Source of the DNA: Clostridium algifaecis
GTDB lineage: Bacteria > Bacillota > Clostridia > Clostridiales > Clostridiaceae
Reading direction: 5' to 3'
Assembly (NCBI RefSeq): GCF_017874415.1
Contig: NZ_JAGGLM010000002.1
Span: 1-64,000 of the forward strand
Length of the DNA: 64,000 nt
A program made the translations under genes and the position numbers. Each line of letters starts with the position of its first letter. Positions within the stretch are counted from its first letter, which is position 1. The notes beneath the pieces are model-generated. The model had not been told where the DNA came from and did not search any database. It worked only from the letters and a program-made list of their open reading frames with translations. This document shows positions 1-64,000 of this stretch, piece by piece.

Positions 1-1
1 T

Positions 2-601
2 ATTTTAGTTTTTGTTTGAAATTCTGGGGGGAATAATCAAAAAGCACCCTTCGGGATTAAGATAAATGGAGGCCTAAGGGTTTCCGAATATACTTATGAA
101 TATAAAGGAGTGCAGGACTGCTATGCAGCAAATCTTCTTTTTGGTGGACCTAAAACATGTGAATATGGATGTTTAGGTTTTGGCACATGTGTTAAGAACT
201 GTCCTTTTGGTGCAATGACTATGGGAAGTAATGGAATACCTGTAATAGATACAGATTTATGTACAGGCTGTGGAACTTGCGAAAAAGCATGTCCAAAGAG
301 TGTAATTTCACTTATTCCTTTAGGAGCCAAGGTTGAAGTAGTATGTAATTCTAAGGATAAAGGTGTTAAAGTACGTAAAGCCTGCACTGTAGGATGCCTT
401 GGATGTGGACTGTGTGCTAGAAATTGTGATCATAATGCAATTAAGGTTGAGAATAATTTAGCAGTAGTTGATGCTCATATTTGTATAAATGAGTGTTCTG
501 AAGAGAAATGTTTGACTAAATGTCCAACAGGTGCAATTAATGAAATTTTGTTAAAATTAAATGATCACGAAATAAGTAAACAAGAAGCTGCGGCAAATTA
601 G
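2..601 (+). CDS. rnfB: RnfB, Rnf complex ferredoxin subunit (C-terminal part, in-frame TGA)
   Basis: This is the C-terminal part of the iron-sulfur subunit of the membrane Rnf complex, which passes electrons from reduced ferredoxin to NAD while pumping ions. The visible frame has two ferredoxin-type modules (CEYGCLGFGTC...CPFGA and CTGCGTCEKACPKS) and then two more Cys clusters (CLGCGLCARNC, CSEEKCLTKCP), the usual RnfB tail. The gene begins before the window. The coding frame can be followed upstream of the first possible start (GTG at 110) with RnfB-like residues (YTYEYKGVQDC), but it meets TGA at 17-19. The residues around that TGA read ILVFV-stop-NSGG, which fits the usual V-x-V-V-x-C-N-G stretch with the stop at the Cys. 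It is therefore either a selenocysteine codon or a lesion; see the findings. The GTG at 110 has no spaced ribosome binding site and is not a convincing start. Confidence 0.85.
17..58 (+). promoter_or_regulatory. TGA codon with adjacent stem-loop (candidate bacterial SECIS)
   Basis: The in-frame TGA at 17-19 of rnfB is followed at once by a hairpin: bases 20-31 can pair with 47-58 over 12 consecutive positions (four G-U pairs), leaving a 15-base A-rich loop at 32-46. A second, smaller hairpin (CCC-TTC-GGG, 47-55) competes with it. Bacterial selenocysteine insertion elements lie inside the coding region just after the UGA. However, this loop starts only about 12 bases after the codon, closer than the usual range I know of, so the fit is suggestive only. 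Confidence 0.35.
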
Positions 602-632
602 TTGAGAGTTAATAATTAATAATTAAGAGTTA

Positions 633-668
633 AAAAAATTCCTGGGAATCCTCCAGGAATTTTTTTTT
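633..668. terminator. Terminator after rnfB
   Basis: A 10-bp stem (636-645 with 653-662, AAATTCCTGG) is followed by a run of T on the plus strand and preceded by a run of A. It can end rnfB transcription and also the opposing Gx gene. Confidence 0.85.
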
Positions 669-684
669 GATGATTAATTTTTAA

Positions 685-1197
685 TTATAGTATTTCTTTG
701 AACATAGGTATTTTTTTTAGATGGTCAATTAAAAATTTTGTACATAATCCTATAAAGTATCCTGTAACTATAGATGAAATTAAAAGTATGGGCAGATAAA
801 CGTACACTCTCAAATCCTGAATTACAAAAGAAGCTACCAGTAATTGTCCTATATTATGAAATATTGCCCCGCATATGCTTACTGACCATAAACTTATTGA
901 GTCCTTAAGAAGTTTATATAGCAAAATCATAACTATGTTGCTGAAAATTCCTCCAGCCAGGCTGAACATGAAAGCCGACATACTGCCTGAAAACATCGAA
1001 CCAAGAAGAGTTCTGAGAAACATGATTATGAGAGCTTCTTTCCATCCTATCAGTATTAAAGCTGCTAGTGAGATCATATTGGCAAGTCCAAGTTTTATAC
1101 CGGGGAATAAAATAGGAATCTGGGCTTCTAAAACATATATGACCAAAGCCATGGCTGTTAAAAAACTTACAAAAATCATTTTTTTTGTTTTATACAT
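685..1197 (-). CDS. Gx transporter family membrane protein (HepSI-like)
   Basis: A small integral membrane protein of the Gx/heptaprenyl diphosphate synthase component I family, which resembles ECF-type S components. About five or six hydrophobic segments cover nearly the whole chain, and the family stretch PGIKLGLANMISL near residues 33-45 and the Gly-rich centre (GGIFSNIVM) are visible. I chose ATG at 1197 (MYKTKKM), which has an AGGGATGG sequence upstream. A longer start at 1230 would overlap the preceding gene. It follows the NusG-II gene on the same strand, and this pair beside rnf genes is common in clostridia. The transported substrate is unknown; a role in quinone or flavin supply for the Rnf complex is only inference. 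Confidence 0.8.
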   Translation of the reverse strand: MYKTKKMIFVSFLTAMALVIYVLEAQIPILFPGIKLGLANMISLAALILIGWKEALIIMFLRTLLGSMFSGSMSAFMFSLAGGIFSNIVMILLYKLLKDSISLWSVSICGAIFHNIGQLLVASFVIQDLRVYVYLPILLISSIVTGYFIGLCTKFLIDHLKKIPMFKEIL

Positions 1198-1210
1198 AGA
1201 AAGACCATCC

Positions 1211-1594
1211 CTATCTTGTAATATCGTCATATTTTGAATTTTTACCTTCTATCGAAACTATAAGTTTATGAGGAAGACAGACAGAACTTTGACCTGTTTC
1301 TGACAGCCAACCGGTTTTTACACATACTTTATCAGGACAATCTGCATCTATAATAGCAATTTTACCTTTTTCTACTTTTATTTTATTATAATGTATGCCA
1401 TTATACTTTATAGTAAATTCCTGAGTTCCACTTACGTTATTTAAATCAATAGTTTTAATTATTTTGCCATTTTGTTTTATAGTTGCTATTTTATCAGAAG
1501 TATTTGAATGATTTTTATATGCAAATAATCCGACAGTGCTTATTATGACAAGTAGTACTATAATTATAGCAATAATTTTATCTGCTTTTTTCAT
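1211..1594 (-). CDS. NusG domain II-containing protein
   Basis: A 127-residue protein with one N-terminal membrane segment (IIAIIIVLLVIISTVGLFAY) and an extracytoplasmic NusG-II beta domain. The domain carries the family's cysteine pattern (DCPDKVC...SSVCLPH). This family commonly sits next to Gx transporter and Rnf genes, and its biochemical role is not established. The start is ATG at 1594, with AAGGTGAT at the right distance; the GTG three codons upstream overlaps that site. It lies 13 bases ahead of the Gx gene and is probably its operon partner. Confidence 0.8.
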   Translation of the reverse strand: MKKADKIIAIIIVLLVIISTVGLFAYKNHSNTSDKIATIKQNGKIIKTIDLNNVSGTQEFTIKYNGIHYNKIKVEKGKIAIIDADCPDKVCVKTGWLSETGQSSVCLPHKLIVSIEGKNSKYDDITR

Positions 1595-1834
1595 ATGTAT
1601 CACCTTATATTAATTATTTGATATTCAAGTAAAATTTTACTACATGAAATCAAATAGGTCAATTTATGTAATTAATTTTTATATTTATAAAAATTATTCA
1701 TTTAGAATGCCGACTTAGTAATATTTATATAGAAAATTAAAGAAATTTTTATATAAATATAGAATACTGGTAATATTATAATGTATAATAAAAATAAATA
1801 TATTTTATTGTATATAATGGGGGCGATTTTATTT

Positions 1835-4021
1835 ATGACAAAAGTTGAATTCATGCACGTATTGAATAGAAGAATTAAAAATCAATCAGAGAAAGTATTT
1901 GAGGGCATATCAAAGGGTAGAAAAAAGGCACTTGAAAATTGGTTTAGGGACAAGTGGATGCAGCTTGAGAATACCAGCAATATTATAAAAAATTTTGATG
2001 AAGATGATAAAAATTTATTGCACGAACTGGGAAAAAAATTAAATCAATATGAAGATTTTTGCGAATTTTTAATATTAGATGACAATGGAATAGTAATTCA
2101 ATCTACTTGCAGTAAGCATAGTGGAATTGATATGAGCAATTTCCCTAATTATAAAAAGGGAATGAATGATGAAAAATTAATGTACGGTCCCTATGAAGAT
2201 AAAAATACACTTGATATAGATTTATCCAAAAAGAGATTTGCAGATGAGGTAACCTTACTTTTTTCTATACCATATACTAATTCATGCGGAGATAGAAGGA
2301 TATTTCTTGGAAGAGTACTTAATGATGATATGAGCAATGTAATTCAGGATGAAGATACACATATATATAAGGATTCAGGTGACAACTATCTGTTTATGAT
2401 AAAGACAGATAGGGATATATTGCCGGGGACAGCTATATCAAGGAGCAGATTTGAGGATAATACTTTTACTAAAGGTGAAAATCTTAAGGACGGAGTAAGT
2501 ACTTCTAAATGGGGAATTGTTAAGATAAAAAAACATACCGAGTTTGAAATAATATTTACTGATCCTGCAACCGGTGAGCTTCATCAGGGAGTAAGAAATA
2601 CTATTAAAAATGGAGAAAATTTAGACAGTTGGCCAGGCTATCCAGATTACCGACATATATTAGTAGGAGGAAAGGGAACGACTATAAATCCACCATACAG
2701 TGATGAAACTTGGGGTATGATGTGTGAAGGAGATATTGCTGAAATATATAATTTTAAGAGTATAAATTTAAAAATACCGGTCATAGTATCAATTACTGCA
2801 GCTATAGTGACCTTATTAAACAGCCTTGTTTATTATTTTAAATCAGATATGGGAATTTTAAGTTCTATATTAGCATGGGCTATAATTACTTTTGTAAGTT
2901 ATAATGCATGTAAAAAATTAATTGTAAAACCGCTTAATAGAACAGTAGATATACTTCATACACTGGCAGAAGGTGAAGGAGATCTTACAAAAAGGGTAGA
3001 TAAACTTTCTTACGATGAAATTGGCGAGCTATCAAAGTGGTTTAACAAGTTTATAAACAACCAGATGTCAATGATAAAAAGAGTTGATGTTTCATCAAAG
3101 ACATCTAAAAGTTCTATTGAAGTAGTTTCTAATTTGACAAACAATATAAAAGAAGGTATGAAAACAGTAGCTAAAACTGTTAGTGGGTTAGTGGATGTTT
3201 CGAAGAAGCAAAATGATGTATTTCAGGGAACAAAAGAACATTTCAATAACTTGTCGGCATCTATACAGGAAATGGGAACTTTAATTAATGAAGTAACGGA
3301 TAGAGTTGAAGATACAAGTGATCGTGCATTTAAAGCAAATGAGTATTCTAATAATTTGCTTGATTCTATAAATGATTTGCAGAAAACCATGAAGTCAACG
3401 ATTGAGATAATAACAACACTTCAGAATCATTCAAATTCAATAACAGAGGCAGTTACGACTATAAGCAGCATAAGCGGTCAGACTCAGCTTCTAGCGTTAA
3501 ATGCAACTATAGAGGCAGCTAGAGCTGGTGAGGCAGGAAAAGGCTTTGGAGTAGTTGCAAGTGAGATATCAAAATTATCTGTTCAGACAGAAGAAGCAAC
3601 TAAATCCATAGGCAATCTGGTTTTTAATATTCAAAGTGGAATTAAAAATACTTTTGATGAAATAAATAGAATTGATCTCAAGGTTGAAGATTCTACAGGA
3701 AATGTTAAAAATACCATAGGCTCTTTTAAATATATCGTAAATAACATAAAGGATGTAAATCAAAAGATGGAAACCATATTTCAAATAACTAATAAGGAGA
3801 GTCAAGATATAGACAATATGGTAGTTGGTATAAATAAATCTGCAGATGAAATAAGCAGAAGAACTGAAAAAGGAGCAAGTACAAGTGAAGAATCTTTAAA
3901 TTTACTCGAAAATATTTTAGGTGAAACTGTAAGATTAAAGAGAATAACAGACAATCTTGAATATTCATCCGATAATCTACAGGAAATGGTTGGAGCTTTT
4001 CAGATTTCAAGTGGCAAATAA
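1835..4021 (+). CDS. Methyl-accepting chemotaxis protein with large N-terminal sensor
   Basis: A chemoreceptor of about 728 residues. Residues 1-310 form a large sensor region (probably Cache-like) containing RKKALENWFRDKW and CEFLILDDNGIVIQS. Hydrophobic segments follow near 315-340 and 345-370, then a HAMP domain (KPLNRTVDILHTLAEGEGDLTKR), and then the coiled-coil signalling domain with the conserved hairpin [24 protein letters not shown]. The start at 1835 is preferred because GGGGGCG lies about 11 bases upstream. The earlier ATG at 1781 has no clear ribosome binding site but would add a short hydrophobic N-terminus. With the later start there is no N-terminal membrane anchor, so the topology of the sensor is unusual or the first start is used. 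The ligand is unknown. Confidence 0.9.
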   Translation: MTKVEFMHVLNRRIKNQSEKVFEGISKGRKKALENWFRDKWMQLENTSNIIKNFDEDDKNLLHELGKKLNQYEDFCEFLILDDNGIVIQSTCSKHSGIDMSNFPNYKKGMNDEKLMYGPYEDKNTLDIDLSKKRFADEVTLLFSIPYTNSCGDRRIFLGRVLNDDMSNVIQDEDTHIYKDSGDNYLFMIKTDRDILPGTAISRSRFEDNTFTKGENLKDGVSTSKWGIVKIKKHTEFEIIFTDPATGELHQGVRNTIKNGENLDSWPGYPDYRHILVGGKGTTINPPYSDETWGMMCEGDIAEIYNFKSINLKIPVIVSITAAIVTLLNSLVYYFKSDMGILSSILAWAIITFVSYNACKKLIVKPLNRTVDILHTLAEGEGDLTKRVDKLSYDEIGELSKWFNKFINNQMSMIKRVDVSSKTSKSSIEVVSNLTNNIKEGMKTVAKTVSGLVDVSKKQNDVFQGTKEHFNNLSASIQEMGTLINEVTDRVEDTSDRAFKANEYSNNLLDSINDLQKTMKSTIEIITTLQNHSNSITEAVTTISSISGQTQLLALNATIEAARAGEAGKGFGVVASEISKLSVQTEEATKSIGNLVFNIQSGIKNTFDEINRIDLKVEDSTGNVKNTIGSFKYIVNNIKDVNQKMETIFQITNKESQDIDNMVVGINKSADEISRRTEKGASTSEESLNLLENILGETVRLKRITDNLEYSSDNLQEMVGAFQISSGK

Positions 4022-4141
4022 ATAAAAATACTGGCATTAATTTTTACTGATGTATATTTTGATAAAAATATGGAGATTATACAATAAGAATATAATTTTA
4101 AACTTTAATTTATAATAAAGATTAAAAATAGGGAGTTTAAT

Positions 4142-4594
4142 ATGCTATTTAGATTGAACAGAACCAAAAAAATAACTGGAAATATTTTTGTTGTTAAAAC
4201 TCTTATATCAAATTTTTTTATCTATTCTGATGGAAGAATTACTATATGTTTTAATTCAGGATTTATACCGTTAATTATTAATAGGGAACTTAGGAAGGTA
4301 AATGTAAAACCTGAGTCTATTTCGAACGTATTTTTAACTTCTCCAAAATTTCAACATATAGGTGGAATTAAAGTATTTAAAAATGCTAGAATATATATGT
4401 CAGATGATCTGTCTTCAAAGAGATCACAAAAATTATTGGAAGATCTTGATAAAAGAAATAATATGGAATATGAAAAAATTAAAGATGGTGATATAATTGA
4501 TTTGGGAAGTATAAAGGTAAGATCTTTTGTAATTCCGGGACATTTACCGGGAAGTATGTCCTATATAGTCAATGATAGCTTTGTATTTATATAA
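4142..4594 (+). pseudogene. Truncated, degenerate metallo-beta-lactamase-fold protein
   Basis: This 150-residue product matches only the N-terminal part of an MBL-fold hydrolase: a GRITICFNSG strand, then LTSPKFQHIGGIKVF where active enzymes have a THxHxDHxGG metal motif, then a late PGHLPGSMSYIV stretch in which the metal-binding His remains. It stops at the strand that should be followed by the GD metal ligand (NDSFVFI-stop). The first three histidine ligands are missing and the C-terminal half is absent, so hydrolase activity is unlikely. It may be a decayed gene or a non-catalytic remnant. Its start has a GGGAG ribosome binding site, so it may still be translated. Confidence 0.6.
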
Positions 4595-4632
4595 ATAGAA
4601 TTAATGTAAAAGTATAATGTAAAATTTAAATT

Positions 4633-4670
4633 AAAAATACCGCGTAGGCAGATTTACGCGGTATTTTTAT
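4633..4670. terminator. Terminator between MBL remnant and two-component operon
   Basis: Stem AAAATACCGCGTA (4634-4646) pairs with TACGCGGTATTTT, followed by a T run. It is A/T-flanked on both sides, so it may act in both directions. Confidence 0.85.
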
Positions 4671-4687
4671 AAACATTTTAAAATTTG

Positions 4688-4696
4688 TGGTATAAT
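4688..4696 (+). promoter_or_regulatory. Extended -10 promoter of the response-regulator operon
   Basis: TGGTATAAT (TGN-TATAAT) lies 33 bases before the response-regulator start and just after the terminator, so it is the likely promoter of the two-component operon. Confidence 0.5.
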
Positions 4697-4728
4697 TTTT
4701 CTAGTATAGTATATAAGGAGAAATATTA

Positions 4729-5409
4729 ATGGATAGAACTATTTTAATGGTTGATGATGAGGATAGAATGAGATTGCTTATGGAGGCATATTTAAAAAAA
4801 GAGGGGCTAGGAGTTATTCTGGCTGAGAATGGAAAAGATGCTTTAGAAAAATTTGAAAAAAATAAAATCGATTTAGTAGTCCTGGACATAATGATGCCTA
4901 TAATGGATGGATGGACTACATGTAGAAAATTAAGGGAAATTTCAGATGTACCTATAATAATGCTTACAGCAAGGGCGGAGGATGAAGATCAGCTGCTTGG
5001 ATTTAAATTGGGAACAGATAGCTATGTGACCAAGCCTGTAAGTCCAAATATACTCGTGGCTAGAATAAAGGCCCTCCTGAAGAGAACCTATTCAGATGAC
5101 AAACATAATAATAATTATGATGGACTTTGTATAAATGAAGAAGCTCATGAAGTGAAAATAGATGAACATGATATATACCTTTCTCCAAAAGAATTTGAGC
5201 TTTTATGTTATCTTATAAAAAATAAGGATATAGTTTTAACAAGAGAAAAAATTTTAGATGCTGTATGGGGATTGGATTACTATGGAGACTTAAGGACAGT
5301 TGATACTCACATAAAAAGGCTTAGAGAAAAATTAGGTGAAAGGGCATATTTAATATCTACTGTACGTGGATTGGGTTATAAATTTGGAATAAAAAATCAG
5401 CTGCAATAA
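4729..5409 (+). CDS. OmpR-family response regulator
   Basis: A 226-residue response regulator. The receiver domain (about 1-120) has the acidic pocket VDDED and the phospho-acceptor Asp in LVVLDIMMPIMDG, followed by TARAEDEDQ and the conserved Lys in VTKPVSP. The C-terminal winged helix (about 130-222) ends in RTVDTHIKRLREKLG...STVRGLGYKF. GGAG lies before the ATG. The histidine kinase gene follows after 31 bases, so the two form one operon. The LTA-synthase-like gene comes next, which makes cell-envelope control plausible but unproven. Confidence 0.93.
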   Translation: MDRTILMVDDEDRMRLLMEAYLKKEGLGVILAENGKDALEKFEKNKIDLVVLDIMMPIMDGWTTCRKLREISDVPIIMLTARAEDEDQLLGFKLGTDSYVTKPVSPNILVARIKALLKRTYSDDKHNNNYDGLCINEEAHEVKIDEHDIYLSPKEFELLCYLIKNKDIVLTREKILDAVWGLDYYGDLRTVDTHIKRLREKLGERAYLISTVRGLGYKFGIKNQLQ

Positions 5410-5440
5410 ATAAATCAATATATCTGAGGTAATAATAAAA

Positions 5441-6961
5441 ATGAAAAATATAATACTGGAAAATAAACTTGTTCTAAAAATAAGGAAGAATATAACATGG
5501 AAATTATTTATAGTAACAGCAGTAGTTTTTACTGTATTCATAAGCAGTACATTGGTTTTTCAGTCTTTATTTTTTGGAAAATTTTACATAAACCAAAAAA
5601 AGAATTATTTGGAGAATAAAGTTCAAAAATTTCAACAAATTTATAATAAGACGAAAGATGACGATAAAATAACTGATCTTATGAGAAACTTTGAAGAAAA
5701 TAATAACTCAAAGATCGTAATAATGGATGATAATGGGAAAATAAAATTTATAACCAACTATAATAGTAGGACTTATGATGCTATCAGAGTAAAAATAATA
5801 AATAATGTAATAATAGAATGGAGTATGAATTCTAACTTGTTGAATGAAATGAAAAAAGAAAACAAGCCAGTTACTGTTGTTACAGATATGACAATTAATG
5901 GAACAAAAAATATACTGAGTGCAGTTCCTGACAGAAAAAAGAAAGAAATTATATTTGCGATAACATCTCTTCAGCCAGTTGATGAAGCTTCTTTAGTTAT
6001 AAAAGATTTCTATGTATATTTTTATATAGGGGCTATTGTTCTTATTATAATATTATCTTTAGTATATACCAATATGGTTTCAAAGCCATTAGTTAAAATT
6101 AATAGTACTGCAAAAAAAATGGCTTCACTCAATTTTTCAGAAAAATGTAATGTGGAGACAGAAGATGAAATTGGAAATCTAGCAAATACTCTTAATTTTC
6201 TATCCGACAATTTAGATAATGCACTTACTTCACTAAAAGAAGCCAACAAAAAGTTGGAATATGATATAGAAAGAGAAAGAAAAATTGAAAAGACAAGGAA
6301 GAGTTTTGTAAATGCAATTTCTCATGAACTTAAGACACCTATAAACCTTATAGGGGGTTATGCAGAAGGTCTTAAAGATGGAGTATTTGATTCCGATAAA
6401 AAAGATTATTACATTGACATAATAATAGATGAAAGCAAAAAAATGGCTGATTTAGTTACTGACATGTTAAATTTATCCCATCTTGAATCAGGAGTTTTTA
6501 AATTAAGTAAAGAGGAATTTTTTATAGATAAACTTATATATTCAGTAATAAAGCGTTTTGCGGTAATTATAGAAAATAAAAATATTAATTTAAAAACAAA
6601 CATATTAAGTAATATTAAAGTTTATGCTGACTGGGATATGATTGAGCAGGTTATTAATAACTTTTTAACAAATGCTATCAGGTATACGGAAATTGGAGGA
6701 GATATAATATTTTCAACTAAAAAGATGAATGATAAAATAATAATATCTGTAGAAAATACAGGTAAATCAATACCAGAATATGAGATTAGCAAAATATGGA
6801 GTAATTTTTATAGAATAGATAAATCTAGAAATAGAAAATTTGGTGGCACAGGTTTAGGACTTGCAATAGTTAAAAATATTTTAACACTTCATAAATGTAA
6901 GTATGGTGTTAAGAATACAGAAAATGGAGTAAAGTTTTATTTTGAAATGAATATTATTTAG
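5441..6961 (+). CDS. Sensor histidine kinase
   Basis: A 506-residue membrane kinase. A first membrane segment lies near residues 22-44 and a second near 190-212; between them is an extracytoplasmic sensor of about 145 residues. A HAMP region follows (NSTAKKMASLNFSEKC), then the dimerisation domain with the phospho-acceptor His in FVNAISHELKTPI, and an HATPase domain with N-box (NNFLTNAIRYT), G1 (ENTGKSIPE) and G2 (KFGGTGLGLAIVKNI). It is the cognate kinase of the upstream regulator. The signal is unknown. Confidence 0.93.
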   Translation: MKNIILENKLVLKIRKNITWKLFIVTAVVFTVFISSTLVFQSLFFGKFYINQKKNYLENKVQKFQQIYNKTKDDDKITDLMRNFEENNNSKIVIMDDNGKIKFITNYNSRTYDAIRVKIINNVIIEWSMNSNLLNEMKKENKPVTVVTDMTINGTKNILSAVPDRKKKEIIFAITSLQPVDEASLVIKDFYVYFYIGAIVLIIILSLVYTNMVSKPLVKINSTAKKMASLNFSEKCNVETEDEIGNLANTLNFLSDNLDNALTSLKEANKKLEYDIERERKIEKTRKSFVNAISHELKTPINLIGGYAEGLKDGVFDSDKKDYYIDIIIDESKKMADLVTDMLNLSHLESGVFKLSKEEFFIDKLIYSVIKRFAVIIENKNINLKTNILSNIKVYADWDMIEQVINNFLTNAIRYTEIGGDIIFSTKKMNDKIIISVENTGKSIPEYEISKIWSNFYRIDKSRNRKFGGTGLGLAIVKNILTLHKCKYGVKNTENGVKFYFEMNII

Positions 6962-7077
6962 ATGTAAAGTTTATGTTAACAATTTATTCATAAATTTGTC
7001 ATGTAAGTGCCACTTTGATAATGTAATATTTATTCTAGCAATTATAAGTTTAGTTGGGTTAGGGAAGAGGAGAAAAA

Positions 7078-8985
7078 ATGAAAGCAATAAAGGCAATGAA
7101 ATTAATGAAAGAAAAAAAAATATTCCATTTTTTATTTAATCTCTTATTTAATAATTTAGATATTATTTTATTTTTCATTTTGATCTATATAAAATTATAT
7201 GAATATTCAAAATCAATTTCACCAGATTATTTATATGTAATGGTGAAACTACCTATAATAGGATGCATACTCGTATTAATAGGGGTTTCATTAATACTTA
7301 AAGAAAAATCAAGAATTAGCTTTTTATATATTGCAGATATAGTAATAAGCTGTATACTTATTACTGATGTTATGTATTACAGGTATTTTAAGGATATAAC
7401 TACACTGGCATCTGTAAAAAATGCTAAGCTGCTTGCAGGAGTATCAGATAGTGTAACGAGTTTATTTAGGTTTAAAGACTTATTTTATATATTGGATATA
7501 ATTGCATTTATTCCATTTAAGAAAAACTATAAGAGAATAAAGCAAAATTATTTACCATTATCAAAAAGGTTACTTACTTTTGCAGTAGTATTTGCAATAG
7601 GTATAGGGCTTAATGCACAAACTTTATATACAGTGTCTAAAGAGCAGCCAACTCTTTTAAGCTCAATGAGTAATAGAATATACCTTACGAAGATGATAGG
7701 AAATATAGATTTCCATGTGGTAGATGCATATAATTTTGTGAGCACAAATATTAAAAATGCTAAAAAGCTGCCGCAAGATAAGCAGGATGAAATTAAGAAG
7801 TATCTACAAAATAATACTGAAAATAGTGGACAGGTAAAACTTCAAGGAAAATATTCTGGAAAGAATTTAATAGTAATACAGGTGGAGGCACTTCAACAAT
7901 TTGTAATAAATAAGCAGGTTAATGGACAGGAAATAACTCCAAACTTAAATAGATGGATTAAGAAGAGTATGTATTTTGATAATTATTTTTATCAGGTTGC
8001 AGGAGGAACTACATCAGATGCAGAATTTATGTCAAATAATTCGCTGTATCCAGCACAATCAGGCGCAGCTTATTATACCTACAGTGGAAATACATACAAT
8101 TCTCTAGCAAACGCTTTGAAAAGCAAGAATTATTATACAGCTGCACTTCATGGAAATTCAGAGGGTTTCTGGAATAGGAATGTAATGTATAAGGCCGAAG
8201 GGTTTGACGACTTTTATGGACAGCATAGCTTTAATATAAATGAGGAAATAGGACTTGGGCTTAGTGATAAGTCATTCTTAAATCAATCTATTGAAAAAAT
8301 AAAGAATTTTAAACAACCATATTATTCTTTTTTAGTAACGTTGACAAGCCATTATCCATATGATGCAGTGAGCAAGTATGGAGATTTTGATACAGGTGAG
8401 TATGAAGGAACTTTTATGGGCAACTATCTTAAAGCTATACATTATACAGATGCACAGCTTGGTACATTCTTGGATAATCTTGAAAAAGAAGGTATAATGC
8501 AAAATTCAGTAATAGCTTTATATGGAGATCATTTTGCTATACCTAAAGATAAAATCAATGAATTGTATAAATTTGAAAATGTAAGCAATGCCAATGACTA
8601 TAACTGGTTTACGTATCAAAAGGTTCCACTTATAATGCATTTTCCAGACAATTATAATTCAAATGTAGTGAACCATAGTTATACAGGTCAGATGGATTTA
8701 TATCCTACACTTGCAAATCTCATGGGAATCAAAAATCAATATATGTTTGGTAAGGATATGTTAAATAGTACAAATCAGAATGTTGTATTTAGAAATGGTT
8801 CTTTTATAGACGGCAAGAATTTATACGTGTCATGGACCAATACCTACTATGACCTGGCTACTGGAAAAGTTGTAAATGAAACTGAAGAGTTGAAGAAAGA
8901 AAAAAATAAAGCCAATGAGGAACTTGAGTATTCTGATGATTTATTGAATCATAATCTATTGAAAAATTTTTTGAATGGCAACTAA
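7078..8985 (+). CDS. LTA synthase family sulfatase-like membrane enzyme
   Basis: A 635-residue enzyme of the lipoteichoic acid synthase family, which transfers glycerol phosphate from phosphatidylglycerol on the outer face of the membrane. Five hydrophobic segments lie in about the first 190 residues. The extracellular sulfatase-fold domain starts near residue 260 (LIVIQVEALQ, metal ligand Glu) and contains the catalytic Thr in AGGTTSDAEFM and the metal-binding pair in ALYGDHFA. The start is ATG after GGGAAGAGGAG. It follows the two-component operon by 116 bases and ends at a strong terminator. Whether it makes LTA or another polyglycerol-phosphate-like polymer cannot be told. Confidence 0.88.
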   Translation: MKAIKAMKLMKEKKIFHFLFNLLFNNLDIILFFILIYIKLYEYSKSISPDYLYVMVKLPIIGCILVLIGVSLILKEKSRISFLYIADIVISCILITDVMYYRYFKDITTLASVKNAKLLAGVSDSVTSLFRFKDLFYILDIIAFIPFKKNYKRIKQNYLPLSKRLLTFAVVFAIGIGLNAQTLYTVSKEQPTLLSSMSNRIYLTKMIGNIDFHVVDAYNFVSTNIKNAKKLPQDKQDEIKKYLQNNTENSGQVKLQGKYSGKNLIVIQVEALQQFVINKQVNGQEITPNLNRWIKKSMYFDNYFYQVAGGTTSDAEFMSNNSLYPAQSGAAYYTYSGNTYNSLANALKSKNYYTAALHGNSEGFWNRNVMYKAEGFDDFYGQHSFNINEEIGLGLSDKSFLNQSIEKIKNFKQPYYSFLVTLTSHYPYDAVSKYGDFDTGEYEGTFMGNYLKAIHYTDAQLGTFLDNLEKEGIMQNSVIALYGDHFAIPKDKINELYKFENVSNANDYNWFTYQKVPLIMHFPDNYNSNVVNHSYTGQMDLYPTLANLMGIKNQYMFGKDMLNSTNQNVVFRNGSFIDGKNLYVSWTNTYYDLATGKVVNETEELKKEKNKANEELEYSDDLLNHNLLKNFLNGN

Positions 8986-8997
8986 AAGTCAGTTATA

Positions 8998-9046
8998 AAA
9001 AAGATACTATCAAATTAAAATTCCATTGATAGTATCTTTTATTTTA
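8998..9046. terminator. Bidirectional terminator
   Basis: Stem AAAGATACTATCA (from 9000) pairs with TGATAGTATCTTT, flanked by A and T runs. It serves the LTA-synthase-like gene and the convergent aminotransferase gene. Confidence 0.85.
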
Positions 9047-9055
9047 TATGGATTT

Positions 9056-10243
9056 TTATTTATTATATGATTCCAGTGCTTTTTCTAAAATTATCATTGA
9101 ATTTTCAATATCTTCAATGTTGGTACAATAGGAAAATCTAGCTTCATTTTTCCCGAGTCCCGGAGTTGCATAAAAACCTGAACCTGGAGCAAACATTAGA
9201 GTTTCTTTGTTATAAGAAAAATCTGTAAGAAGCCATTTGGCAAATTTGTCAGAATCATCTATAGGAAGCTTTGCGAGCATATAAAAAGCGCCCTTAGGCT
9301 TGCTGCATATAATTCCAGGTATATTGGATAGCTTGTTATACATTACATCTCTTCTTTTTTTATACTCCATTTTGACTTCTGTAATGTAACTGTTCATTGT
9401 ATTTATTAAATTTGAAGCTGCAAATTGTTCTATTGTGGAAACGCATAATCTTGATTGACATAATTTTAATATTTGATGCATAAGATCTTTATTTTTTGAA
9501 GCAACAAGACCTATTCTGGCACCACAGGCACTATAATGTTTTGATATACTATCTATAAGAATAACCCTGTCAAGTATATTAGTTAAGTGCATACACGAAT
9601 TATAAGGAATATTGTCAAAAATAAATTGCCTGTATACTTCGTCTGATATGATGAACAAATCATGCTTCATTGCTATGTCTCCAAGCATTTTAAGTTCATC
9701 ATAAGAATAAACTGTTCCTGTAGGATTACATGGATTTGATATAAGTATACATTTTGTTCTATCTGTGATTTTTTCTTCTATTTCTGACTTATCTGGAAGA
9801 TGAAAATCATTTTCTATCTTTGTTTGAACAGGAACTATTCTTGCCCCTGATATTTTTGCAAAACTGCTGTAATTTGAATAGAAAGGTTCAGGGCACAGTA
9901 CTTCATCTCCAGGATCACAGGTGGCCATAATTGCAAATTGGATTGCTTCACTTCCACCATGAGTTATCATTAATTCATTTTTATCAAAATATATATTTGA
10001 ATCTGATAACGATTGTATAAAACTTTCTATCAATACATCTATACCCTGTGAATCAGAATATTTGACTATTTTTTCATTATAGTTTGTTACACCCTGAAAA
10101 AATGTATCAGGTGTTTTAACATCAGGTTGACCTATATTTAAGTGATATACTTTTATACCATTATTTTGTGCCTCTTTTGCATATGGAGTAAGTTTCCTTA
10201 TAGGTGAAAAATCCATACCTAAAATTCTATTTGAAAAATTCAA
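9056..10243 (-). CDS. Class I/II PLP-dependent aminotransferase
   Basis: A 395-residue fold-type I aminotransferase of the aspartate/aromatic group. Family landmarks are HLNIGQPDVKTP near residue 34, THGGSEAIQFAI, NPCNPTGTVYS (carboxylate/PLP contacts), SDEVYRQF, the PLP-binding Lys in DSISKHYSACGARIG and the late FAPGSGFY...EARFSYC. The start codon is TTG with AGGAGGG six bases upstream. The leader contains a terminator-like hairpin. The substrate could be aspartate, an aromatic or another amino acid and cannot be settled from motifs. Confidence 0.9.
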   Translation of the reverse strand: MNFSNRILGMDFSPIRKLTPYAKEAQNNGIKVYHLNIGQPDVKTPDTFFQGVTNYNEKIVKYSDSQGIDVLIESFIQSLSDSNIYFDKNELMITHGGSEAIQFAIMATCDPGDEVLCPEPFYSNYSSFAKISGARIVPVQTKIENDFHLPDKSEIEEKITDRTKCILISNPCNPTGTVYSYDELKMLGDIAMKHDLFIISDEVYRQFIFDNIPYNSCMHLTNILDRVILIDSISKHYSACGARIGLVASKNKDLMHQILKLCQSRLCVSTIEQFAASNLINTMNSYITEVKMEYKKRRDVMYNKLSNIPGIICSKPKGAFYMLAKLPIDDSDKFAKWLLTDFSYNKETLMFAPGSGFYATPGLGKNEARFSYCTNIEDIENSMIILEKALESYNK

Positions 10244-10306
10244 TTTTTACCCTCCTAGTTTTAAAGCTTTTATATGTTAAATTAATTGTGCCATAAATTC
10301 ATGAAT

Positions 10307-10344
10307 AAAAAAAGAACCACCATTGATATATTTTAAGGTGGTAT
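10307..10344 (-). terminator. Terminator-like hairpin in the aminotransferase leader
   Basis: On the minus strand ACCACC (10337-10342) pairs with GGTGGT (10316-10321) and is followed by TTCTTTTTTT. The structure lies about 65 bases upstream of the aminotransferase start, in its own transcription direction, and no other minus-strand gene lies between. It could be a transcription attenuator or the end of a short leader RNA. A TATAAT-like -10 element lies just upstream on the same strand. Confidence 0.5.
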
Positions 10345-10454
10345 TGGTCTAAAAATTAATAAATTATTAATACTTTATTATAAGTTATTGTATACCATTT
10401 TATTTAAAATTGTGTTATGATTAATTCATAATTTAATACAGGGAGGTTTTGAAT

Positions 10455-10715
10455 ATGAATTTTGCAAGTAAAGATTTATCTATAATATGGAAAGCAGGAA
10501 TTGCTGTAATTGCAATTTTTATATTTATAAAAGTTCTGCCTTTAGCTGTAATGGCAGGAGTTATAATTTTTATTGCTTTAAAGTGTATAAACTATTTCAA
10601 GGGCAGGAAAAAGGTTAATAAAAGAAAAAAATATGAACAGCCATATAAAGAAAGTTACCATGATTTTTCAGGTAAAAAGGTTATAGATGTAGATTATGAT
10701 GAAGTGTCTAAGTAA
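10455..10715 (+). CDS. Small membrane protein of unknown function
   Basis: An 86-residue protein with two closely spaced hydrophobic segments (GIAVIAIFIFIKVLP and AVMAGVIIFIALKCI) and a basic, then acidic, soluble tail (KGRKKVNKRKKYEQ...DVDYDEV). I recognise no family. The ATG at 10455 lies eight bases after GGGAGG; a TTG two codons upstream is too close to that site. A bidirectional terminator follows, so it appears to be transcribed alone. Confidence 0.7.
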   Translation: MNFASKDLSIIWKAGIAVIAIFIFIKVLPLAVMAGVIIFIALKCINYFKGRKKVNKRKKYEQPYKESYHDFSGKKVIDVDYDEVSK

Positions 10716-10727
10716 ATGGAATTACAT

Positions 10728-10768
10728 AAAAAGGATGCAGAGAGTATTTTAATTTCTGCATCCTTTTT
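10728..10768. terminator. Bidirectional terminator
   Basis: A 13-bp perfect stem, AAAAAGGATGCAG with CTGCATCCTTTTT, separates two convergent genes. Confidence 0.9.
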
Positions 10769-10773
10769 AAAAT

Positions 10774-11793
10774 TTAACTATGAATTTTTACATCTAATAA
10801 ATCCAGAATAAACATAAATAATGGAATTCCAATCAAGAGACCCCACATACCCATCAAATGTTCAGAAACTATCAATACTACAAAGGTAAAGAATATTGGT
10901 ATTTTTACTTTTGAAGACATAAGCTTTGGGTTTAATATGTAACTTTCTATACAATGTATTACAGCAACCATGATAAGTACATATAAGACTTTAGTCAAAC
11001 CACCTATGTTGAAAGCTACCAGGCATAGAGGAATTAGAGATATTATAACTCCTGCAACAGGTATAAGGCTGAGTACAAATATCATGAAACCCAGAGTTAA
11101 AAGCTGAGGGAAACCAAGTATAGACAAAGTTATTACCGATAAAACAGTATTTACGCAGGCTATTAAGAGCTGTGCTTGAATTACCTTACCAAAAGAATTA
11201 AGAAAATTTTTGCCAAAGAATACAAGATAATTATATATGCTGGATACCTTGCTGTATTTAAATTTTCTTATAAACTTAAATATATCTTTTTTTTCAAGCA
11301 TAAAAAATAAACTTAACATAATTGATATAAATATATTTATACTCCATTTTCCTACATCAGAGGCGAGCTCCAGTGATACTGTAAATCCTGATTTTATATA
11401 ACTTTTTATATCTATCTGGCTTAAAGCACTTGATAAATATTTTTGAACTATATCTGAATTGGAACCCTGAGAAGATTGAAATCCAGAAAAATAATCTATA
11501 AGAGATTTTGTTTGAATTACGAGTTTAGGAATATATTTTACAATCACGAATACTATAAATGAAAATAATAATATATACAGTATTATAGTCACAATGTTTT
11601 CTTTAGTATGTGTTACAGTTTTAAATCTACTTAAAATTAACCCATGAAGACTGTTCATTATGTATGAAAATAAAAAAGTCAATAAGAATAGATCAAATAT
11701 GGATTGAAATTTATAAAAAAATACTATAATCGCTGTAAATAATAAAACTCTTTTTGTAGAATCCTTGGAAAAAAAGTTTATGAAAAAATTCAT
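10774..11793 (-). CDS. AI-2E family transporter (PerM/YdbI-like permease)
   Basis: A 339-residue polytopic membrane protein with the usual layout: two N-terminal segments, a soluble or amphipathic region near residues 60-150, then a cluster of segments. The family signature region is QAQLLIACVNTVLSVITLSILGFPQ...LSLIPVAGVIISLIP and ends in HCIESYILNPKLMSSKVKIP. Members export diverse solutes, and some act as Na/H antiporters. The name does not prove AI-2 export. It is monocistronic between a terminator and the divergent GntR operon. Confidence 0.88.
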   Translation of the reverse strand: MNFFINFFSKDSTKRVLLFTAIIVFFYKFQSIFDLFLLTFLFSYIMNSLHGLILSRFKTVTHTKENIVTIILYILLFSFIVFVIVKYIPKLVIQTKSLIDYFSGFQSSQGSNSDIVQKYLSSALSQIDIKSYIKSGFTVSLELASDVGKWSINIFISIMLSLFFMLEKKDIFKFIRKFKYSKVSSIYNYLVFFGKNFLNSFGKVIQAQLLIACVNTVLSVITLSILGFPQLLTLGFMIFVLSLIPVAGVIISLIPLCLVAFNIGGLTKVLYVLIMVAVIHCIESYILNPKLMSSKVKIPIFFTFVVLIVSEHLMGMWGLLIGIPLFMFILDLLDVKIHS

Positions 11794-11917
11794 AAGTAGC
11801 CCCTTTCGATTTTTAATTGTGTATTTATATAAATAATAACACTTATAAAGATATTATAATAAGTAAATTGTAAAGATTTCAAGAGAAAAAGAAAAATAGT
11901 TATAAAATATTAAACTA

Positions 11918-11953
11918 TTGACTATTATACATATATACTGTACTATATATATA
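11918..11953 (+). promoter_or_regulatory. Promoter with AT-rich palindromic operator for the GntR/ABC operon
   Basis: TTGACT (11918-11923), a 17-base spacer and TACTAT (11941-11946) form a good SigA promoter. An AT-rich near-palindrome centred on GTAC (ATATATACTGTACTATATATA) covers the spacer and -10. That is where a YtrA-type GntR repressor would be expected to bind and autoregulate. The binding role is inference. Confidence 0.6.
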
Positions 11954-12023
11954 ACACAGTAATTCAATTTTTTAAAAAACAAATTGATATATATTTTAAA
12001 TTACAACAAATGGAGGTGTATTT

Positions 12024-12413
12024 ATGAGTGTAGAATTTGACCAAAACGTACCAATTTATATACAAATAATGAATATAATAAAAAGAAGAATAATATCCAG
12101 CAAAATAATGCCAGGTGATAAGCTTCCGTCTATAAGGGAAATGTCTGTAAAACTTAAAGTAAATCCTAACACAATACAAAGGACTTATCAGGAACTGGAG
12201 AGAGAAGGAATAACTTATACTCAAAGGGGAACTGGAAATTTTGTCAAGGAGGATATAAAAATGGTAAAAAAATTGAAAGATCAAATGGCGGAACAGATCA
12301 TAACAAACTTTATAGGCGGAATGAAAAGTTTGGGCTTTTCAAATTCTCAAATAATTGAAATAATTCAACGAAAAGTAGACAATGTAAATGTAAAAGAGGA
12401 GGGGGAAATATAG
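12024..12413 (+). CDS. GntR-family regulator (YtrA-like)
   Basis: A 129-residue regulator with an N-terminal winged helix (VPIYIQIMNIIKRRIISSKIMPGDKLPSIREMSVKL then VNPNTIQRTYQELEREG) and only a short helical C-terminal region. This layout is typical of the YtrA subfamily, which represses adjacent ABC transporter genes and often responds to envelope stress. The start is preceded by TGGAGGTG. It abuts the ATPase gene, so the operon is regulator, ATPase, permease. Confidence 0.9.
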   Translation: MSVEFDQNVPIYIQIMNIIKRRIISSKIMPGDKLPSIREMSVKLKVNPNTIQRTYQELEREGITYTQRGTGNFVKEDIKMVKKLKDQMAEQIITNFIGGMKSLGFSNSQIIEIIQRKVDNVNVKEEGEI

Positions 12414-13109
12414 ATGGACATATTGCTAAAAAGTTCAAATCTTAAAAAGACATATTTTAAGAAAAAAGCTCTAAACGGGATTGATCTGGAAATAAAGAAA
12501 GGAAAGATAACGGGACTTTTGGGACCTAATGGAAGTGGCAAGACTACATTTTTAAAAATTGCTGCAGGTATATTAAAGCAGACATCTGGAGAGATACTTA
12601 TAGATGGAAATAAACCTGGAGTTATCACAAAAGGGGAAGTATCTTATCTCCCTGACAAGGATTATTTGTTCAAGTGGATGAAAATAAAAAATGCACTGGA
12701 TTTTTTCAATGATATGTATAAGGATTTTGACTATGAGAAATCTTTAAAACTTCTTGAATTTATGGATTTAGATATAAATAGCAAGGTAAAAACACTTTCA
12801 AAAGGAATGAGTGAAAAATTATATTTGACATTAGTACTTTCAAGAAATGCAAAATTGTATATACTGGATGAACCTTTGGGAGGAGTAGATCCAACTACAA
12901 GGGAAAAAATACTTGATGTTATACTTGATAATTACAGTGAAGATAGTTCTATACTTATTACTACACATTTAGTAAGTGATATAGAAAGATTATTCAATGA
13001 TGTAGCATTTATATCGGATGGTAAAATAATTCTGTCAGGTGATGCAGAAGAGCTGAGAATGGAAAAAGGAATGTCCATAGATGAGCTATACAGGGAGGTA
13101 TTTAAGTAA
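12414..13109 (+). CDS. ABC transporter ATP-binding protein
   Basis: A 231-residue ATPase with Walker A GPNGSGKTT, Q-loop area KGEVSYLPDKDYLF, signature LSKGMSEKLYL (a variant of LSGGQ), Walker B KLYILDEPLGGVDP and switch His in LITTHLV. AGGAGG lies before the ATG. The stop overlaps the permease start. It belongs to the two-component ABC systems next to YtrA-like regulators. Confidence 0.92.
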   Translation: MDILLKSSNLKKTYFKKKALNGIDLEIKKGKITGLLGPNGSGKTTFLKIAAGILKQTSGEILIDGNKPGVITKGEVSYLPDKDYLFKWMKIKNALDFFNDMYKDFDYEKSLKLLEFMDLDINSKVKTLSKGMSEKLYLTLVLSRNAKLYILDEPLGGVDPTTREKILDVILDNYSEDSSILITTHLVSDIERLFNDVAFISDGKIILSGDAEELRMEKGMSIDELYREVFK

Positions 13110-13882
13110 TGTTTAAATTGGTAAAATATGATCTTATGTCATATTATAAAGATTTTTTGATAATGGTTTGTTCTGTACTGCTTTTGAATCTTGCACTGTG
13201 TACACGAATAGGGGTATGGAAAAGTGATGCTATATTTAGTGTGAGTCTTTTGATAAGTTTTGCAGCATCAGTTGTAACTATTATATGGAATTTAAAAGTA
13301 TTCAGTAGGGATATATATGAAGACAGCGGATATCTTCTTTTTACATTACCTAAAAGCGGATATTCAATACTTGCCAGCAAAATTATAACTTCCATTCTTC
13401 AATGTCTTATAGTAGCTGTTACTATGATTATTATAACGTTTTTGTGGGTTGAATTGTTGAAAGTTACATCAGGATTTGTACTTAATACTAGAGAAGTATT
13501 TAATTTTGTTATCAAAAATACCAGTATTAGTTTTTTAATATTTATAATTTTGGGGAGCTTGGTAAGCTATATATTATTTTTACTTACAGTTTATCTGGCA
13601 ATAACTTTAAGTAAAGTAGCAATTAAGAATAGAAAGCTTGGTAAATTTGGAAGTTTTGTTATATTTGTAATATTAGTCATTATTCAAAGCAAACTGGCAG
13701 ATAGTTTAGCAAACATTTTTCCACAAAGCTTTGTGTTACATGCAAGTTCCGGAAGAAATGCTATTGAGTATGCAAATTCTATAGTTAATATAAATATAGC
13801 AGTAGTAATTTTAGCAATAGCCTTTATGGCAGGTATGTTTTACGCAGCGTCTTATTTAATAGAAAACAAATTGGATTTATAA
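13109..13882 (+). CDS. ABC transporter membrane protein
   Basis: A 257-residue protein with six predicted membrane segments (for example FLIMVCSVLLLNLALC, VTMIIITFLWVELL and NIAVVILAIAFMAGMFY), the partner of the preceding ATPase. Its start overlaps the ATPase stop, indicating translational coupling. The substrate is unknown; a bacitracin/envelope-stress or antimicrobial-peptide role is possible by analogy only. Confidence 0.85.
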   Translation: MFKLVKYDLMSYYKDFLIMVCSVLLLNLALCTRIGVWKSDAIFSVSLLISFAASVVTIIWNLKVFSRDIYEDSGYLLFTLPKSGYSILASKIITSILQCLIVAVTMIIITFLWVELLKVTSGFVLNTREVFNFVIKNTSISFLIFIILGSLVSYILFLLTVYLAITLSKVAIKNRKLGKFGSFVIFVILVIIQSKLADSLANIFPQSFVLHASSGRNAIEYANSIVNINIAVVILAIAFMAGMFYAASYLIENKLDL

Positions 13883-13892
13883 TTTATAATAT

Positions 13893-13930
13893 TGACCCAT
13901 CCTTTTATTTTTTAAGGATGGGATTTTAAT
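13893..13930 (+). terminator. Terminator of the GntR/ABC operon
   Basis: CCCATCCTT (13896-13904) pairs with AAGGATGGG (13914-13922), followed by ATTTTAATTT. Confidence 0.8.
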
Positions 13931-14041
13931 TTAAATTATATAATGTAGCCATGTTGATATATAATTCAAAAATGCTTATAATAATGTTTATATAACGGTG
14001 TTTTAATAAAAGACAACTTGCGGTTTCAAGGAGGAATAATT

Positions 14042-14896
14042 TTGGAAAAGATAGCTTTGCTAACTGATTCTACATGTGATTTACCAGATGATATTATAAA
14101 AGAATACAATATAAATGTAATGCATTACAGAATAATATATAAAGATAGGGAATATAAAGACAGAATAAATATAACTCCAGAATATGTTTATGAAAATTTA
14201 GATAAAGAAATACCAACATCCTCCATGCCAGCAGTGGATGAAATGGAAAATACATTTAATTCACTTGAAGATCAAGGATATACGCATGCTATAGTTGTGA
14301 CATTATCAAGTGGTCTTACGGGATTTTATAATGGGGTGAAGCTTGTAGCTGAAAATCATCCTAAAATATCAACTTATATATTTGATTCCAAATCCATATC
14401 AATAGGAGAAGGAATAATAGTTATGGAATGTGGAAAGCTTATAAAGAGAGGTATGGCTTTTAGGGATATAGTAAAAAAAATACCGGATATAAAAAGTAGA
14501 GTTAATTTATTTTTTATAGTAGGAACTCTGGAATATTTAAAAAAAGGTGGAAGAATAGGAAAAGTAGCAGGTACTATAGGAGAACTTTTAAATATAAAAC
14601 CTATTGTAGCAATAGATAACGACGATGGTAAGTATTATACATATGATAAGGTAAGGGGAAGAAAAAAATCTCTTAGCAGAATGATAGAGATAGCCAATAA
14701 AATTTTTGACCAAAAAAAGTGCCAGTTATATATGGTTCATGGTTACTGTCTTGAAGATACCAAGAAAATGTTTGATGAGTTAAAAAGACATAAAAATGTA
14801 ACTATATCTAAATTTTGTGGTTCGATAAGTCCAGTGGCAGGAGTACACAGTGGCCCTGGTCTCGTTGGGCTTGTAATCTTTGAGGAAAATGATTAA
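14042..14896 (+). CDS. DegV family fatty acid-binding protein
   Basis: A protein of about 284 residues of the DegV family, which presents fatty acids to the FakA kinase. The N-terminal motif TDSTCDLPDDIIKEYNI, the SSMPAVDEM and TLSSGLTGFYNG stretches, and the SPVAGVHSGPGLVGLV C-terminal motif are all present. The start is TTG at 14042 with AAGGAGG eight bases upstream; an in-frame TTG at 14018 precedes that site. No FakA kinase is nearby. Confidence 0.9.
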   Translation: MEKIALLTDSTCDLPDDIIKEYNINVMHYRIIYKDREYKDRINITPEYVYENLDKEIPTSSMPAVDEMENTFNSLEDQGYTHAIVVTLSSGLTGFYNGVKLVAENHPKISTYIFDSKSISIGEGIIVMECGKLIKRGMAFRDIVKKIPDIKSRVNLFFIVGTLEYLKKGGRIGKVAGTIGELLNIKPIVAIDNDDGKYYTYDKVRGRKKSLSRMIEIANKIFDQKKCQLYMVHGYCLEDTKKMFDELKRHKNVTISKFCGSISPVAGVHSGPGLVGLVIFEEND

Positions 14897-14921
14897 TTTA
14901 AAAAATATATTATAATACATA

Positions 14922-14982
14922 GAATAATAGTAATCCTGTGAAAATTAGGTTTAAATAAATAGGATTACTATTATTTTAATTT
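14922..14982. terminator. Bidirectional terminator
   Basis: A 12-bp stem, AATAGTAATCCT with AGGATTACTATT, with A/T runs on both sides, lies between convergent degV and terC genes. Confidence 0.8.
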
Positions 14983-14996
14983 AGAGTTAATTATAT

Positions 14997-15713
14997 TTAT
15001 TTGGAATCTTCATTTTTGTATTCTTTGTACTTTTTGAAAGAATATAAAGTAGGTTTTTTTATTATATATAATCCGTATACTATAGTTAAAACTGCTGCAC
15101 CATAAGATATTATGTTTACTATAACAGGAGAAAACAAATTTCTAGTTAAATTATCTTCGAAAAGCAATTTGAAAGATGTATGGGCGAGTATGGCAGCACC
15201 TATGTATGTTACTATAGGATATTTTTTCATGAGATTTGCTACAAACTGACTTCCAAAGAATATAATTGGTATATTTAGAATTAATCCAAATATTATCAAC
15301 AGGTCATTTCCATCTGCAAGACTTGCTATTGCAAGTACATTGTCCAGACTCATAGTAGCATCTGCTGCGACTATGCTGATTACTGCTCCCATAAATTTAT
15401 TTGAAGTATGTATGTTTATATCATCTTCTTTTGATTCTGGCTTTATAAAATCAAAAGTGATTTTTATCAATATAATACCACCTATAAGCCTTATTGGAAG
15501 CCAATCTATCATTAAAATGTAAGTTACAAGACATGCAAATATAATTCTTAATAGTACAGCAGCAAATACTCCTATCAAAGATGCAGATCTGGCATATTTT
15601 TCGGGTAACTTTCTGGTTGCCAGTGCAATAACTCCTATATTGTCACCACTTAATACTACATCTAAGAGGGTTATTTGAAGAGCTTGTATTATGAAAGCGG
15701 TCAAGTTTTCCAT
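14997..15713 (-). CDS. TerC family integral membrane protein (YjbE-like)
   Basis: A 238-residue membrane protein with about seven segments. The two family motifs with acidic membrane residues are LDVVLSGDNIGVIALA (near residue 17) and ADATMSLDNVLAIASLA (near residue 118). Family members have been linked to Mn export and tellurite resistance. No yybP-ykoY-like leader is evident in the 130 bases upstream. ATG is preceded by AAAGGAG. Confidence 0.88.
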   Translation of the reverse strand: MENLTAFIIQALQITLLDVVLSGDNIGVIALATRKLPEKYARSASLIGVFAAVLLRIIFACLVTYILMIDWLPIRLIGGIILIKITFDFIKPESKEDDINIHTSNKFMGAVISIVAADATMSLDNVLAIASLADGNDLLIIFGLILNIPIIFFGSQFVANLMKKYPIVTYIGAAILAHTSFKLLFEDNLTRNLFSPVIVNIISYGAAVLTIVYGLYIIKKPTLYSFKKYKEYKNEDSK

Positions 15714-16140
15714 ATATTTATCTCCTTTCCATATATAATTTGATTTTCTTAAAAGACATATATTATTTTATCATAAATTTATTAAAATATAAAGTATATT
15801 ATCTTATAATACAGTTATTTATTATATTATATATGGTTTTTAACACCAGATTAATTAACATATCTACACTATATTTATAGTAAAAAAAATTAAAAAGTAC
15901 TAAAATTTATTTTTGATGCATTGGAATTTGTATCCTTCTAATTTTATATGATATGTTCATTCCATTTATAACTCTTTATAGTATGCATTAGTGCTATTTG
16001 AGTAAATAATCAAAAACACAATTTTTTTTCTTTTATCAGTATAGAGTTTATAGCAAAAATCATCAATCAAAAATATGTATACGGGATATGCTATAGCACT
16101 TTTAAATATAGAGCAAATGTGATGCTAGAATAAAAATAAT
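15714..16140. other. AT-rich intergenic stretch
   Basis: Beyond the terC promoter region next to 15714 I see no coding frame, tRNA or convincing RNA structure here. The right end abuts the decayed IS element and may include remains of whatever was displaced by it. Confidence 0.5.
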
Positions 16141-16206
16141 ACAAGTGAAATTGAGAAAGTTCCTGACAAGTATTAGAATAAATATAAAAGATGGAGGAAC
16201 TTAATC

Positions 16207-16491
16207 ATGAGAAAACAACATGACAAACAGTTTAAAGAAGATGCTGTAAAATATTATATGGATCATAAAGAACTTGGAGTAAGAGGTTGTGCTAAAAACC
16301 TTGATATAGGTGGTAGCACCATGTCAAAGTGGATTAGAGACTCTAAAAGCGAAAATGGTATTCAGGTTCGTGGTTCAGGTAATTACTCTAGTGATGAACA
16401 AAAGGAGATTGCACAATTAAAACGTAAACTTCGTGATACAAATGATGCTCTTGATGTATTAAAAAAAGCTATAAGCATTCTGAAAAAGTGA
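16207..16491 (+). CDS. IS3-family transposase OrfA
   Basis: A 94-residue helix-turn-helix protein (QFKEDAVKYYMDHKELGVRGCAKNLDIGGSTMSKWIRD) with a C-terminal leucine-zipper-like helix (EIAQLKRKLRDTNDALDVLKKAISILKK). The A7G stretch at 16461-16468 near its end resembles the slippery site used for -1 frameshifting into orfB, and the orfB frame overlaps the orfA stop. It has a GGAGG ribosome binding site. OrfA looks intact, but without a working OrfB it cannot transpose the element alone. Confidence 0.85.
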   Translation: MRKQHDKQFKEDAVKYYMDHKELGVRGCAKNLDIGGSTMSKWIRDSKSENGIQVRGSGNYSSDEQKEIAQLKRKLRDTNDALDVLKKAISILKK

Positions 16492-17104
16492 CAGAAACAA
16501 TCTATCTTGAAGTCCAAAATAAATGTGAAGACATCAAGGAGAAGCGCCGGGTTTCTGTCAGTGGAATGCTTCATATATTAGGCGTTTCACGTTCAGGTTA
16601 CAATTCATGGCTGTATCGATTACCCTCAAATCAGCAGAAGAGGAAAAAGATTGTAGAGGAAAAAATATCAGAACGCACTGTTGGAAAATATATGAAATAG
16701 CTTGGAATTAAAGCCCAATATATAAAACCTTATATTATTACTACAAAGAATTCTGATTTCAGCAGTGAACTTGAAAATATCTTAAATGAGCAATTTAATG
16801 CATCTGAGCCAAACGCAGTCAATATGTGTCAAAAGAATATAGAAAAGCTGCTTCAAAAATGATACTTAGTTATCCCAAGAAAGCCTTTCCTTGGGATAAT
16901 GCATGTATAGAATCTTTCCACGCAATTATTAAATGTGAATGGATAAACCGTTTTAGAATTAGAAATTACCGCCATGCTTATATTCTTGTATTTGAATATA
17001 TTGAAACATTTTATAATACTACAAGAATTCATAGTCATTGCAACTATATGTCACCAAATCAATTTGAAAAGCATATAAAAAATCTCAAAGAATTAGTATG
17101 CTAA
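16488..17104 (+). pseudogene. IS3-family transposase OrfB, internally deleted
   Basis: The frame begins normally with the HTH_21-like start (EVQNKCEDIKEKRRVSVSGMLHILGVSRSGYNSWL) and stops at 16700. A middle piece in another frame (IKPYIITTKNSDFSSELENILN) follows, and the 3' part (16826-17104) contains the last catalytic residue region DNACIESFHAIIKCEW and the YNTTRIHSHCNYMSPNQFE tail. The segment with the first two catalytic Asp residues is missing. The gene is inactive. Confidence 0.85.
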
Positions 17105-17159
17105 CAGCAAGTTAAAATATGGAACTTACTTAGAATTTTCTCATTTTAATTTGTACTTT

Positions 17160-17278
17160 TTCTTGACATAGTACCAATTTGCTTTAACCATATCAGCATT
17201 TAATATTTCTGCTAGTTTTTTCCCTATCCTTTCAGTATTACCATGATGTATGGATTCATAAATTATTAAAGTTTTCAA
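17160..17278 (-). pseudogene. Flavodoxin, N-terminal fragment cut by the IS
   Basis: Reading the minus strand from a TTG at 17278 (GGAGAGAT upstream) gives KTLIIYESIHHGNTERIG, the flavodoxin strand and FMN phosphate-binding loop, then KKLAEILNADMVKAN, after which the sequence runs into the IS right end. The rest of the flavodoxin domain is not found on the other side of the IS, so insertion was followed by deletion. Confidence 0.7.
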
Positions 17279-17409
17279 GATTATCTCTCCCGATACAGAT
17301 TAATGTTTATACAATTAATATTGCTATGATGCAGAAATTCACAAGTGTCAACTAAATTATACCATTAATTTCAAGACAATATAATATTTTGCTTACCTTT
17401 AAGGTTTAA

Positions 17410-17520
17410 AGGAATGAAAAGCCTATAAATTTAGAACTCATGGATTTTTCTAAAGTTAGAGTAGACAATTTTGAAGCTGTATTTAAAAATAAAAAAATAT
17501 ATCTAAAAGTAACAGAGTAA
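17410..17520 (+). pseudogene. Unidentified C-terminal gene remnant
   Basis: An open stretch of 36 codons without a start reads INLELMDFSKVRVDNFEAVF then KNKKIYLKVTE-stop and runs straight into a terminator, as the end of a real gene would. I do not recognise the family. The 17280-17410 bases before it hold nothing I can identify. Confidence 0.3.
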
Positions 17521-17556
17521 ACAAGGCAGCTTTTTTTAAAGTCTGCCTTGTTTACT
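17519..17556. terminator. Bidirectional terminator
   Basis: AAACAAGGCAG pairs with CTGCCTTGTTT (11 bp), with T- and A-rich flanks. It overlaps the agrB stop codon and serves the agr operon on the minus strand. Confidence 0.75.
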
Positions 17557-18103
17557 CTATTTTTCCAATCATCATCATTATTGTTGCACTAACAATTGAG
17601 ATTACAGCAGTGTTTAAAAATTTGTTTGGGATGAAATAACAGGCTATACTTAATAATAGGGTAACTATTATAGAAAGATGCTTGAGCTTTAATCTTCGTT
17701 CTTGGCTTTTTATTCTTTTGTTGATATTATCTACAGGAGAAAAAATACAAATAAGTACAAGAGAAGCAACTGTTAGTATTATTAAGAGGTTCTTAGCAAT
17801 TGATATGTATTTACCTAATATAATTATTATTCCAAATATAATAAAACTAATAAAAAAACATCCCCAGTAAGTTTTTGCATGATATCCGCCTGAAAATAAC
17901 CTTATAGGACAAAAAAACATAAGAGCAACCAGATAATATTTTTGAAGAGAGAACAGCCAAAATATAAAAAAATATGGAACAAACTTTGTAATTTCATCAA
18001 AAGTACAGACTAATCCATATTCCATTTTTTTTAATTCTAAATTTGAAAATTGAGGATTGGATTCAGAAATTTTTTTTACCAAACAGGTTATAAATTTATT
18101 CAT
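17552..18103 (-). CDS. agrB: AgrB-like peptide-processing membrane protease
   Basis: A 183-residue membrane cysteine protease that cuts and cyclises an AgrD precursor. The family signature RLFSGGYHAKTYWGC is clear: the catalytic His (GGYHAK) and Cys (WGC) are seven residues apart, as in staphylococcal AgrB. About five membrane segments are visible. The start overlaps the stop of the kinase gene by four bases. Gene order on the minus strand is agrD, kinase, agrB, and no AgrA-type regulator lies in the window. Confidence 0.9.
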   Translation of the reverse strand: MNKFITCLVKKISESNPQFSNLELKKMEYGLVCTFDEITKFVPYFFIFWLFSLQKYYLVALMFFCPIRLFSGGYHAKTYWGCFFISFIIFGIIIILGKYISIAKNLLIILTVASLVLICIFSPVDNINKRIKSQERRLKLKHLSIIVTLLLSIACYFIPNKFLNTAVISIVSATIMMMIGKIE

Positions 18104-19428
18104 ATATTCATCTCCTCCGTTTCAAATTTAATCAAGAATTTAGTTATCTCTGATTTACTTTCTAGAGTTATGTACCCATTGTTTTGGTTAATTAATTGTT
18201 TAGTAATATATAGACCAAATCCATGGTCATCTGATTCTTTAGTTTTTGTAGAAAATCCCTTATTAAAAATTTTCTCCTGAATATTCTCAGGAATCATGTC
18301 TCCATTATTAGATATTTCAATATAAAAGTTTTTATCTTTAATAAAAGTATTAATAGATATTTTTTTATTTTCAATGTTAGATTTAAGTTTAAATGCTTCA
18401 AATGCATTATCTACAAGATTACTGATAATACTTATTAATTCATTTTCTTTAATTTTAATTGAGCTAAATGGTTCATCAATTGTGATATTAAAATCTATAT
18501 TATTTTTCACAGCATAATTATTTTTTATAGATAATAATCCATCTAAATATTCATTTCCAGTATTAAAAAATTTAAATGCTGAATGTATGTCATCTGAAAT
18601 TCCAGTTACATAATTTTTTATTCTTTCAACAGTATTTGGCTTATTTAACAGACACAAACCCCATATAACATTAACATGATTGGCAAAGTCATGCTTTTCC
18701 TGCCTGATTATGCTGATTATTTCCTGCATATTTTTAATTTGATTTCCTTGAATTTTATAACCAGATTCTATATTTTTAATTCTTCCCCATTCTCTTAATT
18801 CTTTAAATTCTATTATTAAAAGTATAAAATATAAAATAAAAATAAGTATATTAAATACCTCAGTATTTTTTATATTAAAAATACCGTAATTGACACTAAA
18901 TATAAAAAGACTTAATATTCCAGCTTGAATTATCAAATTAGAAAAAAGAGTACTTTCTTGTTGAAATAATTTAAATTTAGCAAAATATTTACTAAATTTA
19001 AAAAGCAGTAATACAATAAGTATCTGTAACATTTTAGAAGCTATTAAAAAAGTTAGCAAGTATCTTAGATCTAAAAAAATTTGATTTAAATCTATATTAA
19101 ATAAGAACATTTCAATGGTTTGAGTAGAATATTCTGTAACAGAAAGCATTATAATAAAGAAAGAAAATATAATTGCTGAAGTAAATATTTTTATTCTTGT
19201 AATATACGCTAATAATAAAATATCAAATACTGATATAAATAACGAATGATATGCATTAGGCAGATTAAATGTGCTCCAGTAAGTTACAAAAACAAATATT
19301 ATGCAAAACAAAATTGATCTCAATTTGTTTTGCACTATAAATTTTTTTTCGTTGTACAATGCTTCAAAAATCCCTAAAAAAAGAAGAGATTCAATACAAT
19401 CCAATATGATTTCTCTTAGAGCATTCAT
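18100..19428 (-). CDS. agrC: AgrC-like sensor histidine kinase (GHKL type)
   Basis: A 442-residue kinase with six or more N-terminal membrane segments (residues about 5-215), a short coiled-coil, the phospho-acceptor region IIRQEKHDFANHVNVIWGL and a GHKL ATPase domain (LVDNAFEAFKLKS, then ISNNGDMIPENIQEKIFNKG, then HGFGLYITKQLI). This is the layout of receptors for cyclic peptide pheromones. ATG at 19428 follows AAAGGAGA. Its presumed partner response regulator must be encoded elsewhere. Confidence 0.85.
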   Translation of the reverse strand: MNALREIILDCIESLLFLGIFEALYNEKKFIVQNKLRSILFCIIFVFVTYWSTFNLPNAYHSLFISVFDILLLAYITRIKIFTSAIIFSFFIIMLSVTEYSTQTIEMFLFNIDLNQIFLDLRYLLTFLIASKMLQILIVLLLFKFSKYFAKFKLFQQESTLFSNLIIQAGILSLFIFSVNYGIFNIKNTEVFNILIFILYFILLIIEFKELREWGRIKNIESGYKIQGNQIKNMQEIISIIRQEKHDFANHVNVIWGLCLLNKPNTVERIKNYVTGISDDIHSAFKFFNTGNEYLDGLLSIKNNYAVKNNIDFNITIDEPFSSIKIKENELISIISNLVDNAFEAFKLKSNIENKKISINTFIKDKNFYIEISNNGDMIPENIQEKIFNKGFSTKTKESDDHGFGLYITKQLINQNNGYITLESKSEITKFLIKFETEEMNI

Positions 19429-19454
19429 ATATTGTCTCCTTTATCTCCAAATTC

Positions 19455-19526
19455 TTCACAAAGACTATAACAAGTACACATAGTTTAAATCTTTTTATAA
19501 CACTTTTCTTCTATAGTCTCTGTGAA
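19455..19526 (-). repeat. Inverted repeat between agrD and agrC
   Basis: TTCACAAAGACTATA (19455-19469) and TATAGTCTCTGTGAA (19512-19526) are complementary at 14 of 15 positions, with a 42-base loop. It lies in the agrD-agrC spacer without a T run, so it is more likely an mRNA stability or processing element than a terminator. Confidence 0.55.
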
Positions 19527-19542
19527 AAATATTCTAGTTTTA

Positions 19543-19686
19543 TTACTTTAAAAGCTCATCAGGACATTTTGGCTGATATCCACCTAGTGTTGATGTTGGT
19601 ACTATGACCAATGCTGCTAAAAGTAGGGATAAAGAACCTACCATTTTCATAGCTTTCTTTAGTAAATAATTCTTAGAAATTTTCAT
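19543..19686 (-). CDS. agrD: AgrD-like autoinducer peptide precursor
   Basis: A 47-residue peptide encoded on the minus strand just upstream of agrC, with GGAGG nine bases before the ATG. It has the AgrD layout: a basic amphipathic start (MKISKNYLLKKAMKMVG), a hydrophobic helix (SLLLAALVIVP), then a short core and an acidic tail (TSTLGGYQPKCPDELLK). In clostridial AgrD peptides as I recall them, a Cys lies five residues before the YQP-type segment. Here that position is Ser32 and the only Cys (41) lies after it, so the ring may be a serine lactone or an unusual Cys ring. It is too short for routine ORF calling. Confidence 0.8.
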   Translation of the reverse strand: MKISKNYLLKKAMKMVGSLSLLLAALVIVPTSTLGGYQPKCPDELLK

Positions 19687-19834
19687 TTTGACAACCTCCT
19701 ATAAAATTATATTTTTTTGTAATTAAATACTTTGTAATTAATTACATTATTTTATATATTCTATAATAGTTTGTTTTTTCCTGCACAATATGTAAAAAAA
19801 TTAATTATAATTGAAAATATATTTTATTATAAAA

Positions 19835-19987
19835 TTAGACTTTATTCTTTGGTGATTTGTAATAAAATACAATTAGCTTGTCCAATTGAACGCTTGTTTT
19901 TAATATTTCTTCTCTTGTATATTCATTTGAATCTAACATTTTATTTAATTTATCTCTTAATTCTTCTATAGTTTCATTCATATACAT
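19835..19987 (-). CDS. Spo0E-like aspartyl-phosphate phosphatase
   Basis: A 50-residue protein (MYMNETIEELRDKLNKML then DSNEYTREEILKTSVQLD, then KLIVFYYKS). It fits the small Spo0E family: two helices with an S-x-x-LD-x-LI-x-x-Y signature, here SVQLDKLIVFYY. Such proteins dephosphorylate Spo0A~P and delay sporulation. ATG at 19987 has AAGGA seven bases upstream. It lies 150 bases upstream of agrD on the same strand, so quorum signalling and sporulation control are adjacent; co-transcription is possible but not shown. Confidence 0.75.
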   Translation of the reverse strand: MYMNETIEELRDKLNKMLDSNEYTREEILKTSVQLDKLIVFYYKSPKNKV

Positions 19988-20272
19988 ACACATATCCTTA
20001 ATTTATTGATATTTTTTTACTAATTTTTATATTGTATAACATAAAAGTAAATTATTCAAATATTAATCTGTATGTTTTTAGATCAATAACTGTAATTTTG
20101 AAGAGAATCTAATAAATGATTTTTTAATATATTACTTTTATTTCATATTTAAAATTTTAACCCATAATAATAGCCAAATTCTAACCCGAATTATAACCAA
20201 ATAATAAGTCTAATTTGTATTTTTAAAACTGAATTATACTTTAAATATACTTATTAGAAAGGAGTTGAGACT

Positions 20273-20578
20273 ATGACAAGACAAAACAGAGGTAGTATGG
20301 GAAGTTTTTATACGTCTTCAAATGAAGATTTTATGTATGATTATAAGAATATGCTCATGAAAGGAAATCTTTATAAAAATGAGGAATCTGCACTATATGA
20401 TATAGCCAGAGTGGTAAATCTTTTAATATATTTATCACTTGATAGACATACAGGGAAAAGGCATATAAAACAGGTATCTGAAGTAATATTTAAACCGGAA
20501 AATTACCAAAAACCTTATGAATTTACAGAGGAACATGAAATAAAATTGAACAAATTATATAAAAAAATGGGGATTTAA
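20273..20578 (+). CDS. Hypothetical protein, 101 residues
   Basis: A soluble, basic-acidic protein with no signal peptide. The stretch LDRHTGKRHIKQVSEVIFKP faintly resembles the C-terminal end of CpaF/TadA-type secretion ATPases, but there is no P-loop and the resemblance is too weak for a function. It has a good AGAAAGGAG site and its own terminator, so it is probably a real monocistronic gene. Confidence 0.6.
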   Translation: MTRQNRGSMGSFYTSSNEDFMYDYKNMLMKGNLYKNEESALYDIARVVNLLIYLSLDRHTGKRHIKQVSEVIFKPENYQKPYEFTEEHEIKLNKLYKKMGI

Positions 20579-20583
20579 ACCTT

Positions 20584-20622
20584 GCCTCCACCCTTTGATC
20601 TAAAGGGTGGAGATTAATTTTA
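20584..20622 (+). terminator. Terminator
   Basis: CTCCACCCTT (20586-20595) pairs with AAGGGTGGAG (20603-20612), followed by ATTAATTTTA. Confidence 0.75.
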
Positions 20623-20769
20623 CGTAATATTTTTTTATTATTTAATTAAACAAATTGGAATTTATCGCTTTAGTTAAATACTATTACGTTTTAAAAAAGA
20701 TTATGTAACAACAGTATACCTATTCTCTGACAGTACACCTTGCAGTAATTTCTTGTATTTCATATTACC

Positions 20770-21942
20770 TTAATGATGAAAAAGACGAATTCCTGTAAAT
20801 GTCATAGCTATATCATATTTGTCACATACTTCCACTACATTATCATCTCTTATAGAGCCACCTGCTTGAGCTATATAAGAAACTCCACTTTTTTTAGCAC
20901 GTTCTATGTTATCACCAAATGGGAAAAATGCATCTGAACCTAAAGCTACACCTGTTAATTTCTCTAACCATTCGTTCATTTCTCCTTTGGTTAATGGATA
21001 TGGTTTTTCAGTAAAAATATCTTCCCATTGACCATCGGATAATATATCCATATAATCATCTGAAATATAAACATCTATAGCGTTATCTCTATCAGTTCGT
21101 TTCATTTCTTCTTTAAAAGGAAGATTCATAACTTTAGGATTTTGTCTTAAAAACCATACATCAGCTTTATTTCCAGCTAATCTAGTACAATGAACTCTAG
21201 ATTGTTGTCCTGCACCGATTCCAATTGCTTGCCCATCCTTCACATAGCATACAGAATTTGATTGTGTATATTTTAATGTAATTAAAGATATAATTAAATC
21301 TCTTTTAGCACTATCAGGTATTGTTTTATTTTTTGTTGGTATATTATTAAATATATCTTTTGTTATTTTAACATCGTTACGTTTTTGTTCAAATGTTACT
21401 CCATAAACCTGTTTTGTCTCTATTTCTTCTGGGATATAGCTTATATCCATTTGTATTACTAAATAATTACCTTTTCTTTTATTTTTCAATATTTCTAAAG
21501 CTGCTTCGCAATAAGATGGTGCAATTATTCCATCTGAAACTTCATGTGATAAAAATTCTGCTGTTTGCTCATCACATTCATCAGATAAAGCTACAAAATC
21601 ACCATAAGATGACATTCTATCTGCACCTCTTGCTCTTATATATGCAGTAGCAATGTCAGATAAATCTACATCTTCAACAAAATACATCTTTTTTAATGTT
21701 TCAGTTAATGGAACAGCTACAGCTGCCCCAGCAGGGCTAACATGTTTAAAAGAAGCTGCAGCTGCTAGTCCAGTAGCTTCTTTTAGTTCTTTTACAAGTT
21801 GCCAACTGTTAAATGCATCTAATAAGTTAATATACCCTGGGTTTCCATTCAGAACTTTTATAGGTAGTTCATCATTCTTCATAAAAATTCTAGCTGGTTT
21901 TTGATTTGAATTACATCCATACTTTAATTTTAATTCTTTCAT
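20770..21942 (-). CDS. Stand-alone AICAR transformylase (PurH-like)
   Basis: A 390-residue protein matching the AICAR formyltransferase half of PurH (formylation of AICAR to FAICAR in purine synthesis) without the IMP cyclohydrolase domain. Landmarks are AAASFKHVSPAGAAVAVPL (the catalytic Lys-His region), YIRARGADRMSSYGDFVALS, YTQSNSVCYVKDGQAIGIGAGQQSR and GSDAFFPFGDNIERA. Such stand-alone forms are known in clostridia. A ZTP riboswitch lies directly upstream, as expected for a folate-dependent purine step. Confidence 0.92.
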   Translation of the reverse strand: MKELKLKYGCNSNQKPARIFMKNDELPIKVLNGNPGYINLLDAFNSWQLVKELKEATGLAAAASFKHVSPAGAAVAVPLTETLKKMYFVEDVDLSDIATAYIRARGADRMSSYGDFVALSDECDEQTAEFLSHEVSDGIIAPSYCEAALEILKNKRKGNYLVIQMDISYIPEEIETKQVYGVTFEQKRNDVKITKDIFNNIPTKNKTIPDSAKRDLIISLITLKYTQSNSVCYVKDGQAIGIGAGQQSRVHCTRLAGNKADVWFLRQNPKVMNLPFKEEMKRTDRDNAIDVYISDDYMDILSDGQWEDIFTEKPYPLTKGEMNEWLEKLTGVALGSDAFFPFGDNIERAKKSGVSYIAQAGGSIRDDNVVEVCDKYDIAMTFTGIRLFHH

Positions 21943-21972
21943 TTAACATTTACACTCCTTACTTAAGCAATA

Positions 21973-22018
21973 AAAAAAGAACCCACTATCTGGACTCTTT
22001 TGCCCAGACGGTCGGCTC
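21973..22018 (-). terminator. ZTP riboswitch expression platform (terminator)
   Basis: UCUGG (part of the aptamer's CCGUCUGGGCA) can instead pair with CCAGA, with outer pairing GAGCC...GGUUC, followed by CUUUUUUU. The overlap with the aptamer's 3' strand means ligand binding should prevent termination, an ON switch. Confidence 0.75.
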
Positions 22019-22066
22019 ATTCTTGTTATACTTCATGTGGTTTATTCCACTTCCGTCAGTTGTATA
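21999..22066 (-). promoter_or_regulatory. ZTP (pfl) riboswitch aptamer
   Basis: On the minus strand the leader reads ACUGACGG-AAGUGG-AAUAAA-CCAC, then a variable linker, then GAGCCGACCGUCUGGGCA. The P1/P2 halves and the conserved CCGYCUGGGCA pseudoknot segment match the pfl motif, which senses ZTP/ZMP and turns on purine and one-carbon genes. It sits upstream of the AICAR transformylase gene, whose substrate (ZMP) is the ligand. Confidence 0.88.
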
Positions 22067-22081
22067 ACCTATATGTATAAA

Positions 22082-22373
22082 ATATCATTGCTATATACAT
22101 TTGTCAAATTACCATTTTTCTACTAAGTATATAAATATTCATCAATTCACAGTTATATGGTATTTACTATATCATATTAAATTCCGCTATTTACATAATA
22201 CACCATATTATTCAATTTTTAAAGAATGATTTTGCTTCATTGATAAAATAGAAGTGGTCCAGTCAGCCAAATCTATAATTAAAGGAGGTTTGCCATGAAT
22301 GATAATTAGGTTTATATTGACATTAAAACAATTAGATAGTATGCTAAAAAAGTAACTATTAAATAGTGCAGCC
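22082..22373. other. Intergenic region with possible gene remnant
   Basis: The left half is the AT-rich promoter region of the riboswitch. At 22283 an AAAGGAGG site precedes an ATG (22294) that stops after four codons, followed by short interrupted frames (FILTLKQLDSMLKK). This looks like the wreck of a small gene, but I cannot identify it. Confidence 0.3.
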
Positions 22374-22412
22374 CAACAACAGTTAGTTTTAATTGATTGT
22401 TGTATTTTTTTG
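22374..22412 (+). terminator. Terminator upstream of the chemoreceptor gene
   Basis: ACAACA(G)TTAG and its complement ATTGATTGTTGT form a stem followed by ATTTTTTTG. It would end the transcript of the wrecked small gene before the chemoreceptor gene. Confidence 0.6.
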
Positions 22413-22463
22413 TTAGATATAAAAATATTTTATGCATTAATATTTTACAAACTAAAGGGGGAA

Positions 22464-24182
22464 ATGGTTTTGAACTGGTTTAATAATTTAAAGATAAAGA
22501 AAAAACAGATCATGGGCTTTTTATTTATAGCCATGTTTATAGTAATAGTGGGTATCGTTGGCATTGTTAATATGGAAAGAATAGATTCAGGCTCTAATAT
22601 GTTATATAATAACAATTTACAGACTATAAAAAATCTTGATGAATTCAATGCCAATTCAATGATTTTAAGATTGGATTTAATAAATTTAGTTGAAAGTAGA
22701 GATAGTAATGGCGTTCAAGATACATTAAATAAGATGAATGATCTTAGAGATAAGAACACAAAGATATTAAATACATATAAACAGGAAAATTTAAATTCTG
22801 ACCAGAGGGCTTTAGCAGATAATTTAAGTAGTCAACTTATTAGCTGGAGAAAGATATGTGATAATATTGTTGATCTAATGAAGAATAGTAAATATGATGA
22901 TGCTATGGTTTTGAATAAAAAGGCTGCTTCTTACAGAAACAAATTAACTGAAACTACTCAAAAGTTAATAAAAATAGAGTCTGGAAATGCTGATAGGAAC
23001 AACGAAAACAATTATAATACATATAAAAGTTCTATGTATATAATAATTTTAATTATTATTATAGGAGCAATTGCAGCTATGCTTCTAGGAAATAAAATTG
23101 CATCAGTTATTTCAAAAGAAGTTAATAAAATTTTATTTTATGCAAATGCTTTAAGCAAAGGTGATTTAACAAAATCTATAGAAGTTTCTAGCAGAGATGA
23201 AATTGGCATGATAGCTCAAGAACTTAACAAAGCTAATGAAAATATAAAAAAGTTAATTTTAGAAATTATTCATGATACGGAGGAAATAAGTGCTTCAAGT
23301 GAAGAATTATCAGCTACAACCCAGGAAATTTCATCTATGATGTTATCTGTAAAAGAATCTACAGAACAGATAGCTAATGGTTCCCAAAACTTAAGTAGTG
23401 TTTCAGAAGAAATCAGTGCATCATCCGAAGAGATAAAAGCAAGTACAAATGAACTTTCTGGTAAAGCTGACAAATCAACAAAGTCTTCTTCTGAAATAAA
23501 AAATCGTGCTGTGAATGTAAAAAATAAGGCATCTAAAAGTATGAAACAAAGTGATGAGATATATGAAGAAAAGAGAAATAATATTATAAAAGCTATTGAA
23601 GACGGAAAGATTGTATCTGAAGTTAAAATTATGGCAGCATCTATTGGAGATATAGCAGAACAGACTAACCTTTTAGCATTAAATGCAGCTATTGAGGCTG
23701 CAAGAGCAGGCGAAGATGGAAAAGGATTTTCAGTAGTTTCAGATGAAGTTAAGAAACTAGCTGAACAATCATCTGCAGCAGTTGAAAATATTAATAAAAT
23801 GGTTCTTAAAGTAGAAAATGCTTTTAAGAATATGTCTGAAAGCAGTAAGCAGATTCTTGATTATATAGTATCAAGTGTAAAACCTGATTATCAATTTATG
23901 ATGGAAGTTGGAATTCAATATGAAAAAGATGCTGAATTTGTAAATAGTATTTCTAGAGAAATTGATGATTCGTCAAATCATATGAGTGAATTGATATCAC
24001 AGATAAATAATGCAATTCAAAGTGCTGCATCTACAGCTGAAGAAGGAGCTTCAAACTCAGAGGAAATACTTGGCGGGGTTGAAGAAGTTACTAAGGCATC
24101 ACAAGATGTGTCAACTTCTTCACAAAGTCAGTCAGAACTTGCTGAAAGGCTTGTGGATATGGTTAATAAATTTAAAATATAG
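22464..24182 (+). CDS. Methyl-accepting chemotaxis protein (4HB type)
   Basis: A receptor of about 572 residues: an N-terminal membrane segment ([19 protein letters not shown]), a four-helix-bundle periplasmic-type sensor of about 150 residues, a second membrane segment ([17 protein letters not shown]), HAMP ([21 protein letters not shown]) and a signalling hairpin with [34 protein letters not shown]. Starts at ATG 22464 or TTG 22470 are both possible; AAAGGGGG is better spaced for the TTG. The ligand is unknown. It is transcribed alone and ends at a terminator. Confidence 0.92.
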
Positions 24183-24211
24183 AGATATATAGATTGAATG
24201 AATAAGTTATT

Positions 24212-24249
24212 GAAAAGACACGCATATATTTTTGTAGGTGTCTTTTTTT
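24212..24249 (+). terminator. Terminator of the chemoreceptor gene
   Basis: AAAAGACAC pairs with GTGTCTTTT, followed by TTTTC. Confidence 0.75.
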
Positions 24250-24313
24250 CTACACTTTTAGTGAAAATTGTGCTAAAATATTTCTAAATAAAATTATTGT
24301 GGAGTTGTTCTAA

Positions 24314-24613
24314 ATGAGTTTGAAAGTTATGGAAAACATAGAAAATAAATTGGAAGTAAAAAAACCTAAGTTATATAAAGTTGTTATTTATAACGATGAT
24401 TATACTACAATGGATTTTGTAGTTGAAATTTTAATGAAAATATTTAGAAAAGAAGAATTGGAAGCAACTAAGATAATGTATGATGTACATAGAAAAGGTA
24501 TTGGAGTTGCAGGAGTGTATCCTTATGATATAGCCGCAACAAAGATGATTCAGGCAACAGGCATGGCAAAAAATAGTGGCTTTCCACTAAAATTTAGCAT
24601 GGAAGAGGAATAA
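24314..24613 (+). CDS. clpS: ClpS adaptor of ClpA
   Basis: A 99-residue ClpS protein, which delivers N-degron substrates to ClpAP. The conserved core is complete: YKVVIYNDDYTTMDFVVEIL (N-degron pocket with ND motif), then MYDVHRKGIGVAGVYPYDIAATK. ATG at 24314 is weakly supported by GGAG; the second Met (24329) is an alternative. It is separated by two bases from clpA, so the pair is translated together. Confidence 0.92.
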   Translation: MSLKVMENIENKLEVKKPKLYKVVIYNDDYTTMDFVVEILMKIFRKEELEATKIMYDVHRKGIGVAGVYPYDIAATKMIQATGMAKNSGFPLKFSMEEE

Positions 24614-24615
24614 CT

Positions 24616-26844
24616 ATGAAACTGGATAAGATAGTAAATGAGATTATAAATGCTGCTTATGATGAAGCAAAATATTGCAAACATGAATATTTTACGCCGG
24701 AACATATTCTATATGCCTCATTGTTTTTTCTTGAAGGAATAGATATTATAGAAGGATGCGGTGGAAATGTCCAGGATGTAAAAAAGGATTTAATACAATA
24801 TTTTAATGATCATATATCTATAAATGAAAATGTAGAACCTGTTGAAACCATATCACTGCAGAATATGCTGACTTCAGCAGGAGAACATGTACTTGCAGCA
24901 GAGAAACAAGTTATAAAATTGGGAGATATTTTTATCTCCATATATGATGAGGAAAAGAGCTTTGCCAGTTATTTTCTTAAAAAGCAGGGAATAAAAAGAA
25001 TAGATATATTAAATTATATAACACATGGAATATCTCAGAAAAGTAATGAATATGATGAAGAAAATGAATCAAGCAATGTTTTTGAAAGCAGTCCGCAAAA
25101 TACAAAAGTTAAGCTAAGTGATTTTGCAGAGGAACTAACTAAGAAAGCAAAAGATGGTAAGATTGATCCTTTGATTGGAAGAGAAGATATACTGGATAGA
25201 ACCATGCAGGTTTTAACTAGAAGAACTAAAAACAATCCAATTCATGTTGGTGATCCTGGCGTTGGGAAAACTGCTATTACGGAAGGACTTGCCAGTTTGA
25301 TTTCAGAAGATAAAGTACCATATAGACTTAAAAACAGCAAGATATATTCTTTAAATATGGGATCTATGCTTGCGGGAACTAAATATAGAGGAGATTTTGA
25401 AGAAAGGATAAAAAATATACTTAAAACTATAGAAAAAGAAGATAAACCAATAGTATACATAGATGAAATACATACAATAGTAGGTGCAGGATCTGTGTCC
25501 AGAAATTCTCTTGATGCTGCCAATATATTGAAGCCATTTTTGACAAGCGGAAAGATTAAATTCATAGGATCAACCACTTACGATGAATATAAAAAGATAT
25601 TTGAAAAGGATAGAGCTCTTTCTAGAAGATTCCAAAAAATAGAGGTTCCAGAACCTTCTATGGAAGATACTTATAAGATATTAGAGGGTATTAAGGGACA
25701 ATATGAAAAATTCCATAATGTTACATACAGTGATGGAGCACTAAAGGAAGCTGTTGAACTTTCGTCTAAATATATAAATGATAGATATCTGCCAGACAAA
25801 GCTATTGATGTAATTGATGAGACAGCAGCATATATGAGACTTCATTCAAAAAATGAAGACAATATATTTATTTCCAGGGAAAATATAGAAAAAACTATTT
25901 CATCAATGGCTAAAATTCCTGAAGAAAGTATATCTAAAGATGAAACTAATGTACTTAAAAATTTGATATCTGTGCTTGAAAGCAAGATATTTGGTCAGGA
26001 TACGGCAATAGAGTCAGTGGTAAGAGCTATAAAGAGGTCAAGAGCTGGTTTTAATGAAGAAAATAAGACAATAGCAAATTTACTTTTTGTAGGTCCTACA
26101 GGAGTTGGAAAAACAGAAATAACAAAACAACTTGCAGAGAATATGGGTATTCCTCTTATAAGGTTTGACATGAGTGAATATCAGGAAAAACATACTGTAG
26201 CAAGGCTTATAGGTTCTCCTCCTGGATATGTAGGATATGAGGAGGGTGGACTTTTAACAGATTCAGTTAAAAAAACTCCATATTGTGTTCTTCTTCTGGA
26301 TGAAATTGAAAAGGCTCACCCGGATGTATTGAATGTACTTCTTCAGTTAATGGATTATGCTACACTTACAGACAATACTGGAAGAAAGACAGATTTTAAA
26401 AATGTAATACTTATAATGACTTCAAATGCTGGTGCAAGATCAGTTGGAAAGTCACTTATGGGTTTTGGAAATAGAGTTATGGAGAAGGACGCCATAGATA
26501 GTGCAGTGGAAAGGACATTTTCACCTGAGTTTAGAAATAGGCTGGATGATATAATAATATTTAATTCTATGGATAAAAATATGGCAATTTTAGTAGCTGA
26601 AAAAGTTATAGGTGAATTTGAGAAAAAGCTTTCAGCAAAAAACATAAAGATTCATCTTACAGATGAATGTTATGATTTTCTTGCACAAAAGGGAATGTCT
26701 GAAGAATATGGTGCAAGGGAAATAATAAGAATAGTAGATCATGAAATAAAGCCTTATTTTGTAGATAAAGTATTATTTGATGAAAATACAGAAAATGCAG
26801 TAACTGTTATAGATGTGAAAGATGGTAAAATAGAATTTAAATAA
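24616..26844 (+). CDS. clpA: ClpA, ATP-dependent Clp protease unfoldase
   Basis: A 742-residue AAA+ unfoldase that feeds ClpP. It has the double Clp-N domain (1-145), AAA1 with Walker A GDPGVGKT and Walker B IVYIDEIHT, AAA2 with GPTGVGKT and LLLDEIEKAHPD, and a loop MGFG that corresponds to the IGF/L ClpP-docking loop. The pairing with clpS and absence of a long middle domain identify it as ClpA rather than ClpB or ClpC. No clpP is nearby. Confidence 0.93.
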   Translation: MKLDKIVNEIINAAYDEAKYCKHEYFTPEHILYASLFFLEGIDIIEGCGGNVQDVKKDLIQYFNDHISINENVEPVETISLQNMLTSAGEHVLAAEKQVIKLGDIFISIYDEEKSFASYFLKKQGIKRIDILNYITHGISQKSNEYDEENESSNVFESSPQNTKVKLSDFAEELTKKAKDGKIDPLIGREDILDRTMQVLTRRTKNNPIHVGDPGVGKTAITEGLASLISEDKVPYRLKNSKIYSLNMGSMLAGTKYRGDFEERIKNILKTIEKEDKPIVYIDEIHTIVGAGSVSRNSLDAANILKPFLTSGKIKFIGSTTYDEYKKIFEKDRALSRRFQKIEVPEPSMEDTYKILEGIKGQYEKFHNVTYSDGALKEAVELSSKYINDRYLPDKAIDVIDETAAYMRLHSKNEDNIFISRENIEKTISSMAKIPEESISKDETNVLKNLISVLESKIFGQDTAIESVVRAIKRSRAGFNEENKTIANLLFVGPTGVGKTEITKQLAENMGIPLIRFDMSEYQEKHTVARLIGSPPGYVGYEEGGLLTDSVKKTPYCVLLLDEIEKAHPDVLNVLLQLMDYATLTDNTGRKTDFKNVILIMTSNAGARSVGKSLMGFGNRVMEKDAIDSAVERTFSPEFRNRLDDIIIFNSMDKNMAILVAEKVIGEFEKKLSAKNIKIHLTDECYDFLAQKGMSEEYGAREIIRIVDHEIKPYFVDKVLFDENTENAVTVIDVKDGKIEFK

Positions 26845-26855
26845 CTATCATAGTA

Positions 26856-26903
26856 TTGATCAAGTTATGCTGCAGTTTAACAGCATGGCTTGATCAATTG
26901 TTT
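26856..26903 (+). terminator. Terminator after clpA
   Basis: A 17-base arm beginning TTGATCAAG (26856) pairs with its complement ending CTTGATCAA (26897), with one internal mismatch, followed by TTGTTTAATT. Confidence 0.7.
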
Positions 26904-27001
26904 AATTGTACATATAAATTTAACAGAATGTTTATTGAACTTATGAAGATAAAATAATAATATTTAATGAGAATGAATTGAAATTGAGAAGGTGATGTAA
27001 A

Positions 27002-28234
27002 ATATTTAAGATAAATAAGAAAAGTGAAGAAATTATTCTTATATTTTTAGTGATTGTTCTTTTGGGATTTATATTAAAAACGGGATTGAGTTCTAATTCT
27101 GGAAATAATGCAGTTCATGGAAAAGTAATCAAAATGAAAAATGCAGCTAATTCTACAAATAAAAATTCTATAAGATACTCATATGTAGATGTTAAGATAA
27201 CATCAGGCACCATGAAAGGAAAAATAATAACTGTACAAAATTCTGTTAATGGAAATATAAATGATGAAAGTAGCAATACTCAAAATTTTGCAAGGGTAGG
27301 AGACGATGTCCTTGTAAATTTGGATCATTATAAGTCTGGAGATTCAAAGACTGCATATATATACGAAATTGTAAGGTATAAATATCTTTATGAACTTGGA
27401 GCGGTATTTATATTATTACTTATTATAATTGGAGGCTTAAAAGGATTAAAATCAGTTATAACTCTTGCAATAACTGGGTTTTGCATAATAAAGATACTAA
27501 TTCCACTTATAATGAATGGATTTAATCCTATAACAGTTTCTGTTGCACTGTGTATTTTACTTACTGTAATAAATTTAACCATAATAAGCGGAAAAAATAA
27601 TAAGACATTAGCGGCAATAATAGGTACATGCGGTGGAGTTATAATTGCAGGAGTTATAGCGATTATTTCAAATAAAATACTTAGGATAACAGGATTAACT
27701 GATGATGAAATGCAGACTATAATTTATACAGTAAAAAATTCGAATTTTAATTTTTCAGGACTTTTATTTGCAGAGATAATAATGGGAGCTCTAGGTGCTG
27801 TTATGGATACTGGTGTATCTATTGCGTCTTCTATAAGTGAAATTAAGTTTGCAAAACATGACATGAATATGAAGGAACTCTTTAAGTCTGGAATGAATGT
27901 AGGAAAGGATATTATGGGAAGTATGTCTAATACACTTATACTAGCTTATGTTGGAGGTGCCATGTATCTTATGATAATGATAGCATCGTCTGCGTATACT
28001 TCATCAATATCTAATGCTATAAATCAAGATATAATAGCAGCGGAAGTACTTAAGGCCCTTTCAGGAAGCATAGGACTTATTTTTACAATTCCAATTACTT
28101 CTTTTGCCGCAGCTTTTTTGATGACGAGGAAAAAGAAAGAGGATTATACTAAAGAGGAAGCACAGAATAAGATTGATGCATTATATAATAAATTTGAAAA
28201 TATTCTTTCTCTAAACAGAAAATCGAAAAAATAG
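27002..28234 (+). CDS. YibE/F family membrane protein (ATA or GTG start)
   Basis: A polytopic protein of the YibE/F family: an N-terminal membrane segment, an extracellular beta domain (GKVIKMKN...DDVLVNLDHY) and about seven further membrane segments with the conserved AEIIMGALGAVMDTGVSIASS motif. The frame is open back to codon ATA at 27002 (IFKINKKSEEIILIFLVIV), which sits at the correct distance from AAGGTGATG. The first standard start, GTG at 27050, has no ribosome binding site and would fall inside the first membrane segment. I therefore propose the 27002 start; see the findings. Function is unknown. Confidence 0.8.
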   Translation: MFKINKKSEEIILIFLVIVLLGFILKTGLSSNSGNNAVHGKVIKMKNAANSTNKNSIRYSYVDVKITSGTMKGKIITVQNSVNGNINDESSNTQNFARVGDDVLVNLDHYKSGDSKTAYIYEIVRYKYLYELGAVFILLLIIIGGLKGLKSVITLAITGFCIIKILIPLIMNGFNPITVSVALCILLTVINLTIISGKNNKTLAAIIGTCGGVIIAGVIAIISNKILRITGLTDDEMQTIIYTVKNSNFNFSGLLFAEIIMGALGAVMDTGVSIASSISEIKFAKHDMNMKELFKSGMNVGKDIMGSMSNTLILAYVGGAMYLMIMIASSAYTSSISNAINQDIIAAEVLKALSGSIGLIFTIPITSFAAAFLMTRKKKEDYTKEEAQNKIDALYNKFENILSLNRKSKK

Positions 28235-28332
28235 TTTATAATTTAGTAACACTTATACCTAAAATAAATATACTGAAATTGGATGAATCTATTTTTATGA
28301 TAAAAATAAGTATAATTAGGGGGATAAGATAA

Positions 28333-28659
28333 GTGGATACTACAGTGAATTTTTATATTGTTACAGATGAACCTGCAGATGAATCTAAAAAATTGTATAA
28401 AAGTATAAAATCTAATGATCCTTTGTATTTAAACTTTAGATTAGGAGATACAGTGGTTTTAAATGAAAATGATATTGAGTATTCAATAGTTAAAACTACA
28501 AAAAATTTATATAATGGAGAAATAGATGTTTATATAACTAAATTAAAAACTAAGGCGGAAGTCATGAATGAAATAGAAGATCTAGCTAATAAAACTATGA
28601 AAACTGTACTCGATTCTATAAAGGATGCACTGGATTCAGACGAGGATATAAACAAATAG
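28333..28659 (+). CDS. Hypothetical protein, 108 residues
   Basis: A small acidic, soluble protein with a GTG start preceded by GGGGGAT. The C-terminal half is helical and acidic (EVMNEIEDLANKTMKTVLDS). I recognise no domain. It sits between the YibE/F gene and its own terminator, ahead of rlmH. Confidence 0.65.
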   Translation: MDTTVNFYIVTDEPADESKKLYKSIKSNDPLYLNFRLGDTVVLNENDIEYSIVKTTKNLYNGEIDVYITKLKTKAEVMNEIEDLANKTMKTVLDSIKDALDSDEDINK

Positions 28660-28673
28660 TTATTTGTATAAAT

Positions 28674-28710
28674 AAAATAGCCATTAATTTGAGTAATGGC
28701 TATTTTTTAA
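28674..28710 (+). terminator. Terminator
   Basis: AAATAGCCATTA pairs with TAATGGCTATTT, followed by more T. Confidence 0.85.
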
Positions 28711-28752
28711 AAGATAAATAGTATATGGATATTTGGAGGAAAAATTGGTTCT

Positions 28753-29232
28753 ATGAATATAACATTAATTACAGTGGGTAAAATAAAAGAGAAATATTTA
28801 AAAGAGGCAATAGGTGAATACTCTAAAAGACTTTCAAGATATTGCAAGTTAAATATAGTAGAACTTCAGGACGAAAAAACTCCTGAAAATGCTTCAGAGA
28901 AAGATGAAAATATTATTAAAGAAAAAGAAGGAGAAAGAATATTAAAACATATAAATGACAGCATGTATGTAATAGCTTTAGATTTAAAAGGAAATATGCT
29001 AACTTCAAATGAGTTCTCTGATTTTATTGGAAATCTAGGACTTAGAGGAAACAGCAATTTGGCTTTTGTTATAGGAGGTTCACTTGGTATTTCCAGGGAA
29101 ATTCTAAATAGAGCTAATTACAAACTTTGTTTTTCAAAGATGACATTTCCACATCAATTATTTAGGGTGATACTTCTAGAGCAAATTTATAGAGGGTTTA
29201 AGATAATGAAAGGTGAACCGTACCATAAATAA
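28753..29232 (+). CDS. rlmH: RlmH, 23S rRNA pseudouridine-1915 N3-methyltransferase
   Basis: A 159-residue SPOUT methyltransferase that methylates pseudouridine 1915 in helix 69 of 23S rRNA. The N-terminus ITLITVGKIKEKYLKEAI, the SAM-binding knot FVIGGSLG and the SKMTFPHQLFRVILLEQIYRGFKI...GEPYHK end are canonical. The last codons are the staphylococcal SCC attachment position (GEAYHK). Here the same 3' end is copied 5.3 kb downstream as part of a 219-bp repeat, so the coding end is preserved by the integrated island. Confidence 0.95.
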   Translation: MNITLITVGKIKEKYLKEAIGEYSKRLSRYCKLNIVELQDEKTPENASEKDENIIKEKEGERILKHINDSMYVIALDLKGNMLTSNEFSDFIGNLGLRGNSNLAFVIGGSLGISREILNRANYKLCFSKMTFPHQLFRVILLEQIYRGFKIMKGEPYHK

Positions 29233-29433
29233 GGTAGCTTTTTGTATAATAGGTTTATATGAGCGGATTTGAGAGATTTGGTGGAAGTTAATTTGCACGA
29301 AAATTTTTATAAAAATATGATTTTAAATTATAAAATGTGTTATAATATAAATACAAAGAGAGAAAATAAAAACAGGATGCGGTCAACATCCTGTAGTATA
29401 CAATCTAGTTGCTTAGGCAACTGGTATTACTAT
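29215..29433 (+). repeat. 219-bp direct repeat, left copy (rlmH end plus small RNA)
   Basis: This stretch is identical, base for base, to 34506-34724. It begins GAACCGTACCATAAATAA, the last codons and stop of rlmH, and ends GGTATTACTAT inside the small RNA. Beyond the right end the two copies diverge but keep a similar terminator. The position at the end of rlmH matches an SCC-type attachment site. Confidence 0.95.
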
Positions 29434-29482
29434 AAGTATTAAATAGTAGCAACCACTTGCCGGTAGGAGCTACTATTTTTTT
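29352..29482 (+). ncRNA. Orphan antitoxin-like small RNA
   Basis: TGTTATAAT (extended -10) precedes a predicted start near 29352. The RNA has a stable hairpin ACAGGATG-cggtcaa-CATCCTGT, a second hairpin AGTTGC-TTAG-GCAACT and an intrinsic terminator (TAGTAGC...GCTACTA then T7). It is the same as the antitoxin RNA at the right repeat except for the terminator loop. No toxin reading frame faces it, so it looks like an antitoxin without a toxin. Confidence 0.6.
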
Positions 29483-29684
29483 GAGATTTTTTTTATGAGA
29501 ATACTATTTAGAAAAGCTAGCGTATAATCTAAAAAACTTATTAGTAATGGCTAATGAAAAAATTGGAATATTTATTAAGCATAAGTAATAAATAACAAAT
29601 ATGTATTAAGATTTATCTAATAAATACGATACTATAATTGGATGTATAGTTATATTAATGTAAAATATGAAAGGAATGTTCTAT

Positions 29685-30530
29685 ATGAAAAAATTTTTAA
29701 TTACTATATTAACTGTAAGTTTTGTTCTTTTATTTGGTAGTACGTCTTTCGCTGCTACAATAAATGAAACTGAACCTAATGACTTATCTAGCTAAGCCCA
29801 AAAAATACAAAGCAATAATGAGGATTATTCTAGTCCAATTAATGGACAGTATTATGGTCAGAATGTTGTAGTTGGAAATATTAAAGACACTACAGATCAA
29901 GATTGGTACAAGGTTTATTTACCTGCTGATAGTAATACTGTACTAGGTATTAATAGTACAGACCTTGATGGTACGGGCTATTTTGAAGTCTACGATGAAA
30001 ATTTGAATCTTATCTCTAGAATTCAAAATTTAAAAGATTTTTCAGTTATGGGGGCTACTCCATTCAAAGTAAATATTCCAAAATCGGGTAATTATTATAT
30101 TAAAGTATATTCTACTTCAAGAATAGGAGACTATAGATTTTTTATAGGTACACCTGATTATACAATAGACAGTTATACGTATCATCCTATAAATCCATTA
30201 ACATTGACAACGGAATCAGATTCTGTACAGGATACTTATGATCTTAGAAATATTGATTCTGTTTCTGACAAAGCTGTAGTTTATTCTGTTTCTTCAACTT
30301 ATCCAAGAATTAGTGATATATCAAATGATCAAATAAGTATTAAATTAGATAGTGATTATTCATGGATACCTATATATAGGTACTCAACTAATGAAAATAA
30401 TGTATCTGTTTATGATAAAAAACCTTTAAAAAGTTTATGGACATATAAACTTGAAGGAAATGTATCAAAATATATGGAATTTACACCTGAAGTTACATTT
30501 AATTATGTATATCCTGTATTACCTAAGTAA
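29685..30530 (+). pseudogene. Secreted pre-peptidase C-terminal (PPC) domain protein with premature stop
   Basis: ATG at 29685 (AAAGGAATG upstream) begins a signal peptide (FLITILTVSFVLLFGSTSFA) followed by the PPC motif NETEPNDLSS. The frame then meets TAA at 29793, with no shift, and continues as AQKIQSNNEDY...VVGNIKDTTDQDWYKVYL and on to 30530. A single CAA-to-TAA change would explain it. The C-terminal 170 residues contain no recognised domain. As it stands only a 36-residue peptide could be made unless the stop is read through. Confidence 0.8.
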
Positions 30531-30622
30531 TTTATAAATTTATTTTTTAATAGAATATATTTTTATAACTATACATTCTTTATAATAAACAGAAAAATAA
30601 ATTTATAGAGGGAGGAACATTT

Positions 30623-31402
30623 ATGTTTAAACTAAATAATTATATGTATCCATTATTTAATAAAAATTCATATAACAATTTTACTAATTGGAAAATTGAA
30701 TTAATGCAACTTAAAATGGATGCCTCTATCAAAAAATTAAATATATTATATTCTAACAATTCATCGGACAGCATTTCCATTAGCAATATAGCAAAACAGT
30801 ATAGTTTAAATCAAAAGACACTTTCGTCTGCTACAGAAACAAATGGTAAACCATTAAAAGAACTGGTAGCAAATAATAATGTACTTGATATCAGTAAAGG
30901 TTCTTATTATAAATTTAAGACGGATTCTGGTAAAATAGTTGTGCTTACAAGTGAAGATGGTACTTTCCTACATACGCAAACATATTATAAAAATTGTGGG
31001 TTACAACAATCAGATGAACGTGAACTAGATGAGAAATTTAGACTTATATCAGAACTTGCAGATGATAAAACGGCTCTTTGTGCAAGTATAGATTCTAGTG
31101 ATAGTGAAAATAAAAAAATATTAAACAATTTTGGAATTAAGCCAGGGTGGTTTGAAATTAAATATGGCGAAAAATCTAATAAATTTTATTTAACAGATGG
31201 TGGTCAGATATATCCAGAATATCAGATAAAAGACCAAACGGCTGCCTTTAAAACAGCTAACTGGTTCAAAGATGAGATAGGTTATTCAAGTAAGTCAAGA
31301 TTTATAATAGATGGGAAAGAATATAAATTAGATAAGAATGGATATTTAAATCTTCCTGATGGAGTAGATTGTGTTATGGAAAATATTAAAATTATAAAAT
31401 AA
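30623..31402 (+). CDS. Hypothetical protein, 259 residues
   Basis: A soluble protein with no signal peptide and no family I can name, with a strong GGGAGG site before its ATG. Two parts can be seen: a Ser/Asn-rich helical N-terminus (NILYSNNSSDSISISNIAKQ) and a beta-rich C-terminus (YYKFKTDSGKIVVLTSEDGT ... SRFIIDGKEYKLDKNGYLNL). The C-terminal stretch QTAAFKTANWFKDEIGYSSK recurs as a fragment at 53582-53695. The family has therefore been mobile or duplicated in this genome. Confidence 0.65.
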   Translation: MFKLNNYMYPLFNKNSYNNFTNWKIELMQLKMDASIKKLNILYSNNSSDSISISNIAKQYSLNQKTLSSATETNGKPLKELVANNNVLDISKGSYYKFKTDSGKIVVLTSEDGTFLHTQTYYKNCGLQQSDERELDEKFRLISELADDKTALCASIDSSDSENKKILNNFGIKPGWFEIKYGEKSNKFYLTDGGQIYPEYQIKDQTAAFKTANWFKDEIGYSSKSRFIIDGKEYKLDKNGYLNLPDGVDCVMENIKIIK

Positions 31403-31483
31403 ATATCTAAATAGAATAAATTAATATTAAATTTTTAAAATATTTGTATTAAATTCTTCTTACAATATATATTACAAAGAGGA

Positions 31484-31527
31484 AAAAGCTTCTGTTGATT
31501 TTAATTTCAATAGAGGTTTTATTTTTA
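31484..31527 (+). promoter_or_regulatory. Conserved leader hairpin ahead of the 31546 gene
   Basis: AAAAGCTTCTGTTGA (31484-31498) pairs with TCAATAGAGGTTTT (31507-31520) with a single bulge, followed by ATTTTTA and then the TTGGAGG ribosome binding site. The paralogous gene at 35077 has the same hairpin with compensating base changes, so the structure, not the sequence, is conserved. It could be an attenuator in the leader. Confidence 0.6.
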
Positions 31528-31545
31528 TATTTGGAGGATGATAAT

Positions 31546-31947
31546 ATGAGGATTATAAAAACACTAAAAGACATTGAATTACTAAAGGAGAAATCACAAA
31601 TAAACAAAGAGGTGTTGATTGAGATTGAGGAGTATTTTAAAAATCTTTATAACAACATAGGTAAGCCAGAGGGAAAGACAATCAATGATTTTTCACTAAA
31701 AGACTGTGGCATAATTGTGTACCTGGAAGATGAAGACAATGTATGGAATTTGGAGGAAATAGGGTTGAATCCAGAAGGCAACGGACTTTTAGGAGCAATA
31801 CCAGAATGGATTGATGAACAACTTATAGGAAAAAATGCTTTAGAAAGTATTTGTATAGTATGCAACAATGAATATGCTTTGAGCATATTTCTATTGAAAA
31901 ATAATCTGGATAATGAAGTTAAAAAGTGGATAGAAGATAGCAGATAA
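31546..31947 (+). CDS. Hypothetical cytosolic protein, 133 residues (paralogue at 35077)
   Basis: A small acidic alpha/beta protein: IKTLKDIELLKEKSQINKEV, then GKPEGKTINDFSLKDCGIIV, then an acidic loop and a C-terminal CIVCNNEYALSIFLLKNN helix-strand pair. I know no name for the family; size and acidity recall immunity proteins, but no toxin gene is adjacent. ATG at 31546 follows TTGGAGGATG; an earlier in-frame start has no site. A broken second copy at 35077-35475 lies just beyond the island's right repeat. Confidence 0.65.
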   Translation: MRIIKTLKDIELLKEKSQINKEVLIEIEEYFKNLYNNIGKPEGKTINDFSLKDCGIIVYLEDEDNVWNLEEIGLNPEGNGLLGAIPEWIDEQLIGKNALESICIVCNNEYALSIFLLKNNLDNEVKKWIEDSR

Positions 31948-31994
31948 ACACCTAATCTAAAATGTAAAAAATGGATTAGGTGTTTATTTTTATA
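31943..31994 (+). terminator. Terminator
   Basis: ATAAACACCTAATC pairs with GATTAGGTGTTTAT (14 bp), followed by TTTTATATTT. Confidence 0.85.
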
Positions 31995-32081
31995 TTTAAA
32001 AATAAGAAGTTAAAAAGCCTTAATTGCCAATATAGAGGTAATTAGGACTTTCACATTAATAAATGAAAAGGGGAGTAATAT

Positions 32082-32399
32082 ATGGCTAGAAAAGTAATAA
32101 AGGATACTAAATACTGCCGGATATTCAGTCAGGGGAAGATGTCAGGTGAAGAATACACATATTGTATTGAAAGGATATTTGTAAAAGCCAAGGACAGGGA
32201 AGAAATAAGATTCAGTCTGTACAAAGATACAATAATATCACTGCAAAGATATATTCCAAGGTCACTGGATGTAACGGAAGAAGAACTAATTGAATTAATA
32301 AAGCAAGCTATAGATAATTCGGTATTTTCAAAGGAATTCATAAAAAATTTGAACGAATTATTGAATCAGAAACAATCTAAAAGCCATGACAAAGGATAG
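32082..32399 (+). CDS. Hypothetical protein of mobile-element type
   Basis: A 105-residue basic protein with no recognised domain (MARKVIKDTKYCRIFSQGKM at the start, EEELIELIKQAIDNSVFS near the end). Its 3' end overlaps the RadC-like gene by 14 bases, so the two are co-translated. The pair, followed by a DUF960 remnant, resembles accessory operons carried by integrative elements and plasmids. Confidence 0.6.
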   Translation: MARKVIKDTKYCRIFSQGKMSGEEYTYCIERIFVKAKDREEIRFSLYKDTIISLQRYIPRSLDVTEEELIELIKQAIDNSVFSKEFIKNLNELLNQKQSKSHDKG

Positions 32400-32901
32400 C
32401 CGAAAGATGTTAAATAAAATTGATAAAAATATATCTAATATAGATAAGGTTGAAAATGTTCCCCGCAAAAGAATAGGCATAGTTTCAATAAAAATGGTAA
32501 GGGAGAAGAATATATTATTTGATATAAGAATTATAAAATCACCAAAGGATGCAGAAAAACTGGGGAGGATGTTCCTTGAAAATGTAGACAGAGAAAAGTT
32601 CATGATATGTTGTCTGGATACTAAAAGCAAGCCTACTTTGATTAATATTGTTTCTGTAGGTAGTCTTAATTTTTCTATTGTTCATCCAAGAGAAGTGTTC
32701 AAAGCTGCAATTCTTAGCAATGCAGCTTCCATAATGCTTTTTCATAATCATCCGTCAGGGGATTCGGAGCCATCTAATGAAGATATTAATATAACAGAAA
32801 GATTAAAAAAGTGTGGAAATATCATAGGTATCAATGTTATAGATCACATAATCATAGGAGATAGACAATACTATAGTTTTAAAGAAAAGGGGTTATTATA
32901 A
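32386..32901 (+). CDS. RadC-like JAB-domain protein
   Basis: A 171-residue protein whose C-terminal half is a RadC/JAB metalloprotease-like domain: MICCLDTKSKPTLINIVSVG, AAILSNAASIMLFHNHPSGD (metal motif HNHPSGD) and LKKCGNIIGINVIDHIIIG. The N-terminal helix-hairpin-helix found in chromosomal RadC is absent, as is usual for copies on mobile elements. The function of such proteins is unsettled. It is followed directly by a truncated DUF960 gene. Confidence 0.85.
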   Translation: MTKDSRKMLNKIDKNISNIDKVENVPRKRIGIVSIKMVREKNILFDIRIIKSPKDAEKLGRMFLENVDREKFMICCLDTKSKPTLINIVSVGSLNFSIVHPREVFKAAILSNAASIMLFHNHPSGDSEPSNEDINITERLKKCGNIIGINVIDHIIIGDRQYYSFKEKGLL

Positions 32902-32997
32902 ATGTTTAATAACGAAAGATATATAACTAGAGGAATACATGAGAATATAGATGAGGAAATTCAAATAGAAATGTGGAATATGTTAGTAATAAAATAA
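32902..32997 (+). pseudogene. Truncated DUF960 family gene
   Basis: The 31-residue frame (MFNNERYITRGIHENIDEEI, then QIEMWNMLVIK) matches the start of the intact 106-residue DUF960 protein at 55681 (MFDNKRYITIGIRKNINKKI), then stops. The sequence passes directly into a serine recombinase tail, so a deletion fused two genes here. Confidence 0.75.
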
Positions 32998-33322
32998 ACT
33001 AAAGAGCAATACATTAGAGGATGGTTTTCAGGAGGTTTCATATAAGTTTGTGAAGAGCATACTTTCGACCTTTGGTAAAATGCTTTCAGAGCAAACTACA
33101 AGAGAACAACAGAAAAGATTACTGCATATGCTAATTTCAAAAATAACTATTAATAAAGATAGGGATATAGACTCAATAGAGCTAAATATAAATGAAAACT
33201 TAATAATGTATCTAAATAATGGAGGAGAACTAAGCCCAGAAAAAGGCGGCGGTTCTCCTTCTTATTTTGTTGCTAGGAGTGTTATGATGATAAATCCTGT
33301 GGATATTAGGATATGTATTTAA
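32993..33322 (+). pseudogene. Large serine recombinase, C-terminal remnant
   Basis: An open frame without a proper start encodes a stretch typical of the end of large serine recombinases: FGKMLSEQTTREQQKRLLHM, LISKITINKDRDIDSIELNI and NGGELSPEKGGGSPSYF. The catalytic N-terminal resolvase domain and the zinc-ribbon region are missing. Ccr recombinases that move SCC elements belong to this enzyme class, which suits the rlmH location. The element can no longer move by itself. Confidence 0.7.
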
Positions 33323-33409
33323 TAATTAATAGAGTTCAAATGGATAGTATTCTTATAATTTATGTTATACTTAATTTAAAATAACGGACATTTAATGGAG
33401 AAATTTAAG

Positions 33410-34465
33410 ATGAAAAAAGATGAAATGATAGCTTCCATGAAAGAAAAAATAGATAAAAAAATATATTCCTTGGATATAGAAGATATAAAGACAACAGCAC
33501 TATATAGTATTATTGATGAATTACTTTCTTATGAATTTTTAGTTGATATTAAATCAATGAATGAAATAGAGAAATTGAGAATCTACAAAATGTTTAATGG
33601 AAATATAGATTGTGATGTCTCTTTAAGAAGCATAATAATAGCTAAGCAAGCTTATTCATATCTATACGACTATGAAATTATGCCTCAATTTAACGGAGGT
33701 TATAGTCCATATAAGTTTTGTTTAAAAAGCAAAGAAAAAGATAAAGTTATAGAATATCGTGCTGATACAATGACCAGTGCATTTACTACATTTAAAGAAT
33801 TTATAAGAAATGAATCTTTAGATGACAGCAGCATTCCTAAACCATGGATTGGGTGCAATAATAGAGATTATTGGTTATATTATGTTAGTGATAGAATTAA
33901 TAAAGGCGAAAAATTACCAAACGAAATGAATGCTTTTTTGCGTCTTAACCATACTATTGGCAATATTATTCCAGTTCCTTGCAACTTTAATAAAGCAAGA
34001 AGTAGTAATCCTCTAAATAATGAAAATGATAAAAATAAAAGAAATAGAAGAAATGCCGAATGGGATTATTGGGATTTGACTTTGTGGGCAATTTACTGTT
34101 GGTTCGAGAATAATGGACTAAAAAATATACTTAGAACAACTAATGAAAAAATATTCAAGAAAAATGAAGATAAAATTAAAAAAAGATGGGAAAATATATT
34201 TAAAATGCCTACTGTAGAGGTATGGCTAAAGAGTTTCGGTCAAGAAAGAGAAGGATGGAATCAATTTGTAAGTCAAAATTATTTTCAAAATTACATTGAA
34301 GAAGATGGCAAACCTAGTATGTTTTGGGAAAATCATTCGTTTGCTAATCCGTTACCGCCAAAGACGTTAGATATTAAGCAAATACTAAGAGAAATTAATG
34401 ATAGGATATGTTTTCGTAGTAATGCAATATCACAAAGCTTTCATAATAAAAACTTTGAAAAATAA
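33410..34465 (+). CDS. Hypothetical protein, about 351 residues, last gene of the island
   Basis: A soluble, Trp- and Asn-rich protein. A recognisable central block is LRLNHTIGNIIPVPCNFNKA followed by EWDYWDLTLWAIYCWF, resembling a widespread but uncharacterised family of accessory-region proteins (DUF6994-like as far as I can judge). No nuclease or ATPase motif is evident. GGAG spacing favours ATG 33410 over ATG 33395. It stands next to the right repeat as cargo of the rlmH island, so a defence or immunity role is conceivable but unsupported by motifs. Confidence 0.65.
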   Translation: MKKDEMIASMKEKIDKKIYSLDIEDIKTTALYSIIDELLSYEFLVDIKSMNEIEKLRIYKMFNGNIDCDVSLRSIIIAKQAYSYLYDYEIMPQFNGGYSPYKFCLKSKEKDKVIEYRADTMTSAFTTFKEFIRNESLDDSSIPKPWIGCNNRDYWLYYVSDRINKGEKLPNEMNAFLRLNHTIGNIIPVPCNFNKARSSNPLNNENDKNKRNRRNAEWDYWDLTLWAIYCWFENNGLKNILRTTNEKIFKKNEDKIKKRWENIFKMPTVEVWLKSFGQEREGWNQFVSQNYFQNYIEEDGKPSMFWENHSFANPLPPKTLDIKQILREINDRICFRSNAISQSFHNKNFEK

Positions 34466-34505
34466 GAATTAAATTAAAAAGATTATCCATTACAACCGAT
34501 ACGGA

Positions 34506-34724
34506 GAACCGTACCATAAATAAGGTAGCTTTTTGTATAATAGGTTTATATGAGCGGATTTGAGAGATTTGGTGGAAGTTAATTTGCACGAAAATTTTTA
34601 TAAAAATATGATTTTAAATTATAAAATGTGTTATAATATAAATACAAAGAGAGAAAATAAAAACAGGATGCGGTCAACATCCTGTAGTATACAATCTAGT
34701 TGCTTAGGCAACTGGTATTACTAT
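34506..34724 (+). repeat. 219-bp direct repeat, right copy
   Basis: Identical to 29215-29433, including the rlmH 3' coding end (GAACCGTACCATAAATAA) but with no rlmH body before it. It marks the right boundary of the 5.3-kb island. It contains the promoter and most of the antitoxin RNA. Confidence 0.95.
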
Positions 34725-34780
34725 GTTTATTAAATAAAAAATAGTAGCGTCCAATTGCGAGTCGGGGCTACTATTTTTTT
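34643..34780 (+). ncRNA. Type I antitoxin RNA
   Basis: Extended -10 TGTTATAAT (34629-34637) predicts a start near 34643. The RNA folds into ACAGGATG/CATCCTGT and AGTTGC/GCAACT hairpins and ends at TAGTAGC...GCTACTATTTTTTT, which overlaps the 3' end of the convergent toxin gene. The two transcripts must therefore be complementary at their 3' ends, as in other holin-like type I toxin systems. Confidence 0.65.
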
Positions 34781-34869
34781 ATTTCTTTAATAAGTAAAAC
34801 TATAAATGTTAACAGTGAAATGAGGAATAATCCTGCTTCAAAAAGTAACATTAAGATGTCATTACTCAT
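34771..34869 (-). CDS. Holin-like type I toxin peptide, 32 residues
   Basis: A single-membrane-span peptide: MSNDILMLLFEAGLFLISLL then TFIVLLIKEIKK. This is the profile of the putative holin-like toxin family (a short start, one hydrophobic helix, a Lys-rich end). GGGAGGTGAT lies five bases before the ATG, an unusually strong site. The gene converges on the small RNA and shares its bidirectional terminator. It is below the length limit of usual gene calling. Confidence 0.8.
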   Translation of the reverse strand: MSNDILMLLFEAGLFLISLLTFIVLLIKEIKK

Positions 34870-34941
34870 TGCATCACCTCCCTTCAACAGGGATGAGTGA
34901 TACCAGTAGCCCACATGCAACGTATTCAATTGTACTAATAA

Positions 34942-34970
34942 ATTATAGCATGTCTAGCAGGATAATTCTA
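34942..34970 (-). promoter_or_regulatory. Promoter of the toxin mRNA
   Basis: On the minus strand TAGAAT, 17 bases, then TATAAT lies about 75 bases before the toxin start. The leader contains a CCCT-gttga-AGGG hairpin touching the ribosome binding site, which could restrain translation. Confidence 0.55.
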
Positions 34971-35015
34971 TAGTTAGCATTATCTGTTGATTTCAAATAT
35001 ATATTATAAAAAAGA

Positions 35016-35057
35016 AAAGCATTTGTTGATGTAGAGTCAATGAATGCTTTATTTTTA
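35016..35057 (+). promoter_or_regulatory. Leader hairpin of the broken paralogue
   Basis: AAAGCATTTGTTGA (35016-35029) pairs perfectly with TCAATGAATGCTTT (35037-35050), followed by ATTTTTA and then the same TTGGAGGATG as at 31531. Compared with the 31484 copy, several pairs have changed on both sides. Confidence 0.6.
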
Positions 35058-35076
35058 TATTTGGAGGATGATAAAA

Positions 35077-35475
35077 ATGAGGATTATCAAAACATTAAGA
35101 GATATTGAACTGTTAAAGGAGAAATCAAAAATAAACAAAAAAGTAATTCAGGAAATTGAAGAGTATTTTAAAAATTTTTATAACAACATAGGTAAGCCAG
35201 AGGGGAGAATAATCAAGGAATTTTCACTAAGAGACTGCGGCATAATTGTATATCCGGAAGATGGAAAGAATGTATGAGACTTGAAGAAAATAGGACTAAA
35301 TCCAGAAGACAATGGACTCTTAGAAACAGTTCCAGAGTGGATTGATGAACAACCTATAGGAGAAAATACTTTAGAAAGCATTTGTATAGTGTGCAAAAAC
35401 GAATGTGCTTTGAGTATATTTTTATATTCTAAAACCTTAACTGCTGTATTTGCAGTGGTTAAGGTGAGAATATAA
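35077..35475 (+). pseudogene. Broken paralogue of the 31546 gene
   Basis: The product begins MRIIKTLRDIELLKEKSKIN, closely related to the 31546 protein, but TGG has become TGA at 35276 (V-stop-D-L-K-K where the other has VWNLEE). The frame then continues through ESICIVCKNECALSIFLY, after which a different tail follows (SKTLTAVFAVV) that contains a 13-bp inverted repeat. It is a pseudogene by a nonsense change plus a replaced 3' end. Confidence 0.8.
35434..35465. repeat. Inverted repeat at the end of the pseudogene
   Basis: ACCTTAACTGCTG and CAGTGGTTAAGGT can pair over 13 positions (two G-U) around a 6-base loop. On the minus strand it is followed by TTTTAGAATATAAAA. It may be a weak terminator for the IclR gene or the edge of the rearrangement that replaced the pseudogene's end. 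Confidence 0.45.
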
Positions 35476-35624
35476 ATGTATTTTCCATGCTATTTTTTAA
35501 GCTAAAATTACTATTGAATTTTTGTTGACTTTTTATAGTTGGTCTATAACTTTTATTTAATTTATATATTTTTTTCACAGGCTTAAATCATCATATGATC
35601 ATTTTTGTATATGTAATATTACAT

Positions 35625-36374
35625 TCAGTCAATATTGGAATTTTGAATCTGATCCTTAGCATCTAACAATAGTTGAATTGCTAATTTTTCTTTTTCTTTG
35701 TTGATTCGAAAAGTTGGGATACTTATACTAAGTGCAGCGGTTGTGTTGTTTTTTAGTTGTATGGGTACAGCATAACAGCATATGAATTCGGTAACTTCCT
35801 CATATTCTTTTGCAACATTAGTTTTCCGTATAATGTCTAACTGTTTTTTTAAAGTATGGAAGTCTGTTATAGTATTCTTTGTTATAGGCTTAAGTCCGTT
35901 AGGATAGAGTGATTTTATTTTTTCGATATCATACTGGGCAAGTATTGCCTTTCCAAGAGCCGTACAGTAAGCTGGTATTCGTTTACCTATGTATGAAATT
36001 AGTCGTATATCCATATCTTTTTTAGGATCTTCTTTTAATATATATAGAACGTTGTTCCCATCAAGTATACCCATCTGACATGTTTCATTTATATTATTTA
36101 CAATGTTTTTCATAACTTTTTGTATGAAATCAAGTATATATTTGTTTCTTGAGTAAGATGAACCTATTCTAAATGCAGAAATTCCAATTGAATATTTTAA
36201 AGTTCCCTTCTCAATTGATACAAAATTGGATTCAAGCATAGTCTGCATAATTGGATAAATGGTACTTTTTGGTATATCGAGTGTTTCAGAAATCTCTGTC
36301 AATGTAAGTCCATTTGGATTTGTAGACAAGAGATTTAATATATTTAATACTCTTTGTGTGGGTTTATGTTCCAT
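35625..36374 (-). CDS. IclR-family transcriptional regulator
   Basis: A 249-residue IclR regulator: N-terminal winged helix (QRVLNILNLLSTNPNGLTLTEISETLDIPKSTIYPIMQTM) and a C-terminal effector domain with the family features GKRIPAYCTALGKAILA and EEVTEFICCYAVPIQ. It is divergent from the sugar-acid operon and probably controls it; E. coli yjhI holds the same place next to yjhHGF. ATG is at 36374; no strong ribosome binding site is evident. Confidence 0.92.
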   Translation of the reverse strand: MEHKPTQRVLNILNLLSTNPNGLTLTEISETLDIPKSTIYPIMQTMLESNFVSIEKGTLKYSIGISAFRIGSSYSRNKYILDFIQKVMKNIVNNINETCQMGILDGNNVLYILKEDPKKDMDIRLISYIGKRIPAYCTALGKAILAQYDIEKIKSLYPNGLKPITKNTITDFHTLKKQLDIIRKTNVAKEYEEVTEFICCYAVPIQLKNNTTAALSISIPTFRINKEKEKLAIQLLLDAKDQIQNSNID

Positions 36375-36511
36375 ATTTTACACCTGCCATTCAAATTTTT
36401 TATGAAAATCTATTTATAGAAATAATTATAAGTATTTTATTTAAACTATTCAATATGTACTTGAAATATAGATGTGTAAATTATTATTTTATATAAAAAT
36501 AAAATAGTATA

Positions 36512-36585
36512 TTGACATAGCAAAAAATTATGATATGATTTAAGTATGAAGTTTGTATAAACAAATCATATTCGTATATACGAAT
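36512..36585 (+). promoter_or_regulatory. Promoter and palindromic operators of the sugar-acid operon
   Basis: TTGACA (36512-36517), a 16-base spacer and TATGAT (36534-36539) form the promoter. Downstream lie two palindromes: GTTTGTATAAACAAAT (36551-36566) and the perfect ATTCGTATATACGAAT (36570-36585). The position just after the start point suits repression by the divergent IclR protein. Confidence 0.7.
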
Positions 36586-36632
36586 AAAGATAGTATTTTA
36601 TTTTTTACTTTATATTAAAGGAGAGATTATAT

Positions 36633-37538
36633 ATGAAAAAAGCTAAATTTATAACACCTGTTGTTACTGCATTTGATTCAAATGGCAATTTAGATGTTCA
36701 AGCGAATAAAAATATTTATGACCATCTTATAAATGCAGGTATCGATGGAATGCTTATCATGGGTAGTGCAGGTGAATTTTATGCAATGTCCATGGAACAA
36801 AGAAAACGATTGATAGACATCATAATTCCATATGCTAATGAAAGGACTAAAGTTATTATTGGAACTGGCTGTATAACAGTTGAAGATACAATAGAACTTT
36901 CAAATTATGCTATTAATAATGGTGCAAAAGACATTATAATTATAAGTCCATATTATTTCAAATTAAATGATGATAGTCTGGAATATTATTATGACGAAAT
37001 AGCTAATGCTGTGAAAGGGAATATTTATTTGTATAATTTCCCTGACAGAACAGGACATGATTTGTCACCTGAGCTTACTTTGAAATTACTTAGAAAACAC
37101 AATAATATAGTTGGATACAAAGATACAGTTTCTGAAATGTCTCACACAAGGAAGTTAATTAAAACAGTAGAAAACGAATTCCCTAATTTTGAGATATATT
37201 CAGGATTTGATGAAAATTTTTCACGTAATGTTATTTCAGGTGGAAATGGTTGTATTGGCGCACTTTCAAATGTTTATCCAAAAGTATTTTCAGACTGGGT
37301 AGATTCATTTAATGAAAAAGATTTAAATAAGGTATCAAAAATCCAAAATTGTATCGATGAAATGGCTAAACTATACGATGTAAGTGAATGTTTCATTCCA
37401 ATCATAAAAAAGGCAATGATATTAAAAGGTGTTGATATGAATGATTATTGTAAGACTCCTCTTTTGCAGGCTGACGAAAAGCAAACTGGTTTGATTGAGA
37501 AACTTATTAAACAGATAGACAGTATAACTCTAAAATAA
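36633..37538 (+). CDS. Dihydrodipicolinate synthase-family aldolase (KDG-type)
   Basis: A 301-residue class I aldolase of the DapA/NanA superfamily. It has GSAGEFYAMSMEQRKRLI, VIIGTGC, the Tyr in IYLYNFPDRTG and the Schiff-base Lys in NIVGYKDTVSEMSH. With a YjhG-type dehydratase and a GntP permease in the same operon it most likely splits a 2-keto-3-deoxy sugar acid into pyruvate and an aldehyde, like YjhH/YagE. The carbon number of the substrate is unknown. AAAGGAGAG precedes ATG 36633. Confidence 0.88.
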   Translation: MKKAKFITPVVTAFDSNGNLDVQANKNIYDHLINAGIDGMLIMGSAGEFYAMSMEQRKRLIDIIIPYANERTKVIIGTGCITVEDTIELSNYAINNGAKDIIIISPYYFKLNDDSLEYYYDEIANAVKGNIYLYNFPDRTGHDLSPELTLKLLRKHNNIVGYKDTVSEMSHTRKLIKTVENEFPNFEIYSGFDENFSRNVISGGNGCIGALSNVYPKVFSDWVDSFNEKDLNKVSKIQNCIDEMAKLYDVSECFIPIIKKAMILKGVDMNDYCKTPLLQADEKQTGLIEKLIKQIDSITLK

Positions 37539-37707
37539 TATATTTTAGTTGTAAAACAAAAAGGCCATCACTTTATGACATATAGAATGTTTTTACCAAA
37601 ATATCGATATCAGTAAATGATGACTTCAATATATTATATCATTAAATATTGATATATAAAACAATTATTACAAATAATATAAAACTATAAGATGAGAGGG
37701 ATTAATT

Positions 37708-39678
37708 ATGTCGTTAAAATCAATTTACAGTAAAGAAGATGAATCTTTATATAAGATTGAAACTCATTCAGAAGGACCAGAAGGATCACTTCCACTCACA
37801 CCTGAATTGCTTAGAAATTTACCAAGTGGAAATATATTTGGAATGACTTTAAATGCTGGCATGGGCTGGAACCCCAATAAACTTTTAGGCGGTGATGTGC
37901 TTATACTTAGCACTCAGGGAGGAATACGTGATAATGACGGTACTTCTATTGCTGTAGGATTGCACACTGGACATTTTGAACTTGGAGTGCAGATGAGAGC
38001 AGCGGCTAGGGAGATTAAAGAACTTGGAGGAGTTCCTTATGCTGCATATGTAACAGATCCATGTGATGGAAGAAGCCAAGGCACAACAGGAATGTTTGAT
38101 TCTTTGCCTTATCGTAATGATGCAGCTACTGTATTTAGACGTCTTATAAGATCACTTCCAACCCGACGTGCAATAATTGGAGTGGCATCATGTGATAAAG
38201 GACTTCCTGCAATGATGATAGCACTTGCATCTATGCATGACTTACCTATTATAATTGTTCCAGGTGGAGCAACTTTGCAACCTACAGAAGGTGAAGATGC
38301 AGGAACAGTACAAACAATTGGTGTAAGATTTGCAAACGATGAACTTTCTCTTGAAGATGCATGTAGATTTGGATGCAACGCATGTGCTTCTGCAGGAGGT
38401 GGATGCCAATTCCTTGGTACTGCTGGAACATCACAGGTTATTTCTGAAGCTCTTGGAATAGCACTTCCTCATTCTGCCTTAGCACCATCAGGCCAGCGTA
38501 TATGGGAACACGTTGCAACTCAGTCTGCAAAAGCAGTTTTAGACATGGTGAAAGAAGGAATAACAGTAAAAGATATTATTACAGATAAAGCCATAGAAAA
38601 TGCAATGGTCGTACATGCTGCATTCGGTGGATCTACAAATTTACTTCTACATCTTCCAGCAATTGCATATGCTGCTAATTGTAAAGTACCTACTGTAGAA
38701 GATTGGGCAAGAATAAACAAGAAAGTACCACGTCTTGTAAGTGTTCTTCCTATAGGACCGGTTAATTATCCGACAGTTAGTGCATTTTTGGCTGGAGGAG
38801 TTCCAGAAGTTATGTTACATTTAAGAAAGCTTGGATTACTTCATGAAGATGTTGTTACTGTTACAGGGCAAACTCTTGGTGAAAATCTTGATTGGTGGGA
38901 AAAGTCGGAAAGACGTTCGAGTTGTAGAAAACGTTTATTAGAAATAGATGGAATCAGTCCTGATGAAATTATAATGAGTCCACAACAGGCTAAAAAGAGA
39001 GGACTTACATCAACAGTAACTTTCCCTGTGGGAAATATTGCTCCAGAAGGATCTGTAGTAAAATCAACAGCTATTGACCCTTCAGTTATAGATGACGATG
39101 GTGTATTTAGACATACTGGAAAAGTTAAGGTTTTCACATCAGAAAAGGCTGCTATCAAAGCACTTAAAGAAGGTGGAAAGATAAAAGCAGGAGATATAAT
39201 GGTTGTCATGGGTGGAGGCCCTATGGGAACAGGAATGGAAGAAACATATCAGTTGACTTCTGCACTTAAACATCTACCATTTGGTAAGCATGTATCATTG
39301 ATTACAGATGCACGTTTTTCAGGTGTTTCAACAGGTGCATGTTTCGGACATATAGGACCTGAAGCATTGGCAGGTGGACCTATTGGAAAATTGAGGAATA
39401 ATGATATTGTTGAAATCATAGTTGATACAAACAAGCTCGAAGGATCTATAAATTTTATAGGAACCGAAGACAATAAGATTTCATATGAAGAAGGAGCGAA
39501 AGTTTTAAAATCACGTGAGCCGCATCCAGATCTTAAAGCTGATCCTGATCTTCCTGATGATACAAAATTGTGGGCTGCACTTCAATCTGTGAGTGGTGGA
39601 ACATGGAGAGGTAGTGTATACGACGTAGATAAAATTATTGAAGTAATCGAAGCAGGGAAAAAAGCATTAGACAAATAA
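37708..39678 (+). CDS. YjhG/YagF-type sugar-acid dehydratase (IlvD/EDD superfamily)
   Basis: A 656-residue dehydratase that removes water from an aldonic acid to give a 2-keto-3-deoxy acid, probably D-xylonate-type. The Fe-S cluster Cys residues occur in VTDPCDGRSQGT, GVASCDKGLPAM and FGCNACASAGGGCQFLG. The catalytic stretch is DARFSGVSTGACFGHIGPEALAGGPIG. The length is greater than that of IlvD (about 560) and matches YjhG/YagF (about 655). It is the second gene of the operon. Confidence 0.92.
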   Translation: MSLKSIYSKEDESLYKIETHSEGPEGSLPLTPELLRNLPSGNIFGMTLNAGMGWNPNKLLGGDVLILSTQGGIRDNDGTSIAVGLHTGHFELGVQMRAAAREIKELGGVPYAAYVTDPCDGRSQGTTGMFDSLPYRNDAATVFRRLIRSLPTRRAIIGVASCDKGLPAMMIALASMHDLPIIIVPGGATLQPTEGEDAGTVQTIGVRFANDELSLEDACRFGCNACASAGGGCQFLGTAGTSQVISEALGIALPHSALAPSGQRIWEHVATQSAKAVLDMVKEGITVKDIITDKAIENAMVVHAAFGGSTNLLLHLPAIAYAANCKVPTVEDWARINKKVPRLVSVLPIGPVNYPTVSAFLAGGVPEVMLHLRKLGLLHEDVVTVTGQTLGENLDWWEKSERRSSCRKRLLEIDGISPDEIIMSPQQAKKRGLTSTVTFPVGNIAPEGSVVKSTAIDPSVIDDDGVFRHTGKVKVFTSEKAAIKALKEGGKIKAGDIMVVMGGGPMGTGMEETYQLTSALKHLPFGKHVSLITDARFSGVSTGACFGHIGPEALAGGPIGKLRNNDIVEIIVDTNKLEGSINFIGTEDNKISYEEGAKVLKSREPHPDLKADPDLPDDTKLWAALQSVSGGTWRGSVYDVDKIIEVIEAGKKALDK

Positions 39679-39734
39679 TAATTATTAAAATTTATAAAGA
39701 ATTATGAAAACTAAATAGTCAGGAGGAATATGTT

Positions 39735-41087
39735 ATGCCTTTGTTTATAGTAGGACTTGGTGTATTATTATTAATTGTATTAATTTCTAAATTTAAATTA
39801 AACACATTTCTTTCATTGTTGATTGTTTCTTTTGTTGTGGCAATTGGACTTGGAATGCAACTTGGAAAAATTGTTTCAACAATTGAATCTGGTATGGGCA
39901 GCACATTGGGGCACATAGCTTTAATATTTGGTCTTGGTGCTATGCTTGGTAGGTTAATTGCTGATTCAGGTGGAGCACATCGTATTGCAATGACGTTAAT
40001 CAATAAATTTGGTGTGAAAAGAATTCAAATAGCTGTTATAATAGCTTCTTTTGTTGTTGGTATAGCAATGTTTTTTGAAGTAGGGTTGGTTTTATTACTT
40101 CCAATTATATTTTCTATTGCGAGGGAATTAAAAATTTCTCCAATAAATTTAGGAATTCCTATGCTTGCATCTCTACTTGTGACACATTGTTTCTTACCTC
40201 CACATCCGGGTCCAACAGTAATAGCAGGAGCATATGGAGCAGATATAGGAAAGGTATTGGTGTACGGCATTATCATAGCAATACCAACTGTTATTATATC
40301 AGGACTTATATTTACTAAGATAGACAAAAAAATTATACCAAGTGCTTTTATAAAAGATGGTGGAAGTATTGATGCTATAGGTCAACAAAAAGTATTTAAA
40401 TTGGAAGATACGCCAAGTTTTGCTGTTAGCTTATTAACAGCAATGTTTCCTGTTATCTTGATGATGATATCTACGATACTCTCAATGATACAAGAAACAG
40501 CCGGAATAAAGAAAAATTCATTTTTTACAATAGTAAGCTTTATAGGTAATCCAGATACCGCAATGCTTATATCTCTTGTGTTTGCAATTTATACAATGGG
40601 AATAAAGAGAAAAATCCCAGTAAAAAAATTAGGAGATACTTGTACGGCAGCAGCTGCGTCAATTGGAATGATGATTTTAATTATTGGTGGTGGAGGTGCT
40701 TTTAAACAAGTTCTTATAGATGGGGGTGTAGGTAAGTATATAGCTTCTCTTTTTAATGGAACTTCCATCTCACCTATACTACTAGCATGGATAGTTGCAG
40801 CAATTTTACGTATTGCTCTGGGTTCTGCAACAGTTGCAGCACTGTCGACATCTGGTCTTGTTATTCCTATAATTGCTAGTTATGGTGATGCTAATTTAGC
40901 ACTTATAACACTTGCAACGGGATGTGGAAGTGCTATATGTTCTCATGTAAACGATGCGAGCTTTTGGATAGTAAAAGAGTATTTTGGTTTTAGTATGAAA
41001 GAAACTTTTGCTACATGGACATTGATGTCAACAGTTTTATCTGTGACAGGATTAATATTTATATTGATATTGAATGCGTTTGTGTAA
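39735..41087 (+). CDS. GntP-family sugar-acid permease
   Basis: A 450-residue gluconate:H symporter family protein with about twelve membrane segments and the family motifs LLVTHCFLPPHPGPTVIAG and GSATVAALSTSGLVIP...CGSAICSHVNDASFWIV. It is last in the operon and brings in the acid that the dehydratase and aldolase degrade, matching the yjhF position in E. coli. AGGAGGAA precedes ATG 39735. Confidence 0.92.
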   Translation: MPLFIVGLGVLLLIVLISKFKLNTFLSLLIVSFVVAIGLGMQLGKIVSTIESGMGSTLGHIALIFGLGAMLGRLIADSGGAHRIAMTLINKFGVKRIQIAVIIASFVVGIAMFFEVGLVLLLPIIFSIARELKISPINLGIPMLASLLVTHCFLPPHPGPTVIAGAYGADIGKVLVYGIIIAIPTVIISGLIFTKIDKKIIPSAFIKDGGSIDAIGQQKVFKLEDTPSFAVSLLTAMFPVILMMISTILSMIQETAGIKKNSFFTIVSFIGNPDTAMLISLVFAIYTMGIKRKIPVKKLGDTCTAAAASIGMMILIIGGGGAFKQVLIDGGVGKYIASLFNGTSISPILLAWIVAAILRIALGSATVAALSTSGLVIPIIASYGDANLALITLATGCGSAICSHVNDASFWIVKEYFGFSMKETFATWTLMSTVLSVTGLIFILILNAFV

Positions 41088-41135
41088 TAAATAAAATATA
41101 AATGATATATAAATTGGGCTGTGGCATTAGCTTTG

Positions 41136-41199
41136 AAATGCTTCCTTCTAGGTAGACAAGTGAAATAATAAAAATTTGCTTACTTGGAAGGGAGCATTT
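41136..41199 (+). terminator. Long hairpin downstream of the sugar-acid operon
   Basis: A 20-base arm starting at 41136 (AAATGCTTCCTTC...) pairs with 41179-41199 (...GAAGGGAGCATTT) almost without interruption, allowing G-U, and is followed by TTTTATG. It can end the operon. It also directly precedes the ATG of a 23-codon truncated frame, so it may be the leader or edge of a lost mobile gene. Confidence 0.55.
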
Positions 41200-41201
41200 T
41201 T

Positions 41202-41273
41202 ATGTCAAAAAATAAAACAAGTCAAGATAAAAAGATTTATACAGTAAAACTTTTCTTGAATTGTATAAAATGA
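41202..41273 (+). pseudogene. Truncated 23-codon frame, possible transposase start
   Basis: MSKNKTSQDKKIYTVKLFLN followed by CIK and a stop, with AAGGGAGC upstream. The Lys-rich start recalls the beginning of some transposases, but there is too little to assign it. Nothing similar continues downstream. Confidence 0.25.
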
Positions 41274-41294
41274 TATAATCTACTTATATTTAAG

Positions 41295-41757
41295 TTGTTT
41301 AATTTTCATTATGATATTTTTAGTGAACAATTTAATATATTAAAACTTATTATTGATTTGGATTTATGTATTATAATTTGGTTACTAATATATTATATAT
41401 TAGAAAAATATAAAAAAGCAAATAGTCATAAATTTATTATCATATATTGCAATAGTAATTTGTTGTGTACAAGCATAATTTATACGATTGGAGTGGAAGT
41501 CTTGGATATTGCTTAAGTATTTATGTAAGTTATTATTTAAGAAGTTCAGAAGTAAACAAATATATAAGAAACCTTGTCTTTTAGGAATAGCATTTTCATT
41601 GAGAAATATATTTGCACCTATAATAGTCTTAATTATTTGCATAGTATGTTATGGAATTAGAATAAAAATTGAGGAAAAAGCACTAAAAGAACAATTCAAA
41701 GAAGAATTTGAGAATTATCGTAAGAATACTTATTGCTTATTTCCATTTATATGGTAA
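41295..41757 (+). pseudogene. Frameshifted isoprenylcysteine methyltransferase-like protein
   Basis: Two overlapping frames (41295-41516 and 41488-41757) together give a small membrane protein. The second half ends GIRIKIEEKALKEQFKEEFE then NYRKNTYCLFPFIW, which is the hallmark C-terminus of the ICMT/PEMT-like methyltransferase family. The N-terminal half is hydrophobic but in a different frame, so the gene is broken. Confidence 0.6.
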
Positions 41758-41916
41758 GATAGTACAGCATAAGGCACACAATATTCTTATTTAACGTAAC
41801 GATTAAAAAGTAAATGATTTACTTAAACGGTGTATTATTTAAAAATTTTACAACGTTTTTACGCTTGTAATACAAATGATTAAACCTAAAATTAAATATA
41901 GAAAAATTTTTATGCT

Positions 41917-41957
41917 AAATAGCCGCTACCTCAGTAATTAGGATAGCGGCTATTTAA
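41917..41957. terminator. Bidirectional terminator hairpin
   Basis: AAATAGCCGCTACC pairs with GGATAGCGGCTATTT, with AT-rich flanks. The rest of 41758-42170 is AT-rich and shows no gene. Confidence 0.7.
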
Positions 41958-42170
41958 TCATATAGATTTTATAATTTCAGAAAGTAAGTTTTATTCAACT
42001 TAATATATTACCATAAAAAAGATAACAAAATATATGTTGTCCTCTTGTATTTATCTATAAACGTGATATAATATTCAATTATATATAAATATATAACAAA
42101 TCATTTTAATATTATCATAAAAGGAGTCTCGTGTCAAGTAAATTAATTTAATTTTTAAGGGGGAAGAGTT

Positions 42171-42305
42171 ATGAATTTGCCTAAAATATTTGATTACTTA
42201 AATCAAACAGCTAAATTAAATAGTATAGATGAAGTTCTCAAATTAAATTATAAATTGAAGGAACATAATCTTTGTATAAGCAAATTGCAAAGTCATATTA
42301 TATAA
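42171..42305 (+). CDS. Possible small protein, 44 residues
   Basis: MNLPKIFDYLNQTAKLNSID and on to CISKLQSHII, a short helical frame with AAGGGGGAAG seven bases before the ATG. No family is recognised. The strong ribosome binding site is the main reason to list it; it could be a leader peptide or a remnant ahead of the exporter operon. Confidence 0.4.
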   Translation: MNLPKIFDYLNQTAKLNSIDEVLKLNYKLKEHNLCISKLQSHII

Positions 42306-42350
42306 AAAATTTCACATCAATGTTATTTACAATAATTTAATAGAAATGTG

Positions 42351-42430
42351 TTGATTAAGAAAATTTTTTAGAGTAAAATGTTTCATATATTAGAGTTCGT
42401 ATACGAAATATTTTTATACGAAATATTTTT
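42351..42430 (+). promoter_or_regulatory. Promoter and operator of the ABC exporter operon
   Basis: TTGATT (42351-42356), a 17-base spacer and TAAAAT (42374-42379) form a promoter. Just downstream lie the perfect palindrome TTCGTATACGAA (42396-42407) and a second ATACGAAATATTTTT copy, giving two direct repeats of ATACGAAATATTTTT. A repressor, probably of TetR or MarR type encoded elsewhere, would block transcription from there. Confidence 0.65.
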
Positions 42431-42455
42431 CAATCTAAATGTAAGGAGAATAATA

Positions 42456-44681
42456 ATGATCAAGTTATTAAAACATTTAAAGCCATTTACTTTAATGATT
42501 TTTGCTGCAATACTGCTTTTATTTGTGCAAGCTATGTGTGATCTTGCATTGCCAGATTATACATCCAACATTGTAAATAAAGGTATACAACAAGGTGGTG
42601 TTGCAAATGCAGTTCCAGAAGCATTGAGACAAAGTAAGATGAATAAAATACAAATGTTTATGAATGAAAGTGACAAAAATGAAGTGTCGCAAGATTATAT
42701 ACTTGTAGATAAATCAAACAAAGACTATGATAGTTATTTAAAAAAGTACCCTGTTTTAAAAAATGAATCAATTTTTGTACTTAAAAATATTGATAAAACT
42801 GAAGCAGACAAATTGAATTCAATAATGGGGAAGGCAATACTTGATGTTTCAGGAGTTGAAAAGATTAAATCAAGTGCAAAAAATGGAGTAATTAATTTTA
42901 ATGGAATGAAGATACCAGCAAAAGCAGATTTGTTTGCTATGCTTACAAAAATGCCTGATGTTCAAAGGTCTAAGTTAATTGATGAAATGAATAAAAAAAA
43001 TTCAGGTTTAGGTGAAAGTATGATTACTCAATCTGCAACACCTTTAATTAAATCAGAGTATAAGGCACTTGGAATGAATACTGACAAAGTACAAAGTGGA
43101 TATATAATGAAAACTGGAATAATCATGCTTTTGGTATCTTTACTTGGAGGCATATGTACTGTTGCGGTTGGATTTTTAGCATCTAGAACAGCAGCAGGCC
43201 TTGCAAAAAATCTGCGTAAGAATATATTTGAAAAAGTTGAAAATTTCTCAAATACGGAATTTGATAAATTTTCAACGGCATCACTTATAACAAGGAGTAC
43301 AAATGATGTTACTCAAATACAAATGCTAATGGTAATTATGATAAGAATGATATTTTATGCACCTATCATGGGAATTGGAGGTGTAATAAGAGCTATGGGA
43401 AAAAGCCCCTCGATGTCATGGATTATAGCACTTGCAATTATAGTTTTGTTAGGATTAATTTTAGTGGTATTTGCAATTGCAATCCCAAAATTTAAAATAA
43501 TACAAAAGCTTATAGATAAACTTAATCTTGTAACACGTGAAAGTCTCTCAGGTATGATGGTAATAAGAGCTTTCAATACGCAGGAATTTGAAGAAAAGCG
43601 TTTTGATAAGGCAAATAGGGATGTCACAAAAACAAATTTATTTGTAAATCGTGTAATGGTATCTATGATGCCATCTATGATGCTTATAATGAATGGAATT
43701 ACCTTGCTTATAGTATGGGTTGGAGCACATCAAGTTGCAGATTCAACTATGCAGGTAGGCGATATGATGGCATTTATGCAATATGCAATGCAGATAATAA
43801 TGGCATTTTTGATGTTAGCTGTAATGTTTATACTTGTACCAAGGGCATCTGTTTCTGCTGCACGTATTAGTGAAGTACTTGAAACTGATTTGTCAATTCT
43901 AGATAAACAAAATCCTGAAAGTTTTGATAAAAGCAAATGTGGAGTAGTTGAATTTAAAAATGTTTCATTTAAGTATCCAGGAGCTTCTGAATATGCGCTT
44001 AAAGGTATTAGTTTTAAAGCATCATCGCATAAGACAACAGCATTTATAGGATCTACTGGTTCAGGTAAAACTACTTTAGTAAATTTGATTATGCGTTTTT
44101 ACGATGTAACAGATGGGGATGTATTGGTAGATGGTGTAAATGTAAAAAATGTATCTCAATATGAACTTAGGGACAAAATTGGATATGTTCCTCAAAAGGG
44201 TTATTTATTTAGCGGAACAATTGAGTCCAATCTTAAATATGCCAATAAAAATGCAAGTGAAAAAGATGCTTTGAATGCTGCAAAAATTTCACAATCTATT
44301 GATTTTATAGAGCAAAAATCTGAAAAATTTAAAACTAAAATTTCTCAAGGTGGATCGAATGTTTCAGGAGGACAAAAGCAAAGGCTTTCCATTGCGCGTG
44401 CTCTTGTGAAAAAACCTGAAATTTATATGTTTGATGATAGTTTTTCAGCTCTTGATTTTAAAACAGATGCTGCACTTAGAAAGGCTCTTAGAAAAGAAAC
44501 TTCCTCAAGCACATTTCTTATTGTGGCACAGCGTATTTCAACAATTATGGATGCTGATCAAATAATAGTTCTTGATGATGGACATATAGTTGGAAGTGGA
44601 ACTCATAAAGAACTTATGAAAAGTTGCAGCATTTACCAGGAAATTGCAATGTCACAATTTTCAAAGGAGGAATTGGCATGA
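42456..44681 (+). CDS. ABC exporter half-transporter, degenerate-site subunit
   Basis: A 741-residue fused membrane/ATPase subunit. It has a large extracytoplasmic loop of about 150 residues between the first two membrane helices (residues 45-210), six helices in all, then an ATPase with Walker A GSTGSGKTT, signature VSGGQKQRLS and Walker B IYMFDDSFSALD. The catalytic Glu after Walker B is Asp here, as in the degenerate site of heterodimeric exporters. ATG 42456 has AAGGAG upstream. It overlaps the next gene by four bases and is its heterodimer partner. Substrates (drugs, peptides or lipids) are unknown. Confidence 0.9.
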   Translation: MIKLLKHLKPFTLMIFAAILLLFVQAMCDLALPDYTSNIVNKGIQQGGVANAVPEALRQSKMNKIQMFMNESDKNEVSQDYILVDKSNKDYDSYLKKYPVLKNESIFVLKNIDKTEADKLNSIMGKAILDVSGVEKIKSSAKNGVINFNGMKIPAKADLFAMLTKMPDVQRSKLIDEMNKKNSGLGESMITQSATPLIKSEYKALGMNTDKVQSGYIMKTGIIMLLVSLLGGICTVAVGFLASRTAAGLAKNLRKNIFEKVENFSNTEFDKFSTASLITRSTNDVTQIQMLMVIMIRMIFYAPIMGIGGVIRAMGKSPSMSWIIALAIIVLLGLILVVFAIAIPKFKIIQKLIDKLNLVTRESLSGMMVIRAFNTQEFEEKRFDKANRDVTKTNLFVNRVMVSMMPSMMLIMNGITLLIVWVGAHQVADSTMQVGDMMAFMQYAMQIIMAFLMLAVMFILVPRASVSAARISEVLETDLSILDKQNPESFDKSKCGVVEFKNVSFKYPGASEYALKGISFKASSHKTTAFIGSTGSGKTTLVNLIMRFYDVTDGDVLVDGVNVKNVSQYELRDKIGYVPQKGYLFSGTIESNLKYANKNASEKDALNAAKISQSIDFIEQKSEKFKTKISQGGSNVSGGQKQRLSIARALVKKPEIYMFDDSFSALDFKTDAALRKALRKETSSSTFLIVAQRISTIMDADQIIVLDDGHIVGSGTHKELMKSCSIYQEIAMSQFSKEELA

Positions 44682-46534
44682 GTGATAAGCATAAAGTAAG
44701 TAGAAGTAAAATGCATCATGGACCAGGTGCTATGATGCAAGGCGGCGAAAAAGCAAATGATTTTAAAAATACAATGAAAAAACTCATAAGGTACATGAGT
44801 GAGTATAGACTATCTATTATTGTTGTTCTCATATTTGCAGCTGCAAGTTCGGTATTCTCCATAGTAGGTCCTAAAATATTAGGTAATGCTACAACCAAGT
44901 TGTTTGAGGGAATTATGGGTAAGATTTCTGGAAATGGCAGTGGAATAGATTTCAATTATATTGGAAAAATAATAGTTTTGCTTGTTTTCTTATATCTTAT
45001 AAGTTCACTTTTTAGCTATATTCAAGGCTGGATAATGTCGGGAGTCTCTATGAAAGTAAGTTATAAGATGAGAAAAGAGATCTCAGAGAAAATAAATAAA
45101 ATGCCGCTTAAATATTTTGATACTACAAATCATGGTGAAGTACTGTCACGTGTCACAAATGATGTTGATACAATAAGTCAAACTTTAAATCAGAGTTTAA
45201 CACAAATTATAACTTCAGTTACAACTGTGGTGGGAGTACTTATTATGATGTTTAGTATAAGTTTCACCATGACGCTTACAGCACTTTGTATAATTCCACT
45301 ATCCTTTGGGATGATTATGCTTATAGTAAAACAATCCCAAAAATATTTTAAGGAGCAGCAGGATTATCTGGGCCATGTAAATGGGCATATAGAGGAAATG
45401 TATGGTGGACACATAGTTATGAGGGCTTTTAATGGTGAGAAAGACAGTGTTGAAAAGTTTGATAAATTAAATAATACACTTTATAAATCAGCCTGGAAGT
45501 CACAGTTTTTGTCTGGAATGATAATGCCAATTATGAACTTTGTAAGTAATCTTGGATATGTAGGAGTATGTGTGCTTGGAGGATGGCTTGCAGTAAAGAA
45601 AGCTATTGAAGTTGGAGATATTCAAGCATTTATACAATATGTAAGATCATTTACACAGCCAATTACTCAGATAGCCAATATATCAAATATACTTCAGCAA
45701 ACAGCTGCTTCATCTGAACGTGTATTTGAATTTTTGGAAGAGGAAGAAGAAATCTCGGAAAATGATGATTATTTTGTAGACCTTCAAAAAGTAAAAGGTT
45801 ATGTTGAGTTTAAACATGTTCATTTTGGATACAATCCTGAAAAAATTGTAATCAATGATTTTTCAACTAAGGTAAAACCAGGTCAAAAAATTGCTATTGT
45901 TGGACCAACAGGTGCGGGAAAGACTACTATGGTAAAACTTTTAATGCGTTTTTATGATGTAAATAGTGGCCGAATTCTTGTAGATGGTCATGATATAAAG
46001 GATTTTAAGAGAAAGGATTTAAGATCAATATTTGGAATGGTTCTTCAAGATACATGGCTATATAATGGAAGTATATTTGAAAATATAAGATATGGAAAAC
46101 TTGATGCTTCTGATGAAGAAGTTAAAGTAGCAGCAAGAGCAGCACATGTTGAAGGTTTTGTACGTACACTTCCAGGAGGGTATGATATGATTTTAAACGA
46201 GGAAGCTTCTAATGTGTCACAAGGCCAAAAACAACTTATTACAATTGCAAGAGCAATACTTGCAAATCCCAAAATTTTAATTCTTGATGAAGCAACAAGT
46301 TCTGTAGATACGCGTACTGAGGTTATGATAAAAAAAGCCATGGATAACCTTATGAAGAATCGTACAAGTTTTATTATTGCACATAGGTTGTCTACAATAA
46401 AAGATGCTGATCTAATACTTGTAATGGATAATGGAGATATTGTGGAACAAGGGACCCATGAGGAATTGCTCAAGAAAAAAGGTTTCTATTCTAATCTCTA
46501 TAATAGTCAATTTGAAGATTTAGCAGTAGTTTAA
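44678..46534 (+). CDS. ABC exporter half-transporter, catalytic-site subunit
   Basis: A 618-residue half-transporter with a His/Met/Gly-rich cytoplasmic start (MHHGPGAMMQGG), six membrane helices, and an ATPase with Walker A GPTGAGKTT, signature VSQGQKQLI (Gly to Gln variation) and a canonical Walker B ILILDEATSSVD with catalytic Glu and switch His in IAHRLST. Together with the preceding subunit it forms an asymmetric exporter of the BmrCD/TM287-288 type. AAAGGAGG lies before the ATG, inside the partner gene. Confidence 0.9.
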   Translation: MSDKHKVSRSKMHHGPGAMMQGGEKANDFKNTMKKLIRYMSEYRLSIIVVLIFAAASSVFSIVGPKILGNATTKLFEGIMGKISGNGSGIDFNYIGKIIVLLVFLYLISSLFSYIQGWIMSGVSMKVSYKMRKEISEKINKMPLKYFDTTNHGEVLSRVTNDVDTISQTLNQSLTQIITSVTTVVGVLIMMFSISFTMTLTALCIIPLSFGMIMLIVKQSQKYFKEQQDYLGHVNGHIEEMYGGHIVMRAFNGEKDSVEKFDKLNNTLYKSAWKSQFLSGMIMPIMNFVSNLGYVGVCVLGGWLAVKKAIEVGDIQAFIQYVRSFTQPITQIANISNILQQTAASSERVFEFLEEEEEISENDDYFVDLQKVKGYVEFKHVHFGYNPEKIVINDFSTKVKPGQKIAIVGPTGAGKTTMVKLLMRFYDVNSGRILVDGHDIKDFKRKDLRSIFGMVLQDTWLYNGSIFENIRYGKLDASDEEVKVAARAAHVEGFVRTLPGGYDMILNEEASNVSQGQKQLITIARAILANPKILILDEATSSVDTRTEVMIKKAMDNLMKNRTSFIIAHRLSTIKDADLILVMDNGDIVEQGTHEELLKKKGFYSNLYNSQFEDLAVV

Positions 46535-46844
46535 TTTTTATACTACATTTTGTGTCCTTGTATTTTATATGTTAAATAAGCCGCTGGTGTAGATAAAATG
46601 ATATATTCCTCTTATAGCAGACAGTTAAATAACTAAACAGTCTGCTATAGGGGAAATTTATTTAAGGATAGTATTGCTACAAGTGCGTTTATAAAATTCA
46701 TTGAAATGTTGAAAGCTTAATATTATGTATCTTAGCTTTCCATTTTTGGGTTAGCCGTTAAAAAATTATATTGACATTTTATAATAATAAGTAGTATATT
46801 AATCATATAAGCATTTAATTATATACTTATAAATTAGGAGGATA
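46535..46844 (+). other. Intergenic region with terminator and ArsR-type operator
   Basis: A hairpin at 46611-46651 (CTTATAGCAGAC / GTCTGCTATAGG) follows the exporter operon but lacks a good T run. TTGACA (46771), 18 bases and TATATT form the promoter of the arsR gene. A 26-base AT-rich imperfect palindrome, 46804-46830 (ATATAAGCATTTAATTATA...CTTAT), lies at the start of transcription and recurs at 47477-47502. Confidence 0.6.
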
Positions 46845-47141
46845 ATGATGGATAAAGAAGAATTAAGCGTTAAAGTTTTTAAAGCTTTAGGTCATCCTAT
46901 AAGATATAAAATAGTTAAATTCTTATATAATGGACCAAAATGTGTATGTAAATTAAATGAAGATATAGAATTTAGTCAAGCTAATTTATCTCAGCATCTA
47001 AAAATACTTAAAGAAGCGGGTATTTTATCGTGTGAAAAAGTAGGCATGAATATGCACTATAGACTTAGCAGTGATGAAATCAAAAATATCATTGATAATG
47101 TGGATAAGTTTGTTGTGAGTTTTACTGATAATTCTAAATAA
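46845..47141 (+). CDS. ArsR-family metal-responsive repressor (first copy)
   Basis: A 98-residue winged-helix repressor: VFKALGHPIRYKIVKFLYNG, a metal-binding-type CVCKLNED motif, recognition helix FSQANLSQHLKILKEAGILSC and a GMNMHYRLSSDE wing. The Cys pair before the recognition helix is as in ArsR sensors. AGGAGG lies before ATG. The operator-like sequence ahead of it recurs ahead of the permease gene, so it probably represses both. Confidence 0.9.
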   Translation: MMDKEELSVKVFKALGHPIRYKIVKFLYNGPKCVCKLNEDIEFSQANLSQHLKILKEAGILSCEKVGMNMHYRLSSDEIKNIIDNVDKFVVSFTDNSK

Positions 47142-47171
47142 AAATATTATAAATTTTAGGAGGACAAAACC

Positions 47172-47411
47172 ATGGAAATAAAAATTTTAGGAACAGGATG
47201 TTCAAATTGTAAGAAGCTTGAAGCAAATGCAAAGGAAGCTATTAAAGAGCTTAATGCAGATGCAAAAATCACAAAAGTAGAAGATATTAAAGAAATTATG
47301 AAATATGGAATTATGAGAACTCCTGCTATAGTTATTAATGAAAAAGTTAAGATGTTTGGTAAGGTCTGTACTGTTGACGAAATTAAAAAATACATTAATG
47401 ATGAAAAATAA
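47172..47411 (+). CDS. Small thioredoxin-like protein (TM0996/MTH895 family)
   Basis: A 79-residue thioredoxin-fold protein with the redox motif GCSNCKK at residues 9-15 and the conserved cis-Pro in MRTPAIVINEKV. These mini-thioredoxins regularly accompany ArsR and DUF318 permease genes. The likely role is thiol chemistry or metalloid handling. It lies 30 bases after arsR. Confidence 0.9.
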   Translation: MEIKILGTGCSNCKKLEANAKEAIKELNADAKITKVEDIKEIMKYGIMRTPAIVINEKVKMFGKVCTVDEIKKYINDEK

Positions 47412-47476
47412 AAAAACTATTAAATGGACTTAATTCTATATTTATTTAGAAATAGAGTCCTTTAAGTTAAAACACT

Positions 47477-47502
47477 ATATAAGTATTTAATTATAAAGTT
47501 AT
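47477..47502 (+). promoter_or_regulatory. Second copy of the ArsR operator-like motif
   Basis: ATATAAGTATTTAATTATAA followed by AGTTAT closely matches the motif at 46804-46830 and sits 20 bases before the permease start, giving the permease its own ArsR-controlled promoter. A weak hairpin (47431-47463, GGACT...AGTCC) separates it from the upstream gene. Confidence 0.6.
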
Positions 47503-47522
47503 GCATTGAATGGAGGATTAAT

Positions 47523-48491
47523 ATGTTTACACCTATACAAATTTTTGCGGATTTCCTTATTTATAATGTCTTTAGCATTGCTAAAGAGAGTAAACTTGGA
47601 AGCGCTCTTAATTTTTTTGTATTTGATACTATAAAAATATTTATCTTATTACTGATAATAATTTATGCCATTACATTCATAAGGAGTTTTTTTCCACCAG
47701 AAAAAACCAGAAAAATCCTTGCTAAAAGCAAAGGAAGTACATTTATAGGTCATATTCTTGCTGCTTTACTTGGAATTGTTACTCCATTTTGTTCTTGTTC
47801 TGCAGTACCTTTATTTATTGGATTTGTAGAGGCAGGGGTACCACTTGGAGTTACATTTTCTTTTCTTATAGCTGCACCAATGGTAAATGAAGTTGCATTA
47901 GGACTTCTTTATGGTTTATTTGGATTTAAAATAGCTGTAATGTATGTTATATCTGGAGAAATAATAGCTATTGTAAGTGGAATAATAATAGGAAAATTAA
48001 AAATGGAGAAACATGTAGAAAGTTATGTTTATGAAATGCAGATGGGTTCAGATGTAGAAATTGCTGAACCAACGCTCAAAGAAAGATTATTGGATTCATG
48101 GACTTTTACAAAGGATTTAATAAAGAAAATATGGATATATGTAGTAATAGGTATTGCTATAGGCGGGATTATGCATGGATGGATTCCAGCAGGTGCACTT
48201 GCAAAATATGCAGGAAAAGATAATCCATTTGCAGTATTTGTAGCTGTAGTAATAGGAATTCCATTATATTCTAATGCAGCTGGCGTAATACCATTAGTTA
48301 GTGAACTTACAAGAGCAGGTGTTTCAATGGGTACTTCTCTAGCATTTATGATGGCTGTAACAGGTCTTAGCCTGCCAGAAGGAATTCTCTTAAGAAGAGT
48401 TCTAAAGCCTAAACTATTAGCAGTATTTTATTTTGTTGTAGGATTAGGAATTATATTCACTGGGTATGTGTTTAATTTTATAATATCGTAA
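47523..48491 (+). CDS. DUF318/ArsP-type permease
   Basis: A 322-residue membrane permease with about eight segments and the family stretch GIVTPFCSCSAVPLFIGFVE, AAPMVNEVALGL and GIPLYSNAAGVIPLVSEL. Relatives export methylated or trivalent organoarsenicals or metals. The Cys-x-Cys-x in CSCSA is the substrate-binding candidate. Its neighbours (ArsR, mini-thioredoxin, ferredoxin, Acr3, ArsC) support a metalloid role. Confidence 0.88.
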   Translation: MFTPIQIFADFLIYNVFSIAKESKLGSALNFFVFDTIKIFILLLIIIYAITFIRSFFPPEKTRKILAKSKGSTFIGHILAALLGIVTPFCSCSAVPLFIGFVEAGVPLGVTFSFLIAAPMVNEVALGLLYGLFGFKIAVMYVISGEIIAIVSGIIIGKLKMEKHVESYVYEMQMGSDVEIAEPTLKERLLDSWTFTKDLIKKIWIYVVIGIAIGGIMHGWIPAGALAKYAGKDNPFAVFVAVVIGIPLYSNAAGVIPLVSELTRAGVSMGTSLAFMMAVTGLSLPEGILLRRVLKPKLLAVFYFVVGLGIIFTGYVFNFIIS

Positions 48492-48542
48492 ATTGCATTA
48501 TATAGATAAAGTACAATTCAGAAATTTTTAGGAGGTTTTTAT

Positions 48543-48782
48543 ATGTCAGAAAAATGGTACCCTGTTATTGATTATGAGATTTGTAAAGAGTGTGGAGCTT
48601 GCTTTAACAAGTGTAAACACGAAGTGTATAAAAAGGAAGGGAACAGACCAGTAGTAGTTTTTCCAGAAGGTTGTGTTCAAGGCTGTAAAGGCTGCCAATC
48701 ATTATGTCCTTCTGGAGCTATTCAATATGTAGGTGATAATGGACAAACTGATAATTGTGCCTGTGGCTGTTGTAATAGTTAA
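48543..48782 (+). CDS. Small 4Fe-4S ferredoxin with Cys-rich tail
   Basis: A 79-residue protein with two clusters' worth of Cys: CKECGACFNKCKHEVY and CVQGCKGCQSLCPSGA, followed by a C-terminal CACGCC tail that could bind metal. It follows the permease and ends at a good terminator, so it belongs to the first ars operon. It may donate electrons for metalloid reduction; that is inference. Confidence 0.85.
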   Translation: MSEKWYPVIDYEICKECGACFNKCKHEVYKKEGNRPVVVFPEGCVQGCKGCQSLCPSGAIQYVGDNGQTDNCACGCCNS

Positions 48783-48792
48783 ATAAAATTAG

Positions 48793-48835
48793 AAAAACGT
48801 ACATGACTAATTAATTTTAGAAGTGTGCGTTTTTT
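48793..48835 (+). terminator. Terminator of the first ars operon
   Basis: AAAAACGTACA pairs with TGTGCGTTTTT (11 bp, one G-U), followed by T. Confidence 0.85.
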
Positions 48836-48948
48836 ATATATAAAATTTAATATGTATGCTAAAAAATTAGTATTTTCACTAATTAAATAGAAATAATAAT
48901 ACTGCAATAAAAATATTAATTTTTAAGGTTGCAAATTTAATCTAAATG

Positions 48949-48980
48949 TCATATGATTATAATTGAATATATTCATATGA
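48949..48980 (+). promoter_or_regulatory. Operator of the second arsR operon
   Basis: TCATATGATTATA and its mirror ATATATTCATATGA form a long imperfect palindrome immediately before the ribosome binding site of the second arsR gene. It is a probable autoregulatory site, different in sequence from the first ArsR motif. Confidence 0.6.
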
Positions 48981-48991
48981 GGAGTGATAAC

Positions 48992-49372
48992 GTGGATTTA
49001 ATACAAGTGATGAAAGCATTATCAGATGAAACACGCATGAGAATATTAAATTTACTCAAAGATGGTGAAATGTGCGTTTGTGAAATAGAAGCTGTGCTTG
49101 ATATAAGTCAATCTAATGCTTCACGCCACTTAACAAAGCTTACAGCTGCTAAAATTGTTGATTACTATAAGGTAAATAAGTATGTATATTACAAAATAAA
49201 TAAGGATACTATTAAGGCGTTTCCATTTATAGATGAAATCATAAGAAAACATGCGATTAACTTAGAGCAGTGTAAAAAAGATTTATGGAGACTAAAAAAG
49301 TATAAAGAAAGTGGACTTGGTTGTGATGACTTAAAAGAAGGCAAAATATGTTTTAATAAGTGTAAGGATTAG
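48992..49372 (+). CDS. arsR: ArsR-family arsenic repressor (second copy)
   Basis: A 126-residue repressor with KALSDETRMRILNLLKDGEM, the As(III)-binding type motif CVCEIE, recognition helix DISQSNASRHLTKLTAAKIV and extra Cys residues in its C-terminal tail (CKKD, GLGCDDL, GKICFNKC). The start is GTG at 48992 with GAGGAGTGAT upstream; an ATG at 48977 lies before that site. It leads the arsR-acr3-arsC operon. Confidence 0.9.
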   Translation: MDLIQVMKALSDETRMRILNLLKDGEMCVCEIEAVLDISQSNASRHLTKLTAAKIVDYYKVNKYVYYKINKDTIKAFPFIDEIIRKHAINLEQCKKDLWRLKKYKESGLGCDDLKEGKICFNKCKD

Positions 49373-49384
49373 GAGGAAATTAAA

Positions 49385-50440
49385 TTGAATAAAATATCTA
49401 AATTATCTTGGCTTGATCGTTATTTAACGGTATGGATTTTTACAGCAATGGCAATTGGCATAATTTTAGGATGGGCTGCACCAGGTCTTTCTAATACACT
49501 ATCAAACTTATCTGTAGGAACAACATCTATACCTATGGCAATAGGTCTTATAGTTATGCTTTATCCACCACTTGCTAAAGTTAACTATAAGGAGCTTGGC
49601 AAAGTTTTTAAAAATCCAAAGGTTTTAGGATTATCACTTTTACAAAATTGGATTGTGGGACCTATTTTAATGTTTATAATTGCAGTTATTTTTTTAAAGT
49701 CGTATCCAGCATTTATGACGGGACTTATATTAATTGGACTTGCAAGATGTATTGCTATGGTTATTGTTTGGAATGGTTTAGCTGATGGAGATACAGAATA
49801 TGCCGCTGCTCTTGTGGCTTTTAATTCAATTTTTCAGGTTGTTTTTTACTCAGTCTATTGCTATATATTTATAACTGTTCTGCCAACAGTATTTGGACTT
49901 ACTGGTTATAAGGTTGATATTTCTATGGGAAAAGTAGCTGGTTCTGTGGCAATTTATCTGGGTATCCCTTTTGCAGCAGGACTTCTTACAAGGTTAATTT
50001 TAGAACCTAAAATGGGAACAGATTGGTATATTAAAAAGTTTGTGCCTAAAATAAGCCCTCTAGCATTAATTGCTTTACTCTTTACTATAATAATTATGTT
50101 TACTTACAAGGGCAAATATATAGTTGAACTTCCAATGGATGTTGTAAGAATTGCAGTTCCGCTTTTAGTGTACTTTGTAATAATGTTTTCAGTATCATTT
50201 TTTATAAGTTATAAATCGGGTATAGATTATAAAAAAACAACTACACTTTCATTTACTGCAGCGAGTAACAATTTTGAACTTGCAATAGCTGTTGCAGTTG
50301 CAGTATTTGGAATAGAATCAAAAGAAGCATTTACAGCTGTTATAGGTCCGTTAGTTGAGGTACCTGTTATGATAGGCCTTGTAAATGTAGCACTCTACTT
50401 TCGAAAAAAATATTTTAATAACGGAGGAAGGGAGTTATGA
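49385..50440 (+). CDS. acr3: Acr3 arsenite efflux permease
   Basis: A 351-residue, ten-segment transporter of the Acr3 family that extrudes As(III). Family landmarks are [20 protein letters not shown], the Cys region [15 protein letters not shown] and [20 protein letters not shown]. The start is TTG at 49385 with AGGAGG eight bases upstream. It overlaps arsC by four bases. Confidence 0.92.
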
Positions 50441-50847
50441 AACCTAGAGTAGCATTTATATGTGTACACAATTCTTGCAGGTCTCAAATGGCAGAAGCTC
50501 TTTCCAAGTTATTTGCAGGTGATACCTTTGAAGCTTATTCTGCTGGAACAGAGTTAAGAGATACAATAAATCAAGATGCAGTAAGAATTATAAAAAATCT
50601 ATATAATGTTGATATGAATGAAACACAGAAGTCAAAATTACTAAAGGATATTCCGAGTATTGATATAGCTGTAAAAATGGGCTGTAATGTAGTATGTCCT
50701 TTCTTACCTGCAAAGTATACAGAAGATTGGGGATTAGATGATCCTACAGGAAAAAGTGATGAAGAATTTATAAAAACAGCAAAAATTATTGAAGAAAAAG
50801 TTAAAGATTTAGCTAGACGAATTAAAAATAAATATCCACCAATTTAG
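50437..50847 (+). CDS. arsC: ArsC arsenate reductase (LMW-phosphatase type)
   Basis: A 136-residue reductase that converts arsenate to arsenite for Acr3. The P-loop [13 protein letters not shown] contains the nucleophilic Cys, and MGCNVVCPF holds the two relay Cys residues of the thioredoxin-coupled type. The ATG overlaps the acr3 stop. A bidirectional-looking hairpin covers the stop codon. Confidence 0.92.
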
Positions 50848-50864
50848 CTGGTGGATATTTATTA
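50829..50864 (+). terminator. Terminator overlapping the arsC stop
   Basis: AAATATCCACC pairs with GGTGGATATTT, followed by ATTAT. The stop codon TAG is in the loop. Confidence 0.75.
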
Positions 50865-50884
50865 TCTAATTTTTGAAATCAAAG

Positions 50885-50919
50885 CTTTATCTTAATTATA
50901 ATAAACATTTGTATATTTA
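50885..50919 (+). repeat. 35-bp direct repeat, left copy
   Basis: CTTTATCTTAATTATAATAA and on through TTTGTATATTTA; it matches 54296-54330 at 34 of 35 bases (one C/G difference). The pair brackets the AAA fusion gene, the 53.6-kb gene fragment and the acetyltransferase gene. Confidence 0.8.
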
Positions 50920-50970
50920 TGCATGAAAAGTTATTGTTAAATCTTCTATATAAAATTAATTATGTTGATG

Positions 50971-53484
50971 TTAAAATCCAAAATTCTTTTTTAATTTTAA
51001 GTTTGAGTTTGCAAGTATTTTCGGCCAGCATTTGATAAATTCTAATATTTGGTCTTGAGATAATGTTTGAGGAGCAGAATCAGCTATTTTCCCTAGCAAA
51101 TATTTTTCTTCATATCCAGCTAGAGTTAACAATTCCTTTTCTGTAAATTCAATTATTTCATAACTATTTATCTTAGAAACCGAGATCAAATCGTAGTTAA
51201 TCTTGTATAGCATATTAGGAATATGAATTATATTATTTCTAATATAATTCTTTTGCTCATCATCCACTCTGTTCCAATACTCTTCAGGATTAAGACTAAC
51301 ATCATCAGTAGCTTTCGATATTAATATGTAGTTATAATTAAAAGCTTTGGAAATTTCATCGATTTTCTCATTAAAAAATTCCTCTCTCATTAAATGACGG
51401 TAAAACTCATCCTCGTCAACATGGAGTCTTAATTGATCTTTAGGTGGAAGGTAAGACTGCTCCCATTTTTTTGAATTTGTCAATCTGCTCATTTCCAATA
51501 TTGCTTCCATGGATCTTGATTCATGTTTGTAGCTGCTGATTTTCAAAAGTGCCCTTAACACGCCTCTATCTATTTGAGCTTCTCCTCTTTCATTTATAAG
51601 ATGAGGTACTTTACGTTCCATAAGTGTTCTTAGAAGCATTGCCCTTCGGATGATGAATAATTGATCATTCTGTCCATCTGTCTGATTGAGTCCTAGAATA
51701 TTTACGTATCCTCTTAATCTGCTTATAAAATCAGGACCTTTTACACTTTGAAATTCTCTGCTAAATTTTTTATATTCAGTTTCATCTGTTATGTTTTCTC
51801 CGCAAAATTCTTCAAATGTACTGCTGGTTCCTCCTGCGAATACAAAGATGGCTTTTCCGATAGGGTGGATTGAATTATCTTCCCTGAATATACCGTCCTG
51901 CATAGGAGCCAGAAAGTACTTCAACCAGCCAAGCTTTTTCTCAAAAGTTGAATCAAATTCATCGAAAAATACCAGAGGAATTTTACCAATAAGAGAAATG
52001 TCCCTTATTTTGTGGAAGCTTATAATTAAATCCGACAATGTTTGAAACTGGGACAGATTAAAATCCAGCTTTTCTATAAGATTTGGAGCTACACAAGAAG
52101 CAACTTCGGTTACTCCAAAGGATTTCCCTGAACCAGGTGTTCCAAATACGGCAATACAGAGAGGACGAACTACATTTTTTGAGAGAATGTATTCCGACAT
52201 GAGGTTTTTAATACTCTTGTAAGCTTCAAATTCATCCCTGTCAACGGTTTTGAGTTTTCCAAATTGAGCTATTGGTATGTATTTAAGAGCACTTTCTTCT
52301 CCATTTTTAACGATATCGTAAGCTATTTGAACAAGATTAGTAGAGCTTTTGTCTTTTATAATATACCAGGAGGACTGATGTTTAGGATCATTTAAATTAG
52401 GTATTTCAACATCCTGTATATATTTTTTATATATAAATTCATTTTCTCCTTCACTGAAAATAGAAGAATTTGGGAAAATATCTTCAACAATATTTTTGCC
52501 AAAACCATGTCTGAAATATTTTTGTGTGGCTACAATTCCCTCTCGTATACCATCATCAATGGATTCGTCCATAGATTTATTTTTAAGCTTTCCCAAAACT
52601 ATGGATTTTGACAATCCAGCGACAAAACAGGAAGTGAGTCCGTACATCTTGCCGTTGACCTGTTTTATTAAATCCCCCTCAAATGCGTATGTCAAAAAAT
52701 ACAGTTTGGATTTAGTTTTTCCGTCATTTCTATAATAAATAGCACCTTCCAAACCCAATGGAACAATAAGTTGGCTGCATTTTGATAAGAAAGTAAGGCT
52801 TGGATTATTTTTTATCTGCCATACAAAGTCCAGTGCCGTTTTTTCCCAGGAAAGATTCTTGCTTATATTAACTTCTTTGGAACGCAAGTCATCTCCATTT
52901 ATAACTATTAAAGTATTTTTCATATGGAATTTCTCTAGATGCTTCCAGAGCTTAGTGGAGTTTGATGGATTGTCCATTTTATATATAATTGTGGGATGAC
53001 TGTCAGGTTCTTTTAAAGCTGAAGGCCAGAAATCTTCATTGTTGTTGAAACCATTATTTTCATCGTCCAGTATAACCAGATCAGCATTTTTATTATCATT
53101 TATAACAGAAAATAATTTTGGACTCCCAAAAAGTATTTCTGTAAAGCCAAGAAATGTTTTTACTCTATATGTTCTGTTCTTATTTTTTCCATCAGATGTT
53201 GAAGAAAAGAGTCCCAATTCTATGGTGGATTTTAAAAGACCTTCGGGAAGATGATCTTTGTTACAGTTTACTTCGGGTGAAACAACATTTGCACCTGTAG
53301 ATAGGGCTACAAGCTTTGCAAGAAGCAAAGCTTCCCCCTCACTTAATCTGCTGCATATATGAGGATAATGCTGCCAGCTTAAGTCGCTCATACATTCGTT
53401 GTTGATTTTCCAAAATAATAAATTGACACATACATCACCAGATACAACAATATTGAAATCATTGATTAGCATAATTTTAATCAT
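50971..53484 (-). CDS. Large AAA ATPase with sugar-kinase-like N-terminal domain
   Basis: An 837-residue cytosolic protein. Residues 1-330 resemble a PfkB/ribokinase fold: FNIVVSGDVCVNLLFW start, ADLVILDDENNGF, TLIVINGDDLR, SQLIVPLGLEGAIYYRNDG and a YGLTSCFVAGLSKSI stretch where kinases have GAGD; the catalytic Asp is not evident. Residues about 440-660 are an AAA ATPase with Walker A FGTPGSGKSFG, Walker B LVFFDEFDS and sensor-like FVFAGGTSSTF. The C-terminus (750-820) has IIEFTEKELLTLAGYEEKYL, loosely like prokaryotic RyR domains of conflict and signalling systems. No partner gene is adjacent. Function is unknown; defence or metabolite-sensing is inference. ATG 53484 or 53472 could be the start. 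Confidence 0.75.
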   Translation of the reverse strand: MIKIMLINDFNIVVSGDVCVNLLFWKINNECMSDLSWQHYPHICSRLSEGEALLLAKLVALSTGANVVSPEVNCNKDHLPEGLLKSTIELGLFSSTSDGKNKNRTYRVKTFLGFTEILFGSPKLFSVINDNKNADLVILDDENNGFNNNEDFWPSALKEPDSHPTIIYKMDNPSNSTKLWKHLEKFHMKNTLIVINGDDLRSKEVNISKNLSWEKTALDFVWQIKNNPSLTFLSKCSQLIVPLGLEGAIYYRNDGKTKSKLYFLTYAFEGDLIKQVNGKMYGLTSCFVAGLSKSIVLGKLKNKSMDESIDDGIREGIVATQKYFRHGFGKNIVEDIFPNSSIFSEGENEFIYKKYIQDVEIPNLNDPKHQSSWYIIKDKSSTNLVQIAYDIVKNGEESALKYIPIAQFGKLKTVDRDEFEAYKSIKNLMSEYILSKNVVRPLCIAVFGTPGSGKSFGVTEVASCVAPNLIEKLDFNLSQFQTLSDLIISFHKIRDISLIGKIPLVFFDEFDSTFEKKLGWLKYFLAPMQDGIFREDNSIHPIGKAIFVFAGGTSSTFEEFCGENITDETEYKKFSREFQSVKGPDFISRLRGYVNILGLNQTDGQNDQLFIIRRAMLLRTLMERKVPHLINERGEAQIDRGVLRALLKISSYKHESRSMEAILEMSRLTNSKKWEQSYLPPKDQLRLHVDEDEFYRHLMREEFFNEKIDEISKAFNYNYILISKATDDVSLNPEEYWNRVDDEQKNYIRNNIIHIPNMLYKINYDLISVSKINSYEIIEFTEKELLTLAGYEEKYLLGKIADSAPQTLSQDQILEFIKCWPKILANSNLKLKKNFGF

Positions 53485-53581
53485 TCCTTTTCCTACTAAT
53501 ATATATAAAAATAATAATTATATTATAACTCCAATTTTTTAAATTTTATATAGATTTTCACTTCTTAATTTATTTACTTTA

Positions 53582-53695
53582 AAAGAGCAAACGGCTGCTT
53601 TTAAGACAACAAACTGGTTCAAAGACGAGACAGGATATTCAAGTAAATCAAAATTTATAATAGATGGGAAAGAATATAAATTAGATCAAAATATA
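53582..53695 (+). pseudogene. Fragment of a paralogue of the 30623 gene
   Basis: The plus-strand frame EQTAAFKTTNWFKDETGYSS then KSKFIIDGKEYKLDQN matches the C-terminal region of the 259-residue protein at 30623-31402 nearly residue for residue, but both ends are missing. It lies between the AAA gene and the acetyltransferase gene. Confidence 0.75.
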
Positions 53696-53708
53696 TGGCA
53701 TAAGAAGG

Positions 53709-54209
53709 CTAAAATTTGTCTGCTATTTCTTTCAGCTTATCGGGAGCTAGTCTATATATAGTCATTGTATCTACGCCAACAGCACCTATATTTTTATAAA
53801 ACCTAACAGATGATTCATTCCAATCCAAACATCCCCATTCCACTCTCTTACATCCTCGTTCAATTGCAAGTTTAGACATAAAGGCCATCATAATTTTTCC
53901 TAGCCCTTTGAATCTCATATTTTCTTCTACAAAAAAACCATCTATATAAATGCCAGTTTGTCCTATAAATGCTGATGAATTATTAAAGAAATAAATGAAA
54001 GCCACTGTTTCTCCATCGTAGTCTCCAAAAATCACTTCTCCCTTATTCTCTGACAAAAGCTTATGTATCCCTTCTTCTGTTGCAGTAATTTTATCAAGCA
54101 TTTTTTGATATGTTCCGAGCTTTCTCATATACTCTAAAACCAAGCCTGCATCTTCTGAAGTAGCAAATCTGATCATAAATCTTGGATCTTTTGTTTTTAT
54201 TTTTTCCAT
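53709..54209 (-). CDS. GNAT family N-acetyltransferase
   Basis: A 166-residue acetyltransferase with IRFATSEDAGLVLEYMRKLG at the start, the acetyl-CoA-binding motif region FFVEENMRFKGLGKIMMAFM, and the closing CLDWNESSVRFYKNIGAVGV. It resembles diamine/spermidine-type acetyltransferases, but the substrate cannot be fixed. ATG 54209 follows GGGAAGTG. Confidence 0.88.
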   Translation of the reverse strand: MEKIKTKDPRFMIRFATSEDAGLVLEYMRKLGTYQKMLDKITATEEGIHKLLSENKGEVIFGDYDGETVAFIYFFNNSSAFIGQTGIYIDGFFVEENMRFKGLGKIMMAFMSKLAIERGCKRVEWGCLDWNESSVRFYKNIGAVGVDTMTIYRLAPDKLKEIADKF

Positions 54210-54295
54210 TTTTTACACTTCCCTTATAGATTAATAAATATTATGATCTAATTATACATCTAGATTTCAAAAATAGATTGAATTGAAATTAAAAA

Positions 54296-54330
54296 CTTTA
54301 TCTTAATTATAATAAAGATTTGTATATTTA
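54296..54330 (+). repeat. 35-bp direct repeat, right copy
   Basis: Matches 50885-50919 with one difference. It lies in the azlC leader and contains TATAAT-like sequence, so it may include that gene's promoter. Confidence 0.8.
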
Positions 54331-54373
54331 CAACTTTAAATAAATTTTTACAAGTAATAAAGGGGGCATTCAT

Positions 54374-55093
54374 ATGGAAAAAGCTATTAAAGCAGCATTC
54401 CCAAATACAATACCAGTTATGCTGGGGTATATTTCAGTTGGTATGGCTTTTGGGCTGCTATTTGAAAAATCAGGATACAATTTGTTATGGGCAATTTTAA
54501 TAAGTATAGTTGTATACGCAGGTTCCATGCAGTTTATAGCTATTAATTTATTAACAGGTGGGGCAGGTCTTATTGAAATAGCACTTATGACTTTGTTTGT
54601 AAACATTAGACATTTATTTTATGGTCTATCTTTCATAGATAAGTTTAAAAGTATGGGGAAGAAGAAAACATACATGATCTATTCTCTTACTGATGAAACT
54701 TACTCGTTATTATGTTCTGTAAAAGCACCTGAAGGAGTTAATAATAAATTATTTCTATTTTGTATATCATTTTTGAATCAGATGTATTGGATAATTGGAA
54801 CAATCATTGGATCTGCTCTTGGTTCGCTTATTAAATTCAACACAAAAGGAATTGATTTTGCAATGACAGCCTTGTTTGTAGTTATTTTTATTGAGCAGTG
54901 GTCTTCATATAAAACTCATATTCCTGTTATAATTGGCATTTTATCAACTATTGTCTCTCTTTCAATTTTTGGACCTAATAATTTAGTTTTGCCATCAATG
55001 GTACTTATAGTTATAAATTTGATGATTTTTTCGAAACAAATAGAAAGGAAAAATTGCAGGGAAAGTAAGGGAGATGTTAATAATGCATGTTAA
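54374..55093 (+). CDS. azlC: AzlC, branched-chain amino acid exporter large subunit
   Basis: A 239-residue membrane protein with the AzlC landmarks FPNTIPVMLGYISVGMAFGLLFE, AGSMQFIAINLL and LFVNIRHLFYGLSF...FCISFLNQMYWIIGT. With AzlD it exports branched-chain amino acids or analogues. GGGGGC precedes ATG 54374. Its end overlaps azlD. Confidence 0.9.
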   Translation: MEKAIKAAFPNTIPVMLGYISVGMAFGLLFEKSGYNLLWAILISIVVYAGSMQFIAINLLTGGAGLIEIALMTLFVNIRHLFYGLSFIDKFKSMGKKKTYMIYSLTDETYSLLCSVKAPEGVNNKLFLFCISFLNQMYWIIGTIIGSALGSLIKFNTKGIDFAMTALFVVIFIEQWSSYKTHIPVIIGILSTIVSLSIFGPNNLVLPSMVLIVINLMIFSKQIERKNCRESKGDVNNAC

Positions 55094-55418
55094 TAATAGT
55101 TATACTCTAATTGCTATTCTAGTTATGGGAGCTGTTACATTTGGTATAAGAGTAGCACCATTTATTTTATTTGGAAATAAAAAAGCCACGCCTAAATATG
55201 TAGTGTACATAGGTAATTATTTGCCTCCTGCAGTAATGGCTATGCTCATAATTTATTGCTTAAGAAATGTTAAATTATATTCATTTCCATTTGGAATCCC
55301 TGAAGCAATTGGAATTATAACAGTAGCGGTCTTGCATATATGGAAGCATAATAATCTGATCAGCATAATAGGTGGAACAATTGTATACATGATTGAAGTA
55401 CAGTTGATATTTGTGTAA
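55083..55418 (+). CDS. azlD: AzlD, branched-chain amino acid exporter small subunit
   Basis: A 111-residue membrane protein with GAVTFGIRVAPFILFG and YIGNYLPPAVMAMLIIYCLR, typical of AzlD. ATG 55083 is better spaced from AAGGGAG than ATG 55074. It overlaps azlC by 11 bases. Confidence 0.9.
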   Translation: MHVNNSYTLIAILVMGAVTFGIRVAPFILFGNKKATPKYVVYIGNYLPPAVMAMLIIYCLRNVKLYSFPFGIPEAIGIITVAVLHIWKHNNLISIIGGTIVYMIEVQLIFV

Positions 55419-55464
55419 TTACTATGATGGCTATATGGAAAAATAATCTAAATTGAATAGTTTG

Positions 55465-55505
55465 TAAAATGTCGTATTATTCACTTGAATTTTACGGCAT
55501 TTTTG
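55465..55505 (+). terminator. Terminator of azlCD
   Basis: AAAATGTCGTA pairs with TACGGCATTTT (one G-U), followed by TGTATTT. Confidence 0.75.
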
Positions 55506-55654
55506 TATTTAGAATACTATAGGCTTTGCCTGTTGAATTAATGAAACAAAAACAATCTAAAAATAAATTAAATTAAAGTAGAATTAAAAGATATCAAATA
55601 AAATTTATAAGAATATATTTATATAGATAGACTAAAAAATATTCCTCTAGTTCA

Positions 55655-56001
55655 GTTTTAAGGAAAAGGGGTTATTATATATGTTTGATAATAAAAGATA
55701 TATAACAATAGGAATACGGAAAAATATAAATAAAAAAATACAGATGGAAATATGGAATATAATTGATAGATTAAAATCAAAAGATAATTTCCATTTGGAT
55801 TATCTACAGGTATTTGAATTAAAGGAAATAGAAAATACTAGAGAACTTAATGAATTTTATAACCAGAAGATAGTTCATTTTCAAGAACAGCATGAATATA
55901 AAGAAAAAATATTTATAAAAGTAAATAATCCAGTCAATTCAAAGATATATGTCATAGATGACTCAAAGCACACCATAATGATGGAAGCTTCTGAATACTA
56001 A
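55655..56001 (+). CDS. DUF960 family protein with upstream radC tail remnant
   Basis: The intact DUF960 gene starts at ATG 55681 and makes 106 residues (RYITIGIRKNINKKIQMEIW ... IFIKVNNPVNSKIYVIDDS). DUF960 proteins are encoded on plasmids and integrative elements and have no settled function. Bases 55655-55680 still encode SFKEKGLL, the last residues of a RadC-like protein such as that at 32386, so this gene has lost its radC partner. The leader AAGGAAAAGGGGTTATTATA is nearly the same as at 32878. Confidence 0.8.
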
Positions 56002-56009
56002 AAAAGCAC

Positions 56010-56050
56010 AGAACATGATGGCTGATAATACGGCTATCATGTCTTGTTTA
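56010..56050 (+). terminator. Probable terminator
   Basis: ACATGATGGC pairs with GGCTATCATGT, followed by CTTGTTTATAA; a moderate T run. Confidence 0.5.
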
Positions 56051-56143
56051 TAATAGTAGAGTTATTATAGAATGGCAATATGTGATAAAATAAAGACAAC
56101 TTAGTCATTAAAATAATATACTGCATATATTTGGAGGGTTACT

Positions 56144-56947
56144 ATGGAGACAATTAATATTTTAGGTACAGGCTGCGCTATGGTTACAAAATGCTATAAT
56201 ACTTGTTTTACCATTTCAAATGGCCAGGAACATTTTTTAGTAGATACAGGCGGAGGAAATACTATACTTTCAAATCTTGAAAAATTACATATAAGTATTA
56301 GTGAAATTCACAATGTTTTTATATCTCATAGACATAATGATCATATTACTGGTATTGTATGGATTATTCGTGCGGTTGCACAGCGAATCATAGATGGGAA
56401 ATACAATGACAACCTAACAATTTATTGCAATAAGGAAAATATTGAGGTAATAAATACTATAGCAAATTTACTATTACAAAAAAAATTTACAAAATATATT
56501 GGAAATAGAATAATGTTTAATGAAATTTATGATGGAGGTAAGTTTACTGTATTAGACTGGAATATAGAGACTTTTGATATTAAGAGTACAAAACAGCTTC
56601 AATTTGGTTTTAGCATGACTCTTACAAATGGGAAAAAGCTGACTTTTTTAGGTGACGAGCCATATAGAGATGAATTATTTAAGTATGCTAGCAATGCAGA
56701 CTACCTTCTTCATGAAGCTTTTTGCTTATATTCACAAAAAGATATTTTTAAACCATATGAAAAACACCATGCTACAGTCAAGGACGCATGCGAAAATGCA
56801 TCTAAATTAAATGTAAAAAATATAATTATGTATCATACTGAAGATAAAAATATATCAAATAGGAAAAAATTGTATACAGAGGAAGGCAGAAAATCTTTCA
56901 AAGGAAATATTATTGTCCCTGACGACCTGGATATTATAAAGTTATAA
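56144..56947 (+). CDS. MBL-fold hydrolase (RNase Z-like)
   Basis: A 267-residue metallo-beta-lactamase-fold enzyme. The metal site is intact: HFLVDTGGGN, ISHRHNDHITGI (HxHxDH), LTFLGDEPYRDEL (GD) and a final His in HHATV / IIMYHTED. It is closer to RNase Z and related phosphodiesterases than to lactamases. The natural substrate is unknown. TTGGAGGG precedes the ATG. Confidence 0.88.
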   Translation: METINILGTGCAMVTKCYNTCFTISNGQEHFLVDTGGGNTILSNLEKLHISISEIHNVFISHRHNDHITGIVWIIRAVAQRIIDGKYNDNLTIYCNKENIEVINTIANLLLQKKFTKYIGNRIMFNEIYDGGKFTVLDWNIETFDIKSTKQLQFGFSMTLTNGKKLTFLGDEPYRDELFKYASNADYLLHEAFCLYSQKDIFKPYEKHHATVKDACENASKLNVKNIIMYHTEDKNISNRKKLYTEEGRKSFKGNIIVPDDLDIIKL

Positions 56948-57032
56948 GCTGCTGCAATTATGCACAAATATTTTAAAATTGCCAATATGAGTATGCAGTT
57001 AGTGAAAATTTAATAAAAAGAATAAAAAATTC

Positions 57033-57061
57033 TTGACAAATACACATATACAGTTTAGAAT
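57033..57061 (+). promoter_or_regulatory. Promoter of the T-box/asnB transcript
   Basis: TTGACA (57033-57038), exactly 17 bases, then TAGAAT (57056-57061). Confidence 0.8.
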
Positions 57062-57067
57062 TAAATT

Positions 57068-57384
57068 CATCAAAGAAAAGCGATAATGGAGACAAGTAAA
57101 AAAAATATTTCACCAAAAGTGAGCTGGGGACAGTGTGAACCCGACGGCAGAGTTTTTTTGAATAACACTCCGGAGTTGCAAACTGAAATATTTGCAGATC
57201 TGTAATTTAAACTAATTGTTTGAGACAGGCTCAGGTAAAGTAGGAGCGTCGTATTCCATGCGTTATTTGGATACCAGTAGTAGCTGGAAAGAGACCAATA
57301 TGATTATGATATGGTAAATTAGGTGGCACCACGGATAAAAGCGTCAATTCGTCCTATTATTAAAGATGAATTGACGCTGCTTTT
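57068..57384 (+). promoter_or_regulatory. T-box leader (tRNA-sensing) of asnB, probable Asn specifier
   Basis: A leader of about 300 bases contains stem I features (GAGCTGGGGACAG and CCGACGGCAGAG near 57120-57155), the T-box core AGGTGGCACCACGG (57321-57334) that contacts the tRNA end, and a terminator (AAAAGCGTCAATTC with GAATTGACGCTGCTTTT, 57337-57384). An AAC triplet in GAATAACACTCC (57160-57171) lies where the specifier is expected, which would mean tRNA-Asn sensing and induction when Asn is short. Confidence 0.85.
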
Positions 57385-57406
57385 ATGCCTAAGGAGGAAT
57401 ATTAAT

Positions 57407-58996
57407 ATGTGTACAATTATGTGTTATACAGGAACAGATATGAAACATGAAAAATTTGCAGGGGCACTTCAGAGAACTGAGTCTAGAGGACCGGATATGA
57501 CTGAAATTCTTACTTTGCCATCTGGTATTTTGGGATTTCAAAGACTTTCCATTATGGATTTAAGTTTTAGCGGAATGCAGCCATTTACAAGGAAAACAGA
57601 TGCAGCCATCTGTAATGGTGAAATTTATGGCTTTCGTGAAATAAAAAAAGAACTAATAAAAAAAGGACATAAGTTTATTTCTAATAGTGATTGTGAAATA
57701 TTACTTCCAATGTATTATGAATATGGATTAGATATGTTTTCAAAATTAGATGCAGAATTTGCAGCTATTATATATGATGGAAAAAAGGACAGTTACATTG
57801 CAGCACGAGATCCAATTGGAATTCGTCCTCTATTTTATGGATATTCTCAATCGGGAAAAATCATATTTGCAAGTGAAGCTAAAAATTTAGTTGGTCTTAC
57901 AGATAAGATTATGCCTTTCCCACCAGGATATTATTATGCTGACGGTAAATTCACATGTTATTGTGATATTGCAGCAACAGAGGGTGACTATTGCAAAGAT
58001 GACTTAGAAGTTATTTGCAATAATATTCATGATAAATTGGTTACTGCTATAGAAAAACGTATGGATGCTGATGCTCCTGTAGGTTTTTTGTTAAGCGGCG
58101 GTTTAGACAGTTCACTTGTATGTGCAGTTGCTCAAAAAATGAATCCTGAAAAACCGATTAAAACATTTGCCATAGGTATGACTGAAGATGCAATTGATCT
58201 AAAATATGCAAAAGAAGTTGCAGACTATATTCATAGTGATCATACTGTTGTTTATATGACAAAAGAAGAAGTAATTGAATCACTTGATGAAGTTATTAAA
58301 ATTCTTGGAACATATGATATTACGACAATAAGAGCAAGTATGGGAATGTATTTGCTTTGTAAAAAAATACATGAGATTTCTGATGTAAGAGTGCTTTTAA
58401 CTGGTGAAATTTCTGATGAATTATTTGGATATAAATATACTGATTTTGCTCCAAATGCAGAAGAATTTCAAAAGGAATCACAGAAAAGGGTTAGAGAGCT
58501 TTATATGTATGATGTACTTCGTGCAGATCGCTGCATAAGCTCGAATTCTATAGAAGCAAGGGTACCATTTGGAGATTTAGATTTTGTAAAATATGTTATG
58601 GCTATCGATCCTGAAAAGAAATTAAACAAATACAACAAGGGTAAATATCTTTTGAGACATTCATTTGAAGGTGATTATTTGCCACAAGATATTTTGTATC
58701 GTGAAAAAGCAGCATTTAGTGATGCTGTAGGACATTCTATGGTTGATTATTTAAAGGAATATGCAGAAGCACATTATTCTGATGAAGAATTTGAAAAACT
58801 ATGTGAAAACTATGAATATCAGTCTAAACCATTCACAAAAGAATCATTGTTATACAGGGAGATTTTTGAAAAATACTATCAAGGACAAGCAAAAATGGTA
58901 AAAGATTTTTGGATGCCAAATAAAGAATGGGAAGGCTGTAACGTAAATGATCCTAGTGCTAGAGTATTATCAAATTATGGTGCTAGTGGTAAATAG
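57407..58996 (+). CDS. asnB: Asparagine synthase (glutamine-hydrolysing)
   Basis: A 529-residue class II amidotransferase that makes asparagine from aspartate with glutamine as ammonia source. The N-terminal Cys nucleophile (MCTIMCYTG), RGPDMTE, ICNGEIYGFRE and the synthetase P-loop motif GFLLSGGLDSSLVCAV are all present, as is LLTGEISDELFGYKY. TAAGGAGG supports ATG 57407. The longer in-frame GTG start at 57323 would run through the T-box core and terminator and is rejected. Confidence 0.95.
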   Translation: MCTIMCYTGTDMKHEKFAGALQRTESRGPDMTEILTLPSGILGFQRLSIMDLSFSGMQPFTRKTDAAICNGEIYGFREIKKELIKKGHKFISNSDCEILLPMYYEYGLDMFSKLDAEFAAIIYDGKKDSYIAARDPIGIRPLFYGYSQSGKIIFASEAKNLVGLTDKIMPFPPGYYYADGKFTCYCDIAATEGDYCKDDLEVICNNIHDKLVTAIEKRMDADAPVGFLLSGGLDSSLVCAVAQKMNPEKPIKTFAIGMTEDAIDLKYAKEVADYIHSDHTVVYMTKEEVIESLDEVIKILGTYDITTIRASMGMYLLCKKIHEISDVRVLLTGEISDELFGYKYTDFAPNAEEFQKESQKRVRELYMYDVLRADRCISSNSIEARVPFGDLDFVKYVMAIDPEKKLNKYNKGKYLLRHSFEGDYLPQDILYREKAAFSDAVGHSMVDYLKEYAEAHYSDEEFEKLCENYEYQSKPFTKESLLYREIFEKYYQGQAKMVKDFWMPNKEWEGCNVNDPSARVLSNYGASGK

Positions 58997-59018
58997 TTAA
59001 GAAAATTTAAGATAAGCA

Positions 59019-59071
59019 AGTGTGCTTTAGAAACATATATAAAAATATGTGTTCCTAAGGCACATTTTTTA
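59019..59071 (+). terminator. Terminator of asnB
   Basis: TGTGCTTTAGAAACATAT pairs with ATATGTGTTCCTAAGGCACA with small mismatches, followed by TTTTTT. A-rich sequence on the other side may let it serve the convergent kinase gene too. Confidence 0.75.
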
Positions 59072-59096
59072 CTTTTAAAACACTTAGATACTTTAA

Positions 59097-60338
59097 CTAG
59101 ATTATAATAGTAAAACAAATTGACTTTCCATCATCACTTTTGACTGAAATCTTTCCGTGATGAGCTTGTACAATAGATTTGGCAATGGAAAGTCCTATTC
59201 CATATCCACCAGTTTCTCTGGATCTTGAGGAGTCCGAACGATAAAATCTGTCAAATAACTTGTCTAAGTTTTCTCTATCAATCTCATCTGCTGTATTATA
59301 CACTTCTAGTTTTATTCCTTTTTTTGCAGCAGACAAAGAAATTTTAATGGTTCCCTCATCATTAGAATATTTTATGGCATTGTCAACGAGGGTAGAAATA
59401 AGTTGATTGATACTATTCTCATCTCCATGTAATTTAAGTCCTGGTTTAATATCCATTAGAAACTTTTTATTCTGTGTTTTTGCAATGGCCTCAAATGGAT
59501 TTGTTGTTTTAAAAACTGCATCACTTAAATCAAAATCAGTAAATACCAATTTAATATTGCCCTCATCCATTTTTGAAAGAGTAAGTAGATTTTTTACAAG
59601 CTTATCAAGACGAATGATCTGATTTCGAGTGCTTGTAATCCATTCATTTTTGCCGTGAGTTAGCTCAAGCACATCTGCATTAGCTGAAATAATGGCAAGT
59701 GGAGTTTTAATCTCATGTCCTGCATCTGTAATGAACCTTTTTTGCTTCTCCATACTTTCGATAATTGGATTAATTGCTTTTTTAGAAAAAATTGATACAA
59801 GAATAAACATGAGCAAAAGAGTTATTATTGCAATTCCACATGAAGTTAGTAGAAATAAAGTAGCCATCTGAATTTGACTTCTACAATCCATGAAAACAAT
59901 CATATAACCATTTGGCTTAGTTATTATTGTATATTTATAAATGTCTTTATATCCACTATTTTTACCACTGTTTTTACCACTGTTTAGTACTTTATTGGCA
60001 TACTCTGCTGCATCCTTTGAAGAAACAGCAGCAATATGGGCTGTATCAATTTCTTGAATAGTATTGTCTTCATTGATTTTTACTACAAAATATCGTGTTT
60101 CAAAAGGTGTTTCCTCATTCATTTGAAAACCAAATTTTCGTTCACCGGATGGTGGCTTGCCTTTTTTATATATTGGAAATTTTCCATGATTTTCTGAAAG
60201 AATATTAATGGCACCATTTACTTTACGATTCATCTGGTAAATGTTAACTGCATTAATCGAACCGAGTAGAATCAATACTACTAAAGCTAGAGAACTCATT
60301 GTAATCATAATGAATTTTCTTTGTAATTTTTTAATCAT
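59097..60338 (-). CDS. Sensor histidine kinase
   Basis: A 413-residue membrane kinase. A first membrane segment spans about residues 12-32 and a second about 160-185, with an extracytoplasmic domain between. The His box is FITDAGHEIKTPLAIISAN and the ATPase motifs are LVDNAIKYS and TGGYGIGLSIAKSIVQAHHG. A short in-frame DNA duplication encodes GKNSGKNSGY in the sensor loop, a spot for length variation. Its start overlaps the regulator stop by four bases; partner of the preceding regulator. Confidence 0.92.
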   Translation of the reverse strand: MIKKLQRKFIMITMSSLALVVLILLGSINAVNIYQMNRKVNGAINILSENHGKFPIYKKGKPPSGERKFGFQMNEETPFETRYFVVKINEDNTIQEIDTAHIAAVSSKDAAEYANKVLNSGKNSGKNSGYKDIYKYTIITKPNGYMIVFMDCRSQIQMATLFLLTSCGIAIITLLLMFILVSIFSKKAINPIIESMEKQKRFITDAGHEIKTPLAIISANADVLELTHGKNEWITSTRNQIIRLDKLVKNLLTLSKMDEGNIKLVFTDFDLSDAVFKTTNPFEAIAKTQNKKFLMDIKPGLKLHGDENSINQLISTLVDNAIKYSNDEGTIKISLSAAKKGIKLEVYNTADEIDRENLDKLFDRFYRSDSSRSRETGGYGIGLSIAKSIVQAHHGKISVKSDDGKSICFTIII

Positions 60339-61009
60339 TTAATCTCCTCCAATGTATAACCAATATCACCTTCCCTCTCAATTTTTATATTAGCGTTCAA
60401 GGATGCTAATTTTTTACGCAGATAGGAAATATATATCCATACTACATTGTTTTCATCTTCAGCACTATGCTTCCAAATTCGTTCCATGAATTGTTCTGTG
60501 GAAATCAAACATTTTGGGTTATTCATTAGCATCTCAAGCATTTGAAATTCTTTGTTTCCAAGTCTTAGAGAGGATTTTTCATTTGATAATTCATAGTTTT
60601 CTTTGTTAAGACTAATATTGCCTACTTTAATTAGGTTTGGTGTAAATTCAGACTTTCGTCTTGTGATGGCATGAACTCTAGCTAACAACTCTCCCATAGC
60701 AAAAGGCTTGCTTAAGTAATCATCTGCTCCTGTATCTAGTCCAAGTATTCTATCTTCAATTTCAGTCTTTGCAGTAAGCATCAAGATTGGCGTATATAGT
60801 CCTTTTTCCCTTAATGTTTTTAGTACTTCAAGTCCATTCATTTTTGGCATCATAATATCTAAAATAATCGCATCATAATTTTTTGATAATCCATATTCTA
60901 ATGCAGCTGCTCCATCATACACGGGATCCACTGAATAACTGCTGTGTTTTAAAATGGCAACCAAGGCATTCGACAATTCTTTTTCATCTTCTGCAAGTAA
61001 AATTTTCAT
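60335..61009 (-). CDS. OmpR-family response regulator
   Basis: A 224-residue regulator with acidic pocket AEDEKE, phospho-acceptor Asp in AIILDIMMPKMNG, Lys in YLSKPFAMG and a C-terminal winged helix ending WIYISYLRKKL...REGDIGYTLEE. It overlaps the kinase gene by four bases and the synthetase gene by 26 bases. All three are therefore translated from one mRNA. Confidence 0.92.
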   Translation of the reverse strand: MKILLAEDEKELSNALVAILKHSSYSVDPVYDGAAALEYGLSKNYDAIILDIMMPKMNGLEVLKTLREKGLYTPILMLTAKTEIEDRILGLDTGADDYLSKPFAMGELLARVHAITRRKSEFTPNLIKVGNISLNKENYELSNEKSSLRLGNKEFQMLEMLMNNPKCLISTEQFMERIWKHSAEDENNVVWIYISYLRKKLASLNANIKIEREGDIGYTLEEIK

Positions 61010-61676
61010 ATATATCTACTCCATCCTCATATTGCATTTCTTTTATCATATCGGAAATAGTCTGCAAATTTAAATCTGTTGAAGCAATTTCATCTGCACA
61101 TCGCTTTAATTCTTCAACAATCGTTTTGTCATTAGGAATGTTTTTTTTGTATTTTAATTGATGTTCCAGACTTGCCCATGAGTCCATTGCAATGGTACGT
61201 ATTTGAACCTCACAGTATACCAATTTAACTTGATTTTCTAAATGTACTGGTACTTGTAAAATCATATGATAACTGCGATAGCCATTTGGTTTTGGATTGT
61301 GAATATAATCTTTTTCCTTAATAACATTAATATCCTGCTGATTTTTTAACATCTTTACAATCCAGTAAATATCGTCTAAGAATGGACAAATAACACGTAT
61401 ACCGGCCGCATCATGGATTTTATTTAAAGCACTCTCTACTGTAACAGGCAAATTTTTTCGCCTCAATTTTTCCTTCATACTATTAGCTGATTTAATTCTT
61501 GTTTTATAATGCTCAATTGGGTCTTTAAATTGTTGTGTTACTCTATATTTTTGAATAATATTCAATCTTGAAATAACTTCATTAATAGCTCCCTCTAAGA
61601 GGATATAAGATTCTTTATAAAATTTATGTTCAGGTGACAGTGTTTCATATTTAATGTCACATTTAGATTGCTGCAT
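60984..61676 (-). CDS. Small (p)ppGpp synthetase (RelA/SpoT domain)
   Basis: A 230-residue stand-alone alarmone synthetase. The RelA/SpoT nucleotidyltransferase core is KIHDAAGIRVICPFLDDIYW, then DYIHNPKPNGYRSYHMILQV, then CEVQIRTIAMDSWASLEHQL. The HD hydrolase and TGS/ACT domains of long Rel enzymes are absent. Being first in an operon with a two-component pair and overlapping it by 26 bases suggests that alarmone synthesis is part of the same stress response. AGGAGG lies before ATG 61676. Confidence 0.9.
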   Translation of the reverse strand: MQQSKCDIKYETLSPEHKFYKESYILLEGAINEVISRLNIIQKYRVTQQFKDPIEHYKTRIKSANSMKEKLRRKNLPVTVESALNKIHDAAGIRVICPFLDDIYWIVKMLKNQQDINVIKEKDYIHNPKPNGYRSYHMILQVPVHLENQVKLVYCEVQIRTIAMDSWASLEHQLKYKKNIPNDKTIVEELKRCADEIASTDLNLQTISDMIKEMQYEDGVDIYENFTCRR

Positions 61677-61958
61677 TAAGTATTCCTCCTCGCTAAAGTA
61701 ATTGTTTTTAGCTTTTGATATAAAAATAGCAGTGTAACCTTAAATATAGGTTAAAATTGAATGATGTTAATAAATAATTTATCATATGAACTGGAAAAGC
61801 TTAAATTAGGTAGTGATTTTAATAGTAGCATGAAAGGTTAGTGTTGACTAAATATGACTTTATATTGTATTATATTAAGAAACAAATGGGGCAATTTTGT
61901 AAAATTTTAAATATATATTTATAAATATTAATGAATCAGTCATTAGGGGGCTTTACAA
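61677..61958 (+). other. Divergent promoter region
   Basis: The 280 bases between the synthetase and larA-like genes are AT-rich. TTGACT (near 61842) with a TATTGT/TATTAT stretch downstream is a plausible promoter for the larA-like gene. I see no RNA structure or gene. Confidence 0.45.
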
Positions 61959-63245
61959 ATGAAAGAAATTGAAATGAAATATGGTCGAGGTACCATGAAG
62001 GCTTTAATTGAAGAAAAAAATGTGATGGAGGTAATAAGAAGCAATACTGTTAAACAGGACAAGACAGAAGATGAAATTATATCGGATGCACTTCATAATC
62101 CTATTGATAGCAAGAGGCTCAAGGATATAGTGAATGAGGGTGAAACAGTTTGCGTAATAATTTCTGATGTCACAAGAAGCTGGCAAAAGCCGTACAAATT
62201 TTTGTATAAAATTGTTGAGGAACTAAATGCAGGTGGAGTTAAGGATGAGGATATCACATTTCTATCTGCTTTAGGTACTCATAGAAAACAAACGAAAGAA
62301 GAACATGAGAAACTTCTTGGGGGAGAACTATCAAAAAGGTTCAAAGTTTATGATCATGATTGTTTTGATGAAAAGGGTATGGTACACTTGGGCGATACAA
62401 GCCATGGAACACCTATTATAGTAAACAAAAAAGCTGTTGAGTGTGACCATGTAGTACTTACCGGAGCTATTATTTATCATTTTCTTGTTGGTTGGTCGGG
62501 AGGTAAAAAATCTATCCTTCCTGGTATTTCATCATTCAAGACTATATCGATGAATCATTCACTTTCTTTAAATGAGGGACTTGGAAGTGGAATGAGAGAT
62601 AATGTACGTTCAGGAAATGTTGAAGGAAATATTGTACATGATGATATGATGCAGGCAGCTGCCATGGTAAAGCCTTCATTCATGTTTAATGTAATAATGG
62701 GACCAGATGGCAATATAGCCAATGCAGTTGCAGGAAATTATATAACAGCTCATGCAGCAGGAAGAAAATTAGTAGATAATATAGATGGTGTTAATATAAA
62801 AAAGAAAGCGGATATAGTTATTGCTACTGCAGGTGGATATCCTAAAGATATAAATCTTTATCAATCTATAAAAACTTTAATGAATGCAAAAGAAGCAATG
62901 GTGGATGGCGGCACAATGATAATTCTTACACAGTGCAGCGAAGGTATTGGAGAAATTAAAGATATTAAGGATATGATACTAAATTATGATAATATGCTTG
63001 ATAGGGAAAAAGAACTTAGAGAAAGGTATACTATTTCAAAATATGTTGGATATTTTTTCTGTGATATAGCTGAAAAGTGTAAATTGATTTTAGTTTCTGA
63101 AATTAACCCTGATTTACTTAAAAAGACGAAAATTATTTTGTCTAAAACATTAGAAGAGGCACTTGAAATTGCATATGATGGAGATAAAAATCGTACAATT
63201 AGCCTTATGTATAATGGAGCAAATACGCTTCCAAGACTAGTTTAA
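61959..63245 (+). CDS. larA: LarA-like nickel-pincer racemase (DUF2088)
   Basis: A 428-residue protein of the lactate racemase family. The N-terminal domain has VCVIISDVTRSWQKP, SALGTHRKQTKEEHEKLLG and GDTSHGTPIIVNK; next comes the cofactor-attachment region GAIIYHFLVGWSGGKKSILPGIS; the C-terminal domain begins near ADIVIATAGGYPKDINLYQS. The length matches LarA (about 425). No larBCE genes are seen in the window, so cofactor synthesis must be encoded elsewhere. The family contains racemases of several 2-hydroxy acids, so lactate is only the default guess. TAGGGGG precedes ATG. Confidence 0.85.
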   Translation: MKEIEMKYGRGTMKALIEEKNVMEVIRSNTVKQDKTEDEIISDALHNPIDSKRLKDIVNEGETVCVIISDVTRSWQKPYKFLYKIVEELNAGGVKDEDITFLSALGTHRKQTKEEHEKLLGGELSKRFKVYDHDCFDEKGMVHLGDTSHGTPIIVNKKAVECDHVVLTGAIIYHFLVGWSGGKKSILPGISSFKTISMNHSLSLNEGLGSGMRDNVRSGNVEGNIVHDDMMQAAAMVKPSFMFNVIMGPDGNIANAVAGNYITAHAAGRKLVDNIDGVNIKKKADIVIATAGGYPKDINLYQSIKTLMNAKEAMVDGGTMIILTQCSEGIGEIKDIKDMILNYDNMLDREKELRERYTISKYVGYFFCDIAEKCKLILVSEINPDLLKKTKIILSKTLEEALEIAYDGDKNRTISLMYNGANTLPRLV

Positions 63246-63252
63246 AATTCAT

Positions 63253-63328
63253 AAATAAAAATAGTAGCTGCCAATTGTCAGAGCGGCTACTATTTTTTAT
63301 TTTAATAAGAATACTTTAAATGTTAAAT
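63253..63328 (-). pseudogene. Remnant of a second toxin 3' end plus shared terminator
   Basis: Read on the minus strand, 63328-63253 closely matches the end of the toxin gene at 34771: TTTAACATTTAAAGTATTC, CTTATTAAAATAAAAAATAG and the TAGTAGC...GCTACTA hairpin with a similar loop (CAATTGG). The toxin's 5' half and the facing small RNA promoter are gone; the larA-like gene now uses the hairpin as its terminator. Confidence 0.65.
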
Positions 63329-63378
63329 TTTAAATTTGCAGAATTGATAATTGATTATAATATACTGGCTTAGGTTAA

Positions 63379-63927
63379 TTAAGCTAGAAATAAATTAGCT
63401 TTAATTAGTCTCCTGCGAATTTGAGGACCTATTAAAATGACAATTAGCATTTTAGCAAGGTCTCCAGGTATAAAAGGAATTACACCAATAGCAATAGCTG
63501 CACTTGCTGATATATGAGTTTGATATGACAACCAGATAGTACCAAAGGTACAGCACACAATGGTACCTAGTACCATACCTATAAAGCATAAATACCATTT
63601 GTCAAAAAAAGTATCGATGAAAAATCCTGTAATTACTGCCATAAAGATAAATCCGATAAGGTATCCACCGGTTGGTCCCAGGAGTTTAGAAGGACCTCCA
63701 GTAAAACCGGAAAACACCGGAATGCCAACAAAACCAACTAACATATATACTATGTAGCTGACAGTGCCTTTTTTCATGCCAAGTGTGTAAAGTGCAAAAT
63801 ATATTGCTAGGTTTGTGAAAGAAATTGGCACCACGCCAATGGGAATTGATAAAGGTCCAAGAACACAGATGACTGCAGCCATGACACCGATAATTGCCAT
63901 TTGATAGATATTAGATTTCTTTTTCAT
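63379..63927 (-). CDS. bioY: BioY biotin transporter substrate-binding protein
   Basis: A 182-residue ECF S component for biotin with six membrane segments. The family motif GGPSKLLGPTGGYLIGF and the IPFIPGDLAKMLIVILIG stretch are clear. No ecfAA'T genes are adjacent, so it uses the shared ECF module or works alone. GGAGG precedes ATG 63927. Confidence 0.92.
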   Translation of the reverse strand: MKKKSNIYQMAIIGVMAAVICVLGPLSIPIGVVPISFTNLAIYFALYTLGMKKGTVSYIVYMLVGFVGIPVFSGFTGGPSKLLGPTGGYLIGFIFMAVITGFFIDTFFDKWYLCFIGMVLGTIVCCTFGTIWLSYQTHISASAAIAIGVIPFIPGDLAKMLIVILIGPQIRRRLIKANLFLA

Positions 63928-64000
63928 AATTTTCCTCCATTTTAATTTTGTTAATATTAAATGTTATTTTGAAATATCAAAGCCTAGATTGGTCAACATT

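What the first reader, a model, noticed from the sequence alone, without database searches (positions are those of the whole stretch)
29215..34724. Island at the 3' end of rlmH bounded by a perfect 219-bp repeat
The 3' coding end of rlmH is the integration site of staphylococcal SCC elements. Here the same codons begin a 219-bp perfect direct repeat flanking 5.1 kb of accessory genes that include the tail of a large serine recombinase, the enzyme class of Ccr. This suggests an SCC-like element outside staphylococci. The repeat is far longer than an SCC core site, so the element either brought its own copy of the rlmH-end/small-RNA region or the ends have been homogenised by recombination.
Basis: partly seen in the sequence, partly recalled or inferred. 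Interest (0 to 1): 0.75.

Follow-up and report, generated by a model that had tools for sequence, protein, structure and literature searches.

The report
Decayed SCC-like cassette at clostridial rlmH
A worn-out relative of the gene cassettes that carry methicillin resistance in staphylococci sits at the same chromosomal docking site in a clostridium, with most of its integrase deleted, and the long repeat around it is mostly the gene of an RNA antitoxin rather than a docking site.

Summary
In detail: a perfect 219-bp repeat (29215-29433 = 34506-34724) starts in the last rlmH codons and flanks 5,072 bp. The SCC-like reading holds. The recombinase tail (32993-33319) is 75% identical to an intact recombinase whose best curated family is CcrB, then CcrC. 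Of 25 strong Ccr-like genes in relatives, 14 lie 8-19 kb downstream of rlmH on the same strand. In 25 of 27 named loci the rlmH-end core follows the recombinase within 3.5 kb. The window also keeps a backbone gene and a DUF960 start joined directly to recombinase codon ~447, so it is a ccr-deleted relic. Only 18 of the 219 bp are the core; the rest is a spacer plus the promoter and 5' part of a TxpA/BsrG-type antitoxin RNA, whose toxin survives only at copy 2. The two tandem modules are otherwise about 80% alike, so the perfect identity looks like recent homogenisation. rlmH cassettes outside staphylococci are already published; the clostridial family with a toxin-antitoxin module beside the core is a variant. 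Mobility, transcription and toxicity were not tested.

The parts
28753..29232 (+). rlmH, the integration target; its last codons and stop are the attachment core
   Evidence: Pfam PF02590 206.7 bits
29215..29232 (+). core site 1 (rlmH side), GAACCGTACCATAAATAA
   Evidence: exact match to core 2; pattern has three exact matches in the genome
29215..29433 (+). perfect repeat, copy 1: core, spacer, promoter and 5' part of the antitoxin RNA
   Evidence: 219/219 to copy 2
29353..29482 (+). antitoxin RNA copy 1, no toxin ORF beside it; 5' end estimated from TGTTATAAT at 29338-29346, read by eye
   Evidence: similarity to copy 2 and to other species; fold z -4.3; no toxin ORF found
29685..30530 (+). 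cargo pseudogene: signal-peptide-like start, then an in-frame stop at 29793-29795 (read by eye)
   Evidence: sequence; downstream stretch has no Pfam match
30623..31402 (+). cargo ORF, 259 aa, unknown
   Evidence: no family over a cut-off
31546..31947 (+). c19 gene, 133 aa; in G010 and G012 it follows the toxin-antitoxin pair next to rlmH
   Evidence: 80-82% aa identity to those two
32082..32399 (+). c3, small backbone gene of the cassettes
   Evidence: cluster found in 14 loci; 58.7% identity to L082
32386..32901 (+). RadC-like JAB-domain gene
   Evidence: PF04002 146.6 bits
32902..32985 (+). 5' end of a DUF960 gene, cut short
   Evidence: PF06124 26.0 bits, cut-off 25; residues 1-29
32986..32992 (+). 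junction of the internal deletion
   Evidence: DUF960 match ends at 32985, recombinase match begins at 32993
32993..33319 (+). 3' end of a Ccr-like large serine recombinase, residues 447-554, no catalytic domain
   Evidence: 75.2% identity to L082 recombinase; CcrC model 16.8 bits for 33050-33319
33395..34465 (+). cargo ORF, 356 aa, between recombinase and right core; unknown
   Evidence: 2 other genomes of 206 with weak matches
34476..34505 (+). arm left of the right core; in most intact relatives this arm is an inverted repeat of the element's left end, here it is not
   Evidence: score 6 against shuffle mean 5.7
34506..34523 (+). core site 2 (right end of the cassette)
   Evidence: exact match to core 1
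34506..34724 (+). perfect repeat, copy 2
   Evidence: 219/219 to copy 1
34644..34780 (+). antitoxin RNA copy 2; 5' end estimated by eye
   Evidence: fold z -4.1; overlaps the 3' end of the toxin transcript
34771..34869 (-). 32-aa TxpA/BsrG-type (Hol_Tox) toxin gene
   Evidence: PF16935 26.4 bits, cut-off 23.3; Rfam BsrG below gathering, 26.2 of 55 bits
35077..35439 (+). broken second copy of c19 after the toxin-antitoxin pair
   Evidence: 74% aa identity to the island copy; 248/300 in DNA

Best explanation
The island is a decayed SCC-like cassette: the relic of an element that a Ccr-like large serine recombinase once integrated at the 3' end of rlmH. Shown by sequence: rlmH-end cores at both ends in one orientation, the recombinase 3' end, a backbone gene, and an internal deletion that joins a DUF960 start to the recombinase tail. 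Inferred: it can no longer move by itself, because the catalytic part of its recombinase is gone and this genome gave no Ccr-model match at the threshold used. In this genus the rlmH-end core is usually followed by a type I toxin-antitoxin pair and then gene c19. The window holds two such modules in tandem: one at rlmH (antitoxin only, toxin missing) and one after the cassette (toxin and antitoxin). Most likely the cores mark the recombinase's sites, the modules are left ends of successive cassettes or an old flank, and the 219-bp perfect identity is a recent gene-conversion or crossover patch over two older, about 80%-identical modules.
For: Intact relative's recombinase: best NCBIfam CcrB 404.8 bits, CcrC 348.8, next XisF 159.1. 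Tail 75% identical; deletion junction between DUF960 and the tail. 14 of 25 strong Ccr-like genes lie 7.9-19.4 kb downstream of rlmH on the same strand. 35 further exact cores in rlmH orientation and 0 opposite in 41 loci. Core within 3.5 kb after the recombinase in 25 of 27 named loci. Relatives carry Cch-type or D5-type helicases and DUF960. Homogenisation: 219/219 against 248/300 in c19 and 51/71 just beyond the block; copy 3 shares only the middle block, 122/124, with spacer 45/77. Same layout in G012.
Against: No empty site or excised circle from the same species was available. The left and right arms of this element do not form the inverted repeat seen in 8 of 11 intact single elements, though 3 of those 11 also lack it. 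Within the genus only 4 of 13 genomes have a further core near rlmH, one of them with a mismatch, and none has a CcrB-model match over 370 bits, so the local family is mostly relics. Genome-wide in the genus the short core pattern at up to 1 mismatch is not above its backwards control (16 against 15 matches). The intact recombinases are below the Ccr cut-off of 900 bits (0 of 206 genomes over it). Whether the toxin-antitoxin pair belongs to the cassette or to the chromosome is undecided.
Confidence: 0.82

Rival explanations
1. The island entered by homologous recombination: a circle or incoming fragment carrying its own core-antitoxin segment crossed over with the resident copy next to rlmH, so the repeat marks a crossover and not a recombinase event.
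For: The identical stretch (219 bp) is far longer than the core, the c19 gene is duplicated too, and the left end does not match the right end. Three copies of the antitoxin segment exist in this genome.
Against: Cores at both ends, the recombinase tail and the 25-of-27 link between recombinase and core show that such elements move by site-specific recombination. The two modules differ by about 18% in c19.
Confidence: 0.3
2. An ordinary tandem duplication of the rlmH-end/toxin-antitoxin/c19 region into which unrelated genes later fell; no cassette.
For: Two copies of both the antitoxin segment and c19 flank the middle genes.
Against: The middle holds c3, a DUF960 start and the recombinase tail, which sit together in cassettes of relatives, and the right core has the same orientation as in 35 other cases against 0.
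Confidence: 0.05
3. The perfect identity is an assembly artefact.
For: The genome is in 53 contigs and no reads were available.
Against: The contig runs through both copies with different outer flanks, and the identity stops abruptly at both sides. G012 has the same layout without perfect identity.
Confidence: 0.05

Closest known systems
Staphylococcal cassette chromosome (SCC), including ccr-less pseudo-SCC
   Same: rlmH 3' end as site, repeats carrying the rlmH end, Ccr-like recombinase, DUF960; Cch-type helicase in intact relatives
   Different: Recombinase well below the Ccr cut-offs, this copy cut down to its last 109 residues; core TACCATAA here instead of TATCATAA; type I toxin-antitoxin pair beside the core
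Enterococcus cassette chromosome, ECC (PMC6222049, abstract and passages read)
   Same: Insertion at the rlmH 3' end, large serine recombinases, direct repeats, attR with inverted repeats
   Different: ECC has ccrAB pairs and att repeats of about 50 bp; here one recombinase remnant and a 219-bp repeat
SCC-like islands in other Bacillota (PMC10061031, passages and methods section read)
   Same: Downstream of rlmH, second end found by the last ~12 bp of rlmH, tandem composites, large serine recombinases, COG3378/D5 or DUF927 helicases
   Different: Its C. difficile and C. perfringens examples are at ssrA; no toxin-antitoxin pair was mentioned in what I read
TxpA/RatA and BsrG/SR4 type I toxin-antitoxin systems
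   Same: Small Hol_Tox peptide with a convergent RNA overlapping the 3' end of the toxin transcript
   Different: Placed beside an SCC-type core, with antitoxin-only extra copies; transcripts not shown here

Membership tests
SCC / cassette chromosome | Integration at the 3' end of rlmH | tested here: met
   Core 1 is the end of rlmH at 29215-29232
SCC / cassette chromosome | Direct repeats containing the rlmH-end site at both ends | tested here: met
   Exact cores at 29215 and 34506
SCC / cassette chromosome | Intact ccr recombinase gene(s) | tested here: not met
   Only residues 447-554 remain; no match to the CcrB model at E 1e-70 in this genome, 6 of 9 candidates scored. So it is SCC-like at most, a ccr-less relic
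SCC / cassette chromosome | Recombinase of a Ccr allotype | tested here: not met
   One intact relative scores CcrB 404.8 and CcrC 348.8 against cut-offs of 900; 0 of 206 genomes over the CcrB cut-off
SCC / cassette chromosome | Inverted repeats at the element ends | tested here: inconclusive
   8 of 11 intact single elements above the shuffle 95th percentile, window not (score 6); own left ends mean 10.3, other elements' left ends 8.1, shuffles 5.7
SCC / cassette chromosome | Cch-type helicase and DUF960 | tested here: inconclusive
   Both found in intact relatives; the window keeps only the DUF960 start, helicase absent
SCC / cassette chromosome | Excision as a circle and an empty site | not testable with these tools
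   Needs the strain or sister strains
TxpA/BsrG type I toxin-antitoxin | Hol_Tox-type small hydrophobic toxin | tested here: met
   PF16935 26.4 bits over 23.3
TxpA/BsrG type I toxin-antitoxin | Antisense RNA overlapping the 3' end of the toxin mRNA | tested here: inconclusive
   Layout and folds fit, but promoter-like sites in the region were fewer than in shuffles (29 against 43.2), Rfam BsrG is below gathering, covariation 1 of 20 pairs

The most novel reading that the evidence does not exclude
Clostridial SCC-like cassettes carry a type I toxin-antitoxin pair beside the attachment core as an addiction module for the site, and the window shows an antitoxin-only left end kept identical to the resident pair by gene conversion, so that its RNA silences the resident toxin in trans: an anti-addiction device at an integration hotspot.
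Probability: 0.15. Interest if true: 0.7.

Novelty: new variant of a known kind. Interest (0 to 1): 0.5.

Why it matters
It extends the rlmH cassette system, best known for spreading methicillin resistance, to a family of clostridia in which intact and decayed copies can be compared. It also points to a toxin-antitoxin pair beside the attachment core that could stabilise the hotspot or bias which cassette stays, which can be tested in laboratory strains.

Tried and rejected
Rfam over the window: 2 gathering-level hits, neither in the repeat; BsrG only below threshold. DNA searches of the plasmid and phage collections with 28700-36000: matches lay only in the rlmH and radC stretches, no copy of the island. 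A 198-kb element ending at copy 3 was considered and rejected: on this contig, nine marker proteins matched only in the island, except one DUF960 paralogue at 55.7 kb, and no core with 0-1 mismatch other than the three. Cargo ORFs of 259 and 356 aa: no family over a cut-off; the latter had 2 weak relatives in 206 genomes, so no structure was predicted. Core pattern genome-wide in 13 genus genomes: not above its backwards control at 1 mismatch. RNA covariation: 20 consensus pairs over 28 distinct sequences, 1 with a two-sided change, 8 of 560 cells unpaired: too conserved to prove a fold. A shared group II intron remnant after copies 1 and 3 was suspected by eye; the alignment there is too poor to claim it.

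Selection and bias: of the 41 loci are the genus genomes returned (G004 with only 517 bases after rlmH); 8 are other family genomes taken for rlmH similarity or a second rlmH; 20 were chosen for a recombinase-tail match, except G035, taken for its toxin-antitoxin match. One locus (L090) does not include rlmH. The 13 CcrB-model matches below 370 bits were not placed relative to rlmH, except three. Named loci partly come from the same genomes, so one search is not fully independent. Only one intact recombinase was scanned against NCBIfam.
Full report
Observation. The perfect repeat is 219 bp, 29215-29433 and 34506-34724, and begins with the last codons and stop of rlmH; 5,072 bases lie between the copies. 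The 16-base pattern GAACYGTACCATAAAT has three exact matches in this 2.96-Mb genome, all on one strand of one contig: both ends of the island and position 232,840.

What the island is. The recombinase tail is longer than its ORF suggests: 32993-33319 aligns to residues 447-554 of an intact 554-aa recombinase from a relative (L082) at 75% identity. That intact protein has Resolvase, Recombinase and zinc-ribbon domains. Its best NCBIfam family is CcrB (404.8 bits), then CcrC (348.8), XisF (159.1) and CcrA (111.6); all are below their cut-offs (900 for CcrB and CcrC), so it is a Ccr homologue and not a staphylococcal allotype. The window tail by itself matches CcrC weakly, 16.8 bits. Directly before the tail, 32902-32985 encodes the first residues of a DUF960 protein (26.0 bits, cut-off 25.0; residues 1-29). 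In intact elements the usual order is c4, c3, sometimes c11, DUF960, c9, a helicase, further genes, recombinase, cargo, right core. The window keeps c3, a RadC gene, the DUF960 start and the recombinase end; an internal deletion took what lay between.

Site in relatives. Of 206 family genomes, 35 have a CcrB-model match at E 1e-70 or better, 38 matches in all, none over the cut-off. Of the 25 matches above 370 bits, 14 are downstream of rlmH on the same strand with gaps of 7.9-19.4 kb (one, G067, with an internal stop); 1 (G175) is adjacent and convergent; 1 (G121) is on a contig that begins inside the rlmH end; 9 are on contigs without rlmH, and 8 of these 9 have an exact core after the recombinase in the same orientation. 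For the 14, an exact core after the recombinase was found in 12 within the fetched stretch; for G115 it lies 3.8 kb on (L135), and for G087 none was found. In 41 loci, 35 exact cores beyond the first rlmH lie in rlmH orientation and 0 in the opposite one, in 695 kb; one of the 35 is the end of a second rlmH gene (L041). In a named collection, 27 loci came back, among them C. tertium, C. gasigenes, C. cuniculi, C. sulfidigenes and C. thermobutyricum; 25 of 27 have an exact core within 3.5 kb after the recombinase, 32 cores on the recombinase strand, 0 on the other, and the reversed pattern gave 0. L082 carries a helicase with DUF927 and the Cch helix-turn-helix, L091 a D5-type helicase, L087 a full DUF960 gene. 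Left of the right core many elements carry an inverted repeat of their own left end: 8 of 11 intact single elements are above the shuffle 95th percentile; means are 10.3 for the own left end, 8.1 for other elements' left ends and 5.7 for shuffles. The window scores 6, as do 3 of the 11 at 5-8.

What the 219 bp contain. After the 18-bp core come a 77-bp spacer and 124 bp with a TGTTATAAT promoter element (by eye, 29338-29346) and the 5' part of an RNA that folds better than shuffles (z -4.3 for copy 1, -4.1 for copy 2, -4.4 for copy 3, terminator included). On the other strand beside copy 2 is a 32-aa ORF over the Hol_Tox cut-off, with a promoter-like site at 34956-34929 and a terminator-like site at 34685-34663; promoter-like sites in this AT-rich region are not enriched over shuffles, so that one counts for little. 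The layout is that of a TxpA/BsrG-type pair. Copies 1 and 3 lack the ORF; the same peptide occurs unchanged in G007, G010 and G012. The pair lies within 300 bp of the rlmH end in 8 of 13 genus genomes including this one, 1.2 kb away in G003, and was not found near rlmH in the other 4. Gene c19 follows it in G010 and G012, with partial matches in G001, G003 and G011. In other genera 5 distal cores (at most 1 mismatch) have the module within 300 bp.

How the repeat arose. The window has two modules in tandem: core, antitoxin, two cargo genes, c19 at rlmH; and core, antitoxin, toxin, broken c19 after the cassette. The two c19 copies are 248/300 identical, not much closer than either is to G010 or G012 (236-240/300). 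The block just beyond the repeat is 51/71. Yet core, spacer and promoter/RNA block are 219/219. Copy 3 shares only the middle block (122/124) and has a diverged spacer (45/77); the best other species reaches 118/124 there. Such mosaic identity fits gene conversion or crossover among older copies, not the integration itself. Of 63 pairs of cores within loci, only 9 have right flanks more alike than the best of 376 random pairs, and the window (233) and the duplicated rlmH of L041 (283) stand far above the rest (40-88.5). G012 has the same layout (rlmH, core, pair, c19, cargo, core, pair), and its ends match as an inverted repeat (score 12), which favours the pair being a left-end module. Whether it is that or an old chromosomal flank stays open.

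Literature. Cassettes at rlmH outside staphylococci are known: ECC in enterococci (PMC6222049, abstract and passages) and SCC-like islands in various Bacillota, bounded by the last ~12 bp of rlmH and including tandem composites (PMC10061031, passages and methods section); there the C. difficile and C. perfringens examples were at ssrA. In the listings of my searches I saw no paper on clostridial rlmH cassettes or on a toxin-antitoxin pair at the core; the library holds open-licence papers only and I read three of them in part, so this does not show absence. A review of clostridial type I systems (PMC6563280, passages) has no mention of rlmH and says that an in silico search found TxpA-like sequences in few Clostridia. 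The core motif TATCATAA of ECC and SCCmec (PMC6222049) recurs in many clostridial cores; the window has TACCATAA.

Verdict. A real, decayed SCC-like cassette in a clostridium, with a clostridial family behind it; the long repeat is mostly an antitoxin gene, recently homogenised. Mobility, transcription and toxicity were not tested.

Noticed in passing
G000 contig C2:232837-233111 (L101:17837-18112), outside the window: Third copy of core and antitoxin, without toxin, 198 kb from copy 2 and away from rlmH, followed by a stretch that looks by eye like the start of a group II intron.
   Followed up: partly
L104 (G010:C1:1304154-1304548) and L103 (G012:C9:29487-29909): Further core plus toxin-antitoxin units away from rlmH; the core in G012 is degenerate.
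   Followed up: partly
L041:4184-4660 and 14174-14650: Two full rlmH genes in tandem about 10 kb apart in G034, the region between bounded by long repeats.
   Followed up: no
L033 (G009:C12): rlmH broken before its last codons, a 717-aa-frame recombinase match directly after it, and a second diverged rlmH-like stretch about 13 kb on.
   Followed up: no
L128 and L131: Another arrangement: a Ccr-model-matching recombinase convergent with and directly next to rlmH.
   Followed up: no
window 55681-56001: A full DUF960-like gene outside the island.
   Followed up: no
window 63252-63326: Short fragment similar to the toxin-antitoxin region.
   Followed up: no
window 57074-57359 (+) and 21995-22073 (-): T-box leader and ZMP/ZTP riboswitch, both over the Rfam gathering score.
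   Followed up: no
NZ_CP149720.1 (plasmid collection), MT836284.1 and OR844989.1 (phage collection): rlmH-like DNA in a C. difficile plasmid record (annotated rlmH) and in unannotated phage records.
   Followed up: no
family-wide: DNA similar to 34503-34930 was matched in 155 of 206 family genomes at E 0.001, many weakly; the strong ones suggest this type I family is common here.
   Followed up: partly
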